Source of the DNA: a bacterium
Lineage (GTDB): Bacteria; Patescibacteriota; Minisyncoccia; Sungbacterales; GWA2-42-14
Length of the DNA stretch: 45,783 nucleotides
Direction: 5' to 3'
Assembly: GCA_030649305.1 (NCBI GenBank)
Contig: JAUSFV010000035.1
Location: forward strand, 1-45,783
Part shown: piece after piece, positions 1 through 45,783 of the stretch
Numbering within the stretch: position 1 is the first letter of the stretch
Layout: every line of letters starts with the position of its first letter
The notes under the pieces: generated by a model
The model's database searches: none
Told to the model about the DNA's origin: nothing
What the model saw: only the letters and a program-made list of their open reading frames with translations
Translations under genes and position numbers: made by a program

Positions 1-1
1 C

Positions 2-184
2 GTTGGAAAATTCAGTAATTTATATCCGGTTGGCAGGAACGGCATGCATAAATATAATAATCAGGACCACGCGATGTATACGGCAATGTTATCAGTAGAA
101 AATATGTTTGGGGCAAAGCACGATATTTGGGACGTGAATGTTGAAAGAGTTTATCATGAGGAAAAAGAGGTGCGCGAAGTGTAA
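2..184 (+). CDS. C-terminal end of an FAD-dependent amine oxidoreductase / UDP-galactopyranose mutase-like protein (truncated by window edge)
   Basis: Frame 2 is open from the window start to TAA at 182-184: VGKFSNLYPVGRNGMHKYNNQDHAMYTAMLSVENMFG...; the 'YPVGRNGMHKYNNQDHAM' motif is typical of this family. Confidence 0.6.
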   Translation, partial: VGKFSNLYPVGRNGMHKYNNQDHAMYTAMLSVENMFGAKHDIWDVNVERVYHEEKEVREV

Positions 185-372
185 TACAAAATTTTTCAGC
201 TTCGATTCAGACAAATTATCTTCAGATGTTTCGTAAAATGAACGGAAAAATTTGAACTCAACCTCGTTCCGATTGCGGTCGGAACTCGGGATTCAGACAG
301 CAAATTTTTCCGATTTTACTCACATCTTCATTAATTTGTTTCTGAATCTTCACAATGAAAAATTTTGTGTTA
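182..372. repeat. Long imperfect fold-back (inverted repeat about 85-90 nt per arm)
   Basis: Left arm taatacaaaatttttcagcttcgattcagacaaatta... matches the reverse complement of the right arm taacacaaaatttttcattgtgaagattcagaaacaaatta...; apex GTTCCGATTGCGGTCGGAAC. Confidence 0.7.
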
Positions 373-417
373 CGCTTCTTTGGTGAGTTGAGATGGATGG
401 AAATAAAAAAGCGCGGT

Positions 418-1020
418 TCATGTGAGCCACGCTGACGGAAGATTTTTTTCTTTGAACCCCGCGATTGCAAGGGTTCGCGCATCTCGGTTTTTTTCAATGA
501 TGCTTCCTTTACCCTCGGGATCAAGGCGGGTCAAGATATACGCAGGAATTTGTTCTATCATGCGCCGGAGATGCAGTTTTGGAGGAGTAACTTTTATGAT
601 GCGTTCCAGACGAGCTCCTCGGTTGTGGTAGATAAGCCGAAGTCGTGGAGCGAAGTATGAAATACAGATGGCGTCAAATGGAGTTCTCCGTGGGTTAATG
701 TCTACTTTGTCTAGAATTGTCGGAAGGAGGTCTATTTCTTCCATGGAATCTCGTGGTGGCATGTATTTATCACATGCGGCTGAAAATTGAGTGAAGAGAA
801 ATGGTTTCATCGGTGACATCCCATGTTTTTGAAGATATCGTGACATGGCTTCTCCAATAGTTGGTCGTGGCCCCGCTTCTTGCAGATGCCAGCCACCCAA
901 GAGAATAATGCGCGAATATTGCCCTTGAATTTTAAGAATCTTTTCGCATACTGCTTGTGCGAGTTCGCCGAGTTGTCCTTCCCGATACACTTCGTAGCCG
1001 TGTACTGCTAGGATTCTCAT
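418..1020 (-). CDS. Hypothetical protein, possibly DUF218/YdcF-like
   Basis: 200-aa ORF; 'RIILLGGWHLQEAGPRPTIGEAMSRYL' loosely resembles DUF218 proteins. Confidence 0.6.
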   Translation of the reverse strand: MRILAVHGYEVYREGQLGELAQAVCEKILKIQGQYSRIILLGGWHLQEAGPRPTIGEAMSRYLQKHGMSPMKPFLFTQFSAACDKYMPPRDSMEEIDLLPTILDKVDINPRRTPFDAICISYFAPRLRLIYHNRGARLERIIKVTPPKLHLRRMIEQIPAYILTRLDPEGKGSIIEKNRDARTLAIAGFKEKNLPSAWLT

Positions 1021-1089
1021 CCGATTCCTCCATTGTTGTCAAAAAGCACCTTATTTAAGGTATTCTAAATAGTACTCTTTTTAAAAAGT

Positions 1090-2109
1090 TTGTCAAGTAT
1101 AAAAATCGTAAAAGCAGAAGCGCCGATGCGTATTGATTTAGCGGGCGGGACGATTGATATTCCGCCGCTTTTTTTGTTTCATTACCCAGCGATGACGGTG
1201 AATGCCGCGATTAGCGTGAAGGCGCGCGTTACCATTCAAGAAAGCAAAAGATTTTCCGTAATTTCGGAAGACCAAGGGATACATGCCGAATGGAGCCGGC
1301 CAGACGATATTTCGTGGCGCGAATATCCGAAACTTGAATTGATTTTGCGGTTAATTCATTCGTTTGAACCGAAAGAAAATCTCGCGGTGACGGTGCGGTC
1401 GGATGCGCCACAGGGGTCGGGTCTCGGCGCGTCATCAGCGATTGCGATTGCGCTTACCGCGGCACTCGCACGGTGGTTTGATAAAAACTTGAATCAAGAA
1501 GAGCTGGTGGAATACGCAAAATCAATTGAAACAGAAACCATAAAAGTGCCGACGGGGTATCAGGATTATTGGGCCGCGGTATATGGCGGGGTGCGGGCGT
1601 ATCAAATGGGATTAGATGGCAATGTGGGGGTAACTTCGCTTGGTTCAGAAAAATTTCATGCGGAGCTGGAGCGCCGAATGATGCTTGTGTATGTCGGCAT
1701 TCCGCATTTTTCCGGTGCCAACAACTGGGAACTATTTAAAAAACATATTGACGGAGACACAGCAACGCTTCAATTTTTTGAAACATTGAAAGAAAACGCG
1801 ATTGTAATGAAAGAAGCGCTGGAGAGCGAAGGCATTGAGAAGGTTGCTGGTGTATTAAACACGGATTGGCAGACGCGAAAGGCGATGTTGCCGGGTATGA
1901 CAACGCCCGAGATTGAACAGCTCATGAAAGAGGCGTTTGCGAATGGCGCTCACGCCGCGCGCGTTTGCGGTGCTGGTGCCGGCGGGTGCGTGCTTTTATT
2001 GGTTGATCCGGCAAGACGAGATGTCATTGAGAAAGCGGTTGAAAAATTGCGCATGCGCATATTGCCGTTTTCTATCGCGGAACGTGGTGTTCATGTTGCA
2101 TCCAAGTAG
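1090..2109 (+). CDS. GHMP kinase family protein (heptose/sugar kinase-like), TTG start
   Basis: APMRIDLAGGTIDIPP and DAPQGSGLGASSAIAIAL (GHMP ATP-binding) motifs, C-terminal GAGAGGCVLLL. Confidence 0.85.
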   Translation: MSSIKIVKAEAPMRIDLAGGTIDIPPLFLFHYPAMTVNAAISVKARVTIQESKRFSVISEDQGIHAEWSRPDDISWREYPKLELILRLIHSFEPKENLAVTVRSDAPQGSGLGASSAIAIALTAALARWFDKNLNQEELVEYAKSIETETIKVPTGYQDYWAAVYGGVRAYQMGLDGNVGVTSLGSEKFHAELERRMMLVYVGIPHFSGANNWELFKKHIDGDTATLQFFETLKENAIVMKEALESEGIEKVAGVLNTDWQTRKAMLPGMTTPEIEQLMKEAFANGAHAARVCGAGAGGCVLLLVDPARRDVIEKAVEKLRMRILPFSIAERGVHVASK

Positions 2110-2145
2110 ATATTTTGTTACGCTATATTGGTAGTATAAATAGAA

Positions 2146-2187
2146 ATAATCTATTCTAATGTTCTTAAGAATATTAGAATAGATTAT
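2146..2187. repeat. 42-bp near-perfect palindrome overlapping the PPIase start codon
   Basis: ATAATCTATTCTAAT-GTTCTTAAGAAT-ATTAGAATAGATTAT. Confidence 0.85.
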
Positions 2188-2917
2188 GTTCGGTATGAGT
2201 AATAAAGTTTTAATTTTTGCGGGGGTATGCGCGGTTATTGTAATTATCGGCGGGTTTTGGGGATATAACCGCTTTTTTGTCGCAGCACCGTCCGCGGATA
2301 TTTCTAATACTATGGAAAATAATACGACAGAAGCGGGGGATGCGAATACGCCTCCGCAAACGCTTGAGGAGTTATACGCGCGCGTGAGCGATGGCGCGAG
2401 ACAAGTGCGCGTGAAAACGGCAGGGGGCGATATTGTGCTGGAATTATATCCCGTAGTTGCTCCGAAAACCGTTGAGAACTTTTTAAAACTCGCTGGGCAG
2501 GGATTTTATAACGGTACAAAGTTTCATCGGGTTATCGCCGATTTTATGGTTCAGGGCGGCGACCCGTTGTCAAAAACGGATGATTCACGAGTGGGTACGG
2601 GTGGTCCCGGCTACAAATTTGAAGATGAAATCAATCCACGCTCGCTTGGTATTCCTGATGAGACCATCGCGCAGTATGAGGCGGAGGGGTATCAGTATAA
2701 TTATGAAATCAAACAGTCGCTTCCGGTGATTCCGGGTGTTATCGCCATGGCAAATTCCGGTCCCAACACGAACGGCAGCCAGTTTTTTATCGTGACTATC
2801 GCTCCACAGCTTCATTTATACGGCAAGCACACGGTATTCGGGAGGGTTATTGAGGGAATGGATGTGGTACTCGCGATCAAACAGGGGGATGCGATAACAA
2901 AAGTTATTGTTGAATAG
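2186..2917 (+). CDS. Membrane-anchored peptidyl-prolyl cis-trans isomerase, cyclophilin type
   Basis: N-terminal TM segment; [16 protein letters not shown] and [15 protein letters not shown] cyclophilin motifs. Confidence 0.93.
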
Positions 2918-2934
2918 TAAAACTATTTTTGTTA

Positions 2935-2966
2935 CTATTTTCTTATTCGCGCGAATAAGAAAATAG
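2935..2966. repeat. 32-bp perfect palindrome, core ATTCGCGCGAAT
   Basis: CTATTTTCTTATTCGC/GCGAATAAGAAAATAG. Confidence 0.9.
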
Positions 2967-2987
2967 GAAGTAGCAATTTTTATGTTT

Positions 2988-3025
2988 TTCTTATCGGCTA
3001 ATTCGCACGAATTAGCCGATAAGAA
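2988..3025. repeat. Palindrome, 18-bp arms around CA, core ATTCGCACGAAT
   Basis: TTCTTATCGGCTAATTCG-CA-CGAATTAGCCGATAAGAA. Confidence 0.9.
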
Positions 3026-3192
3026 GAATTATCCACAGCTGGGGTTTGACAGAAAAAATCTCCACCTATATTATGGATAGTATGCAAAAACAGCTTATCA
3101 GAACAAATACATGGTTTTTCTTTTTTGCGCTGACCGCGAGGAGTTCAGCTGATTTTGCGTCGTGATGTAGTTTTTACGCAAGATTTGAAACC

Positions 3193-3224
3193 AGCTGGCC
3201 TTCTCGGTGAAGGTCAGCTTTTTT
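3193..3224 (+). terminator. Intrinsic terminator inside the leader of the downstream gene
   Basis: AGCTGGCCTTC-TCGGT-GAAGGTCAGCT followed by a T tract, about 25 nt before the 3249 ATG. Confidence 0.75.
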
Positions 3225-3248
3225 GTTCTTTAACAAAAGGAGGAAAAA

Positions 3249-3677
3249 ATGTTTTGCAACCCGAGATCGTGGAGTTCGTGTTCTTCAAGTTGTAGTTCTC
3301 GTACGCCTTCGCCGAAAGTATCTCAAAAAAAGTTTTCTCCCGAAGATATTGATTTTCAGCGCGTGAGAAAAGATATTGCGAAAAAAGAAGGATGGGGTTC
3401 CGAAAGAATACAGAAAGCGGAACGGATGTATTGCGACTTTCTTTCGTTGATTCTACGGTATGGCGATAAAGAAATAGTGCCATGGAATAATGATCTTGAT
3501 ATATTCTGGCATTATCATATTCTTGATACACAAAAATACACTACTGATTGTCAATCGCTTTTTGGGTATTATCTTCATCATGACCCGCATGTGGAAGATG
3601 CGACAAAACATAAGGCCGCAATTCATACAACAAAGAAATTACGCAGAAAGGGGAAGTGTGTCAGAAAATCCGGTTAA
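3249..3677 (+). CDS. Protein with GRDP-like (glycine-rich domain-containing protein) motif
   Basis: RBS aaaggagg; 'NNDLDIFWHYHILDTQKYTTDCQSLFGYYLHHDPH' resembles the conserved D-x-FWHxHILDTxxY family. Confidence 0.65.
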   Translation: MFCNPRSWSSCSSSCSSRTPSPKVSQKKFSPEDIDFQRVRKDIAKKEGWGSERIQKAERMYCDFLSLILRYGDKEIVPWNNDLDIFWHYHILDTQKYTTDCQSLFGYYLHHDPHVEDATKHKAAIHTTKKLRRKGKCVRKSG

Positions 3678-3816
3678 ACACGAAATTGCGATATGCGTTA
3701 ATCGTTGGGCTGAAGGGAAGCAGGCTGATGACCTGATTAATCTTTGTGAACTTCTCGCAAACTCCGACGAAGCCCTCGAGGAGTTCGTGAATTTCACGGA
3801 AAAATCAAAAAATTGA
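3658..3816 (+). CDS. Small hypothetical protein (52 aa, GTG start) overlapping the previous gene
   Basis: GTG TCA GAA AAT ... MSENPVKHEIAICVNRWAEGKQADDLINLCELLANSDEALEEFVNFTEKSKN; terminator-like hairpin follows. Confidence 0.5.
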   Translation: MSENPVKHEIAICVNRWAEGKQADDLINLCELLANSDEALEEFVNFTEKSKN

Positions 3817-3859
3817 ACCGACACTAGTCGGTTCTTTTTTACAACAAAAAATCGGCTCC

Positions 3860-4957
3860 TTAGAGGAAACCGATTTTTTGTTTGACGTCCGAGAGTGTTT
3901 TTGAGGAGATTGCCTTTGCGTCTTTGGTACCCTTTGTCAGTATTTGTTCCATTAATTTCTTATCTCTTTTTAGTTCGTAGTATTTTTTCTTGATTGGCGT
4001 GAGGTGTTCTGCCAGCGCGTCGCCAAGTTCCTTTTTGAAATCGCCGTATCCTTTGCCGTTAAATTTTTTCTCAATTTCTTTTATATTAAGTCCGGAAACG
4101 AGGTGATAGAGCGATATGAGGTTTGCAATGGCGGGTTTCTTTTCGGGGTCAAAATGCACTTCTTTACCGGAATCCGTGACTGCGATTTTTATTTTTCTTT
4201 TTATGTCGTCCGGCGTATCAAGAAGGCCGATATAGCTGTCTTTATTCGGGGATGACTTTGACATTTTCTTTGTCGGGTCGTCCAGCGCCATGATGCGAGC
4301 CCCTGACTTTTGGATAAGCTCTTTTGGTTCTTTGAATGTCGGGCCGAAACGCGTATTGAATTTTCTGGCAAGAGTTCGCGTTAATTCCACGTGCTGTTTT
4401 TGGTCTTCGCCCACGGGCACCGCGTCGGTTTGATATAGGAGAATGTCTGCCGCCATGAGGGTGGGGTAGTTGAGGAGTCCCGCATATATATTTTTTCTAA
4501 TTTCTTCTCTTACCACTTTTTCAGTATGTTCCGTGAGGTTGCCCCTCATTTCTTCTGGCGACATAACACCAGAGATTACTTTACCTGATATAGCGGATAA
4601 AGCAGGTTTTATAGCCTTATCCTTAAATTGCGTCATCCGTTCCAGTTCTCCCAGCGGTGTTATTGTATTTAAAATCCAGCCGAGTTGGGTGTGGTCGGGG
4701 TTGTGGGATTGGACGAAAATGGTTGATTTTTTGGGGTCAATGCCGCACGCGATATACAGTATCGCGGTATCAAGCGTGCGTTCGCGAAGTTTTTCCGGTT
4801 CCTGCGGTACGGTGATTGCGTGCTCATCCACCACGCAGAAAATCGCTCGGTATTCGTTTTGTAGGGTGACCCAGTTTTTAATCGCGCCGAAATAGTGGCC
4901 GATGTGAAGTTCGCCCGACGGCTGTATGCCGCTGAAGATAGTTTTTTGACTTTTCAT
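3860..4957 (-). CDS. trpS: Tryptophanyl-tRNA synthetase
   Basis: SGIQPSGELHIGHYFGAIKNW, KMSKSSPNK class I aaRS motifs. Confidence 0.97.
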   Translation of the reverse strand: MKSQKTIFSGIQPSGELHIGHYFGAIKNWVTLQNEYRAIFCVVDEHAITVPQEPEKLRERTLDTAILYIACGIDPKKSTIFVQSHNPDHTQLGWILNTITPLGELERMTQFKDKAIKPALSAISGKVISGVMSPEEMRGNLTEHTEKVVREEIRKNIYAGLLNYPTLMAADILLYQTDAVPVGEDQKQHVELTRTLARKFNTRFGPTFKEPKELIQKSGARIMALDDPTKKMSKSSPNKDSYIGLLDTPDDIKRKIKIAVTDSGKEVHFDPEKKPAIANLISLYHLVSGLNIKEIEKKFNGKGYGDFKKELGDALAEHLTPIKKKYYELKRDKKLMEQILTKGTKDAKAISSKTLSDVKQKIGFL

Positions 4958-5022
4958 ACCCTTTTATGCTATCAATAGAATTGTTGTTTGACAAACTATG
5001 TTATCGAGAGAGGAGTTAAAAA

Positions 5023-5286
5023 ATGGCCAGAGTTTATGTTTTAGCAGTTGGGGGTTGGTCCGGAAAACACTTTTGGGCTAATACTGAATTAATAGGCGCC
5101 TCTGCAAGCAAAAAGAGGATGAGAGAATTTGCTATGGCTAGATTACAAAAAGAAAAAGACGAGACCATTACTTATTGCATCCATATTTATAATTCAAAAT
5201 TTGGTAGTGCAGAGGGGAGAGTCGAGTTTCGTAAAAGATCTGACGGAACAATCTCAGAAAAACATTTTTCTTATTGCGCGTATTGA
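5023..5286 (+). CDS. Hypothetical protein (87 aa)
   Basis: ORF with RBS gagaggag and upstream TTGACA promoter-like sequence. Confidence 0.6.
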   Translation: MARVYVLAVGGWSGKHFWANTELIGASASKKRMREFAMARLQKEKDETITYCIHIYNSKFGSAEGRVEFRKRSDGTISEKHFSYCAY

Positions 5287-5364
5287 GAGAACGGAGGTTC
5301 TGTTTTCTATAAGTCGGTTAAGAACCGACTTTTTTATTCGTATGTATTCGTAATTCGTAAAGCT

Positions 5365-7170
5365 TTACACCTCAATCACCACGGGTAATACCATTGGCCG
5401 CCGTTCCGTTTTAGAAAACAAAAACTGCCCGATTTTGTCGCGGAGATTATTTTTTATGTATTCGGGGTTGAGCGTCATCTCGCCTGTTGCTTTTTGCTCC
5501 ACGATTTGTTTTATTTTTTGGCGCGTATCTTTTAGAAGTTGTTGGTTTTCTTTGAGATAAATAAACCCGCGGGAAATAATATCGGGAGAACCGCGGACTT
5601 TACCCGTTTTTGAATCAACGATTGCGATAATGACGAAGATGCCGTCCTCACTAAGCATTTGCCGGTCGCGCAATACTACTTCGCCCACATCTCCCACGCC
5701 AAGCCCATCCACGAACACGTATTCGGAGGGAACTTTTTCGTTCGTCATATGGCATATGCCATCTTTGCATTCGGCAACCTGTCCGTTGTCGGCAAAGAGA
5801 ACTTGTTTTTCGTCATATCCGATTTCGCGCGCCAAGCGCCCCGCGATTTTCAGAAACGAATGGTTTCCCTCAATCGGCATGACGTATTTTGCCTTGACGA
5901 TTTTCATGAATTTTTTGAGGTCTTCCTGTTTTGCGTGCCCTCCCGCGTGAATATCAAGCATTTTATAGTTAATTACCTCTGCCCCTTCGCGGTAGAGTTT
6001 GTCTGTGAGGCGCTGGACCGAGCGCTCGTTTCCCGGCACGACAGATGAAGAAAATAAAAAGGTATCGCCTTTTTCAACGCGGATAGCGCGGTGTTCGCGG
6101 TTTGCAATGCGCATCATAACCGCCCGGTCTTCTCCTTGCGCTCCGGTTGCAAGTACAATAATTTCGTGCGGCTTATGGCGGTGAATGTCTTCCGCCTGAA
6201 TGACGGCTTCTTTCGGAAGGGTGAGATAGCCGAGCTCTTTTGCGATTTCAATGTTTGAGCGCATGCTTCGCCCCTCAATCACGATTTTTTTCTTATGCTT
6301 TATGGCGATTTGGATAATTTCTTTGATGCGCCCCAAGAGGGACGCGAAGGTGCCGATAATGAGGCGCCCCTTGGCATCGCTGATGACTTTTTCAAGTTCA
6401 AGCTTAATGTCTATTTCGCTGAATTGGCTTCCGGCCTCGCGCGCGTTCGTACTGTCGGAGAGCAATAGAAGGGGCCGCGCTTCCTCGGCAAGACGTGCCA
6501 TTTTATCAAGTTCGGTAACACCCGCGATATCAGATTTCTCATCAATTTTAAAATCGCCCGTGTGCACGATAACGCCTTCAGGAGTGCGGATAATAACGCC
6601 TAAGGACGCGGGAATGTTGTGGCTTACGCCAAAAAACTCAATACGAAAAGAGCCAAGTTTTAATTTTGAGTCGTTTGTTACGACATGCGTGTTGAGTTTG
6701 CTTCCGTATTCTTCCTGCCGTTTTTTTATAATAGCAATCGTAAGGTCGGTTCCATAAATGTCGGGGTTGCCGAGTTTCGGCGATAGATGGGGGATTGCGC
6801 CAATGTGGTCGTAGTGTCCGTGCGTGATGATAACGCCCCGGATATTTTTTTCCTTTCCGCGCAAGTATTGGATATTGGGGATGATATAATCAATCCCCGG
6901 CATATCCTCTTCCGGAAATTGCAGGCCCATGTCAACGATAAGAATATCGTCTTTATATTCAACGAGCGTCATGTTGCGCCCGACTTCTTCAACCCCGCCA
7001 ATCGGGATGATGCGAAGCGACCCTTTTTTTGGGGTTACGACGGCGTTCTTTGAAAATGCACGTCGAAAAACAGCAGGAAGAATATTCTGCCTAGGAGCCG
7101 GACGATTATGCGTTCGTGCGGGCGCTCGGGAGCGCCGTTCAGCGACGCGTCCGCTGCGGTATTGTTTCAT
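5365..7170 (-). CDS. rnj: Ribonuclease J
   Basis: Metallo-beta-lactamase motif THGHYDHIGAIPHL, RNase J C-terminal region, basic N-terminal extension. Confidence 0.95.
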   Translation of the reverse strand: MKQYRSGRVAERRSRAPARTHNRPAPRQNILPAVFRRAFSKNAVVTPKKGSLRIIPIGGVEEVGRNMTLVEYKDDILIVDMGLQFPEEDMPGIDYIIPNIQYLRGKEKNIRGVIITHGHYDHIGAIPHLSPKLGNPDIYGTDLTIAIIKKRQEEYGSKLNTHVVTNDSKLKLGSFRIEFFGVSHNIPASLGVIIRTPEGVIVHTGDFKIDEKSDIAGVTELDKMARLAEEARPLLLLSDSTNAREAGSQFSEIDIKLELEKVISDAKGRLIIGTFASLLGRIKEIIQIAIKHKKKIVIEGRSMRSNIEIAKELGYLTLPKEAVIQAEDIHRHKPHEIIVLATGAQGEDRAVMMRIANREHRAIRVEKGDTFLFSSSVVPGNERSVQRLTDKLYREGAEVINYKMLDIHAGGHAKQEDLKKFMKIVKAKYVMPIEGNHSFLKIAGRLAREIGYDEKQVLFADNGQVAECKDGICHMTNEKVPSEYVFVDGLGVGDVGEVVLRDRQMLSEDGIFVIIAIVDSKTGKVRGSPDIISRGFIYLKENQQLLKDTRQKIKQIVEQKATGEMTLNPEYIKNNLRDKIGQFLFSKTERRPMVLPVVIEV

Positions 7171-7267
7171 GCGAAAATGTACAAAAACAAAAAGAACTTA
7201 AAACTACTCATGAGTAGTTTTCGTTATTTGTTTTGTCTAAAAATGAATAAAAAGAGAATAGTCGTAA

Positions 7268-7349
7268 TGGGCAGGGAGGGATTTGAACCCTCACACCTTT
7301 CGGCATACGGCCCTGAACCGTACGTGTCTGCCAGTTCCACCACCTGCCC
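7268..7349 (-). tRNA. tRNA-Leu(CAG), class II
   Basis: Acceptor GGGCAGG/CCTGCCC, anticodon loop TTCAGGG, long variable arm, T-arm GAGGGTTCAAATCCCTC. Confidence 0.93.
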
Positions 7350-7443
7350 AAGAGAACCTCCGTGTACGTATAGACTAAAAATAAGAGAAATGCTATATAT
7401 CCATTATAGCACCTTTGCGTTTTTTTGACAAGAGGGAACATAT

Positions 7444-7890
7444 ATGGCGCGTATGGATGAGCAGAAAGCACGGGGCGGCACCCTTCGTTTTTTTGATCCT
7501 CGGCTGAATCGGGTTGGCTTTGGTATTGAGATTGTGCTTTATAATCCGAAAGAGCGCACTATCTTAATATATAGTAAGGAGGATGCTCGTTTTTCAACGC
7601 CGTCGCTGAGCGTTCTTCCTCTTGATGAAATACAGCGTTTGACCGTTAAGCAATTATACGTTGTTGCGCGGGTCATTATTTCGGAAGCGTTGCGCGCGGG
7701 TTATACGGCCGAGGTTGGCTGCCTTTGCGCGTTTCAGGTTCACCTCGCGCATTTACAGGAAGAAAAAACCAACGTTTCAATTTATGATGTTATTGATCAG
7801 ATGAATCGTCTTGTTGAATTTTTATACGCAAAGCTAAGTTGGCAGGAAGTAAAAGATATTGTGTGGTCGTCTCTTTCGCATTCTAATTAA
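7444..7890 (+). CDS. Hypothetical protein (148 aa)
   Basis: Intact ORF; no family recognised. Confidence 0.6.
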   Translation: MARMDEQKARGGTLRFFDPRLNRVGFGIEIVLYNPKERTILIYSKEDARFSTPSLSVLPLDEIQRLTVKQLYVVARVIISEALRAGYTAEVGCLCAFQVHLAHLQEEKTNVSIYDVIDQMNRLVEFLYAKLSWQEVKDIVWSSLSHSN

Positions 7891-7933
7891 TTTTTTTTAT
7901 ACCGTCGTACGGCTTCCGGAGGGAGCCGTTTTT

Positions 7934-9682
7934 TTATCGCTTCCATGCCCTGTCGGTATAGACAAACCATTCCGTTACTTCGTTGAATCGGTCCGCGGGA
8001 AGCACAATAGTTCCTTCACGGATGCCGCGGACCTTTTTGTTTACAAAATAATTATAGGATGGGCTGTAGAGAAAAAGCGCGGCAACGTCTTCGCTGATAA
8101 TTTTTTCAAACTCTTCATATTTTTTTCGGCGTATTTCCCGATCCGCGGTTTTTCGCGCGTCCGCGAGAAGTTCATCCACCTTGCGGTTTGAATACATCGC
8201 GATATTGAGCCCGGGATCTTTGATTTGGGACGAATGCCAGAAAGAAAACGGGTCGGGATCGTGGCTGTATACTTCGCCGAAGAGGAGTGCTTCGTATGCT
8301 CGGGGGCGGATTAGGGTTGATTCAAGTTCAATCACGGGGAGCACGGTTAATTCAACCGTGACACCGACATCGGTCCACATTGTTTTAATGAGTTCGGTAG
8401 CCCGGACAAGCTGGGGGGCGTTTGACGTTGCGAGTTGTATGCGAAGGGGTGTGATAATTTCTTTTCCAGATTTTTTTTCTTTTTTTACCCGCATACCCTC
8501 CTCATTTTCTTTAAACCCTTCTTTTTCAAGAATATTTTTTGCTTTTTCGGGGTCGTAGCGTATGGGGGATATATCGGGATTCAATCCGAAGACACCCGCC
8601 GGAATCGGCGTATACGTTTCTTTGGCGTCGTCGCCAGCTGCTTCTTTTCTGACGCGTTCGGTATCGAGTGCCTGCATGAGGGCTATGCGTACATCTTTAT
8701 CGGCAAGGAGCTCCAGTTTATTGGCGTTGAGAAATACGCCGAATACGCTTGGCATGCTGAAGGCACGGGGTGTGAGGCCCCGCGGAATATTTCTTCCGAG
8801 GCGCTGGAGGGGGATTCCTCCCGCTCCGTCAATCGCGCCTGTTCGGAGGGATTGCACCAGTTCTTCTTCCGAAGGAAAGAAAAGAAATTCAATGCGTTTC
8901 AGATACGGTCCCTCGCGATGGAATCGCGGATTTGCCGTAAGGGTGATGCGTGCGGCAAGCTCCTCTGTTTTTTCAATATTTGAAAAAACATACGCTCCCG
9001 ACCCCACCGGCCGAAGGTTCAATTCATTGAGCGGAGCGCTTATCGGGTCAACATTTTTCCAGAGGTGTTTTGGAATAATGCCGAGGGTCAGGTTATTGAT
9101 GAAGGGCGCGTAGGGCTGGCGAAGCGTAAAGCGTACGGTATGGTCATCCAATTTTTCAACCGTTACCCCTTGCCAGTTCGGGCGTTCGGGGCTTGCGTAC
9201 GCGGGATTTTGCACGGCTTCAACGGTGAAGACGATGTCGTCTGCCGTGACAGCTTTTCCGTCATGCCAACGGGCGTTTTTGCGAAGAACAAAGGTGTAGG
9301 TCTTATTTTCATCGGTTATTTCATAGTGTTCGGCAAGGTCGGGAATCGGATTTCCCTCCGCATCAAAGGTAATGAGAGAAGAGTAAATTAATTTCGCGAT
9401 GTCGCGGTCCGTATCGTTTGATGCAAGAAAGAGAGGGTTGATGAGGCGCGGCTGTTTCAGGAGTCCTTCGCGGTACACCCCGCCGTGTTCGGGAACGCGT
9501 TCGGTGTGGCGCCCGATGAAGCGCGTAAGCGAGAACGACCCCGAGCTAATTACGATAAGCAACAACACAAGGAAGATTATTTTTTCTTGTTGTGAAAAAA
9601 GGCGCGGCAAATATAAAAGCCGCTTCCGGTCGGGAAGATATTGCATGAGAGCGGAAATTTTTTGAGCGATTTTTTCTTTCAA
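7934..9682 (-). CDS. ABC transporter substrate-binding protein, family 5 (peptide-type)
   Basis: N-terminal TM; SBP_bac_5 pattern 'LVEHYEITDENKTYTFVLRKNARWHDGKAVTADDIVFT'-type motif present. Confidence 0.92.
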   Translation of the reverse strand: MKEKIAQKISALMQYLPDRKRLLYLPRLFSQQEKIIFLVLLLIVISSGSFSLTRFIGRHTERVPEHGGVYREGLLKQPRLINPLFLASNDTDRDIAKLIYSSLITFDAEGNPIPDLAEHYEITDENKTYTFVLRKNARWHDGKAVTADDIVFTVEAVQNPAYASPERPNWQGVTVEKLDDHTVRFTLRQPYAPFINNLTLGIIPKHLWKNVDPISAPLNELNLRPVGSGAYVFSNIEKTEELAARITLTANPRFHREGPYLKRIEFLFFPSEEELVQSLRTGAIDGAGGIPLQRLGRNIPRGLTPRAFSMPSVFGVFLNANKLELLADKDVRIALMQALDTERVRKEAAGDDAKETYTPIPAGVFGLNPDISPIRYDPEKAKNILEKEGFKENEEGMRVKKEKKSGKEIITPLRIQLATSNAPQLVRATELIKTMWTDVGVTVELTVLPVIELESTLIRPRAYEALLFGEVYSHDPDPFSFWHSSQIKDPGLNIAMYSNRKVDELLADARKTADREIRRKKYEEFEKIISEDVAALFLYSPSYNYFVNKKVRGIREGTIVLPADRFNEVTEWFVYTDRAWKR

Positions 9683-9727
9683 TGGAAAAAGCGGATTACG
9701 CCGCTTTTCGTCGCATATGAAGAGTTG

Positions 9728-9943
9728 TTAGATAAGAATCGTAACGATGCCGAGGCCGAAAAAAAGCACGGCAAGGATAACCGTTCCCCAAAAAAGGATT
9801 TTTTCAAATCCTCTGCGCGTCTGGTACACGACACTATCTCCGCCGAATGCCTCTGACAATCCCGCTCCTTTTTGTTGGAGCAGAATGGAGATAACCAAGA
9901 GGACTGATACGATAAGTTGTGCGATGGTGACGATGTTTTTCAT
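9728..9943 (-). CDS. secG: Preprotein translocase subunit SecG
   Basis: Two TM helices, LLQQKGAGLSEAFGGDSVVYQTRRGFEK motif. Confidence 0.92.
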   Translation of the reverse strand: MKNIVTIAQLIVSVLLVISILLQQKGAGLSEAFGGDSVVYQTRRGFEKILFWGTVILAVLFFGLGIVTILI

Positions 9944-9944
9944 A

Positions 9945-10280
9945 TTATAGTATTGAATTTGTAACTCCCAGTATGACTGACGCCCAGAATAAACTCCAAA
10001 AATCAGTGATGACCAGTTGCGCTATGAATTTGTCGGCAATCAAAAGAAGGATGATGTTGATAATGATATTGAAGAGGCCGAAGGTAAGGATAAGAAAAGG
10101 GAAGCTTACGATTTTCAGAATCGGCCGCACAATCGTAAAAATAATAGCAAGGACAACTCCCGCCGAAAAAAGCAGGGGAAGATTTGCGGGGAACTGAAAA
10201 CCCGAAAGAAGCTGAGTGGCTGCCCATACGGCTCCCGCGTTCAGGACAATTCTTAATAAAAATCTAGCAAGAAAGCCCAT
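9945..10280 (-). CDS. Phage holin family / four-TM membrane protein
   Basis: Four hydrophobic segments; 'RPILKIVSFPFLILTFGLFNIIIN' typical of this family. Confidence 0.85.
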   Translation of the reverse strand: MGFLARFLLRIVLNAGAVWAATQLLSGFQFPANLPLLFSAGVVLAIIFTIVRPILKIVSFPFLILTFGLFNIIINIILLLIADKFIAQLVITDFWSLFWASVILGVTNSIL

Positions 10281-10362
10281 TTCTGGATGATAGCATATCT
10301 TGGGCTTCCATACAAGAAAAAGAAAAAAGCCGAGAAATCTCGGCTTTGCAGAGTGATATCGG

Positions 10363-11766
10363 TTATTTTTCTAGAGATGTTCCGCCCAAGAATTTGAAAT
10401 TCTTGATTTTGAGCGTGGGAAGGAAAAAGGGAGCAAACCCTCCTTCGTCCCATGCGTCATAGGTCCGTGTGACGGGTCCCGCGCTCTCAATTCGCGAGAA
10501 CGCCTCAAACATCTTTTGTTTGAAGCGAAGATTATAAATCGGATTGATTTTCCCGCGGTCAATGAGGAATACGCCGTGTTGGGTCGTTCCCGTCATTTCA
10601 GCGGTCTGGAAATGCGGCATATGAAGGTAATGCGTTTTGGTAATCCAGATGGTCGGTGCATCCGCAGTTTCAACCATCTCTTCCAGAGAGATAGCCTTGC
10701 CGCTTATCTCCATGACGATATGTGACGGAGTAGCTCCCGAGAATCGTGCGGTAGGCGGAAGCGCATGCGCGGTATGTTCTTGTTTGAGCAGCCGCGCAAG
10801 TGTTGAGTCCGTCGCGAGGCCTCTGAGCACGCCCTGTTCTATGAGGGCTGTCTTATTTCGTGGATAGCCCTCAAAATCAAAGGGTTGCGGCGCGTATGAT
10901 AACGGATCGTCAAAGAGAGAAAATTTTTTTCCGGTAACTTCTTCGTTTAATTTTCCGGAGAACACGCTTATTCCTCTCAAGTAATTCAAGCCGTTGAAAG
11001 AAAATGAACCGAGGAATCCCATCATGGGTGCCAAGGCGTACGGTTCAAGGATGACGTCAAAGTGCGCTTCCTCTCCCGGCCCTACGATCAAAAGGCGTTT
11101 TTTCCCTTTTTGGAGGTGATGCTTTCGGATGATTTCTTCCGCAACGCGCTTTACTTCAATTTCCTGATATGAAGTTCCGCCGGATGCCGCGTAACTTGAC
11201 GTTTCCGGTTTTTGATACGGGTCGCGCCATCCGTAACAGGTCAGTATGGCTCCGCTGGATTTCTGGGAGAGTATGACGCCGTTTGAATTAGCAAACCAGG
11301 TTTCGTTTTCTCCCATTACCATTTTACCCGAAAATACGATTTTTTCTTTTTCCAGAAGTTCTTTGAGCGTAACAAGCACGCGTGTGGCGTTTTTGGATTT
11401 TAATTCAGCTGTTTCTTTGTCAAAACCGGATGTGTTCAGATTGGCAACTGAAATAGCGTTTTTGGGAACAAGCGCGGGGAGTTCCATTGCCTCCGGAAGA
11501 TAACGGACGCGCGCCATCATCTGTGCGATTCTTTTTTCTATGGAAGCGGGAGTTATGTCGGTAAAACTATCGGAAAGATATCGTCCTTTCTTGATGATGC
11601 CAAGATTGACGGCATAACTTTCCCCGGCGGGATTTTGATGAATATTTCCGTAATGGACGCGTTTCAGTAGGGCGCGGTGTTTTGTAAAGACGACTTCCGC
11701 CGCTTCTCCGCCGTGCTTGCGCGCGGTTTTGATAATCCAGGAGAGAAATTCTTTTGTGTTTCTCAT
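10363..11766 (-). CDS. TldE/PmbA-type metalloprotease subunit
   Basis: TldD/PmbA-family sequence directly downstream of the TldD-like gene. Confidence 0.85.
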   Translation of the reverse strand: MRNTKEFLSWIIKTARKHGGEAAEVVFTKHRALLKRVHYGNIHQNPAGESYAVNLGIIKKGRYLSDSFTDITPASIEKRIAQMMARVRYLPEAMELPALVPKNAISVANLNTSGFDKETAELKSKNATRVLVTLKELLEKEKIVFSGKMVMGENETWFANSNGVILSQKSSGAILTCYGWRDPYQKPETSSYAASGGTSYQEIEVKRVAEEIIRKHHLQKGKKRLLIVGPGEEAHFDVILEPYALAPMMGFLGSFSFNGLNYLRGISVFSGKLNEEVTGKKFSLFDDPLSYAPQPFDFEGYPRNKTALIEQGVLRGLATDSTLARLLKQEHTAHALPPTARFSGATPSHIVMEISGKAISLEEMVETADAPTIWITKTHYLHMPHFQTAEMTGTTQHGVFLIDRGKINPIYNLRFKQKMFEAFSRIESAGPVTRTYDAWDEGGFAPFFLPTLKIKNFKFLGGTSLEK

Positions 11767-11775
11767 GACTCCTCC

Positions 11776-13305
11776 TTATCGTCCTGCCGCGGCAGTATAG
11801 ACATCTTTGAAGTACGCGGGGGAAGTGCCGTGCCCCGTTTTCATTACTTGCATGGGGTCACCCTTGCCGCAGTTCGGAAGGCCGTAAAGTTCCCATGATT
11901 TTTCGTTGCAGAACCCGAGACAGTTTCTCCAGAAGGCGAGGTTGTCTCCGTAATAGAGACCGTTTTTCCGGAGTTCCCATTTTCCGCTGACCTTCTCCCA
12001 TGCGATTTCAACCCCAAACTGGAAGTGTCTGCGATAATCGTCAATGGTCCATGATTTATTTGCGCCAAACATCACGGTTCCGTCCGGAGTATTTTCTTTC
12101 AGTTCTTCCAAGTCGAGATGCCCGGGTTCAATGAGAATGTTGACCATACGGATAAGCGGAATATCTTTTCCGCTCATGGCACGCATGGTTCCTCCCGATT
12201 TTGTAAAATAGGGACGCCCGATTTGTCTGTTGAGCATGGTTACCGATTCGCGCGAGGTCAGAAGCCCGACCCACGTACCGTCTTTAACGAGTTGCGTGCG
12301 CTGGCGGGGTGTTCCTTCGTCATCAAAGAGGAATGTCCCAACGCCTCGGTCAATAGCACTCTCGGCGACGATATTGACGTGTTCGGAGCCGAATTTGAAT
12401 GTTCCAATCTCGGGAAGAATTTTCATGAAGAATGATCCGCCCGCAAGCGTCCACTCGGTACCGCAGCAGCGGTCCCCCTCAAAGCCGTGAATGGTTTCGT
12501 GCCCGCCGTGTAAATTGAATGAACCCGGCAGAATGATGGCATTGCGTATAGCGCTTGGCATACACGGAGCGTAACAGAGGTCAAGCGCTTCCCGCGTGAT
12601 TCTTCTCGCTTCTTTTACAAGGTCGTGTTCCTGAACATATTCGTAGCCGGCCTGCGCGATGTAGCCATGGCCGTCGGGAAAGGTACGCCCCTGGATGTCG
12701 TCATCAGAAAATCTTCGGACGTTCACGTTGATTTGCGCGCCTGAGAACAGAAAGCGCTGGTCGGTAAAGAGACCAAATGAGTTAAGAAATAGTTTCTGCG
12801 TTTTTTCGAAATTGAGATTGCCGCTTCGGTAAAATGCCATCTTACCGATTTCTTCGCGCATTGCGGCTTCTGCTTTTACGAGAAGGTTTATCTTTTCTTC
12901 GAGCGGCATTACGAACGGGTCCTTCGTATAGGGGGTCGCGTAGTAATAATCACCTTTGAGTTCCGGGTCGGGCAGGATCGGCCGTATGCTTCCGAATGAT
13001 CCGTTTGCTTCAGCCGATTCAAGGGCGCGTTTTACCATCTCGTGTACCTTGTCTTTATTAATTGCGCTGATTCCCCAGAAGCCGACACCGCCGTTTTTGT
13101 ACACAAGAATACCCATGCTTTGCGAGGCGGTATGCGCGACTTGTGATGGTTTTTCATCCTCAACGGTAATGGATTCTGCTTTGGAATCCGGCTCCATTCT
13201 TACTTCCGCATATTCTGCACCGCGCCTTTTAGCAAACACAATCGCATCTTCCATCAGTTCTCGGTATTCCATCCGTCTTCCTCCTTTTGGCTTCTTGGTT
13301 GTCAA
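11776..13305 (-). CDS. tldD: TldD-type metalloprotease subunit
   Basis: PmbA/TldD family features including HGGHETIHGFEGD and GVGTFLFDDEGTPRQRTQLVKDG. Confidence 0.88.
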   Translation of the reverse strand: MTTKKPKGGRRMEYRELMEDAIVFAKRRGAEYAEVRMEPDSKAESITVEDEKPSQVAHTASQSMGILVYKNGGVGFWGISAINKDKVHEMVKRALESAEANGSFGSIRPILPDPELKGDYYYATPYTKDPFVMPLEEKINLLVKAEAAMREEIGKMAFYRSGNLNFEKTQKLFLNSFGLFTDQRFLFSGAQINVNVRRFSDDDIQGRTFPDGHGYIAQAGYEYVQEHDLVKEARRITREALDLCYAPCMPSAIRNAIILPGSFNLHGGHETIHGFEGDRCCGTEWTLAGGSFFMKILPEIGTFKFGSEHVNIVAESAIDRGVGTFLFDDEGTPRQRTQLVKDGTWVGLLTSRESVTMLNRQIGRPYFTKSGGTMRAMSGKDIPLIRMVNILIEPGHLDLEELKENTPDGTVMFGANKSWTIDDYRRHFQFGVEIAWEKVSGKWELRKNGLYYGDNLAFWRNCLGFCNEKSWELYGLPNCGKGDPMQVMKTGHGTSPAYFKDVYTAAAGR

Positions 13306-13398
13306 AGATGTGCCGCCATTGTAGCAAAATAAGAGCCGAATGTCAAGAATTTTTGCAAGAAAAAAAGCCCCCGCAGAGCGAGAGCTTCGTATGGTTTA

Positions 13399-14538
13399 TT
13401 ATACGTTAATTTCAATGAGGTCTCGCGGGAGATTGTTTAAAACTATCGGTCCATGTTTGGTGATATGGATAGTTTCTTCAATTCTCATACCGCCAAAACC
13501 TTCTTCATAGATGCCGGGTTCATTTGTGAGTACGTCGCCGGCCTGAAGTGTTTGGTCAGGGGTAACCGCAAGTGAGGTGCGCGGTGGCTCGTGCATCGCT
13601 AGACCAATGCCATGGCCGAGCCCATGGGCGAAGTCGGGAAATCCAGCCCGCATGAGCGCGTCCCGCGCGGCATTCCGTACCACATGGCAATTGGCGCCCG
13701 GAATATAGAGCCGGGCTGTTTCGTCTATCGCGTATACGATTGCCGCATGCATTTCTTTTTGTTTTTCGGTTGCGCGTCCGACAATTACTACTCGCGATAT
13801 GTCGGAGTAGTATCCTTTATAAGTGCACCCGACATCTAGTTGGAGAATATCGCCTCGTTCCAGAAGCTTTGATGATGCCTGGCCATGAATTATCGCCGAC
13901 CGGTAACCGCTCGCGACGATGGCTCCCTCGGGCCACGGAGTTCCGCCTCGTTTGAGGATTTCCTGGTTGAGAAATCCTTCAAGCTCGGTTTCTGAAACAC
14001 CGGGCCGAATTTTTGGGATGAGCGCTCGGATGGCATCCTCAATAATGCGAAGCGATTTTACAATGAACTTTATTTCCTCTTCGTCTTTCGTGCGCCGGTT
14101 TTCAAGAATGATATTGGGTAGGCGGATAATCTCTACCCCCGGAAGATTTTTGGGGAGTTCGGATGCTACAAAATCCCATGATACTTCGTCGCCAAGAAGT
14201 CCAAGTCGTTGTACGCCAAAATCTCGCATGTTGCGATATGCTTCCCGTAGGACGCGTTGGTCTTTTTGGATTACAATATCCCAGAGATCTTCGCGGACTT
14301 CTTCTTCTGATTGCAGTTCGTATCGGCCATCGGTCAGAAACGTTCTTCCCTTCGGCAGTTTTGGTATAAGCAAAGCGAGTGATGACGAGCCGGAAAATCC
14401 GGTCAAATAGCGGATAGAAACTTTTTGTCGTTCGGATTCTTCCATATTTTTTAGAAGGAGCGCATCAACACCGTATTTCTGTAAATCGTTTGTAACCCGT
14501 CGGATCCGTTCAGGAACTTTTGTTTGTGAAAGAGCCAC
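13399..14538 (-). CDS. Xaa-Pro aminopeptidase (M24 family)
   Basis: LDVGCTYKGYYSDISR, HGLGHGIGLAMHE, TNEPGIYEEGFGGMRIEE motifs. Confidence 0.94.
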   Translation of the reverse strand: MALSQTKVPERIRRVTNDLQKYGVDALLLKNMEESERQKVSIRYLTGFSGSSSLALLIPKLPKGRTFLTDGRYELQSEEEVREDLWDIVIQKDQRVLREAYRNMRDFGVQRLGLLGDEVSWDFVASELPKNLPGVEIIRLPNIILENRRTKDEEEIKFIVKSLRIIEDAIRALIPKIRPGVSETELEGFLNQEILKRGGTPWPEGAIVASGYRSAIIHGQASSKLLERGDILQLDVGCTYKGYYSDISRVVIVGRATEKQKEMHAAIVYAIDETARLYIPGANCHVVRNAARDALMRAGFPDFAHGLGHGIGLAMHEPPRTSLAVTPDQTLQAGDVLTNEPGIYEEGFGGMRIEETIHITKHGPIVLNNLPRDLIEINV

Positions 14539-14702
14539 AGCTGACCTCCTTATTTTGCTTTGTTGTAAGCAGAAAAACCGTGCGTTTATCGTAGCAAAAA
14601 ATTATGCGTATGTCAAACACCTGCTTTGCAAAAGAGCCCGTTTCGTGCTTTACTATGAATAGTTTTCTAGTCTCTAATTGTTAGCCCCTAATCTCTTCGC
14701 TT

Positions 14703-16586
14703 ATGTTCAACGCAACCGAAGAAATCAAATCCCGCCTTGATATTGTGGATTTTATCCAGCAGTATGTCCGGCTTGAGAAAAGCGGTATTAACTGGCGCGC
14801 GAACTGCCCCTTTCATCAGGAGCGGACGCCGTCTTTTTTTGTTTCCAAAGCGCGCCAGCGGTGGCATTGTTTCGGTGGATGCGGCGAGGGGGGAGACATC
14901 TTTTCGTTTTTGATGAAAATTGAGGGGCTTGAATTTCCCGATGCGCTTGCGGTACTTGCTAAGCGTGCGGGAGTTGAAATAAAGCGCGAAGACCCGCGGG
15001 TGCAATCCGAGCGAAATCACGCGTACGCGATATGCGAATCTGCCGCGGTATGGTTTGCGGGCGAACTTCAGAAAAGTTCCCTGGCGTTGGAATATCTGAA
15101 AGGACGCGGTCTCACGGAAAAAACTATTGCCGATTTTCGTATCGGCTTTGCCCCCGAGGGCTGGCGGAATTTGTTGGAGTATCTTGTGGCAAAGGGTTTT
15201 CGCGCGGATGACATTGAAAAAGCGGGGCTCGCAATTAAAAAATCCGACACCCCTTATTCGGCATCCGGCACCTCCGGCTATTATGATCGTTTTCGCAGTC
15301 GTATTATTTTCCCTATCAGCGATGCGAACGGAAGGGTAATCGCGTTCGGCGGCCGTGTTTTCGAACCGCAGACACACGCAGAAAAAACGCAGAACAACGC
15401 AGAAACGGGTCTGCGCGATTCTGCGCTCGCCCCGTTAGATGCAGGGCTATCTAACGGGGTGAATCAGCATAGTTCTGCGGCTGCTATAGCAGCAAAATAT
15501 ATAAACTCTCCGCAAACTCCTATATACAATAAGTCACGCGTGCTTTACGCGTTTGATAAAGCAAAACAGCCCATCCGCGAAAAAAATTCGTGCGTGCTGG
15601 TTGAAGGATATATGGATGCCGTGATGTCGCATCAGGCAGGTGTTGCAAATACCGTCGCGGTTTCGGGAACAGCACTAACCGACCATCAGCTTCGCGCGAT
15701 CCGCCGTCTTACCGATACCCTGGTGAGTTCTTTTGATTCGGATTCGGCAGGGGAGCGTGCGGCAAAGCGAAGTTTGGATTTGGCAACAACGCATGATTTC
15801 AAACGCCTTGTTGCCGTGATTCCGTCCGAAGAAGGGAAAGACCCCGCAGACATCGTGGTAAAAAACCCCGCGCGCTGGGAAGAAATTGTTGCGGGCGCCC
15901 GCCCTGTGATGGATTATTATTTTGAAACCGCGTGCGCGCGATATGATATAAAAAATCCCGATGGCAAAAAGGCAATCGCGGGGGAATTAATTCCGCATCT
16001 TGCGATACTTGTAAATGAAATTGAAAAATCACATTGGGTGCGGCGGCTTTCGGGTGAACTCTCTGTACCCGAGGAATCCGTCTGGAAAGAACTTGCAAAG
16101 TTTTCGGTGCGGAGCAATGATGAGCATACGCCGTTTGCGGATACCCCCGCTGAAAGTCGCGGGCGTACCCGGATTGAGGAATTGGAAGCGCGGCTCGTTG
16201 GGGCGTTGTTGATGTGGCCCGAGAAAGCATCATTGCTTGCCGGAGCTCCCACGATGGGAAAAGAATTTTTTGCAAGCGCATTTCACGGCACATTGTTTGA
16301 GATGCTGAAAGCGGGGAAGCCGGTGAGCGTAGGAACGGGGCAGGGGACGGAGAGCGAGATGCAGGATTTGATGTTTCGCGCGGAAGTTGCGTTTCAGAAT
16401 GTTGAGAAAAAAGACGATGAAATTGTTTTATGCGCGCGCGAGATCTATAAGGAAAAAATGAAGGGGCGTCTCACGGAGTTGTCGCAAAAAATCAAAGACG
16501 CGGAGCGAAATCATGAGGCCGAGCATCTTGACGGTCTGGTGCGGGATTTTCAAGAAACCTCGCGGCAAATGAATGCATTTTTATAA
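14703..16586 (+). CDS. dnaG: DNA primase
   Basis: Zinc finger CPFHQERTPSFFVSKARQRWHCFGGCGEGG, TOPRIM VLVEGYMDAVMSHQAG; about 40-aa insertion before AAKYINSPQTP. Confidence 0.97.
   Translation: MFNATEEIKSRLDIVDFIQQYVRLEKSGINWRANCPFHQERTPSFFVSKARQRWHCFGGCGEGGDIFSFLMKIEGLEFPDALAVLAKRAGVEIKREDPRVQSERNHAYAICESAAVWFAGELQKSSLALEYLKGRGLTEKTIADFRIGFAPEGWRNLLEYLVAKGFRADDIEKAGLAIKKSDTPYSASGTSGYYDRFRSRIIFPISDANGRVIAFGGRVFEPQTHAEKTQNNAETGLRDSALAPLDAGLSNGVNQHSSAAAIAAKYINSPQTPIYNKSRVLYAFDKAKQPIREKNSCVLVEGYMDAVMSHQAGVANTVAVSGTALTDHQLRAIRRLTDTLVSSFDSDSAGERAAKRSLDLATTHDFKRLVAVIPSEEGKDPADIVVKNPARWEEIVAGARPVMDYYFETACARYDIKNPDGKKAIAGELIPHLAILVNEIEKSHWVRRLSGELSVPEESVWKELAKFSVRSNDEHTPFADTPAESRGRTRIEELEARLVGALLMWPEKASLLAGAPTMGKEFFASAFHGTLFEMLKAGKPVSVGTGQGTESEMQDLMFRAEVAFQNVEKKDDEIVLCAREIYKEKMKGRLTELSQKIKDAERNHEAEHLDGLVRDFQETSRQMNAFL
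15430..15459. repeat. CCCCGTTAGAT...ATCTAACGGGG inverted repeat inside dnaG
   Basis: 11-bp perfect arms, 8-nt loop; same core as the elements at 35849 and 36478. Confidence 0.85.
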
Positions 16587-16657
16587 CATATGTATAATAT
16601 ACCAACAAACTTGAGATTATAAGGATGTTATTTTAGGGATATGAGCGGTAATTCGTT

Positions 16658-17854
16658 TTGTATATGAAAAAGAAATCAAAATTAAAAAAATCAGCTGCAA
16701 AGGTAAAGAAGCAAAAGCCGAAAGTAAAACGGCTCGCGCCGGTAAAGCTATCAAAGAAAGAATCGTTCGCCGAGCAGGAGAAAAAAATAGGGGGGCTTGT
16801 TAAGCGGGGGAGAGACCGCGGTTTTGTGACCTATTCAGAAATTCTTACCGCGTTTCCGACGATTGAGGAGAATGTGTCGCTTCTGGAAGATATTTACGAT
16901 CATTTTGAAAAAGCGAATGTGGAAGTTATTGAGTCAAAAGAACTGATTGAAGTGCCTGCCGATGGGGTGCTTGTAGCAACAAAAGGCAAAAAAGGAAGGC
17001 GCGCGAAAGACCTTGAGGTGGGCGAGTCGTCCGATTCGGTGCAGATGTATTTGCGCGAAATCGGAAAAATTCCTCTGCTCAAAGCCGAAGAAGAAAAGGA
17101 ATTTGCAAAACGGATTGAGAAGGGCGACCAGGACGCGCGCGAGCGTCTGGCTCAGGCAAATCTTCGGCTTGTTGTATCCATCGCAAAGCGCTATGTGGGG
17201 AGGTCAGCCCACTTGTCGTTTCTTGATTTAATTCAGGAAGGGAACCTCGGATTATTTAAGGCCGTAGAAAAATTTGATTACAAACGTGGTTTTAAGTTTT
17301 CTACGTATGCCACGTGGTGGATTCGCCAGGCCATTACCCGCGCTCTTGCGGATCAAGCGCGCACCATTCGGATTCCGGTGCATATGGTGGAAACCATTTC
17401 AAAATTCCAACAGATCAAGCGGCGCCTCTTGCAGGATTTGGGGAGAGAACCGCTTCCCGCGGAAATTGCCGCGGAGCTTGGTATAGATATTGAAAAAGTG
17501 CATCACATTATGAAAATTTCTCAGGATACGGTTAGCTTGGAGGCGCCCGTGGGGGAGGATGATGAGGATTCAACGCTTGGCGAATTTATCGTGGATGAAA
17601 AGACGCTTTCCCCGTCGCAGGCGGCAGCACGGCGTATTCTGAAAGAGCAGGTAATTCAGATTATTAGCGAGTATTCTCCGCGGGAGCAGAAAATTTTGAA
17701 AATGCGCTTTGGGCTGGAAGATGGCATTACGCATACGCTTGAAGAAGTGGGGAAGGAGTTTGGGGTAACCCGCGAGCGCATCCGCCAAATTGAAGCAAAG
17801 GTTTTGGAAAAAATCCGCGGTCACGAATTGTTAAAAAAATTAGAAGAATATTGA
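16658..17854 (+). CDS. rpoD: Primary RNA polymerase sigma factor (sigma-70)
   Basis: Region 2 [30 protein letters not shown]; region 4 [28 protein letters not shown]. Confidence 0.96.
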
Positions 17855-17857
17855 TAC

Positions 17858-17897
17858 AAAAACATTCCAACATTCTGCAGAATGTTGGAATGTTTTT
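17858..17897 (+). terminator. Intrinsic terminator after rpoD
   Basis: AAAAACATTCCAACATTCTG/CAGAATGTTGGAATGTTTTT perfect palindrome ending in T tract. Confidence 0.9.
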
Positions 17898-18126
17898 TAG
17901 GAGGTTTGTCGGATTGTTGCGGTATTAGTTTTTTTGCATTATAATAAGAAGGATAAATTATTCCCCGGTAATCAACGGGCCGACGCGTTTAAGCGTTGGC
18001 GGGCATCGGGAGCATTGGCGAAGCCAAGCGCATCCGTTTATGCCCCGGAATGACCGCGGAGCGGGCGCGTAGCGCGCGGCGAGCAGAGCCGCTCTACCGC
18101 CGAGCAAACAATTTAATATATTTTAT

Positions 18127-18432
18127 TCCCCGGTAGCTCAACGGTAGAGCGGCTCGCTGTAAAGCAAAATTGCAGCTTCCTAAAGAAATTTAGGGATGAA
18201 CTCTCTGGGATAACGGTGAACCCTTCGACAGGCTCAGGGCAAGTGCCCTTCTGTAGAGGCAACACCGTGGGAACCCCGACCTAATGTCGGGGGCGCCGTA
18301 GAGACTAGATACCAGAGTGCCTAAGGCTCGATATTTATCAGGCTAAGGCAAAGATATAGTCCACGCCATTACGTAAGTAGTGGGTTATGTGTAACGAGAA
18401 GGTTCCTGGTTCGAATCCAGGCCGGGGAGCCA
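18127..18432 (+). tRNA. tRNA-Asn(GUU) interrupted by a group I intron (exons 18127-18160 and 18392-18432 incl. CCA)
   Basis: Spliced: TCCCCGGTAGCTCAACGGTAGAGCGGCTCGCTGT|TAACGAGAAGGTTCCTGGTTCGAATCCAGGCCGGGGAGCCA; loop CTGTTAA, acceptor TCCCCGG/CCGGGGA, discriminator G, all Asn-like. Confidence 0.88.
18161..18391 (+). other. Group I self-splicing intron (231 nt, no ORF)
   Basis: P1 GCTGT|AA...TTGCAGC with U-G at the 5' splice site; P7-like GAGACTAGATACC ... AAGATATAGTCC; terminal G at 18391. Confidence 0.85.
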
Positions 18433-18498
18433 TATGGGATGAGCAGAGCCAAAAGCTCTGCTTTTCTCTTTGGGGGGCTTCATTTATACTAAAATACT

Positions 18499-18540
18499 AA
18501 CTTTATAAAGTTCCGTCATTTTGCATAACTTTATAAAGTT
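18499..18540. promoter_or_regulatory. Two identical AACTTTATAAAGTT palindromes (18499-18512, 18527-18540), candidate operators
   Basis: 14-bp perfect palindromes, starts 28 bp apart, just upstream of an HTH-Fic gene. Confidence 0.75.
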
Positions 18541-18569
18541 TGGTAAAATGGTAAATATCCATTTTTATT

Positions 18570-19502
18570 ATGAATACACGTCAAAAACTAGAGATAATTC
18601 AAAGAACATTGGGGCTAACCCAAACCAAGCTGGCTGAAAGGTTTGGCGTGTCTTTTGCCGCTTTCAACAGTTGGTGGACCGGCAAATCCAATCCCAGACC
18701 AAAGATGCAGGCTTCAATTGACGAGCTCTTTTTGGAAGTGACTGGACAGAAAACGATTCCTTCCGATCAACTCACGGCAAAAAAACAAGCTCTGGAGCAA
18801 AAATCAGGAGAGTATAAAAGCGTTATAAATGAAATTTTAGCTAATCCAGACATTCGCGATCAATTTATTTTGAAGCTCACCTATCACAGCAACGGCATTG
18901 AGGGCAGCACTCTTACCGAGCCGGACACGGCCGCGATTCTTTTTGATAATGCTGCTTTGTCTCATAAAAGCTTGACCGAGCAACTGGAAGCTAAAAACCA
19001 CCAGACGGCCTTGAATTATTTGTTTGATCATATCGTTAAAAAAGAAAAAGTTGACGAGGCTCTGGTACTTAAACTCCACAGTATTCTCATGAACGGCGTT
19101 CGTCCGGACGCCGGCGTATATCGCAGTCACGGAGTCAGAATCACCGGTGTTAATTTGCCAACTGCAAACTACCTGAGTGTTCCCAAGCTCATGCCAGAAG
19201 TTATGGCTCGTAGTACTGAAAAAACAAAAGATATTATTGCTTTGTCTGCCGGTATTCATAGTACGTTTGAACAGATTCACCCATTCGGAGATGGCAACGG
19301 CCGCGTTGGTCGTTTGCTTATGAACGCAATACTCCTTAGCGCGAACTTCGCTCCGGCTATCATCCGCCAGGAACAAAAACAGCTTTACTACGCGTATCTT
19401 TATAAAGCTCAAACAAAAGAAGACCAGAGCCAATTGGAGGATTTTCTTTGTGAAGCCGTCATGGACGGATTCAAAATCTTGGACCGTACGGACACAAGGT
19501 AA
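18570..19502 (+). CDS. Fic family protein with N-terminal HTH domain
   Basis: HPFGDGNGRVGRLLMNAILL matches HxFx(D/E)GNGRxxR; inhibitory-type SNGIEGSTLTE; N-terminal LGLTQTKLAERFGVSFAAFNSWWTG. Confidence 0.94.
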   Translation: MNTRQKLEIIQRTLGLTQTKLAERFGVSFAAFNSWWTGKSNPRPKMQASIDELFLEVTGQKTIPSDQLTAKKQALEQKSGEYKSVINEILANPDIRDQFILKLTYHSNGIEGSTLTEPDTAAILFDNAALSHKSLTEQLEAKNHQTALNYLFDHIVKKEKVDEALVLKLHSILMNGVRPDAGVYRSHGVRITGVNLPTANYLSVPKLMPEVMARSTEKTKDIIALSAGIHSTFEQIHPFGDGNGRVGRLLMNAILLSANFAPAIIRQEQKQLYYAYLYKAQTKEDQSQLEDFLCEAVMDGFKILDRTDTR

Positions 19503-19567
19503 CCAAAAATAAATTTATGAAAAAGGAAATCGTTACCGACGCGGTACATAGAGTGCCGGCGGATTTA

Positions 19568-19850
19568 CCCCCACACCAAATTATGTTTTACGTATACGTA
19601 TTGAAAAGTAAAAAAGATATGCAACTTTATGTTGGGTCAACGAACGACCTTCGTAAGCGTTTTAAAGAACATAATGATGGTAAGATTTTTTCGACGAAAA
19701 CACGACGACCATTCGAACTCGTTTATTATGAAGCGTATAAATCTGAAAAAGACGCCCGTGTTAGAGAGTCCAATTTAAAGTTAAGAAGCCGGGCTTTCAC
19801 GCAACTGAAAAAACGCATAGAAAATAGTGTGGCATAATTTGGTGTGGGGG
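19568..19850 (+). mobile_element. 283-bp GIY-YIG element with 18-bp perfect TIRs and 4-bp TTTA direct repeats
   Basis: CCCCCACACCAAATTATG ... CATAATTTGGTGTGGGGG; TTTA at 19564-19567 and 19851-19854. Confidence 0.85.
19583..19837 (+). CDS. GIY-YIG endonuclease (core ORF; ORF-track start 19517 is a fusion with host gene N-terminus)
   Basis: MFYVYVLKSKKDMQLYVGSTNDLRKRFKEHNDGKIFSTKTRRPFELVYYEAYKSEKDARVRESNLK; ATG and TAA lie inside the TIRs. Confidence 0.93.
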   Translation: MFYVYVLKSKKDMQLYVGSTNDLRKRFKEHNDGKIFSTKTRRPFELVYYEAYKSEKDARVRESNLKLRSRAFTQLKKRIENSVA

Positions 19851-20289
19851 TTTACGAAGGGCTCTTACTTCTTCCCCAATGACGCGAGCAGCATGGGAAG
19901 ATATTACGCCGCTCGCGCGCAATGAGTGGATTTGTTGGATTGAATCCGCCAAGCAAGCAGAGACGAGGATCCGTAGAATTGAGAGGGCGCAGAGGGAGCT
20001 TACGGAAGGCATGCGCCGGCCGTGTTGCTGGGCCGGCTGTATCCATCGATGAAATAAGCAAAAATGAATGAAGCCAAAAGAGTGATAAAGTAAATTTACA
20101 ATCAGGGCTTTTCGAGTAGTTTTTGCTCGATAATACAAGTTCGCACAGTCGATAATCCTTGGAGAAATCTAAGAAAATATGCGGGTTTTTTGCCCGCGTA
20201 TTTTTATAGGGTTGATTTGTAGTTTTTTGCGGTAGTGTTAGAATAAAAAGGAGAGGATTTAAGTATTGAGTTAAATTATACTTTCGTAT

Positions 20290-21295
20290 ATGGTTACGCG
20301 AATCATCACTTGGTTGGCTCATATTGTTTGGAAAGATAACCGTCGCAGAAAAGCGCTCTACGGTTTTGTTTTCTTCGTTTTTCTTGGGCCGATTTTATTT
20401 TTTAGTTTCTATCATACAATTCTTTTTGGTAAAAATATTACTGAGCTTACGCTCCGGCAGCAAGAAGTTTCTGCTGTCTCTGCTGCAGCAATACTTAATG
20501 AAAGGCTTGACGCCGTTCAGAATTTTCTTGTCGTTTTTGCTTCTCATCCTAAAATACGGCAATTCGTGAGCCAAAAAAAAATGGGATGAAGCAATTGATC
20601 TTTTGCAGTTTTTTAAGCCTCGTTTTAAGGAGGAGTTTGTCGGTCAGGTATTTTTAGTTGACTCATCGGGTATATTTGTTGCCTCTGATCCTCCGGCGCC
20701 GGAAGTGATGGGTAAAAATTTTGCGTTCCGCGACTGGTATAAGGGCGTAATGGGTACTCAATACGCATATCTCTCCGAGGTATATAAAAGAGCGCCGGAG
20801 CCGCAGTATAATGTTGTGACAATGGCTATGCCCATTATTGGTGAGAACCAACGAGTTGCCGGAATCGTTGGATTTCAAATGCGGATTGACCATTTTAAAG
20901 AGTGGAGCAAAACCATAGGTACAAATTCCTTGGTTATTGTTGATCAATACGGTCATATTGTGGCGCATCCCCAGTTTCTATCGCAGGGAGCGATTGCTGA
21001 TTTTTACTTGCCTCAGATCATTAAGGATTTGCAAGTAAAAAAATCAGGAGCTGAGATCATATTTAACCCCGTTGAAAAAGAAAACCAGGTTATCGCATAT
21101 GCCTTGATACCCGGATATAATTGGGGCATGCTTATTGAGCAGAGTAGCTCAGAATCTTTTATTGAAAGAAGCGCCCATTTATGGCAACACACTATTGTGT
21201 TTAGTTTAATTCTCCTTTGGTGCGGCTTTCTTGTTTATTTGCTTATGAGGACTATTGAACATTTTCAAGGGCATCGTAAAGATATTGTTTCATAA
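20290..21295 (+). pseudogene. Cache-domain membrane sensor gene split by a frameshift at an A9 tract
   Basis: 20290-20589 and 20603-21295 rejoin at 20573-20581 as ...HPKIRQFVSQKK(K)WDEAIDLLQFFKPRFKEEFVGQVFLVDSSG... Confidence 0.8.
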
Positions 21296-21433
21296 ATATT
21301 TTTTGTTTTTACGGGTTGGTAAGGTAAGCCCGCATGGTTCGCCCTGCGGTTTTTCTTTGCTTTGGATTTGACAAAGTAGCACCAAGTGTGTTATTTTTGT
21401 TTTGGTTCAATAAAACAGGGAGAAAATTAAACT

Positions 21434-21931
21434 ATGTTTAAAAAATTTATTGGTAATACAAAAAACGGTTTTGCTGTTTATTTTGATTCTTTGGGTTCGC
21501 ATGCCGCAACACATTTTATGGATACTCCTGAATTATTTTTTTTGGTAGTAGAAGCCCTCGCTGATTCTGAGCCCGAAGAAAAGCTTATACGCTTTGAAAA
21601 AGATATGGGGAGAATAATTGGCAGTACGGATTTATTTGAAATACAAAGTGGAGATGATATTGTATATGCGAAGAGGATCAGTAGAAATAAGTATACGCCA
21701 TTTGTTAAAAATCGTTCTCCACAGCCAACCCCATATATAACTCTTGAACTTCAGAAAAGTGGTGACAAAGAATATAATTTGTATACGGCATATATTGGAA
21801 GACTAACCCCGTCTATTCCCGGTGGTGAAGACGAGACGCCAGAGAGTAGGTCGTATTGGGCGAAACACGCTCTTATTTGGGGTACGCAAGCAATTGTGCC
21901 GGGTACTGAAACTAAGGAATGTCCTTGGTGA
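21434..21931 (+). CDS. Hypothetical protein (165 aa)
   Basis: ORF with RBS and upstream TTGACAAAGTAG promoter-like box. Confidence 0.65.
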   Translation: MFKKFIGNTKNGFAVYFDSLGSHAATHFMDTPELFFLVVEALADSEPEEKLIRFEKDMGRIIGSTDLFEIQSGDDIVYAKRISRNKYTPFVKNRSPQPTPYITLELQKSGDKEYNLYTAYIGRLTPSIPGGEDETPESRSYWAKHALIWGTQAIVPGTETKECPW

Positions 21932-22051
21932 GTTCTACCAACTTCTTGTAAACGTAAACGGCGAAAGTCCGGTGAACGCCACTAAGGCGGTTTTGACTTC
22001 GTCCAGTCCGTGGAGTTTGTAATGAATGTAACGTTTTGGTATAATTGTTTT

Positions 22052-22402
22052 ATGGAACACGACCCAAGTATTATAGGACTAGAGAAAAAGCCGCACTTTC
22101 AAGTTCTAAAGGAAGAACTTGATGTTTTGTATAGTAAGCTCTGGAATAAGTCCGTTTTAGATAGACAAGAAAGTTTACGTGAGTTTCAAAAATTAGAACA
22201 AGAGATTGGAGAAAATTTAAAAAGAATTTTATCAAAAAATGTTCGGGTAGAAATCACTTCAGACGATCCTACTGAGATGCTAGATGGTGATTGGAACTAC
22301 CCTTTGCGCGTAGAAATTTATGAGGATGATAAGCTTATTGGTCAATTTGATCCATATGACGAATTTTCATATGAGAACTTTTTATCGCAAAACAAAAAAT
22401 AA
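22052..22402 (+). CDS. Hypothetical protein (about 116 aa; ORF track starts 22010)
   Basis: MEHDPSIIGLEKKPHFQVLKEEL... intact ORF, hairpin terminator at about 22435-22455. Confidence 0.6.
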   Translation: MEHDPSIIGLEKKPHFQVLKEELDVLYSKLWNKSVLDRQESLREFQKLEQEIGENLKRILSKNVRVEITSDDPTEMLDGDWNYPLRVEIYEDDKLIGQFDPYDEFSYENFLSQNKK

Positions 22403-22827
22403 GTTCTAACACGATTCTTGTGTGATTGAGATTTGGTGTGACACGTTGTCACACTTTTTGTTTTTACATTGGTACAGGAATCAATTTCAAGTCTTTTCCC
22501 AATCCAGAGTTCTCAATGCATCTAGCGGGGCATAGCAGAAAAAACTGACGTAAAAACCTCGGTTTTATTTTTATCGCTTTCACTCCCTTCCGAACATCGT
22601 TTAGATGTGTCAGTTAGATTTGACTTCATTTTAATAATTTGCTATACTCTAAAATACGCTTGCATAAAGATAAAAATCATAGCATCTTCTTATTAAGAAA
22701 TCTTAATGTTAGCATAGTCTGACGTTTTTTGAAAATTAAGCAAATTAGCCATAAATCCGATTCATACGATTATGTTGCTGAGTCGGGTAATGGTAGCTCA
22801 GCCAGCTCTTCTTTTTGATGATTCCGT

Positions 22828-22905
22828 CAGGGTGTAGCTCAGTTTGCGCAGAGCACCTGCCTTGGGAGCAGGGGGTCGCAAGTTCAAATCTTGCCACCCT
22901 GACCA
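22828..22905 (+). tRNA. tRNA-Pro(UGG)
   Basis: CAGGGTG/CACCCTG acceptor, loop CTTGGGA, encoded CCA. Confidence 0.92.
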
Positions 22906-22925
22906 AATCTGTTTTTGATTTGTGT

Positions 22926-23002
22926 GGGGCCGTAGCTCAAATGGGAGAGCGTCTGCCTTGCAAGCAGAGGGTTGTCGGTTCAAATCCGACCGGTCTCCAC
23001 CA
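22926..23002 (+). tRNA. tRNA-Ala(UGC), acceptor stem with one extra nt
   Basis: Loop CTTGCAA; GGGGCCG against CGGTCTCC-A-CCA. Confidence 0.88.
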
Positions 23003-23022
23003 AAAATTATTTTTCGTTGCGG

Positions 23023-23099
23023 GCACCCGTAAGCTCAGCTGGAAGAGCTCCTGCCTTGTAAGCAGGTGGTCGTCCGTTCGAATCGGACCGGGTGCTCCA
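23023..23099 (+). tRNA. tRNA-Thr(UGU)
   Basis: GCACCCG/CGGGTGC, loop CTTGTAA, T-arm GTCCGTTCGAATCGGAC. Confidence 0.9.
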
Positions 23100-23132
23100 T
23101 ACCAATTCTAACAAAACCTTTTATGAAGAAAG

Positions 23133-23209
23133 GGGCCCGTAGCTCAGCGGATGAGAGCCGGGGACTTCTAATCCTCAGGTCGCAGGTTCAAATCCTGCCG
23201 GGCCTTCCA
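23133..23209 (+). tRNA. tRNA-Arg(UCU)
   Basis: Loop CTTCTAA, T-arm GCAGGTTCAAATCCTGC, encoded CCA. Confidence 0.91.
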
Positions 23210-23222
23210 AAATTTGGAGTAT

Positions 23223-23312
23223 GGGTTGGTGCCGGAAAAGAGCAACGGACCGGGCTGTAACCCCGCAGTCGGGCTTCGTCCCGTGGAGGTTCAAATCCTT
23301 CCCAACCCACCA
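23223..23312 (+). tRNA. tRNA-Tyr(GUA), class II
   Basis: GGGTTGG/CCAACCC, loop CTGTAAC, long variable arm. Confidence 0.88.
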
Positions 23313-23329
23313 AATCTGAACATTGAGGT

Positions 23330-23405
23330 GCAGGGATAGCTCAATTGGTAGAGCACCGGACCGATAATCCGGCGGTTGATGGTTCAAGCCTATCTCCCTG
23401 CACCA
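23330..23405 (+). tRNA. tRNA-Ile(GAU)
   Basis: GCAGGGA/TCCCTGC, loop CCGATAA (anticodon GAT). Confidence 0.92.
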
Positions 23406-23418
23406 AAAATCAAGTTGG

Positions 23419-23496
23419 GTCCGAGTAGCCCAATTCGGCAGAGGCAACGGCCTTAAAACCCGTTACGTGAGAGTTCGAATCTCTCCTCGGATACCA
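23419..23496 (+). tRNA. tRNA-Leu(UAA)-like with short variable region
   Basis: GTCCGAG/CTCGGAT, CTTAAAA loop, Leu-like D-arm, only TACGT between anticodon stem and T-stem. Confidence 0.78.
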
Positions 23497-23518
23497 AATT
23501 TCTGATTACTGTTTGAAC

Positions 23519-23596
23519 GCCGGAGTAGCCCAACTTGGCAGAGGCATCGGACTTAGAATCCGATTCGTGAGAGTTCAAATCTCTTCTCCGGTACCA
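23519..23596 (+). tRNA. tRNA-Leu(UAG)-like with short variable region
   Basis: GCCGGAG/CTCCGGT, TCGGA-CTTAGAA-TCCGA, variable TTCGT. Confidence 0.8.
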
Positions 23597-23620
23597 GTAA
23601 TTTTTGGATGTAAAAACTAG

Positions 23621-23697
23621 GCGCCCGTAGCTCAGTGAATCAGAGCGCCTGACTACGAATCAGGATGACGGGGGTTTGAATCCCTCCGGGCGTTCCA
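23621..23697 (+). tRNA. tRNA-Arg(ACG)
   Basis: GCGCCCG/CGGGCGT, loop CTACGAA. Confidence 0.92.
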
Positions 23698-23895
23698 AAA
23701 TCAGTTCTTTCAAAGAAAGTATCAACAGAAAGCGTACGCGAGAATTTAGAATAAAAAACTAAATTCTCCGTACGCCTTTTTATTTTTTGTTCGGTTATGT
23801 TCGGCAACCGAAAACAAGCTCTTGACAAAATAGTATAAAACATGCTATTTTTGTTTTAGTTTTTCGAAATTTTAAAAAAGAAGGAGTGCCGCAGA

Positions 23896-24417
23896 ATGTT
23901 TCGTTTCAAGATTCCTGTCTTTGCCCGTGTTATTTTTCTTGTCGGAGGATTTCTCCTTGTTCTACTTCTTTTTATGTTGTGGCGCGGCGGGAGATTGTCT
24001 ACGTCGTCAAAGTTGCGGGAAGTGAATCCGGTGTGTGACGCAACGCTTTGGAATCATGTGTATCATCCGAGTCGTCTTGAAGTAAAAGACCCATGCATCC
24101 GGGTGACCGGTGTCATTCAGAAGATTCGTGTTGAAAAAGACGGGGATTATCATGTTGAACTTCGGCTTGATCCCGCATACCGCCATCTTCTCAACGATGC
24201 AAATAGTAAAAATCAGCGCGGAAATCTCGTGGTTGAGCCGATATGCCAGCGCAAAGTTACACAGGAAAATGCGAAAGAAGCATGCAGGGGCTTTAATAAA
24301 TTTATGAAAATTCCTCCGGTCGGCACCCGCGTTACCGTGGAGGGATCGTATGTGCTTGATACGCATCACGGCTGGATGGAAATTCACCCAGCGACGCGTA
24401 TTGTTCCAATACCTTGA
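23896..24417 (+). CDS. Hypothetical membrane-anchored protein
   Basis: N-terminal TM, RBS aaggag, upstream TTGACAAAATAG...GCTATTTTTG promoter. Confidence 0.7.
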   Translation: MFRFKIPVFARVIFLVGGFLLVLLLFMLWRGGRLSTSSKLREVNPVCDATLWNHVYHPSRLEVKDPCIRVTGVIQKIRVEKDGDYHVELRLDPAYRHLLNDANSKNQRGNLVVEPICQRKVTQENAKEACRGFNKFMKIPPVGTRVTVEGSYVLDTHHGWMEIHPATRIVPIP

Positions 24418-24486
24418 CAAATAGCATAATGATGCGCTATATTTATTTTGGTTCGTACCATCCAAAAACAACATAAGGAGGCGTGT

Positions 24487-25464
24487 ATGCGATCACTTAT
24501 TCTGGCTCTGCTTTTCTCGGTTATTGGGTTCGCGGGTACGGCGTTTGCGGCAGTTGCGTCTGCCTGCCCCGAGCTTACCGGGCTTCAAAAATTTGCCGGG
24601 CTCATGACCTTTGGAAACATTATGCTTACCGCCGGTATTCTGGGTTCGGTCGGGTTTCTTGCCTGGCTTCTGTATCTCGTCCGTATTCCCGCGGTTGTGT
24701 ACGAGGTTTGTGGGTATACGGTTTCATTAGGGCTCGTGCTGTTCGCAAAGAGGATTCCTCTTGGCGTTGACCCTGCTTTCATAGCGTTTGCCGGATGCAT
24801 TTGTTTCGCGGCGATGATTCTTGTGTCCGCGGCACTGCACAATGTGAAGCGGGATGAGGCGGGATATTGCATGATGCTTGCGGTCACGTGGGCGGCCGTT
24901 GCGGTTGCCTATCAGAGCGAACTCATCGGTTTCTTCGCGGTCGCGGCACTTTTCGGGGCGCTTGGATTCTTTGTCCGGTCATATCCCTTTATGACGGTGA
25001 TCGGATTTGAAGATCGTGACGCGCTGAATCGCGCAACGGGAGCCGCCTTTGTGCTTCTCGTAGGTTTCATCTCCTTTCGCATTTCGGGCATTACGAATTC
25101 ATACGCCCAGCTTTTCTCTTACGGAACCTATCTCATCGGGAGCCTGGTCGGCTTTACGGGGCTTCTCATTCTTGCGTATGAGGGCTACGGGAAGCATCGG
25201 GGATACATTTCCCGGCAGATTCCCATAATCGTCGGCGGTATTGCAGCGCTCTTTTTCGGGTCGGTGCTTGCTATCCCGGAGCTTCAGAAGATCGGCGGTA
25301 CGTTCTTTGGGTTGTATCTCCTGGAAAAAATTTGCGATGTGCCGACTGAGGGAAGAGTCGGCTTCGCGTTCAAGGGGTTTGTTATTTCATGTATCGCCCT
25401 TGGCGCGGGATATCTCATCTTGAGCCACAAGGATTTCTTTGCTTCGTACATTTTGATGATGTAG
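24487..25464 (+). CDS. Hypothetical polytopic membrane protein with signal peptide
   Basis: RBS aaggagg before ATG 24487; multiple hydrophobic segments. Confidence 0.75.
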   Translation: MRSLILALLFSVIGFAGTAFAAVASACPELTGLQKFAGLMTFGNIMLTAGILGSVGFLAWLLYLVRIPAVVYEVCGYTVSLGLVLFAKRIPLGVDPAFIAFAGCICFAAMILVSAALHNVKRDEAGYCMMLAVTWAAVAVAYQSELIGFFAVAALFGALGFFVRSYPFMTVIGFEDRDALNRATGAAFVLLVGFISFRISGITNSYAQLFSYGTYLIGSLVGFTGLLILAYEGYGKHRGYISRQIPIIVGGIAALFFGSVLAIPELQKIGGTFFGLYLLEKICDVPTEGRVGFAFKGFVISCIALGAGYLILSHKDFFASYILMM

Positions 25465-25612
25465 CGCAGCACATTTCAATTTCGCCACGGCATTCAGCTG
25501 TGGCGGTTTTTTTATACAAACATGAGGGGGGAGTTGATAAATATATATCATTATGTCTATAATGATAACGGCACATTTTTATCAAAACTCCTCAGTATGA
25601 TTGGAGGGCGAG

Positions 25613-26338
25613 ATGCTTTTTGAAGAGAATGGAGAAAATAGGTGGAGTCAAAAATTTTGGAGCAAGATTTTAGGCAGTATCTTCGTCTTGCCGTTCATCA
25701 TGTGGATTTGGCCGTGGGCTGTGCCATTCCGATTTTTTGAGTTCTGGGGCGTTCGGGGAACGGTTAGCGAGTGGTTGTATACCGCTTGGCCGATCTTTGC
25801 GTGGGGAACGGGCGTTTCCCTTATTCTCGCGCTCTTCACCCGCAATAAACGAGATACGAATCGTCACGCGGAGCGAATCTTGGTTGGCGGAACGCTGATC
25901 AGTATTTTCGCGGGAGTTATCGAAGAAATTACCTTTCGTTGGTTATTTTTTCTTGGCGGCATTATTTCCGTGAAGGTTGGCAATTTTCTTTTCTTCGGAT
26001 TTTTCGGTTTCGGAATTCCGTCATGGTTCCACTTGAATGTTTTCGGGCCGATCGCGAATTGGACAACGCTTTATGCTCTTAAGCCGTATATCTTTCATGA
26101 AACGGGATGGGCGGTTGGGGCTGCCATGCTTGCCACGAACGCGTTCTTTCGCGACGGACATAAGTATCAGGGATGGTTTGGGTGGGTGAACAGCTGGTTC
26201 GGAGGCATGTTTCTTTTTTGGATCATGTTCCAATACGGCCTTCCGGCTGCTATCTTGATTCACTTTATTTACGATTTTCTGATTTATGCCGTCAGGTACC
26301 TGGATGCCGCGATTGAACGCGCGTTGGGGTATGTATAA
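25613..26338 (+). CDS. CPBP/Abi-like membrane protein
   Basis: 'IFAGVIEEITFRWLFFLGGI' EExxxR motif; multiple TM helices. Confidence 0.65.
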   Translation: MLFEENGENRWSQKFWSKILGSIFVLPFIMWIWPWAVPFRFFEFWGVRGTVSEWLYTAWPIFAWGTGVSLILALFTRNKRDTNRHAERILVGGTLISIFAGVIEEITFRWLFFLGGIISVKVGNFLFFGFFGFGIPSWFHLNVFGPIANWTTLYALKPYIFHETGWAVGAAMLATNAFFRDGHKYQGWFGWVNSWFGGMFLFWIMFQYGLPAAILIHFIYDFLIYAVRYLDAAIERALGYV

Positions 26339-26496
26339 TCAATTCAGTCCGGATTTGCTTACAAGCAGTTCGGACTTTTTTAACGCAGGATTGAATTTGA
26401 CTAAATATTTATTTTGATGTATAATGATAACAAGCGGACTTTTGTAAAGTCCTTTCAGGATTACCCAAAACTTCTCAAAAAGGAGTGATGACGATC

Positions 26497-26796
26497 ATGG
26501 CGCAACAGGAGGTTTCTCGGCCGATCAGATTGGTGGTTGGTATCGGAAACAACTGGGTTCAGGGATTTGCGGTAGTATATGAACAGGTGAAGGGTAGCGC
26601 GGGATCGGTCAATGTTTGGTTTGATAGTGAAAAATTTTCTAAGGTCAGATTTTCTGATACCGAGGAGAGTCGTATCGTCTGGATCGTGACGACGGAAGAT
26701 GTGGAAGTGGGGAATCTTTTCTCCGGATATCGTACTGAGTCCAAAGAAAGTTGGGAGATCAAGGAAATCGTTATTCGCCGGGATTTTCAGAAGTAG
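26497..26796 (+). CDS. Hypothetical protein (99 aa)
   Basis: ORF with RBS aaggag; ORF-track start 26485 is an alternative. Confidence 0.65.
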   Translation: MAQQEVSRPIRLVVGIGNNWVQGFAVVYEQVKGSAGSVNVWFDSEKFSKVRFSDTEESRIVWIVTTEDVEVGNLFSGYRTESKESWEIKEIVIRRDFQK

Positions 26797-26913
26797 CGTT
26801 GTCGTGCCTCCGCAGAGAAGCTTCGTGCTTCTGCGGAGGCTTTTTTATTGACAAAATAGTTTGATATGTTTTATAGTTAAGTCGCTTTACTTGCATTTGA
26901 AAGGGGGAAAGAA

Positions 26914-27126
26914 ATGGCAGCAGACTGGCCAACAAATGAAGAATGTATCGCTCTTTTCAAAGAAAAATCTCTTAGGCCGATTTTTAGAAGAAGCTTTAGG
27001 AAAACAATCGCTACTGCGGTACAAGACGCCAAAGAACACGCGGTTGCGGGCAGAATTGATGAAGCGGTTAGCGATGTTTTGCTCGCTGGGTTCGTTGAGG
27101 TTGCTCAGGAAAAACTTGGGCTGTAA
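26914..27126 (+). CDS. Small hypothetical protein (70 aa)
   Basis: RBS aaaggggga; promoter TTGACAAAATAG upstream. Confidence 0.65.
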   Translation: MAADWPTNEECIALFKEKSLRPIFRRSFRKTIATAVQDAKEHAVAGRIDEAVSDVLLAGFVEVAQEKLGL

Positions 27127-27303
27127 ATAGAAAGAAGTTCGCATCCTCATGGATGCGATTTATTTTTGATAACGGGTTTCGTATGTTTTTTATTTCAAAA
27201 CGGCCGAAATTAAGGACTTGTCTTGAGCCCGTCGAGGGGGGCTTTAACATTATTAGGGTTTTTGGTATTCTGAAGTAGTTGATACATTAGTATTAAATGG
27301 GCT

Positions 27304-28482
27304 TTAAAATCCGAAGCGGAGTTTTATTGCTCCTGTCTCGCGGATTGATCCTTTTCCCGCATCAACGTTCGTTTCAGATTCGCTTTCTATTTCTATTTCG
27401 GATGAGTTGTCTTCCGTATCGTTGTCTTCTTGTTTTTCGCCGTTCGTATCTTTTTCGTCGTCATCCTTAATGTTTGGACGCTCGCGGCCGTTCAGGTAAA
27501 TATCAAGGTCAAGGGTTCCGCGGGCCTCAACAAGGCGCCGTGCCTCCTCCGCGATGCGTATGGTTTTCTGGAAGAGGATAAACGCATCCGCGTAGGCCTT
27601 GGCGGATAATTTCACTTCTCCTTCCGCGAATGTTTCTTCCGCGGTTTTCAGGCGGAGTTCCGCATCTGCAGTTGCCGTTGCTCCTAATGTTACTTTTTTC
27701 GCGTCGATAGAGCGCTTGGTCGTGGCGATCTTGTTTTCGGCCGCATTTCGTTTGCCCTCCGCGGCATTCTGTACTTCCGCGTTTGCTTTGAGTGATATAT
27801 TCGCTTCTGCGTCTTCGCGGGAGCGTATAGCGCGCGATGTTTCCTTTTTTATTTTTTTGGCAAGCGGGAGAACCTCATTCGGGGTTTCTTCCTCATTATC
27901 CGCAAGGCGCGAGAGGATTCGCTCATGCACGCGAAGCGATATTTCAAAATTGGAGCTTGCATCCGCCGCACCGTCAAAATCTTTTTTCTCCTCAAACGCG
28001 GCAATGCGGATTTTGACGCGTTCAGCGTGCCGGCTGAAATTTGATTCAATTTGCTCGCGCGTTTCTGTATCAAGTCGACCTCGGACGGCAAGTTCTTCCG
28101 CTTCGTTCAGGCGCCGTTCAATGAGGCGCGTCTGCCATGCTACATCGGCCTCTGCGGAGACGGCAAGAACCCCCCCGACGGATTCATTCATATTTATTTT
28201 TACCGGATATAATATGTCTCCCGGGAGAGACGATTCGGCCGCGTAAGATACGCCGCCGCCGATGAAGAGTACCAATACAAGTGCGATAGGCATAGGTTTT
28301 AGAGTTTGGATTATATTAAAAAAAGAATAAGACCTTTGCCATGTATGACTGGACGCGGCCATTTTTCTTACCGGGTTATTGCGCATAAAGAAAAGTACAG
28401 CGTTTCGGGTACGCGATTTTTCTTCGGCCGAGAGGCGTATTTTTTTTGCTTCATCTGCGATTGTTTCAAAAATATTTTTCAT
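27304..28482 (-). CDS. DUF5667-like anti-sigma/secreted protein with one TM
   Basis: 'ESSLPGDILYPVKINMNESV' motif; overlaps the upstream ECF sigma gene. Confidence 0.75.
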   Translation of the reverse strand: MKNIFETIADEAKKIRLSAEEKSRTRNAVLFFMRNNPVRKMAASSHTWQRSYSFFNIIQTLKPMPIALVLVLFIGGGVSYAAESSLPGDILYPVKINMNESVGGVLAVSAEADVAWQTRLIERRLNEAEELAVRGRLDTETREQIESNFSRHAERVKIRIAAFEEKKDFDGAADASSNFEISLRVHERILSRLADNEEETPNEVLPLAKKIKKETSRAIRSREDAEANISLKANAEVQNAAEGKRNAAENKIATTKRSIDAKKVTLGATATADAELRLKTAEETFAEGEVKLSAKAYADAFILFQKTIRIAEEARRLVEARGTLDLDIYLNGRERPNIKDDDEKDTNGEKQEDNDTEDNSSEIEIESESETNVDAGKGSIRETGAIKLRFGF

Positions 28483-28994
28483 AGCAATGTAGTATGTGTG
28501 GGTTCGTTACTTTGTTCCCGCAGTTTTTGTATGGCGCGGTGCAGGCGTACCGATACCGCATTTTCCGATTCGCCGAGAACCTCCGCGATTTCTTTGGGTG
28601 AGAAGTCGTCAACGTAGCGCATGGTAACGACGGCGCGGTATTCGGGGCTTAAGGTTTCAAGAACCCGCAAAACGATTTTTGCATCCACGGACGCCGTGAG
28701 TTTTTCGCGCGTATCTTCTCCCGGATCAAAGCCCTGTTCGCGAAGCCCGTCTAATGAACTCGTTTTTTTCTTGCGGGATTCGTCAATGATGAGATTTGTC
28801 GCGACACGATAGAGGAACGCCCGGATGTTTTGTAGTGGTTTTTCCGCGCTGATATGCGTCCAGGTGCGGGTGAATGTCTCTTGCATAAGGTCCCGCGCGA
28901 GTTCCCGGTTGCCTACGCGAAAATAGCAATGGCGGAAAATTGCGTCAGAAAAATCATCATATGCTTTAATGAATGTGTCGTTTTGTTCCACCAT
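28479..28994 (-). CDS. ECF-type RNA polymerase sigma factor
   Basis: DLMQETFTRTWTHI and FSPKEIAEVLGESENAVSVRLHRAIQKLRE. Confidence 0.94.
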   Translation of the reverse strand: MVEQNDTFIKAYDDFSDAIFRHCYFRVGNRELARDLMQETFTRTWTHISAEKPLQNIRAFLYRVATNLIIDESRKKKTSSLDGLREQGFDPGEDTREKLTASVDAKIVLRVLETLSPEYRAVVTMRYVDDFSPKEIAEVLGESENAVSVRLHRAIQKLREQSNEPTHTTLL

Positions 28995-29193
28995 TGGCGT
29001 GCCTTGTTAGTATATATGACGGCAAAAGGCCCTTTTTCTTACAGAACTGAATGTGGATACGTGTTTGTAAGAAAATTGCGCTTTTGTCGTCTTATATTTT
29101 ATAATGCTTAGTAATAGGTTTTTTTACCTATTTCGTACATTATAAAGGTCTTATATTATTATTTATTCGTTAATTTAATAGTATGCATAGTAT

Positions 29194-30441
29194 ATGAATA
29201 AATTAAAGACATCATGTGTGGCGCTTGTACTCGTGGGAACCATGGTTATTCCCGCGGCTTTTGTGTTCGCGCAAACAAATCAATCGGCGAGTGATCTTAT
29301 CAGTCAACTGCAGAGCCAAATTCAGGCGTTGCAGGTAAAAATTCAGGAGCTCAAAGCGGCGCAAACCGCGGCAAAGACAGCTCTTGGCGAGGTGAAAGAT
29401 ACCTTAAAACTTATCAGGCAGCTTCGCCAAGGCATGAGCGGGGATGACGTCAAACTTTTGCAGGCGGTTTTAGCCGCGGATGGCACGGTGTATCCCGAAG
29501 GATTTATAACCGGATATTTTGGCCGTCTCACCGCTGATGCGGTCAAGCGTTTTCAGAAGAAACACGGGTTGGGGCAGGCTGGCAATGTTGGTCCGAAGAC
29601 CCTAGAGAAATTGAATAAAAATTTAGACGAGCATCCTCTCGGTGAAGAAGATGACGATGATGACGAGGATGAGGACAACAATAACGATAATAAGGGAAAG
29701 AGGCCGTGCGCGATTGTTCCTCCGGGCCACCTTATTGCTCCGGGCTGGTTAAGAAAACATGACGGTGAGCGCCCTATTGTACCTCCGTGCCAGAAACTTC
29801 CGCCCGGCATTGAAAAGAAACTTCCGCCCTCCGCCACGACGACTCCCGATATGACCGCACCCTCAATCACTTCTGTGAGCGCTACGGGCATTACTCTTGC
29901 GGGTGTTACGATTACGTGGACCACAAACGAATCCGCAAAAAGCAAGGTGTATTATGGTGTTGCATCTCCTTTGAATCTTGCCTCGGCCGCGTCGGTTTCT
30001 GACGCAACGCTTGTTACGGCGCACTCATCGGCGCTCTCCGGACTTTCCGCAAGCACCACGTATTATTTTGTGGTTGAATCGCAGGATGCTTCGGGTAATA
30101 TTGCAACGTCAAGCGAGCATTCGTTTGTCACGCTTCCCGTACCTCCCGATACGACGGCGCCCGTGATTTCATCCGTTACAAGCTCCGGTATCGGTTCAAC
30201 CATCGCAACCGTCGGCTGGACCACGAATGAATCGGCAACGAGCAAGGTGTATTACGGAACGGTAACGCCGTTGGTTCTGGGAAGTGCGAGTTCGATATCG
30301 GATGCCTCGCTGGTAACAAGCCATTCGTTGAATCTGATTGGTCTTTCCGCAAGCACTACGTATTATTACGTCGCGGAATCAAAAGACGCGGCGAATAATA
30401 CCGCGCTATCTTCCGAACAAAGTTTTGTAACGCTACCGTAA
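29194..30441 (+). CDS. Secreted peptidoglycan-binding protein with two fibronectin III-like repeats
   Basis: Signal peptide; PG_binding_1 'DDVKLLQAVLAADGTVYPEGFITGYFGRLTADAVKRFQ'; acidic linker; two ITWTTNESAKSKVYYG-type repeats. Confidence 0.9.
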   Translation: MNKLKTSCVALVLVGTMVIPAAFVFAQTNQSASDLISQLQSQIQALQVKIQELKAAQTAAKTALGEVKDTLKLIRQLRQGMSGDDVKLLQAVLAADGTVYPEGFITGYFGRLTADAVKRFQKKHGLGQAGNVGPKTLEKLNKNLDEHPLGEEDDDDDEDEDNNNDNKGKRPCAIVPPGHLIAPGWLRKHDGERPIVPPCQKLPPGIEKKLPPSATTTPDMTAPSITSVSATGITLAGVTITWTTNESAKSKVYYGVASPLNLASAASVSDATLVTAHSSALSGLSASTTYYFVVESQDASGNIATSSEHSFVTLPVPPDTTAPVISSVTSSGIGSTIATVGWTTNESATSKVYYGTVTPLVLGSASSISDASLVTSHSLNLIGLSASTTYYYVAESKDAANNTALSSEQSFVTLP

Positions 30442-30467
30442 CGGATTCCGTAGATAAGATAAGCGAC

Positions 30468-30502
30468 AAAAAACAACCCCGCTTTGTGCGGGGTTGTTTT
30501 TT
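30468..30502 (+). terminator. Intrinsic terminator
   Basis: AAAAACAACCCCGC-TTTGT-GCGGGGTTGTTTTTT. Confidence 0.9.
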
Positions 30503-30588
30503 GTTCGGCGATAGAATTGACAAGATTATTGGGATGCGCTATATTTATTGTCGGTTCTTTCGCGCGTTTATGTAGGGGTAGGAGAACC

Positions 30589-30777
30589 ATGGACGAATCG
30601 GTTGTTCGGAAGGCGCTGTCCTGGATTCACGAACGCTTTGAAGAAAATCCTGAGACGAATCGTGCGGAATTGATTGACAGGGCATCGCGGCAGTTTAACC
30701 TCAGCCCTCTCCAGGGAGAATTTCTTTGTCGCACGCTTCTTACTGAGAAGCAGGATATCAAAACGGCATCATCGTAA
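30589..30777 (+). CDS. Small hypothetical protein (62 aa)
   Basis: RBS ggggtaggag before ATG; promoter TTGACAAG...GCTATATTT. Confidence 0.6.
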   Translation: MDESVVRKALSWIHERFEENPETNRAELIDRASRQFNLSPLQGEFLCRTLLTEKQDIKTASS

Positions 30778-30896
30778 GATGCAGTTACGCATTATCCGCA
30801 CGGTTTTGTCGCCCTGCGGTTTTTTGTTTGACAAAGTAGTAAAAGATATGGTACTATATTTTTAGTTGTTTTTTTGTGTATCGGAGGAGAGTTGCT

Positions 30897-31418
30897 ATGA
30901 CCACTTCGTTTCCGATTATTTTGAACATTGTGTTGCGTGTAGTTATCGTGTATGCGGTTATCCTTATCGGGCTTCGGTTATCTGGGAAGCGGGAAGTCGG
31001 GCAGATGACGCTGCTTGATTTCGTTCTTCTGCTCCTTATTTCGAATGCGGTTCAAAATGCCATGGTCGGACCGGATACATCGCTTGTCGGCGGAATTACT
31101 GCCGCAGGAACGCTTATCGGCGTTAATATGATTGTTGCGCATTGTATGTGGCGCAGCAAAAAAATTCAGCAGCTTGTGGAAGGATCGCCCACACTCCTCA
31201 TTAGTAACGGGAAGATGGTGTCCAAGAACCTTGAAAAAGAAAAAATTACGAATGAGTTTCTTAAGGGAGCATTGCGGGAACACGGTGTCGCAAGCGTGTC
31301 TGATGTGAAATACGCGGTGCTTGAAGTGGATGGTAATATCAGCGTGATCTGTTTTGATGAAATGCCGAGTGAGCGGCGTCCTCATCATCGCATTCGGCAT
31401 ATCCCAAAAATATCCTGA
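30897..31418 (+). CDS. DUF421 (YetF-like) membrane protein
   Basis: 'RLSGKREVGQMTLLDFVLLLLISNAVQNAMVG' signature. Confidence 0.9.
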   Translation: MTTSFPIILNIVLRVVIVYAVILIGLRLSGKREVGQMTLLDFVLLLLISNAVQNAMVGPDTSLVGGITAAGTLIGVNMIVAHCMWRSKKIQQLVEGSPTLLISNGKMVSKNLEKEKITNEFLKGALREHGVASVSDVKYAVLEVDGNISVICFDEMPSERRPHHRIRHIPKIS

Positions 31419-31455
31419 TGTATTTTGAGTGTTCTTTTTGAGAAGGAGGGAAAAC

Positions 31456-31926
31456 ATGGAAGACGTGGAAGGCACTCCGCGAAAAACTCCAAGGAGTATT
31501 ATTCCGGTAAGCTCCACAGATTTTATTGACATGTCTGATGTTGACTTTTCCCGTCCTAAGGAACTTTTAAAATTTAAATTAGCAAATTCTCCACTTTCAG
31601 ATGCGGAATGGATTAGGCGTGCTGCCGTTGTTGGTATTGCTAATACATGGAATCGCGAATTTCAGGTATGGATGAAGCGACAGGTCGCAGAAGGGAAGTG
31701 TCCGCAGCCGTCTGGCGGGGCAAAAAAACCCGGTATGTTCCGTGAGGTTCATTTCGGTCCGGTGGGAAAGGCGGGCGCGGGTAGCGACTGGAAAGCATTC
31801 ACCGCTTATATGCTTGCATCCGATTGGCCGCTTGAATCTCTTGGTAAATTCGGAGAATGGGCGGTTGAGGCAAACCTTGACCCGCGATACGCCAAAGCGG
31901 TTATAAAAGAATTTCTAGAGGATTAA
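31456..31926 (+). CDS. Hypothetical protein (156 aa)
   Basis: ORF with RBS gaaggaggg. Confidence 0.65.
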   Translation: MEDVEGTPRKTPRSIIPVSSTDFIDMSDVDFSRPKELLKFKLANSPLSDAEWIRRAAVVGIANTWNREFQVWMKRQVAEGKCPQPSGGAKKPGMFREVHFGPVGKAGAGSDWKAFTAYMLASDWPLESLGKFGEWAVEANLDPRYAKAVIKEFLED

Positions 31927-32044
31927 TATTCGCTTGTTTCCGCTCCGACCGATGTCGGAGCGATTTTTGTTTGACATAATAGAAAAATTGTGATAGAATT
32001 TCTGTGATGTTTTCGGTTCTTTGTGAATAGAAAAGGAGAGGGCC

Positions 32045-33376
32045 ATGGCGCATGATACGATATATGATTTTGCGATAATGGGCGGAGGAGTGGTTGGATG
32101 CGCCGTAGCTTTTGAGGCATCGCGTTCACCAGAAATTCAAAGCTTCGTGCTTTTGGAAAAATATGCGGCGGTAGCGCAGGTTAGTTCAAATGTCCTTGCG
32201 AATGCGGAAACGCTGCATCAGGGCGCGAAGGAAACAAATTTTCCTTTCGTAAAAGCTCTTGAGATGAAGCGGCGCTCGGACCAGCTTATTGAGTATCTCG
32301 TGACGCGGGGCAAGGGCGTGTATCGGAAAATGCCAAGCATGGTGATCGGGGTTACGCCTGAAGAGGTGCAGAAGCTTGAAGCGCGTTATGAAATGCTGAA
32401 ACCATATTTTCCCGATTTGGAATTTATTCGCGGAGAGAGAATTGGAGCGATTGAGCCAAAAGTTATGGAGGGAAGAAACGAAGAGGAAAAAAAACGCATT
32501 GTGGCACTCTACAGCATGGGGTATGCGGTTGACTACGAACAATTGGCGCAATCGTTTATGCGCGAAGCCGCAGAGGAAGCGGAGGTGCTGGGAAAAACAT
32601 TTGATGTGTTCTTTCGTACGAAAGCGCGTACTATTACTCGCGGTGATGACGGCCTCTATGTTATTACAACGAATCGCGGAACGTTTCGCGCGAAGGTGAT
32701 TGTAGTATGCGCGGGGCCGTATAGTTTGGGATTCGCGCAAAAGCTCGGCCATCCGAAAGCGCTGGAGTATGCCATTCTTCCTGCGGCGGGAAGCTTCTAC
32801 TATATTCCTCGGAAAGTTCTGAATGGCAAGGTGTACACGGTTCAGGATGACCACATTCCTTTTGCGGCACCCCACGCGGATCGTGCGGTATACAACGAGC
32901 ATGAGACGCGTCTCGGACCTACGACCATTATCCTGCCGTTTTTTGAGCGGTATCATTTCAGTACCCTGCTTGATTTTATCCGTATGGGACTCGTGAGTCC
33001 GGGCGCCTATATGCGAACGGTATGCCGGATCCTTCTGGATGCGCGATTCCGTCTCTTTGAGTTAAAAAACATCTTGTACAATATTCCCTGGTTGGGAAAA
33101 TATCTTTTTATGCGATGGGCTGCGAAAAAAATTATTCCAACGATACGGATGCGGGACCTTCATTTCGGCAGGGGCATGGGCGGTATCCGCCCCCAGTTGT
33201 TGAACCTTGTTACTCGAGAGCTCGAGATGGGAATCGGAAAATTTGTCGGGGAGTTCGGTATTTTTAACGTGACGCCATCGCCGGGTGCTTCCAGTTGTAT
33301 GGGAAATGCCATAGAGGATATTGCTTTGGTTGAATCATTATTGGACGAATGGGAGCGGAGATACGGCAGGCGATAA
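32045..33376 (+). CDS. FAD-dependent oxidoreductase (malate:quinone oxidoreductase/LhgO-like)
   Basis: N-terminal DFAIMGGGVVGCAVAFEAS Rossmann motif. Confidence 0.82.
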   Translation: MAHDTIYDFAIMGGGVVGCAVAFEASRSPEIQSFVLLEKYAAVAQVSSNVLANAETLHQGAKETNFPFVKALEMKRRSDQLIEYLVTRGKGVYRKMPSMVIGVTPEEVQKLEARYEMLKPYFPDLEFIRGERIGAIEPKVMEGRNEEEKKRIVALYSMGYAVDYEQLAQSFMREAAEEAEVLGKTFDVFFRTKARTITRGDDGLYVITTNRGTFRAKVIVVCAGPYSLGFAQKLGHPKALEYAILPAAGSFYYIPRKVLNGKVYTVQDDHIPFAAPHADRAVYNEHETRLGPTTIILPFFERYHFSTLLDFIRMGLVSPGAYMRTVCRILLDARFRLFELKNILYNIPWLGKYLFMRWAAKKIIPTIRMRDLHFGRGMGGIRPQLLNLVTRELEMGIGKFVGEFGIFNVTPSPGASSCMGNAIEDIALVESLLDEWERRYGRR

Positions 33377-33575
33377 ACATATTTAGCCGCACGGTTTTGC
33401 TCGCCTCGCTGAAGCGAGAGCGAAGCGGGTCCGATGCGGTTTTTTTGTTATGGATGAGATCTTCGTATAGCTTTTTGGTGCGGGATACGTTTTGGGACCT
33501 CGTGTTGTCGGCGTTGTGTATTTTCGGGTATTTTGTTATATTGTATTTATCGGAAAACCCCTAAATTAATTCGTT

Positions 33576-34286
33576 ATGTGTTCAGAAATAATACGAGGAA
33601 CATCTCATGAATTTTCCGTATCAACGGGGGATGAAGATGTTCAGGAAAATTTGGCGCCGGAAGAACAACGGGAACGGGAGCAGTGCGTTGAGTTTCTTAA
33701 AAGCGGCATTGACCAATGGGTAAGCGAGCATATTCCGGAGGGGAGCGAATTTAATCGTGAGCTCCTTGGGGGTTTGGTTCAGTATATCGGGACTGCCATG
33801 CGGGATCGGGTTATGGCGATTACTAAACTTTGTGGGAATCCGGAGAAATATGTTTCTCGTCCTGCTATCAAAGTGTACGAGGGTAGAGATGGGAAAACTC
33901 CCGATATTTGGATTCTCGGTTGGCGGGGTATGCCAGAAGAACAGAAGGCCGAAGAAACAGACATTCATGACCACATGTCTTCAGAGGCCGCTTTTCATGT
34001 TTTTCAGAATACGATTACCGAAAAAATGTATGCCATTGATTCTCGGCAGTGGGGGAGGGATAATTCTGTTTTGGAGTATCAGGTTGTCAACCGCGATCTT
34101 CAGCAGGGCTCTACCGCGACGATTGAATCGCCTTATATTCATGTGGTATCCGGTAAAAAAGAATTGACCCTGGCGGTAACTATCCACGCATATTATCCGC
34201 CTCTGCATAGGATGACTTTTTATGCAGAACAAGATGGCGTGTTGAAAAAAACAGGATATTGGCAAAAAGAGGATTGTCATTGTTAG
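33576..34286 (+). CDS. Hypothetical protein (236 aa)
   Basis: Intact ORF. Confidence 0.65.
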   Translation: MCSEIIRGTSHEFSVSTGDEDVQENLAPEEQREREQCVEFLKSGIDQWVSEHIPEGSEFNRELLGGLVQYIGTAMRDRVMAITKLCGNPEKYVSRPAIKVYEGRDGKTPDIWILGWRGMPEEQKAEETDIHDHMSSEAAFHVFQNTITEKMYAIDSRQWGRDNSVLEYQVVNRDLQQGSTATIESPYIHVVSGKKELTLAVTIHAYYPPLHRMTFYAEQDGVLKKTGYWQKEDCHC

Positions 34287-34304
34287 CGGCGGTGCATAGT
34301 TTTT

Positions 34305-35234
34305 ATGAATAAAATACTCATATTTTTTATAGTATTGTTCGCGGTTTTTTCCATGTTTTATTTGGCAGACGCGCGGACAAATTGCGATGACCAGGCAAAA
34401 CCGGCGCTTGCATGCCCCACGGGGTATTCAATGATGTGCAATCCGACCGGCGGGTATCATTGGGGATGCGGGAAGGAATCGCGGGACGGAATCGCTGAGT
34501 GGACATCATTTTTGACGCCCGCGGAGGGAAGCGCTGTTTTTCAAAATAATGAATCAAATTTAGATTTTATTCAAAGAGCAACGGAGGCGGTGGGTGGCGA
34601 CGTAACGCGAGAATCGGATTCCGCCGTTTCAAACGAATCTGTTCAACCTGATGCGCGCGCGCCCGTGAATATCAACACGGTTTCTTCTGAGCGAATTTCG
34701 TTGTCCGTTGTTGTAAAAAAAGTTCAGGTGCGCGGATGGGACCCGAAGCAAAAAGAGGAATTTCTTGCGACGGTAAAAACGCACGCACAAGTTCGGTCAG
34801 GGCAGGATTTGGAAAATTTCGCGCGGGGTGTTTTGGTGCGAGACGAAAATGTTGAGTCGGTTACGATAGGCGAGGAGGGCGTGCAGTTTTCGTATCGCAT
34901 GCCCGCGAAGCTGTTCGGCATCTTCAATGCGTCGCTTGTGGCCCGCGTTGACGTTGACGCGGAATCGCGCGTGAAGGTGCGTTTTCCATGGCTTCGTATT
35001 TTTTTCAGCGAACCCGTGGGCGCTCTCAAAATTCAAGAGAGCGTTGAGAAAGAATTGGGGGGCGTTACACAAACCATGCAAACACAGGTTCGTGAATCGG
35101 AAGATAATGCCGAGCTTGCGAATATAGATTTGCAAAATAAAATACAGTATCAAGCGCAAATACTTCAGCTCTTGAGTAATATCATGAAAGCCCAACACGA
35201 CACCGCAATGAGCGTAATTCGGAATATGAAGTAA
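34305..35234 (+). CDS. Hypothetical secreted protein
   Basis: N-terminal signal peptide, intact ORF. Confidence 0.7.
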   Translation: MNKILIFFIVLFAVFSMFYLADARTNCDDQAKPALACPTGYSMMCNPTGGYHWGCGKESRDGIAEWTSFLTPAEGSAVFQNNESNLDFIQRATEAVGGDVTRESDSAVSNESVQPDARAPVNINTVSSERISLSVVVKKVQVRGWDPKQKEEFLATVKTHAQVRSGQDLENFARGVLVRDENVESVTIGEEGVQFSYRMPAKLFGIFNASLVARVDVDAESRVKVRFPWLRIFFSEPVGALKIQESVEKELGGVTQTMQTQVRESEDNAELANIDLQNKIQYQAQILQLLSNIMKAQHDTAMSVIRNMK

Positions 35235-35248
35235 TTTTCTTTTTACGT

Positions 35249-35836
35249 ATGTTTTCTATTGACCAAAAATTTCCTGATTTTTCGCTTGAAGTGTATGTGC
35301 CGGAAAAAGACGATGTGGCGCGTTTTTCGTCAAAAGATCTGCTGGGAAAATGGGCGGTGTTTTTGTTTTACCCTGCCGACTTTACGTTTGTCTGTCCCAC
35401 GGAACTCGCGGATATGAACCGTCTGTATTCTGAATTTAAAAAATTGGAAGCCGAGGTCGTTTCGGTAAGCACCGATACCGTGTATACGCACAAGGCGTGG
35501 CTTGAAGTTGAGGCGCTCCTGAGGGGCGTGCGGTATCCGATGGCGGCTGACCACAACGGAAAGCTTTCGCGTGAGCTTGGGATTTATGACGAGGAAAATG
35601 GCATGGCCCAGCGTGCGGCGTTCATTATTGACCCCGATGGGATTTTGCGCGCCGCAGATCTCGTTTCGGATTCCATCGGACGGAGTGCGGGCGAAATTTT
35701 GCGGAAATTAAAAGCGCTTCATTTTGTGCGAAGCCATCCGGGCAAGGTGTGCCCTGTCAGTTGGGAGGAAACCGGAGTTGTTTTGACTCCATCCGTCAAA
35801 AAAGCGGGGAAGGTATATAAAGAATATGCCAAGTAG
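35249..35836 (+). CDS. Peroxiredoxin (AhpC-type)
   Basis: FYPADFTFVCPTELADMNRLYSEF; C-terminal GKVCPVSWEE. Confidence 0.96.
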   Translation: MFSIDQKFPDFSLEVYVPEKDDVARFSSKDLLGKWAVFLFYPADFTFVCPTELADMNRLYSEFKKLEAEVVSVSTDTVYTHKAWLEVEALLRGVRYPMAADHNGKLSRELGIYDEENGMAQRAAFIIDPDGILRAADLVSDSIGRSAGEILRKLKALHFVRSHPGKVCPVSWEETGVVLTPSVKKAGKVYKEYAK

Positions 35837-35848
35837 TATTTTGGTTGA

Positions 35849-36065
35849 CCCCGTTAGAAGTCTAAGAAAGCCTCGCGGTTTAAAGAATAACAAAGACGTA
35901 AGTCGGCTTCGTCCCGTTAGAAAATTTACATGAGTCTCGATTATATCAAAAAGATTATTTTGAAAATTATCATGATGATAACTATCACGATGTGTATAAA
36001 TTTTCTAACGGGACTTCGCCTCCATGTTTTCTTTCAAGAAAGCCTTGGATGGACTTCTAACGGGG
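35849..36065. mobile_element. Non-coding element with CCCCGTTAGAAGTC TIRs and TTGA direct repeats, containing a nested copy
   Basis: CCCCGTTAGAAGTC...GACTTCTAACGGGG; TTGA at 35845-35848 and 36066-36069. Confidence 0.8.
35912..36013. mobile_element. Nested 102-bp element, 17-bp TIRs, CTTCG direct repeats
   Basis: TCCCGTTAGAAAATTTA...TAAATTTTCTAACGGGA; CTTCG at 35907-35911 and 36014-36018. Confidence 0.75.
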
Positions 36066-36195
36066 TTGACACCATATTTTGCTTATGCTAAGATGACTAT
36101 ATTCAAATTGAGGTTTTGCGGGAAATAGTGTCGAGTTTTCCCGCCGAATCAGTGTTGTTAATTTGAAGTTTTATTTGATTATTTTTTGATAACCC

Positions 36196-36399
36196 ATGCA
36201 AGAAGGAACTATTGCTCGACTTGTTGCTGATCGGGGGTTTGGATTCATCAAGCGCGATGGAGATGAAAAAGATCTCTTTTTCCACTCAAACGAGCTGTAA
36301 ATTGTTGAGTTCAAAGATCTCAAGGAAGGCGACAAGGTGACGTTTGAAGTGACGGAAAGTCCGAAAGGACCGAACGCGACAAATGTGAACCGAGTGTAA
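36196..36399 (+). pseudogene. Cold-shock protein (CspA-type) with a single in-frame TAA at codon 35
   Basis: MQEGTIARLVADRGFGFIKRDGDEKDLFFHSNEL*IVEFKDLKEGDKVTFEVTESPKGPNATNVNRV*. Confidence 0.88.
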
Positions 36400-36405
36400 T
36401 ATAAC

Positions 36406-36437
36406 AAAAATGCCCCGGTTTCGGCCGGGGCATTTTT
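36406..36437 (+). terminator. Intrinsic terminator after the csp gene
   Basis: AAAAATGCCCCGGTTTCGGCCGGGGCATTTTT. Confidence 0.9.
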
Positions 36438-36477
36438 GTTTGACTAAAAAGAAGCGCTATGCTACATTGTTTGTATG

Positions 36478-36606
36478 CCCCGTTAGAAGTCCTCGGCATA
36501 ACATTTTTATAAAAATGTTATGTGCGTTGGATAAACGGGGCTAACACAAGGAGTCATCTGTATTTGGTTATCATTTCAGCCAAATTACGGCAGACTTCTA
36601 ACGGGG
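36478..36606. mobile_element. 129-bp non-coding element with CCCCGTTAGAAGTC TIRs and TATG direct repeats
   Basis: TIRs 36478-36491/36593-36606; TATG at 36474-36477 and 36607-36610; internal palindrome CATAACATTTTTATAAAAATGTTATG. Confidence 0.82.
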
Positions 36607-36607
36607 T

Positions 36608-36790
36608 ATGGCACGAATTAATTTAGGAATTATATTGGAAAATTTGGAACACGAATTACGGCAGTCGTTCCGGTCTGTTGTTGTTTCAGACCGCACGAAT
36701 TCGCTGTTTCGCGAGTTTCGGAAGAAGGTAGGAACCGATAAAACATGGTACACAGTTCCGGATCATTTGGTTGAAAAAGAAAAAGATTAA
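36608..36790 (+). CDS. Small hypothetical protein (60 aa)
   Basis: ATG lies inside the right TATG repeat of the element. Confidence 0.55.
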   Translation: MARINLGIILENLEHELRQSFRSVVVSDRTNSLFREFRKKVGTDKTWYTVPDHLVEKEKD

Positions 36791-36861
36791 ACATTATATC
36801 GATAAAGGGCGGTGTACGGGCCGGAACGGCCCTTTTTTATGTTAGGCAATGAAAAATTAAT

Positions 36862-38667
36862 ATGGAAATTAGAAATATAGCCATTATTGCTCATGTCGAT
36901 CATGGAAAGACAACGCTTACCGACGCACTTATGCGCCAGACCGGCGTTGCCGAGGAAGGGGTGTCCATGGATTCAAACGCGCTTGAACTTGAGCGCGGCA
37001 TTACCATTTATTCAAAAAACGCGGCAATTTTTTATCCCTTGGCAAGCTCAGGGCGAGCAATGACTAAAATAAATATCGTGGATACTCCGGGGCACGCGGA
37101 TTTCGGTTCCGAAGTTGAACGGGTGTTGCGCTCTATTGATTCGGTTCTGCTTGTAGTGGACGCGCAGGAAGGGCCGATGCCGCAGACGCGTTTCGTGTTG
37201 AAAAAATCTTTGGAATTGGGCCTGAAGCCGATTGTGGTCATCAATAAAATTGATAAACAAGCGGCCAATCCCGCGCGGTGCGAGGAACAGGTGCTTGAGC
37301 TTTTTTTGACGCTTGGCGCGAGTGATGCACAGGCGGATTTTCCGGTGGTATACGCGAATGGCAGAGCGGGTATCGCGAAACTGGCACTCTCCGATGAATC
37401 ACAAGACCTTACTCCGCTTCTGGAAACAATTTTGAAGCACGTGCCTCCCGCGTCAGCCGTGCCGGATGCTCCGCTTCGCCTTCAGCCTTTTAATCTTGCG
37501 TATGATAATTTTTTGGGGCGTCTTGCTATCGCGAGGGTGTATGAGGGCGCAGTTGCTCCGAATAAACAAGTGTATGTAAAAAAACCGGACGGCACTACCC
37601 GTTCGGGAAAAATTATTAAAGTTTTTACGTTTAAGGGTTTGCAGAAAATTGAAGTGGAAAGTGCCGGAGCCGGCGATATTGTGATGGTGGCAGGGCTTCC
37701 GGATATTGATATCGGGGAGACCGTTACGATCAATGCCGATGCAATTCCGCTTCCCGCAATCGCGGTTGATGAGCCGACGATTGCGCTCAATTTTCTTGTG
37801 AATAATTCTCCCTTCGCGGGGCGCGAAGGAAAATTTGTTACTTCGCGACAGCTTCGTGAGCGCATGACGCGCGAGCTTGAAGTGAATGTCGGCCTTCGCG
37901 TTGATTTTTCGTCAACTGACAGCTTTCGGGTTTTCGGCAGGGGCGAGCTGCACATCGCGATTCTTCTTGAAAATATGCGTCGTGAGGGGTATGAACTTCA
38001 GGTATCACAGCCGCAGGTTATTATCCGTGAAGAAGATGGAAAAAAACTTGAACCCTTTGAAGAGGTGATTGTGGATTCACCCGAAGAATTTCAGGGAGTT
38101 ATTATTGAACGCCTCGGGAGTCGCGCGTGCGTCTTGCAGAATTTACACCTTCGCGATGGGGTTGCGCGCCTTACCTTTGAAGGGCCGACACGGGGGCTTC
38201 TCGGATATCGCAATCAGTTTATTATTGATACGAAGGGCAATGGCATTTTGGCGTCGCGTTTCATCGGTTTTCGACCCCATGCGGGGGAAATCAGCAAGCG
38301 CCCCACGGGCTCCATGATTTCAATGATTACGGGGAAAGCGCTCGGCTACGCGCTGTGGAATTTGCAGGATAGGGGAGTGATGTATATCGGCCCTGCCACG
38401 GAAGTATATGAAGGGCAGGTTATCGGCAATACCGCAAAGGGGGATGAGATGTCTGTAAATCCGACAAAAGGAAAACAGCTTACGAACATGCGTGCGTCGG
38501 GGTCGGATGAGGCGATTACCTTGGTACCGCCTTTCTCGCTTACCATTGAGCGCGGGCTTGAAATCATGGCGGATGATGAGTATTTGGAAATTACTCCTGT
38601 TTCGGTCCGTTTGAGAAAACAGAATCTTACCGCGCTATCTCGCTCCCGCGCCAAAAGAAGCGGATAG
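36862..38667 (+). CDS. typA: GTP-binding protein TypA/BipA
   Basis: [37 protein letters not shown]-terminal [10 protein letters not shown]. Confidence 0.97.
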
Positions 38668-38750
38668 GGTTCAGGGTTTTGTCTTTAGGGTATGTTAAAA
38701 CTCCTGCGCGGCGCAGGAGTCTTTTTGATGAAGGGGTTTGCAAGATTTCG

Positions 38751-39134
38751 CTATTTCCCCTTTTCGCTTTTGAGGAGCACCTTGGCTTCCAAAAAGTCGT
38801 TCCGGTTTTCACGGTTGATTGTCGGGTATTCGAGATTCAGAGCCTTGAGTTGTTCTACGATTGCGTTGGTTATGAGCGCGCGCGCAAACCACTTGTGGTC
38901 TGCCGGTACAATCTGCCACGGAGCGTATTCGGTGCTGGTGTGTTCGAACACGTCCTCATAGACCCTCATATATGTTTTCCACTGCGCGCGTTTTTTGATG
39001 TCTTCAAGGGAGAACTTCCAGTTTTTCTCGCGCTTGGCGATTCGTTTCGTGAATCTCTTTTTTTGTTCCGCTTTGGAAATATGCAGGAAAAATTTCAGGA
39101 CGAGAAAGCCGTTGTTCGTGAGATGGCGTTCCAT
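38751..39134 (-). pseudogene. C-terminal fragment of polyphosphate kinase 2 (PPK2)
   Basis: 'VLKFFLHISKAEQKKRFTKR...VYEDVFEHTSTEYAPWQIVPADHKWFARALI' is PPK2 C-terminal half; no Walker A region upstream. Confidence 0.8.
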
Positions 39135-39178
39135 TTTCTCTTTTCCTCTTTTCGCACAAGCTCCTATTTTCTCATATT

Positions 39179-39196
39179 CTCATTCGCGCGAATGAG
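39179..39196. repeat. 18-bp palindrome CTCATTCGCGCGAATGAG
   Basis: Perfect palindrome, same core as 2935 and 39526. Confidence 0.9.
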
Positions 39197-39238
39197 CACA
39201 TATTGACACAGGACTATTTGGGTGTGTATGATGTGCGC

Positions 39239-39502
39239 ATGAAGACATACGACAAAATTTTTCGGGCGTTGGGAAACCCAAAGCGTTTTGGCATCATTTT
39301 ATATTTGCTAAAAAAGCACGAAGCTACTGTTGAGGAGATTGCGGGAGCAATAAAATTATCCCACACATCCACCTCAAAGCATCTGGTGTTGCTGGACAAG
39401 CTTGATGTGGTGGTATTTCGGCGTGAGAGCCGCTATATTTTTTATCGGCTGAATATCGGAGAACATCATTTTCTTGACGCGTTATTAAAACTTTTGAAAT
39501 AG
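39239..39502 (+). CDS. ArsR-family winged-helix regulator
   Basis: RALGNPKRFGIILYLLKKHEATVEEIAGAIKLSHTSTSKHLVLLDKLDVV. Confidence 0.9.
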   Translation: MKTYDKIFRALGNPKRFGIILYLLKKHEATVEEIAGAIKLSHTSTSKHLVLLDKLDVVVFRRESRYIFYRLNIGEHHFLDALLKLLK

Positions 39503-39525
39503 TTTTTTTCGCGTAATTTTTTTTA

Positions 39526-39567
39526 TTTCCACATGTTCTCATTCGCGCGAATGAGAACATGTGGAAA
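39526..39567. repeat. 42-bp perfect palindrome, core ATTCGCGCGAAT
   Basis: TTTCCACATGTTCTCATTCGC/GCGAATGAGAACATGTGGAAA. Confidence 0.93.
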
Positions 39568-39633
39568 AATAAGGGTGCGGGAAGGAAATAGCGGGGCATC
39601 GATTTTGCTAAAAATATATGGTATCATGGAGGT

Positions 39634-40896
39634 GTGAAAAAAGGATTTGAACAATTTGGAAAACCGCAATCCGATACGGGGGGTGGTGCGGAGCATGTAA
39701 AAAAAGACAATGGTATAACTCGCCGGGAATTTTTAAAAAATGCGGGGTTAGTTATGGGTGGAATTTTTGGCGCGCATGCCGCGGAGAAATTGGTAAAAAC
39801 GGGTTCTTCGTATGTGGATGACCTTATTGAATGGCTTGAGACAGGGGTTTCGACCGAAAACAGTGAAGAAGTATTGGATATAGAACCCGAAGCAATACGT
39901 ACTATTTTAAATTATGACGCGCGCCGTATTGAGTTGAATCCGGAGCGCATGAAACAACTTAAAGAATACTGGCGTCTGCGGTATACCAACCCGAATGACC
40001 ACGGCCGGCTTCAGGAGGGCTTGCAGAAGGGTGTTGAACGGATGAGCGAATGGGATCCGTATATTCATCAAGCATTTCAAAAACACGCCATTCCGGAACG
40101 GCTCCGCTATTTAGCGCTCGCGGAATCCGATTTTAATCCGAACGCAAAGTCTCGTAAGGGTGCCGGCGGTCCGTTTCAGATTATGCCGGAAACCGCGCGG
40201 GGCTACGGTTTATTTATGAAGCCGTTGGTGATTGATGAACGGCGCGATCCGGTTAAAAGCGCTGATGCCGCGGCGCGCATTCTTAAAGATTTTTACGCGC
40301 GTACCGGCGATTGGCGGCTAGCCGTATCCGGTTATAACGGAAGTTTTGTTTCACACTATGCCGATAAAGCAAAAGCAAAAAAAGAAACAATAACATACGA
40401 AGGATTCCTTTCGTTTTTAAGCGGAGAGATTACGTCTTTGCGTGACGCTATACAACAGAATCAATTCCGGCATCGTGTACGTCGGTATGAATCAAAAGAA
40501 AGTATCGCAAAGCGATATGGCGTTCATACAAGACAAATAATACAAGAGGACGGTTCGAAAGCGGCATTGCGCGTGGGGAAGCGCGTGCGGATTGATATAC
40601 AAGGCGAAGATGAGAAAAGAAATATTTTTTATCGCGTGATGCGGGGTTTTGCTGAGAATGTCGGGTTTTATCCGAGATTTGACGCGATCGCCGATATTGT
40701 TGAGGGTAGCGATGCGTTTGCGAAGCAGGGGAAAACCCTTCAATTTCGCCATGTGAAAACAAAATCTCTGGATACGTTGCATACAATTTCCCGGCGGCAT
40801 CGCATGGACGCGGCATCGGCCGAGGAATTGAATCCTGCTATTTTACGGTCACGGGCAACGTTGCCGCGCGGGTATGAAATACGGGTTGGTGGGTAG
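39634..40896 (+). CDS. Lytic transglycosylase (SLT) with Tat-like signal and LysM-like tail
   Basis: TRREFLKNAGLVMGG; RYLALAESDFNPNAKSRKGAGGPFQIMPETARGYG. Confidence 0.88.
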   Translation: MKKGFEQFGKPQSDTGGGAEHVKKDNGITRREFLKNAGLVMGGIFGAHAAEKLVKTGSSYVDDLIEWLETGVSTENSEEVLDIEPEAIRTILNYDARRIELNPERMKQLKEYWRLRYTNPNDHGRLQEGLQKGVERMSEWDPYIHQAFQKHAIPERLRYLALAESDFNPNAKSRKGAGGPFQIMPETARGYGLFMKPLVIDERRDPVKSADAAARILKDFYARTGDWRLAVSGYNGSFVSHYADKAKAKKETITYEGFLSFLSGEITSLRDAIQQNQFRHRVRRYESKESIAKRYGVHTRQIIQEDGSKAALRVGKRVRIDIQGEDEKRNIFYRVMRGFAENVGFYPRFDAIADIVEGSDAFAKQGKTLQFRHVKTKSLDTLHTISRRHRMDAASAEELNPAILRSRATLPRGYEIRVGG

Positions 40897-40951
40897 GTTT
40901 TGCGGAACAAAAAAGCTTGCTTTTTTGTTATTTTTATGCTATAATGGAGGT

Positions 40952-41953
40952 ATGAAAATGATGCTTAAAAAATACCTTATTCCGCACGAGGGGAACAGTT
41001 TCCGCCCTCATTTTTTTCATGAAGAAAATGTTCTGATGCTCGCAACTATCATTGTGCTGCTCTTTTTTGTACCGCTTATTTATTCGGATGTTCTGACGCG
41101 TATTCCGTATTTCTCCGCGATTCTTCCGGGCGTACTTACGGATTTGACGAATGTTGACCGCGCGCAAAACGGCCTGTCGCCTTTATTGGTTAATATAACT
41201 TTGCAGGACGCGGCCCGGCGCAAAGCAAACGATATGGCAGAAAAAAGCTATTTCGCGCATGTGTCTCCCGAGGGCAAGACGCCCTGGTATTGGTTTCGCG
41301 AAGCGGGGTATCGCTTCACAACCGCGGGGGAGAATCTCGCGGTGCAGTTTTCCGATTCAATTGATGTTGAGCGTGCGTGGATGAATTCGCCCGGGCATCG
41401 CGCGAATATTTTAAACGGCAAATTTACCGAAATCGGTATTGCGGCGGCAAAGGGCTTGTATCAGGGGCAGGAGACGATTTTTGTGGTACAGCTTTTTGGA
41501 AAACCCGCGAAGCAGCCGACGTCATCCGTAGTGCCGGTGGTTGTTTCGCCGAAACCCGCTCCTGCTCCGGTTCCGACACCTACTCCTGTTGTTTCGGCGC
41601 CGGCACCCGAAGTAGCGCCCGCGAATGTTGAAGTGATTACCGAAGACAGCCTGTTTGTCGCGGTAAGAAATCTTGACGAGCCGGAAGAGGAAGAGGTTGC
41701 GGTACCCGCTACGAAGTATCTTCCGCAAGCCGCGTGGTATAATCGATTCTTCTCGTCTCCCGCGGCCTCGGTTGATTACATTTATATGCTGCTGGGTGCC
41801 TTAGTATTTTTGGCGCTCGCTCTGGATGTCTTTGTTGAAATCAAAAAACAGCATCCGCGTCACATGGCATACGCGTCATTTCTGATTCTTCTTATCGGTG
41901 GCGCTTTGTATCTGCATCAGGTTCTGCTCTCCGGCAACGTGATTATTGTGTAA
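40952..41953 (+). CDS. CAP (SCP-like) domain membrane protein
   Basis: SYFAHVSPEGKTPWYWFREAGYRFTTAGENLAV...AWMNSPGHRANILNGKFTEIGIA; Pro/Ala linker and C-terminal TMs. Confidence 0.93.
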   Translation: MKMMLKKYLIPHEGNSFRPHFFHEENVLMLATIIVLLFFVPLIYSDVLTRIPYFSAILPGVLTDLTNVDRAQNGLSPLLVNITLQDAARRKANDMAEKSYFAHVSPEGKTPWYWFREAGYRFTTAGENLAVQFSDSIDVERAWMNSPGHRANILNGKFTEIGIAAAKGLYQGQETIFVVQLFGKPAKQPTSSVVPVVVSPKPAPAPVPTPTPVVSAPAPEVAPANVEVITEDSLFVAVRNLDEPEEEEVAVPATKYLPQAAWYNRFFSSPAASVDYIYMLLGALVFLALALDVFVEIKKQHPRHMAYASFLILLIGGALYLHQVLLSGNVIIV

Positions 41954-41971
41954 AAAAATTTGAAATAGAAG

Positions 41972-42004
41972 AAAACCGCCTCGGCCTCGGCCGGAGCGGT
42001 TTTT
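41972..42004 (+). terminator. Intrinsic terminator
   Basis: AAAACCGCCTCGGCCTCGGCCGGAGCGGTTTT. Confidence 0.85.
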
Positions 42005-42079
42005 GTTATATGTCTTGCAATACGTGTTAGAAAATGCTACCATACGATTAATTTCTTGGCATAGAACGGAGGATAAGAA

Positions 42080-42397
42080 ATGGCACAGGCAGTTTTGCTT
42101 TCTATCGGGTCTCTCCGCTTTTCCGAGAAAAAGCGAAGGGGGGTTTCGGAGAAGCGCGTTGAGGAGTTGCGGCGTCTGGTTGAGGCGGGGCGCGACCTTC
42201 CGCCCATCAGGGTGCATGCGCTTGGCGATGGTACGTATGTGGTCCGCGACGGGCGCCATCGCATCAAGGCGCATCTCGCGGCAGGAATTGATTGCATCTT
42301 TTCGATCGTTGAGAATGTAATTACAATTACGATTGAAGAAATTTTAAAACTATTCAGATGGTGCAGAAGCTTTGTTCGGATGCTGTTGAGAAAATAG
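42080..42397 (+). CDS. ParB N-terminal-like domain protein
   Basis: LPPIRVHALGDGTYVVRDGRHRIKAHLAAG. Confidence 0.85.
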   Translation: MAQAVLLSIGSLRFSEKKRRGVSEKRVEELRRLVEAGRDLPPIRVHALGDGTYVVRDGRHRIKAHLAAGIDCIFSIVENVITITIEEILKLFRWCRSFVRMLLRK

Positions 42398-42494
42398 TCG
42401 TTTTGAAACGGGGCATGCCCCGTTTTTTCTTTTTTGCTTGAAATAATACGCAATATATCATATGCTTATTGCAGTACATATATATAAGGAGGAT

Positions 42495-42902
42495 ATGATG
42501 GATTTGCCTATTGAAGTGGGGGTCGCAATTATCATACGCGGAGATACCGTTTTTATTGCCCGGCGGAAAGATGGTGATTCTTTTTCGGGTTTGTGGGAAT
42601 TTCCCGGCGGGGGAGTTGAGTCGGAAGAAACCCCCATGGATTGCGTGGTTCGGGAAATGCAGGAGGAATTTGGAATAGATGTTGTAGTGGTACGGAAGTT
42701 TGAATTGGTGGATTATGTTGATAAAAAAGATGGCGCTCGTTTTCGTCTGCATAGCTTCCTTTGCCGTATTGCTGATGGTGAGCCGGAATTGCGGCCCATG
42801 CATTCGGAAATGCAATGGGTACGGCCGGAAGAGTTGGATAAGTATGAATTTGTACCCGCGGATCTGCCCATCGTTCAGCGTCTTAAAACAGAAAGAGTAT
42901 AG
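42495..42902 (+). CDS. NUDIX hydrolase
   Basis: GGGVESEETPMDCVVREMQEEFGI Nudix box. Confidence 0.94.
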   Translation: MMDLPIEVGVAIIIRGDTVFIARRKDGDSFSGLWEFPGGGVESEETPMDCVVREMQEEFGIDVVVVRKFELVDYVDKKDGARFRLHSFLCRIADGEPELRPMHSEMQWVRPEELDKYEFVPADLPIVQRLKTERV

Positions 42903-42960
42903 TGATTTTTCGAAACCGCTTGATGGTATCAGCGGTTTTTTTTCATGGTTTTAGAGGCCC

Positions 42961-42989
42961 TTGACACATATAGTATTATTTGCTATAAT
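42961..42989 (+). promoter_or_regulatory. Consensus sigma-70 promoter for the Y-RNA-like/Ro60 locus
   Basis: TTGACA-17 nt-TATAAT with TGC extended -10. Confidence 0.88.
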
Positions 42990-43048
42990 AGATATATAAT
43001 CATGGGATAGCTCGTGATTAGCTGATTTACTCTTTGAAATTAAGGTTT

Positions 43049-43112
43049 CCACGGGCCGGAGTCAGACGGTTATCTTGGAATGATTACCCGTTTGGCACTA
43101 GCTTGTCCGTGG
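43049..43112 (+). ncRNA. Y-RNA-like hairpin 1
   Basis: CCACGGGC...GTCCGTGG outer stem, CAGACGG/CCGTTTG inner stem, GGCCGGAGT/GGCACTAGCTTGTC conserved strands. Confidence 0.82.
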
Positions 43113-43133
43113 TGCTCTATAGCGCTTTTCACA

Positions 43134-43203
43134 ATGGCGGGCCGGAGTTGCAGGGTTATCTATTGGTGAGATATTACCCCTGCGGCACTAACTTGTCTGC
43201 CAT
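43134..43203 (+). ncRNA. Y-RNA-like hairpin 2
   Basis: ATGGCGGGC...GTCTGCCAT outer stem, GCAGGG/CCCTGC inner stem. Confidence 0.82.
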
Positions 43204-43226
43204 CTTCGTCAACCAACGGACCGAAC

Positions 43227-43276
43227 TTTCGGGCCGAACCGCTCGGCATAGCGCCGGGCGGTAAACTTGTCTGAAA
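43227..43276 (+). ncRNA. Divergent Y-RNA-like hairpin 3, adjoining the Ro60 Shine-Dalgarno
   Basis: TTTCGGGC...GTCTGAAA outer stem, ACCGCTCGGC/GCCGGGCGGT inner stem, retains AAACTTGTC. Confidence 0.7.
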
Positions 43277-43285
43277 GGAGATACA

Positions 43286-45028
43286 ATGAGCGTACCGTTT
43301 TCGCAGTATTTCCAGACCAAGGAGACCTCGCAGTCTCAAGCGATTCCGGGAACGGATCAGGTTGAGAATTCTTCGGGGGGATTCGTATGGGCGGTGAATG
43401 ATTGGACGCGGCTTGACCGCTTCCTCATTCTGGGTACCGAAGGCGGAAGTTACTATGCTTCTGAACAGGAACTCACGATCAAGAACGCCGAGGCGGTGGT
43501 GCGTTGCATCAAGGCTGACGGCGAACGTGTCGTGAAGCGGATTGTCGAGATCAGCGAAGCGGGCCGTGCGCCCAAAAATGATCCGGCGATTTTCGCCCTC
43601 GTGATGGCGGCCGGCATGGGTGATGCGAAGACCAAGGCGGCAGCGTTTAACGCGCTGTCGAAGGTAGCTCGTTTCAGCACTCCCTTCTTCATGTTTCTGG
43701 AGCATATCCAGGGATTCAAGGGATGGGGTCGGGGGTTGTCCCGCGCTGTCTGTAAGTGGTTTAACGAGAAGGACGTCAAGCAATTGGCGTACCAATTCGT
43801 GAAGTATCGCCAACGGAATGGTTGGTCGCATCGCGATCTGTTGCGGCTCGCGCATCCCAAGCCGGCTACCCCTGCTCACAACGCGCTGTTTCGGTGGGTT
43901 GTGGCGAGTGAAAGCATGGGCGAGCGGGAAGTTTCGCGGCGGGAACGCAAGGATGGCCCGATGGTCGTGAAAAAGTACGAAGCGATCGACCGATCGCTCC
44001 TACCTCCGATCATCTCCGCGTTTGAAGCGGTCCAGCAGGCGAAGGATGCCGAGGAAGTGGTGCGGCTCATCGGTGCCAACCCCAATCTTTCGTGGGAGAT
44101 GATCCCGACGGAATTTCTGGGAGAGAAAAAGATCTGGAGGGCTTTACTTCTCGATCTTCTGCCGACCGCGCTGATCCGCAATCTCGGACGTATGACGGCA
44201 AATGGGCTTCTTAGCCCTCTGTCTGACGCCGTGCGTATCGCTGTTGAACGGCTTTCCGATGGCGAGAGTATTCGCGAGGCTCGCGTTCATCCGGTTGCTG
44301 TTCTCGCGGCACTTACGACCTATAGCGAGGGCCATGGCGCCCGCGGGGATCTCTCGTGGGATCCGGTCGGACAGATTGCCGATGCTCTTGATAACACGTT
44401 TCATCTCGCCTTCGGTAACATAACTCCGACCGGCAAGCGATTCATGTTGTGCCTGGATCTTTCAAGGTCCATGGCCGGAAGCGAGATCGCCGGGATTCCG
44501 GGGCTGACGCCTCGTAGAGGAGCGGCTGCCATGTCGCTTATCACCGCGGCAACCGAGCCAAATCATATCATCACCGGCTTCACGGCCGTTGGTAGTGATA
44601 CGGTTAGGTTTCCGGGCAGGAGCCGGGAGAATCTGGAGCTGGCAGTGTCTGTTCTTCCGATTTCGCCAAAGCAGCGTTTGGACGACGTCGTGCGCCTCAT
44701 CGAGTCGTACGGGCAGGGCAGAGTCAATGGAAAGTACGGTTTCGGCGGTACGGACTGCAGCCTGCCCATGCGTTACGCGCTTGATCGGGAAATCCCGGTG
44801 GACACCTTCGTGGTGTATACCGACTCCGAAACTTGGGCCGGGGATATCCATCCGGCGCAGGCACTTCGCGAGTATCGTCGCAAGACGGGTATCCCGGCGA
44901 AGCTCGTCGTAGTCGGCATGGTTGCGAACGGCTTTTCCATCGCCGATCCGGACGATTCAGGGATGTTCGATGTTGTCGGATTCGACACGGCGACCCCGGA
45001 GTTGATTTCCGACTTCGCAATGCGGTAG
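43286..45028 (+). CDS. rsr: TROVE-domain Ro60 (Rsr) orthologue with C-terminal vWA domain
   Basis: 'GGFVWAVNDWTRLDRFLILGTEGGSYYASEQELTIKNAEAVVRCIKADG' TROVE start; vWA 'RFMLCLDLSRSMAGS'. Confidence 0.95.
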   Translation: MSVPFSQYFQTKETSQSQAIPGTDQVENSSGGFVWAVNDWTRLDRFLILGTEGGSYYASEQELTIKNAEAVVRCIKADGERVVKRIVEISEAGRAPKNDPAIFALVMAAGMGDAKTKAAAFNALSKVARFSTPFFMFLEHIQGFKGWGRGLSRAVCKWFNEKDVKQLAYQFVKYRQRNGWSHRDLLRLAHPKPATPAHNALFRWVVASESMGEREVSRRERKDGPMVVKKYEAIDRSLLPPIISAFEAVQQAKDAEEVVRLIGANPNLSWEMIPTEFLGEKKIWRALLLDLLPTALIRNLGRMTANGLLSPLSDAVRIAVERLSDGESIREARVHPVAVLAALTTYSEGHGARGDLSWDPVGQIADALDNTFHLAFGNITPTGKRFMLCLDLSRSMAGSEIAGIPGLTPRRGAAAMSLITAATEPNHIITGFTAVGSDTVRFPGRSRENLELAVSVLPISPKQRLDDVVRLIESYGQGRVNGKYGFGGTDCSLPMRYALDREIPVDTFVVYTDSETWAGDIHPAQALREYRRKTGIPAKLVVVGMVANGFSIADPDDSGMFDVVGFDTATPELISDFAMR

Positions 45029-45031
45029 GAT

Positions 45032-45106
45032 TGTAGCACCACGGGCCGGAGTCGTAGGGTTACCTGCGATGTTCCCCTGCGGCACTAACTTGTCCGTGGT
45101 GCTACA
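45032..45106 (+). ncRNA. Y-RNA-like hairpin 4
   Basis: 15-bp outer stem TGTAGCACCACGGGC/GTCCGTGGTGCTACA, inner GTAGGG/CCCTGC. Confidence 0.82.
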
Positions 45107-45117
45107 TTGTTCTTTTC

Positions 45118-45181
45118 TGGCGGGCCGGAGTCAGACGGTTATCTTGGAATGATTACCCGTTTGGCACTAACTTGCCCGCTA
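45118..45181 (+). ncRNA. Y-RNA-like hairpin 5, near-identical to hairpin 1 core
   Basis: TGGCGGGC...GCCCGCTA; interior gggccggagtcagacggttatcttggaatgattacccgtttggcacta shared with hairpin 1. Confidence 0.82.
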
Positions 45182-45327
45182 TCATATCAGAGCCCCCTTG
45201 GCGCATACTGCGTCATGTGGGGTTTTTTTTATTTCCATCGTTCATAAAAAATAAAATCTTGATTTTTTATTTTGGAGATGCTATACTAATGAGACATTAT
45301 TCGCTCTTTTTTTCAAATGCCTTGGAT

Positions 45328-45401
45328 GTTGCCGTAGCCAAGAGGCGAGGCGCCGGACTGCAAATCCGGTAACGCTGGTTCGAATCCAGCCGGCAACTCC
45401 A
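45328..45401 (+). tRNA. tRNA-Cys(GCA)
   Basis: GTTGCCG/CGGCAAC, loop CTGCAAA, discriminator T. Confidence 0.92.
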
Positions 45402-45418
45402 ACCCAAGCCCTCTAAGT

Positions 45419-45494
45419 TCCTGGGTAGCTCAGATGGTAGAGCGTCCCGCTGAAGACGGGAAGGTCGTCTGCTCGAAACAGACCCCAGGAGCCA
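45419..45494 (+). tRNA. tRNA-Phe(GAA)
   Basis: TCCTGGG/CCCAGGA, loop CTGAAGA; T-loop CTCGAAA (C54), discriminator G. Confidence 0.83.
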
Positions 45495-45508
45495 ATTACT
45501 ACACGAAG

Positions 45509-45580
45509 TGCGGGACCATTGGTGTGGGCCTGGGCCCCATAAGCCCGGAGCGCGGGGTTCGATTCCCCGTCCCGCTACCA
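45509..45580 (+). tRNA. tRNA-Met(CAU), initiator-like but degenerate
   Basis: TGCGGGA/TCCCGCT with 1-72 mismatch, loop CCCATAA, GGG/CCC in the anticodon stem, short D-arm. Confidence 0.65.
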
Positions 45581-45586
45581 AACGGT

Positions 45587-45661
45587 GGTGGCGTAGCTTA
45601 GTGGCAAAGCACCGGCCTGTCGAGTCGGGGATCGGGGGTTCAAATCCCCTCGCCATCGCCA
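45587..45661 (+). tRNA. tRNA-Asp(GUC)
   Basis: GGTGGCG/CGCCATC, loop CTGTCGA, discriminator G. Confidence 0.92.
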
Positions 45662-45696
45662 TTCCGATTGAAAGATGGAAACGAAAAAAGTGCAGT

Positions 45697-45783
45697 GGGC
45701 TGGAGCGGTGATGGGTGACACCAGCGGACTCCAAATCCGTCGGCGAATACGCCTTGGGGGTTCAAATCCCTCCCAGCCCGCCA
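45697..45783 (+). tRNA. tRNA-Trp(CCA)-like with a long variable arm
   Basis: GGGCTGG/CCAGCCC, GCGGA-CTCCAAA-TCCGT, variable CGGCGAATACGCCTT, discriminator G. Confidence 0.8.

What the first reader, a model, noticed from the sequence alone, without database searches (positions are those of the whole stretch)
43227..43285. Third Y-like hairpin abuts the Ro60 ribosome-binding site: possible autoregulatory switch
Seen: the 3' strand of the outer stem (GTCTGAAA, 43269-43276) runs into the Shine-Dalgarno (AAAGGAG, 43274-43280) ten nt before the ATG. It is the most divergent of the five but keeps the outer stem and ACTTGTC. Inference: Ro60 bound to its own leader would occlude the RBS, giving negative feedback that Y RNAs could titrate.
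Basis: inference. Interest (0 to 1): 0.75.

Follow-up and report, generated by a model that had tools for sequence, protein, structure and literature searches.

The report
Ro60 gene carries Y-RNA decoy at start
The mRNA for the bacterial RNA-binding protein Ro60 carries a shortened copy of the protein's own RNA docking site right on its ribosome-binding site, and the same placement recurs in a related bacterium and, with the docking site turned inside out, in many phages, so Ro60 probably limits its own production.

Summary
43227-43276 folds as a Y-like hairpin (-26.9 kcal/mol, z -4.0; no shuffle as stable), and its outer 3' strand GTCTGAAA overlaps the Shine-Dalgarno AAAGGAG. Rfam does not recognise it. 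A covariance model built only from real Y RNAs scores it 22.8 bits (E 8e-6 on the leader) against 74-81 bits for the four Y RNAs.

A same-family genome (Ro60 54% identical) has the same short Y-like hairpin merging with the Shine-Dalgarno. A third Ro60 (56%) has a diverged Y 3' motif, CGTTTTGC, that occurs exactly three times on its contig: in both Y RNAs and in the Ro60 leader.

Unexpectedly, 12 of 12 Stanwilliamsviridae phages and one Microbacterium phage carry a circularly permuted Ro60 site, (A/T)TGCCC-loop-GGGCCGR, on or beside the Ro60 Shine-Dalgarno. Four of its five stem pairs show two-sided changes. In two phages it sits before no other gene of ~276 ORFs scanned.

Best reading: autogenous translational control by Y-RNA mimicry, with Ro60 filling its Y RNAs first and its own leader last. 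Binding, the sign of the control and titration by Y RNAs are untested. Mycobacterium, Gordonia, Bosea and jumbo-phage leaders lack the element.

The parts
42961..42989 (+). Promoter-like site, perfect sigma-70 consensus TTGACA-17-TATAAT, upstream of the whole array
   Evidence: 12 of 12 matches, extended -10 TG
43047..43113 (+). Y RNA 1 (nematode sbRNA-like)
   Evidence: Rfam RF01656 42.0 bits; R1 79.3 bits (training member)
43133..43203 (+). Y RNA 2
   Evidence: Rfam RF01656 43.3 bits; R1 75.5 bits (training member)
43227..43276 (+). Hairpin 3: shortened Y-like (Ro60-site-like) hairpin of the Ro60 leader
   Evidence: fold z -4.0; R1 22.8 bits although not used to build R1; no Rfam match
43227..43234 (+). 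Outer stem 5' strand TTTCGGGC; followed by CGA, giving the Y consensus CGGGCCGA
43238..43262 (+). Short inner hairpin (10 bp, 5-nt loop); lacks the GGTTAYC loop motif of the real Y RNAs
43265..43276 (+). 3' half of the Ro60-site-like element: ACTTGTC plus outer strand GTCTGAAA
43274..43280 (+). Shine-Dalgarno AAAGGAG, overlapping the hairpin's outer stem
43286..45028 (+). Ro60 (Rsr), TROVE plus vWA_Ro60 domains, 580 aa
45037..45100 (+).
   Evidence: Rfam RF01656 50.8 bits
45116..45182 (+). Y RNA 5 (downstream)
   Evidence: Rfam RF01656 39.6 bits
45193..45230 (+). Likely intrinsic terminator (CCCC...GGGG then T8) closing the array
   Evidence: read from sequence; not listed by the scan (loop longer than its limit)

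Best explanation
Hairpin 3 is a cis-acting, shortened mimic of the Ro60-binding lower stem of a Y RNA, fused to the ribosome-binding site of the Ro60 gene. The promoter at 42961, the order promoter-Y1-Y2-hairpin3-ro60-Y4-Y5 and the terminator-like end suggest one transcript carrying four Y RNAs and one Ro60 reading frame. Newly made Ro60 first occupies the Y RNAs, which match the consensus better. Once they are full, spare Ro60 binds the weaker leader copy. Bound there, a 60-kDa protein sits on the outer stem that contains part of the Shine-Dalgarno, so 30S subunits cannot load and synthesis stops until new Y RNAs or other RNA ligands draw Ro60 away. Shown here: the hairpin, its overlap with the SD, its resemblance to the genome's own Y RNAs, its recurrence in relatives, and a permuted covarying version in phages. 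Inferred: binding by Ro60, repression, affinity ranking and titration.
For: Significant fold, and 22.8 bits against a model that never saw it. Same-family genome G002: GGGCCGAA, a 9-bp inner hairpin with a 5-nt loop, and outer strand GCCTAAAGG merging with SD AAAGGAGG; shuffles give such a site in 0.15% (G000) and 0.20% (G002) of trials. L004: GGCCG followed by CGTTTTGC, the diverged 3' motif of its own two Y RNAs; the 8-mer occurs on the contig only at those three places, and 23 of 100000 shuffles reproduce it. Phages: permuted site at the Ro60 SD in 12 of 12 Stanwilliamsviridae and in one Microbacterium phage, with a variant in Rhodococcus phage Trina; shuffle rate 0.03-1.1% per leader, and none of about 276 other ORF starts in two phages carries it. 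The stem covaries (4 of 5 pairs with two-sided changes, 0/500 shuffles for the covariation score). Comrade and Francob, with Ro60 95% identical, differ at the closing pair by a compensatory G-C to A-U change. The residues corresponding to Xenopus K170, R174 and H187 (recalled as RNA-binding) are present. Removing a bulge or changing conserved bases of the lower stem abolishes Ro60 binding in vertebrates (PMC4726728), so such a site is specific.
Against: No binding or expression data exist. By R1 alone the G002 (3.4 bits) and L004 (1.0 bit) leaders are not significant; they stand on motif and position. Longer folds offer near-equal or better alternatives that pair the SD with the coding region. 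The permuted phage element does not regularly form the second helix beyond the bulged C, so calling it a Ro60 site is itself an inference. Mycobacterium, Gordonia, Bosea and Agrobacterium-phage leaders, and two of three Microbacterium phages, show no such element.
Confidence: 0.62

Rival explanations
1. Hairpin 3 is simply one more Y RNA gene of the tandem array, decaying or shortened, that happens to end at the Shine-Dalgarno; it has no role in controlling translation.
For: It lies in a tandem array of Y RNAs with similar spacing and keeps the Ro60-site core.
Against: The same shortened form, without the GGTTAYC loop, sits at the same place in G002. Processing it out would remove the SD. Phages put a permuted, non-Y-shaped version at the same place.
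Confidence: 0.15
2. Ro60 binds the leader but its main effect is positive or structural: it fixes the Y-like fold, prevents the alternative in which the SD pairs with codons 8-10, or protects the 5' end of the processed mRNA.
For: The SD is predicted to be paired with the coding region in longer folds, and in the Y-like fold GGAG is mostly unpaired. A cut after Y2 would leave hairpin 3 as the new 5' end.
Against: The hairpin's outer stem lies inside the region a 30S subunit must cover, so a bound 60-kDa protein should block it. In several phages the SD directly follows or lies within the element.
Confidence: 0.13
3. An ordinary RBS hairpin that tunes translation without Ro60 (passive structure); the Y-like letters are coincidence.
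For: G+C-rich hairpins near ribosome-binding sites are common, and CM scores in G002 and L004 are low.
Against: Joint rarity in shuffles in three leaders, species-specific motif sharing in L004, and restriction of the phage element to the Ro60 gene.
Confidence: 0.1

Closest known systems
Autogenous translational control by ligand mimicry (from memory: ribosomal proteins L1, S8, S15 and L10 on their own mRNAs; E. coli ThrRS with its tRNA-like operator)
   Same: An RNA-binding protein's own mRNA carries a look-alike of its natural RNA ligand at the ribosome-binding site, so spare protein represses itself.
   Different: The protein is Ro60 and the ligand a Y RNA. The Y RNAs appear to lie on the same transcript. 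In phages the site is circularly permuted. No binding or repression has been shown.
Bacterial Y RNAs / YrlA (Rfam RF02553) and Rsr RNPs
   Same: Ro60 orthologue with adjacent Y RNAs. L004 even has a Y RNA with a tRNA-like insert that gives a partial YrlA match.
   Different: Hairpin 3 is not a free Y RNA: it lacks the loop module and overlaps the SD. Known Rsr operon control is transcriptional, by RtcR (PMC7790460); no leader control was found in the papers searched.
Nematode stem-bulge RNAs (Rfam RF01656)
   Same: The four neighbouring Y RNAs match this family above its gathering score, including the loop UUAUC in three of them.
   Different: Hairpin 3 itself does not match and has another loop.

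Membership tests
Y RNA (free Ro60-binding ncRNA) | Lower stem with CGGGCCGR 5' strand, bulged C and CUUG(U/C)C 3' strand | tested here: met
   CGGGCCGA and ACTTGTC present; 22.8 bits to R1
Y RNA (free Ro60-binding ncRNA) | Match to a curated Y or sbRNA family | tested here: not met
   hairpin 3 absent at E<=10 while the four neighbours match RF01656
Y RNA (free Ro60-binding ncRNA) | Upper-stem/loop module (GGTTAYC in this lineage) | tested here: not met
   loop ATAGC, no GGTTAYC
Y RNA (free Ro60-binding ncRNA) | Exists as a separate small RNA bound to Ro60 | not testable with these tools
   needs RNA-seq, northern blot or co-purification
Autogenous translational operator by ligand mimicry | Ligand-like structure overlaps or abuts the RBS of the gene for the binding protein | tested here: met
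   outer stem 43269-43276 overlaps SD 43274-43280
Autogenous translational operator by ligand mimicry | Arrangement conserved in relatives of the gene | tested here: met
   G002, L004, phages in permuted form; absent in Mycobacterium and Gordonia phages and the Bosea plasmid
Autogenous translational operator by ligand mimicry | Protein binds the operator in competition with its natural ligand | not testable with these tools
   needs a binding assay
Autogenous translational operator by ligand mimicry | Binding represses translation | not testable with these tools
   needs a reporter or toeprint
Ro60/Rsr protein (context) | TROVE plus Ro60 vWA domain and conserved RNA-binding residues | tested here: met

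The most novel reading that the evidence does not exclude
Ro60 genes of bacteria and phages are under autogenous translational control by Y-RNA mimics on their ribosome-binding sites. The mimic exists in two topologies: a direct, shortened Y stem in this bacterial lineage, and a circularly permuted one in actinophages.
Probability: 0.5. Interest if true: 0.82.

Novelty: new variant of a known kind. Interest (0 to 1): 0.74.

Why it matters
How cells match Ro60 to its Y RNAs is not known, to my knowledge. A leader that mimics the Y RNA would make Ro60 output depend directly on free Y RNA, and it gives a small bench system (leader, Ro60, Y RNA) in which this can be tested. The permuted phage version would also define the minimal RNA that Ro60 recognises, independent of how the strands are joined, and suggests that Ro60 dosage matters during phage infection.

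Tried and rejected
Rfam for hairpin 3: no match even at E<=10. More bacterial relatives: 387 genomes of the class, 384 of the phylum, 23 of the order and 374 of the L004 genome's phylum gave only G002 and L004. The IMG/VR viral scan failed seven times because the machine gave no answer. A Ro60 regulon: R1 on the six family genomes found only the Y RNAs plus chance-level hits, and the bipartite pattern only one unrelated extra place. Direct-topology site in phage and plasmid leaders: none clear. Permuted site in Mycobacterium, Gordonia, Bosea and Agrobacterium-phage leaders: none; Picosynechococcus GTTATCCCGCGAGGGACGGAG looks similar but fails the strict pattern and was not counted. MAFFT alignment A3 of phage leaders misplaces the loops, so covariation was counted on loop-free strings.

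Full report
WHAT IS THERE. The window is one contig of a small genome (1.02 Mb, 54 contigs). At 43286-45028 it encodes Ro60 (TROVE plus vWA_Ro60; closest solved relatives are vertebrate Ro60 and Deinococcus Rsr). Four hairpins around it match the Rfam nematode stem-bulge (Y) RNA family above its gathering score. A consensus sigma-70 promoter lies at 42961-42989 and a terminator-like element follows the last Y RNA (sequence), so Y1-Y2-hairpin3-ro60-Y4-Y5 is probably one transcript (inference).

THE OBSERVATION. Hairpin 3 is real and correctly placed. Its outer stem is TTTCGGGC (43227-43234) with GTCTGAAA (43269-43276), its inner hairpin 43238-43262, and its 3' strand shares AAA with the Shine-Dalgarno (43274-43280). 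It folds better than all 200 shuffles. Rfam does not see it, but model R1, built from eight real Y RNAs of three loci and none of the leaders (structure supported by covariation), gives it 22.8 bits, E 8e-6 on the leader, against 74-81 bits for the four Y RNAs here. It keeps the two halves of the Ro60 site (CGGGCCGA, ACTTGTC) and lacks the GGTTAYC loop of its neighbours. In vertebrates the Ro60 site is the lower stem with a bulged C, and changing either bulge or the conserved bases abolishes binding (PMC4726728).

RELATIVES IN BACTERIA. Ro60 is rare in this group: 2 of 387 genomes of the class. The second, G002, has three Y RNAs upstream of Ro60 and then, on the ribosome-binding site, CCTTGGGGCCGAAACCCGCATCCCGC..GCGGGGTGCACATGCCTAAAGGAGG, the same short design with the outer strand running into the Shine-Dalgarno, although the proteins are only 54% identical over their length. 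A third Ro60 (56%, contig of a metagenome bin labelled Bacteriovoracaceae, very low coverage, perhaps misbinned) has Y RNAs whose 3' motif has changed from ACTTGTC to CGTTTTGCTC. Its Ro60 leader reads GGCCGTTAACCCGTTTTGCCAGGAGG. The 8-mer CGTTTTGC occurs on that contig only in the two Y RNAs and the leader. Shuffles reproduce the three leader motifs in 0.15%, 0.20% and 0.02% of trials. By R1 alone the last two leaders are not significant; the argument rests on motif, position and co-divergence.

PHAGES. Phage Ro60 leaders were looked at as a control and gave an independent surprise. In 12 of 12 Stanwilliamsviridae (Streptomyces phages) and one Microbacterium phage, the ribosome-binding site is preceded by, or contains, (A/T)T-[stem]-3-7 nt loop-[stem]-CGR, typically ATGCCC-loop-GGGCCGR. 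This is the Ro60 site of a Y RNA with the strands joined at the other end: the 3' half (TTG/ATG CCC) comes first, a loop closes the outer stem, and the 5' half (GGGC, bulged C, GR) runs into the Shine-Dalgarno. Rhodococcus phage Trina has a variant with a closing mismatch. The phages' own Y RNAs, where found, have the normal order (Yaboi: CGGGCCGAAG..CCAACUUGCCCG). Shuffled leaders give the element in 0.03-1.1% of trials, and in 100 kb of two phages it precedes no ORF but Ro60. Four of five stem pairs have two-sided changes. Francob and Comrade, whose Ro60 proteins are 95% identical, differ by a compensatory change at the pair next to the bulged C.

FUNCTION. The simplest account is autogenous translational control: Ro60 fills its Y RNAs, then the weaker leader copy, and thereby blocks its own ribosome-binding site. 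The low model scores of the leaders beside those of the Y RNAs fit a weaker site (inference). The residues corresponding to Xenopus K170, R174 and H187 (recalled as RNA-binding) are present in this Ro60. What is not settled is the sign. In longer folds the Y-like form competes with alternatives in which the Shine-Dalgarno pairs with the start of the coding region: within 0-2 kcal/mol with the upstream Y RNAs included, up to about 5 without them. Ro60 binding could therefore also act by selecting a fold.

LIMITS. Nothing here measures binding or expression. Leaders of Mycobacterium and Gordonia phages, of a Bosea plasmid and of an Agrobacterium jumbo phage have no such element, so the device is not universal. 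The permuted phage element usually lacks the second short helix beyond the bulge. The IMG/VR viral scan was down throughout, so more lineages could not be sampled. Seven literature searches found no report of Ro60 or Rsr leader control; the library is open-access only.

Noticed in passing
window 43047-43113, 43133-43203, 45037-45100, 45116-45182: Bacterial Y RNAs that match the Rfam nematode stem-bulge RNA family RF01656 above gathering score, three with the UUAUC loop motif; a review states bacterial Y RNAs are not homologous with vertebrate ones (PMC4726728).
   Followed up: partly
L011, L029-L035, L039-L042, L015, L016 (phage Ro60 leaders): Circularly permuted Ro60-site hairpin on the Shine-Dalgarno of phage Ro60 genes, with covariation; found while looking for controls.
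   Followed up: yes
L004 2723-2862: Y RNA with a circularly permuted tRNA-like insert in its loop (partial YrlA match, 30.1 bits), upstream of Ro60 on a contig labelled Bacteriovoracaceae with 2x coverage, possibly misbinned.
   Followed up: partly
window 45696-45780: Rfam labels this tRNA as selenocysteine tRNA barely over the cut-off (47.9 against 47) while ARAGORN calls tRNA-Trp(cca); probably an ordinary tRNA-Trp.
   Followed up: no
L010 3825-3893: Gordonia phage Mareelih has a strong Y RNA (41 bits to R1) between its tmRNA and a tRNA-Arg gene, downstream of Ro60.
   Followed up: no
L046 680-2335: Agrobacterium phage Atu_ph07 'Clp protease-like protein' is a Ro60 homologue by tblastn (32% to Trina Ro60).
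   Followed up: no
L005 3640-4010: In G002 a long G+C-rich leader precedes a short Cys-containing reading frame just upstream of the Y RNA array; no Rfam match.
   Followed up: no
window 42080-42397 and 42498-42902: By eye, a small ParB-N-like protein and a Nudix hydrolase gene upstream of the Ro60 operon; not searched.
   Followed up: no
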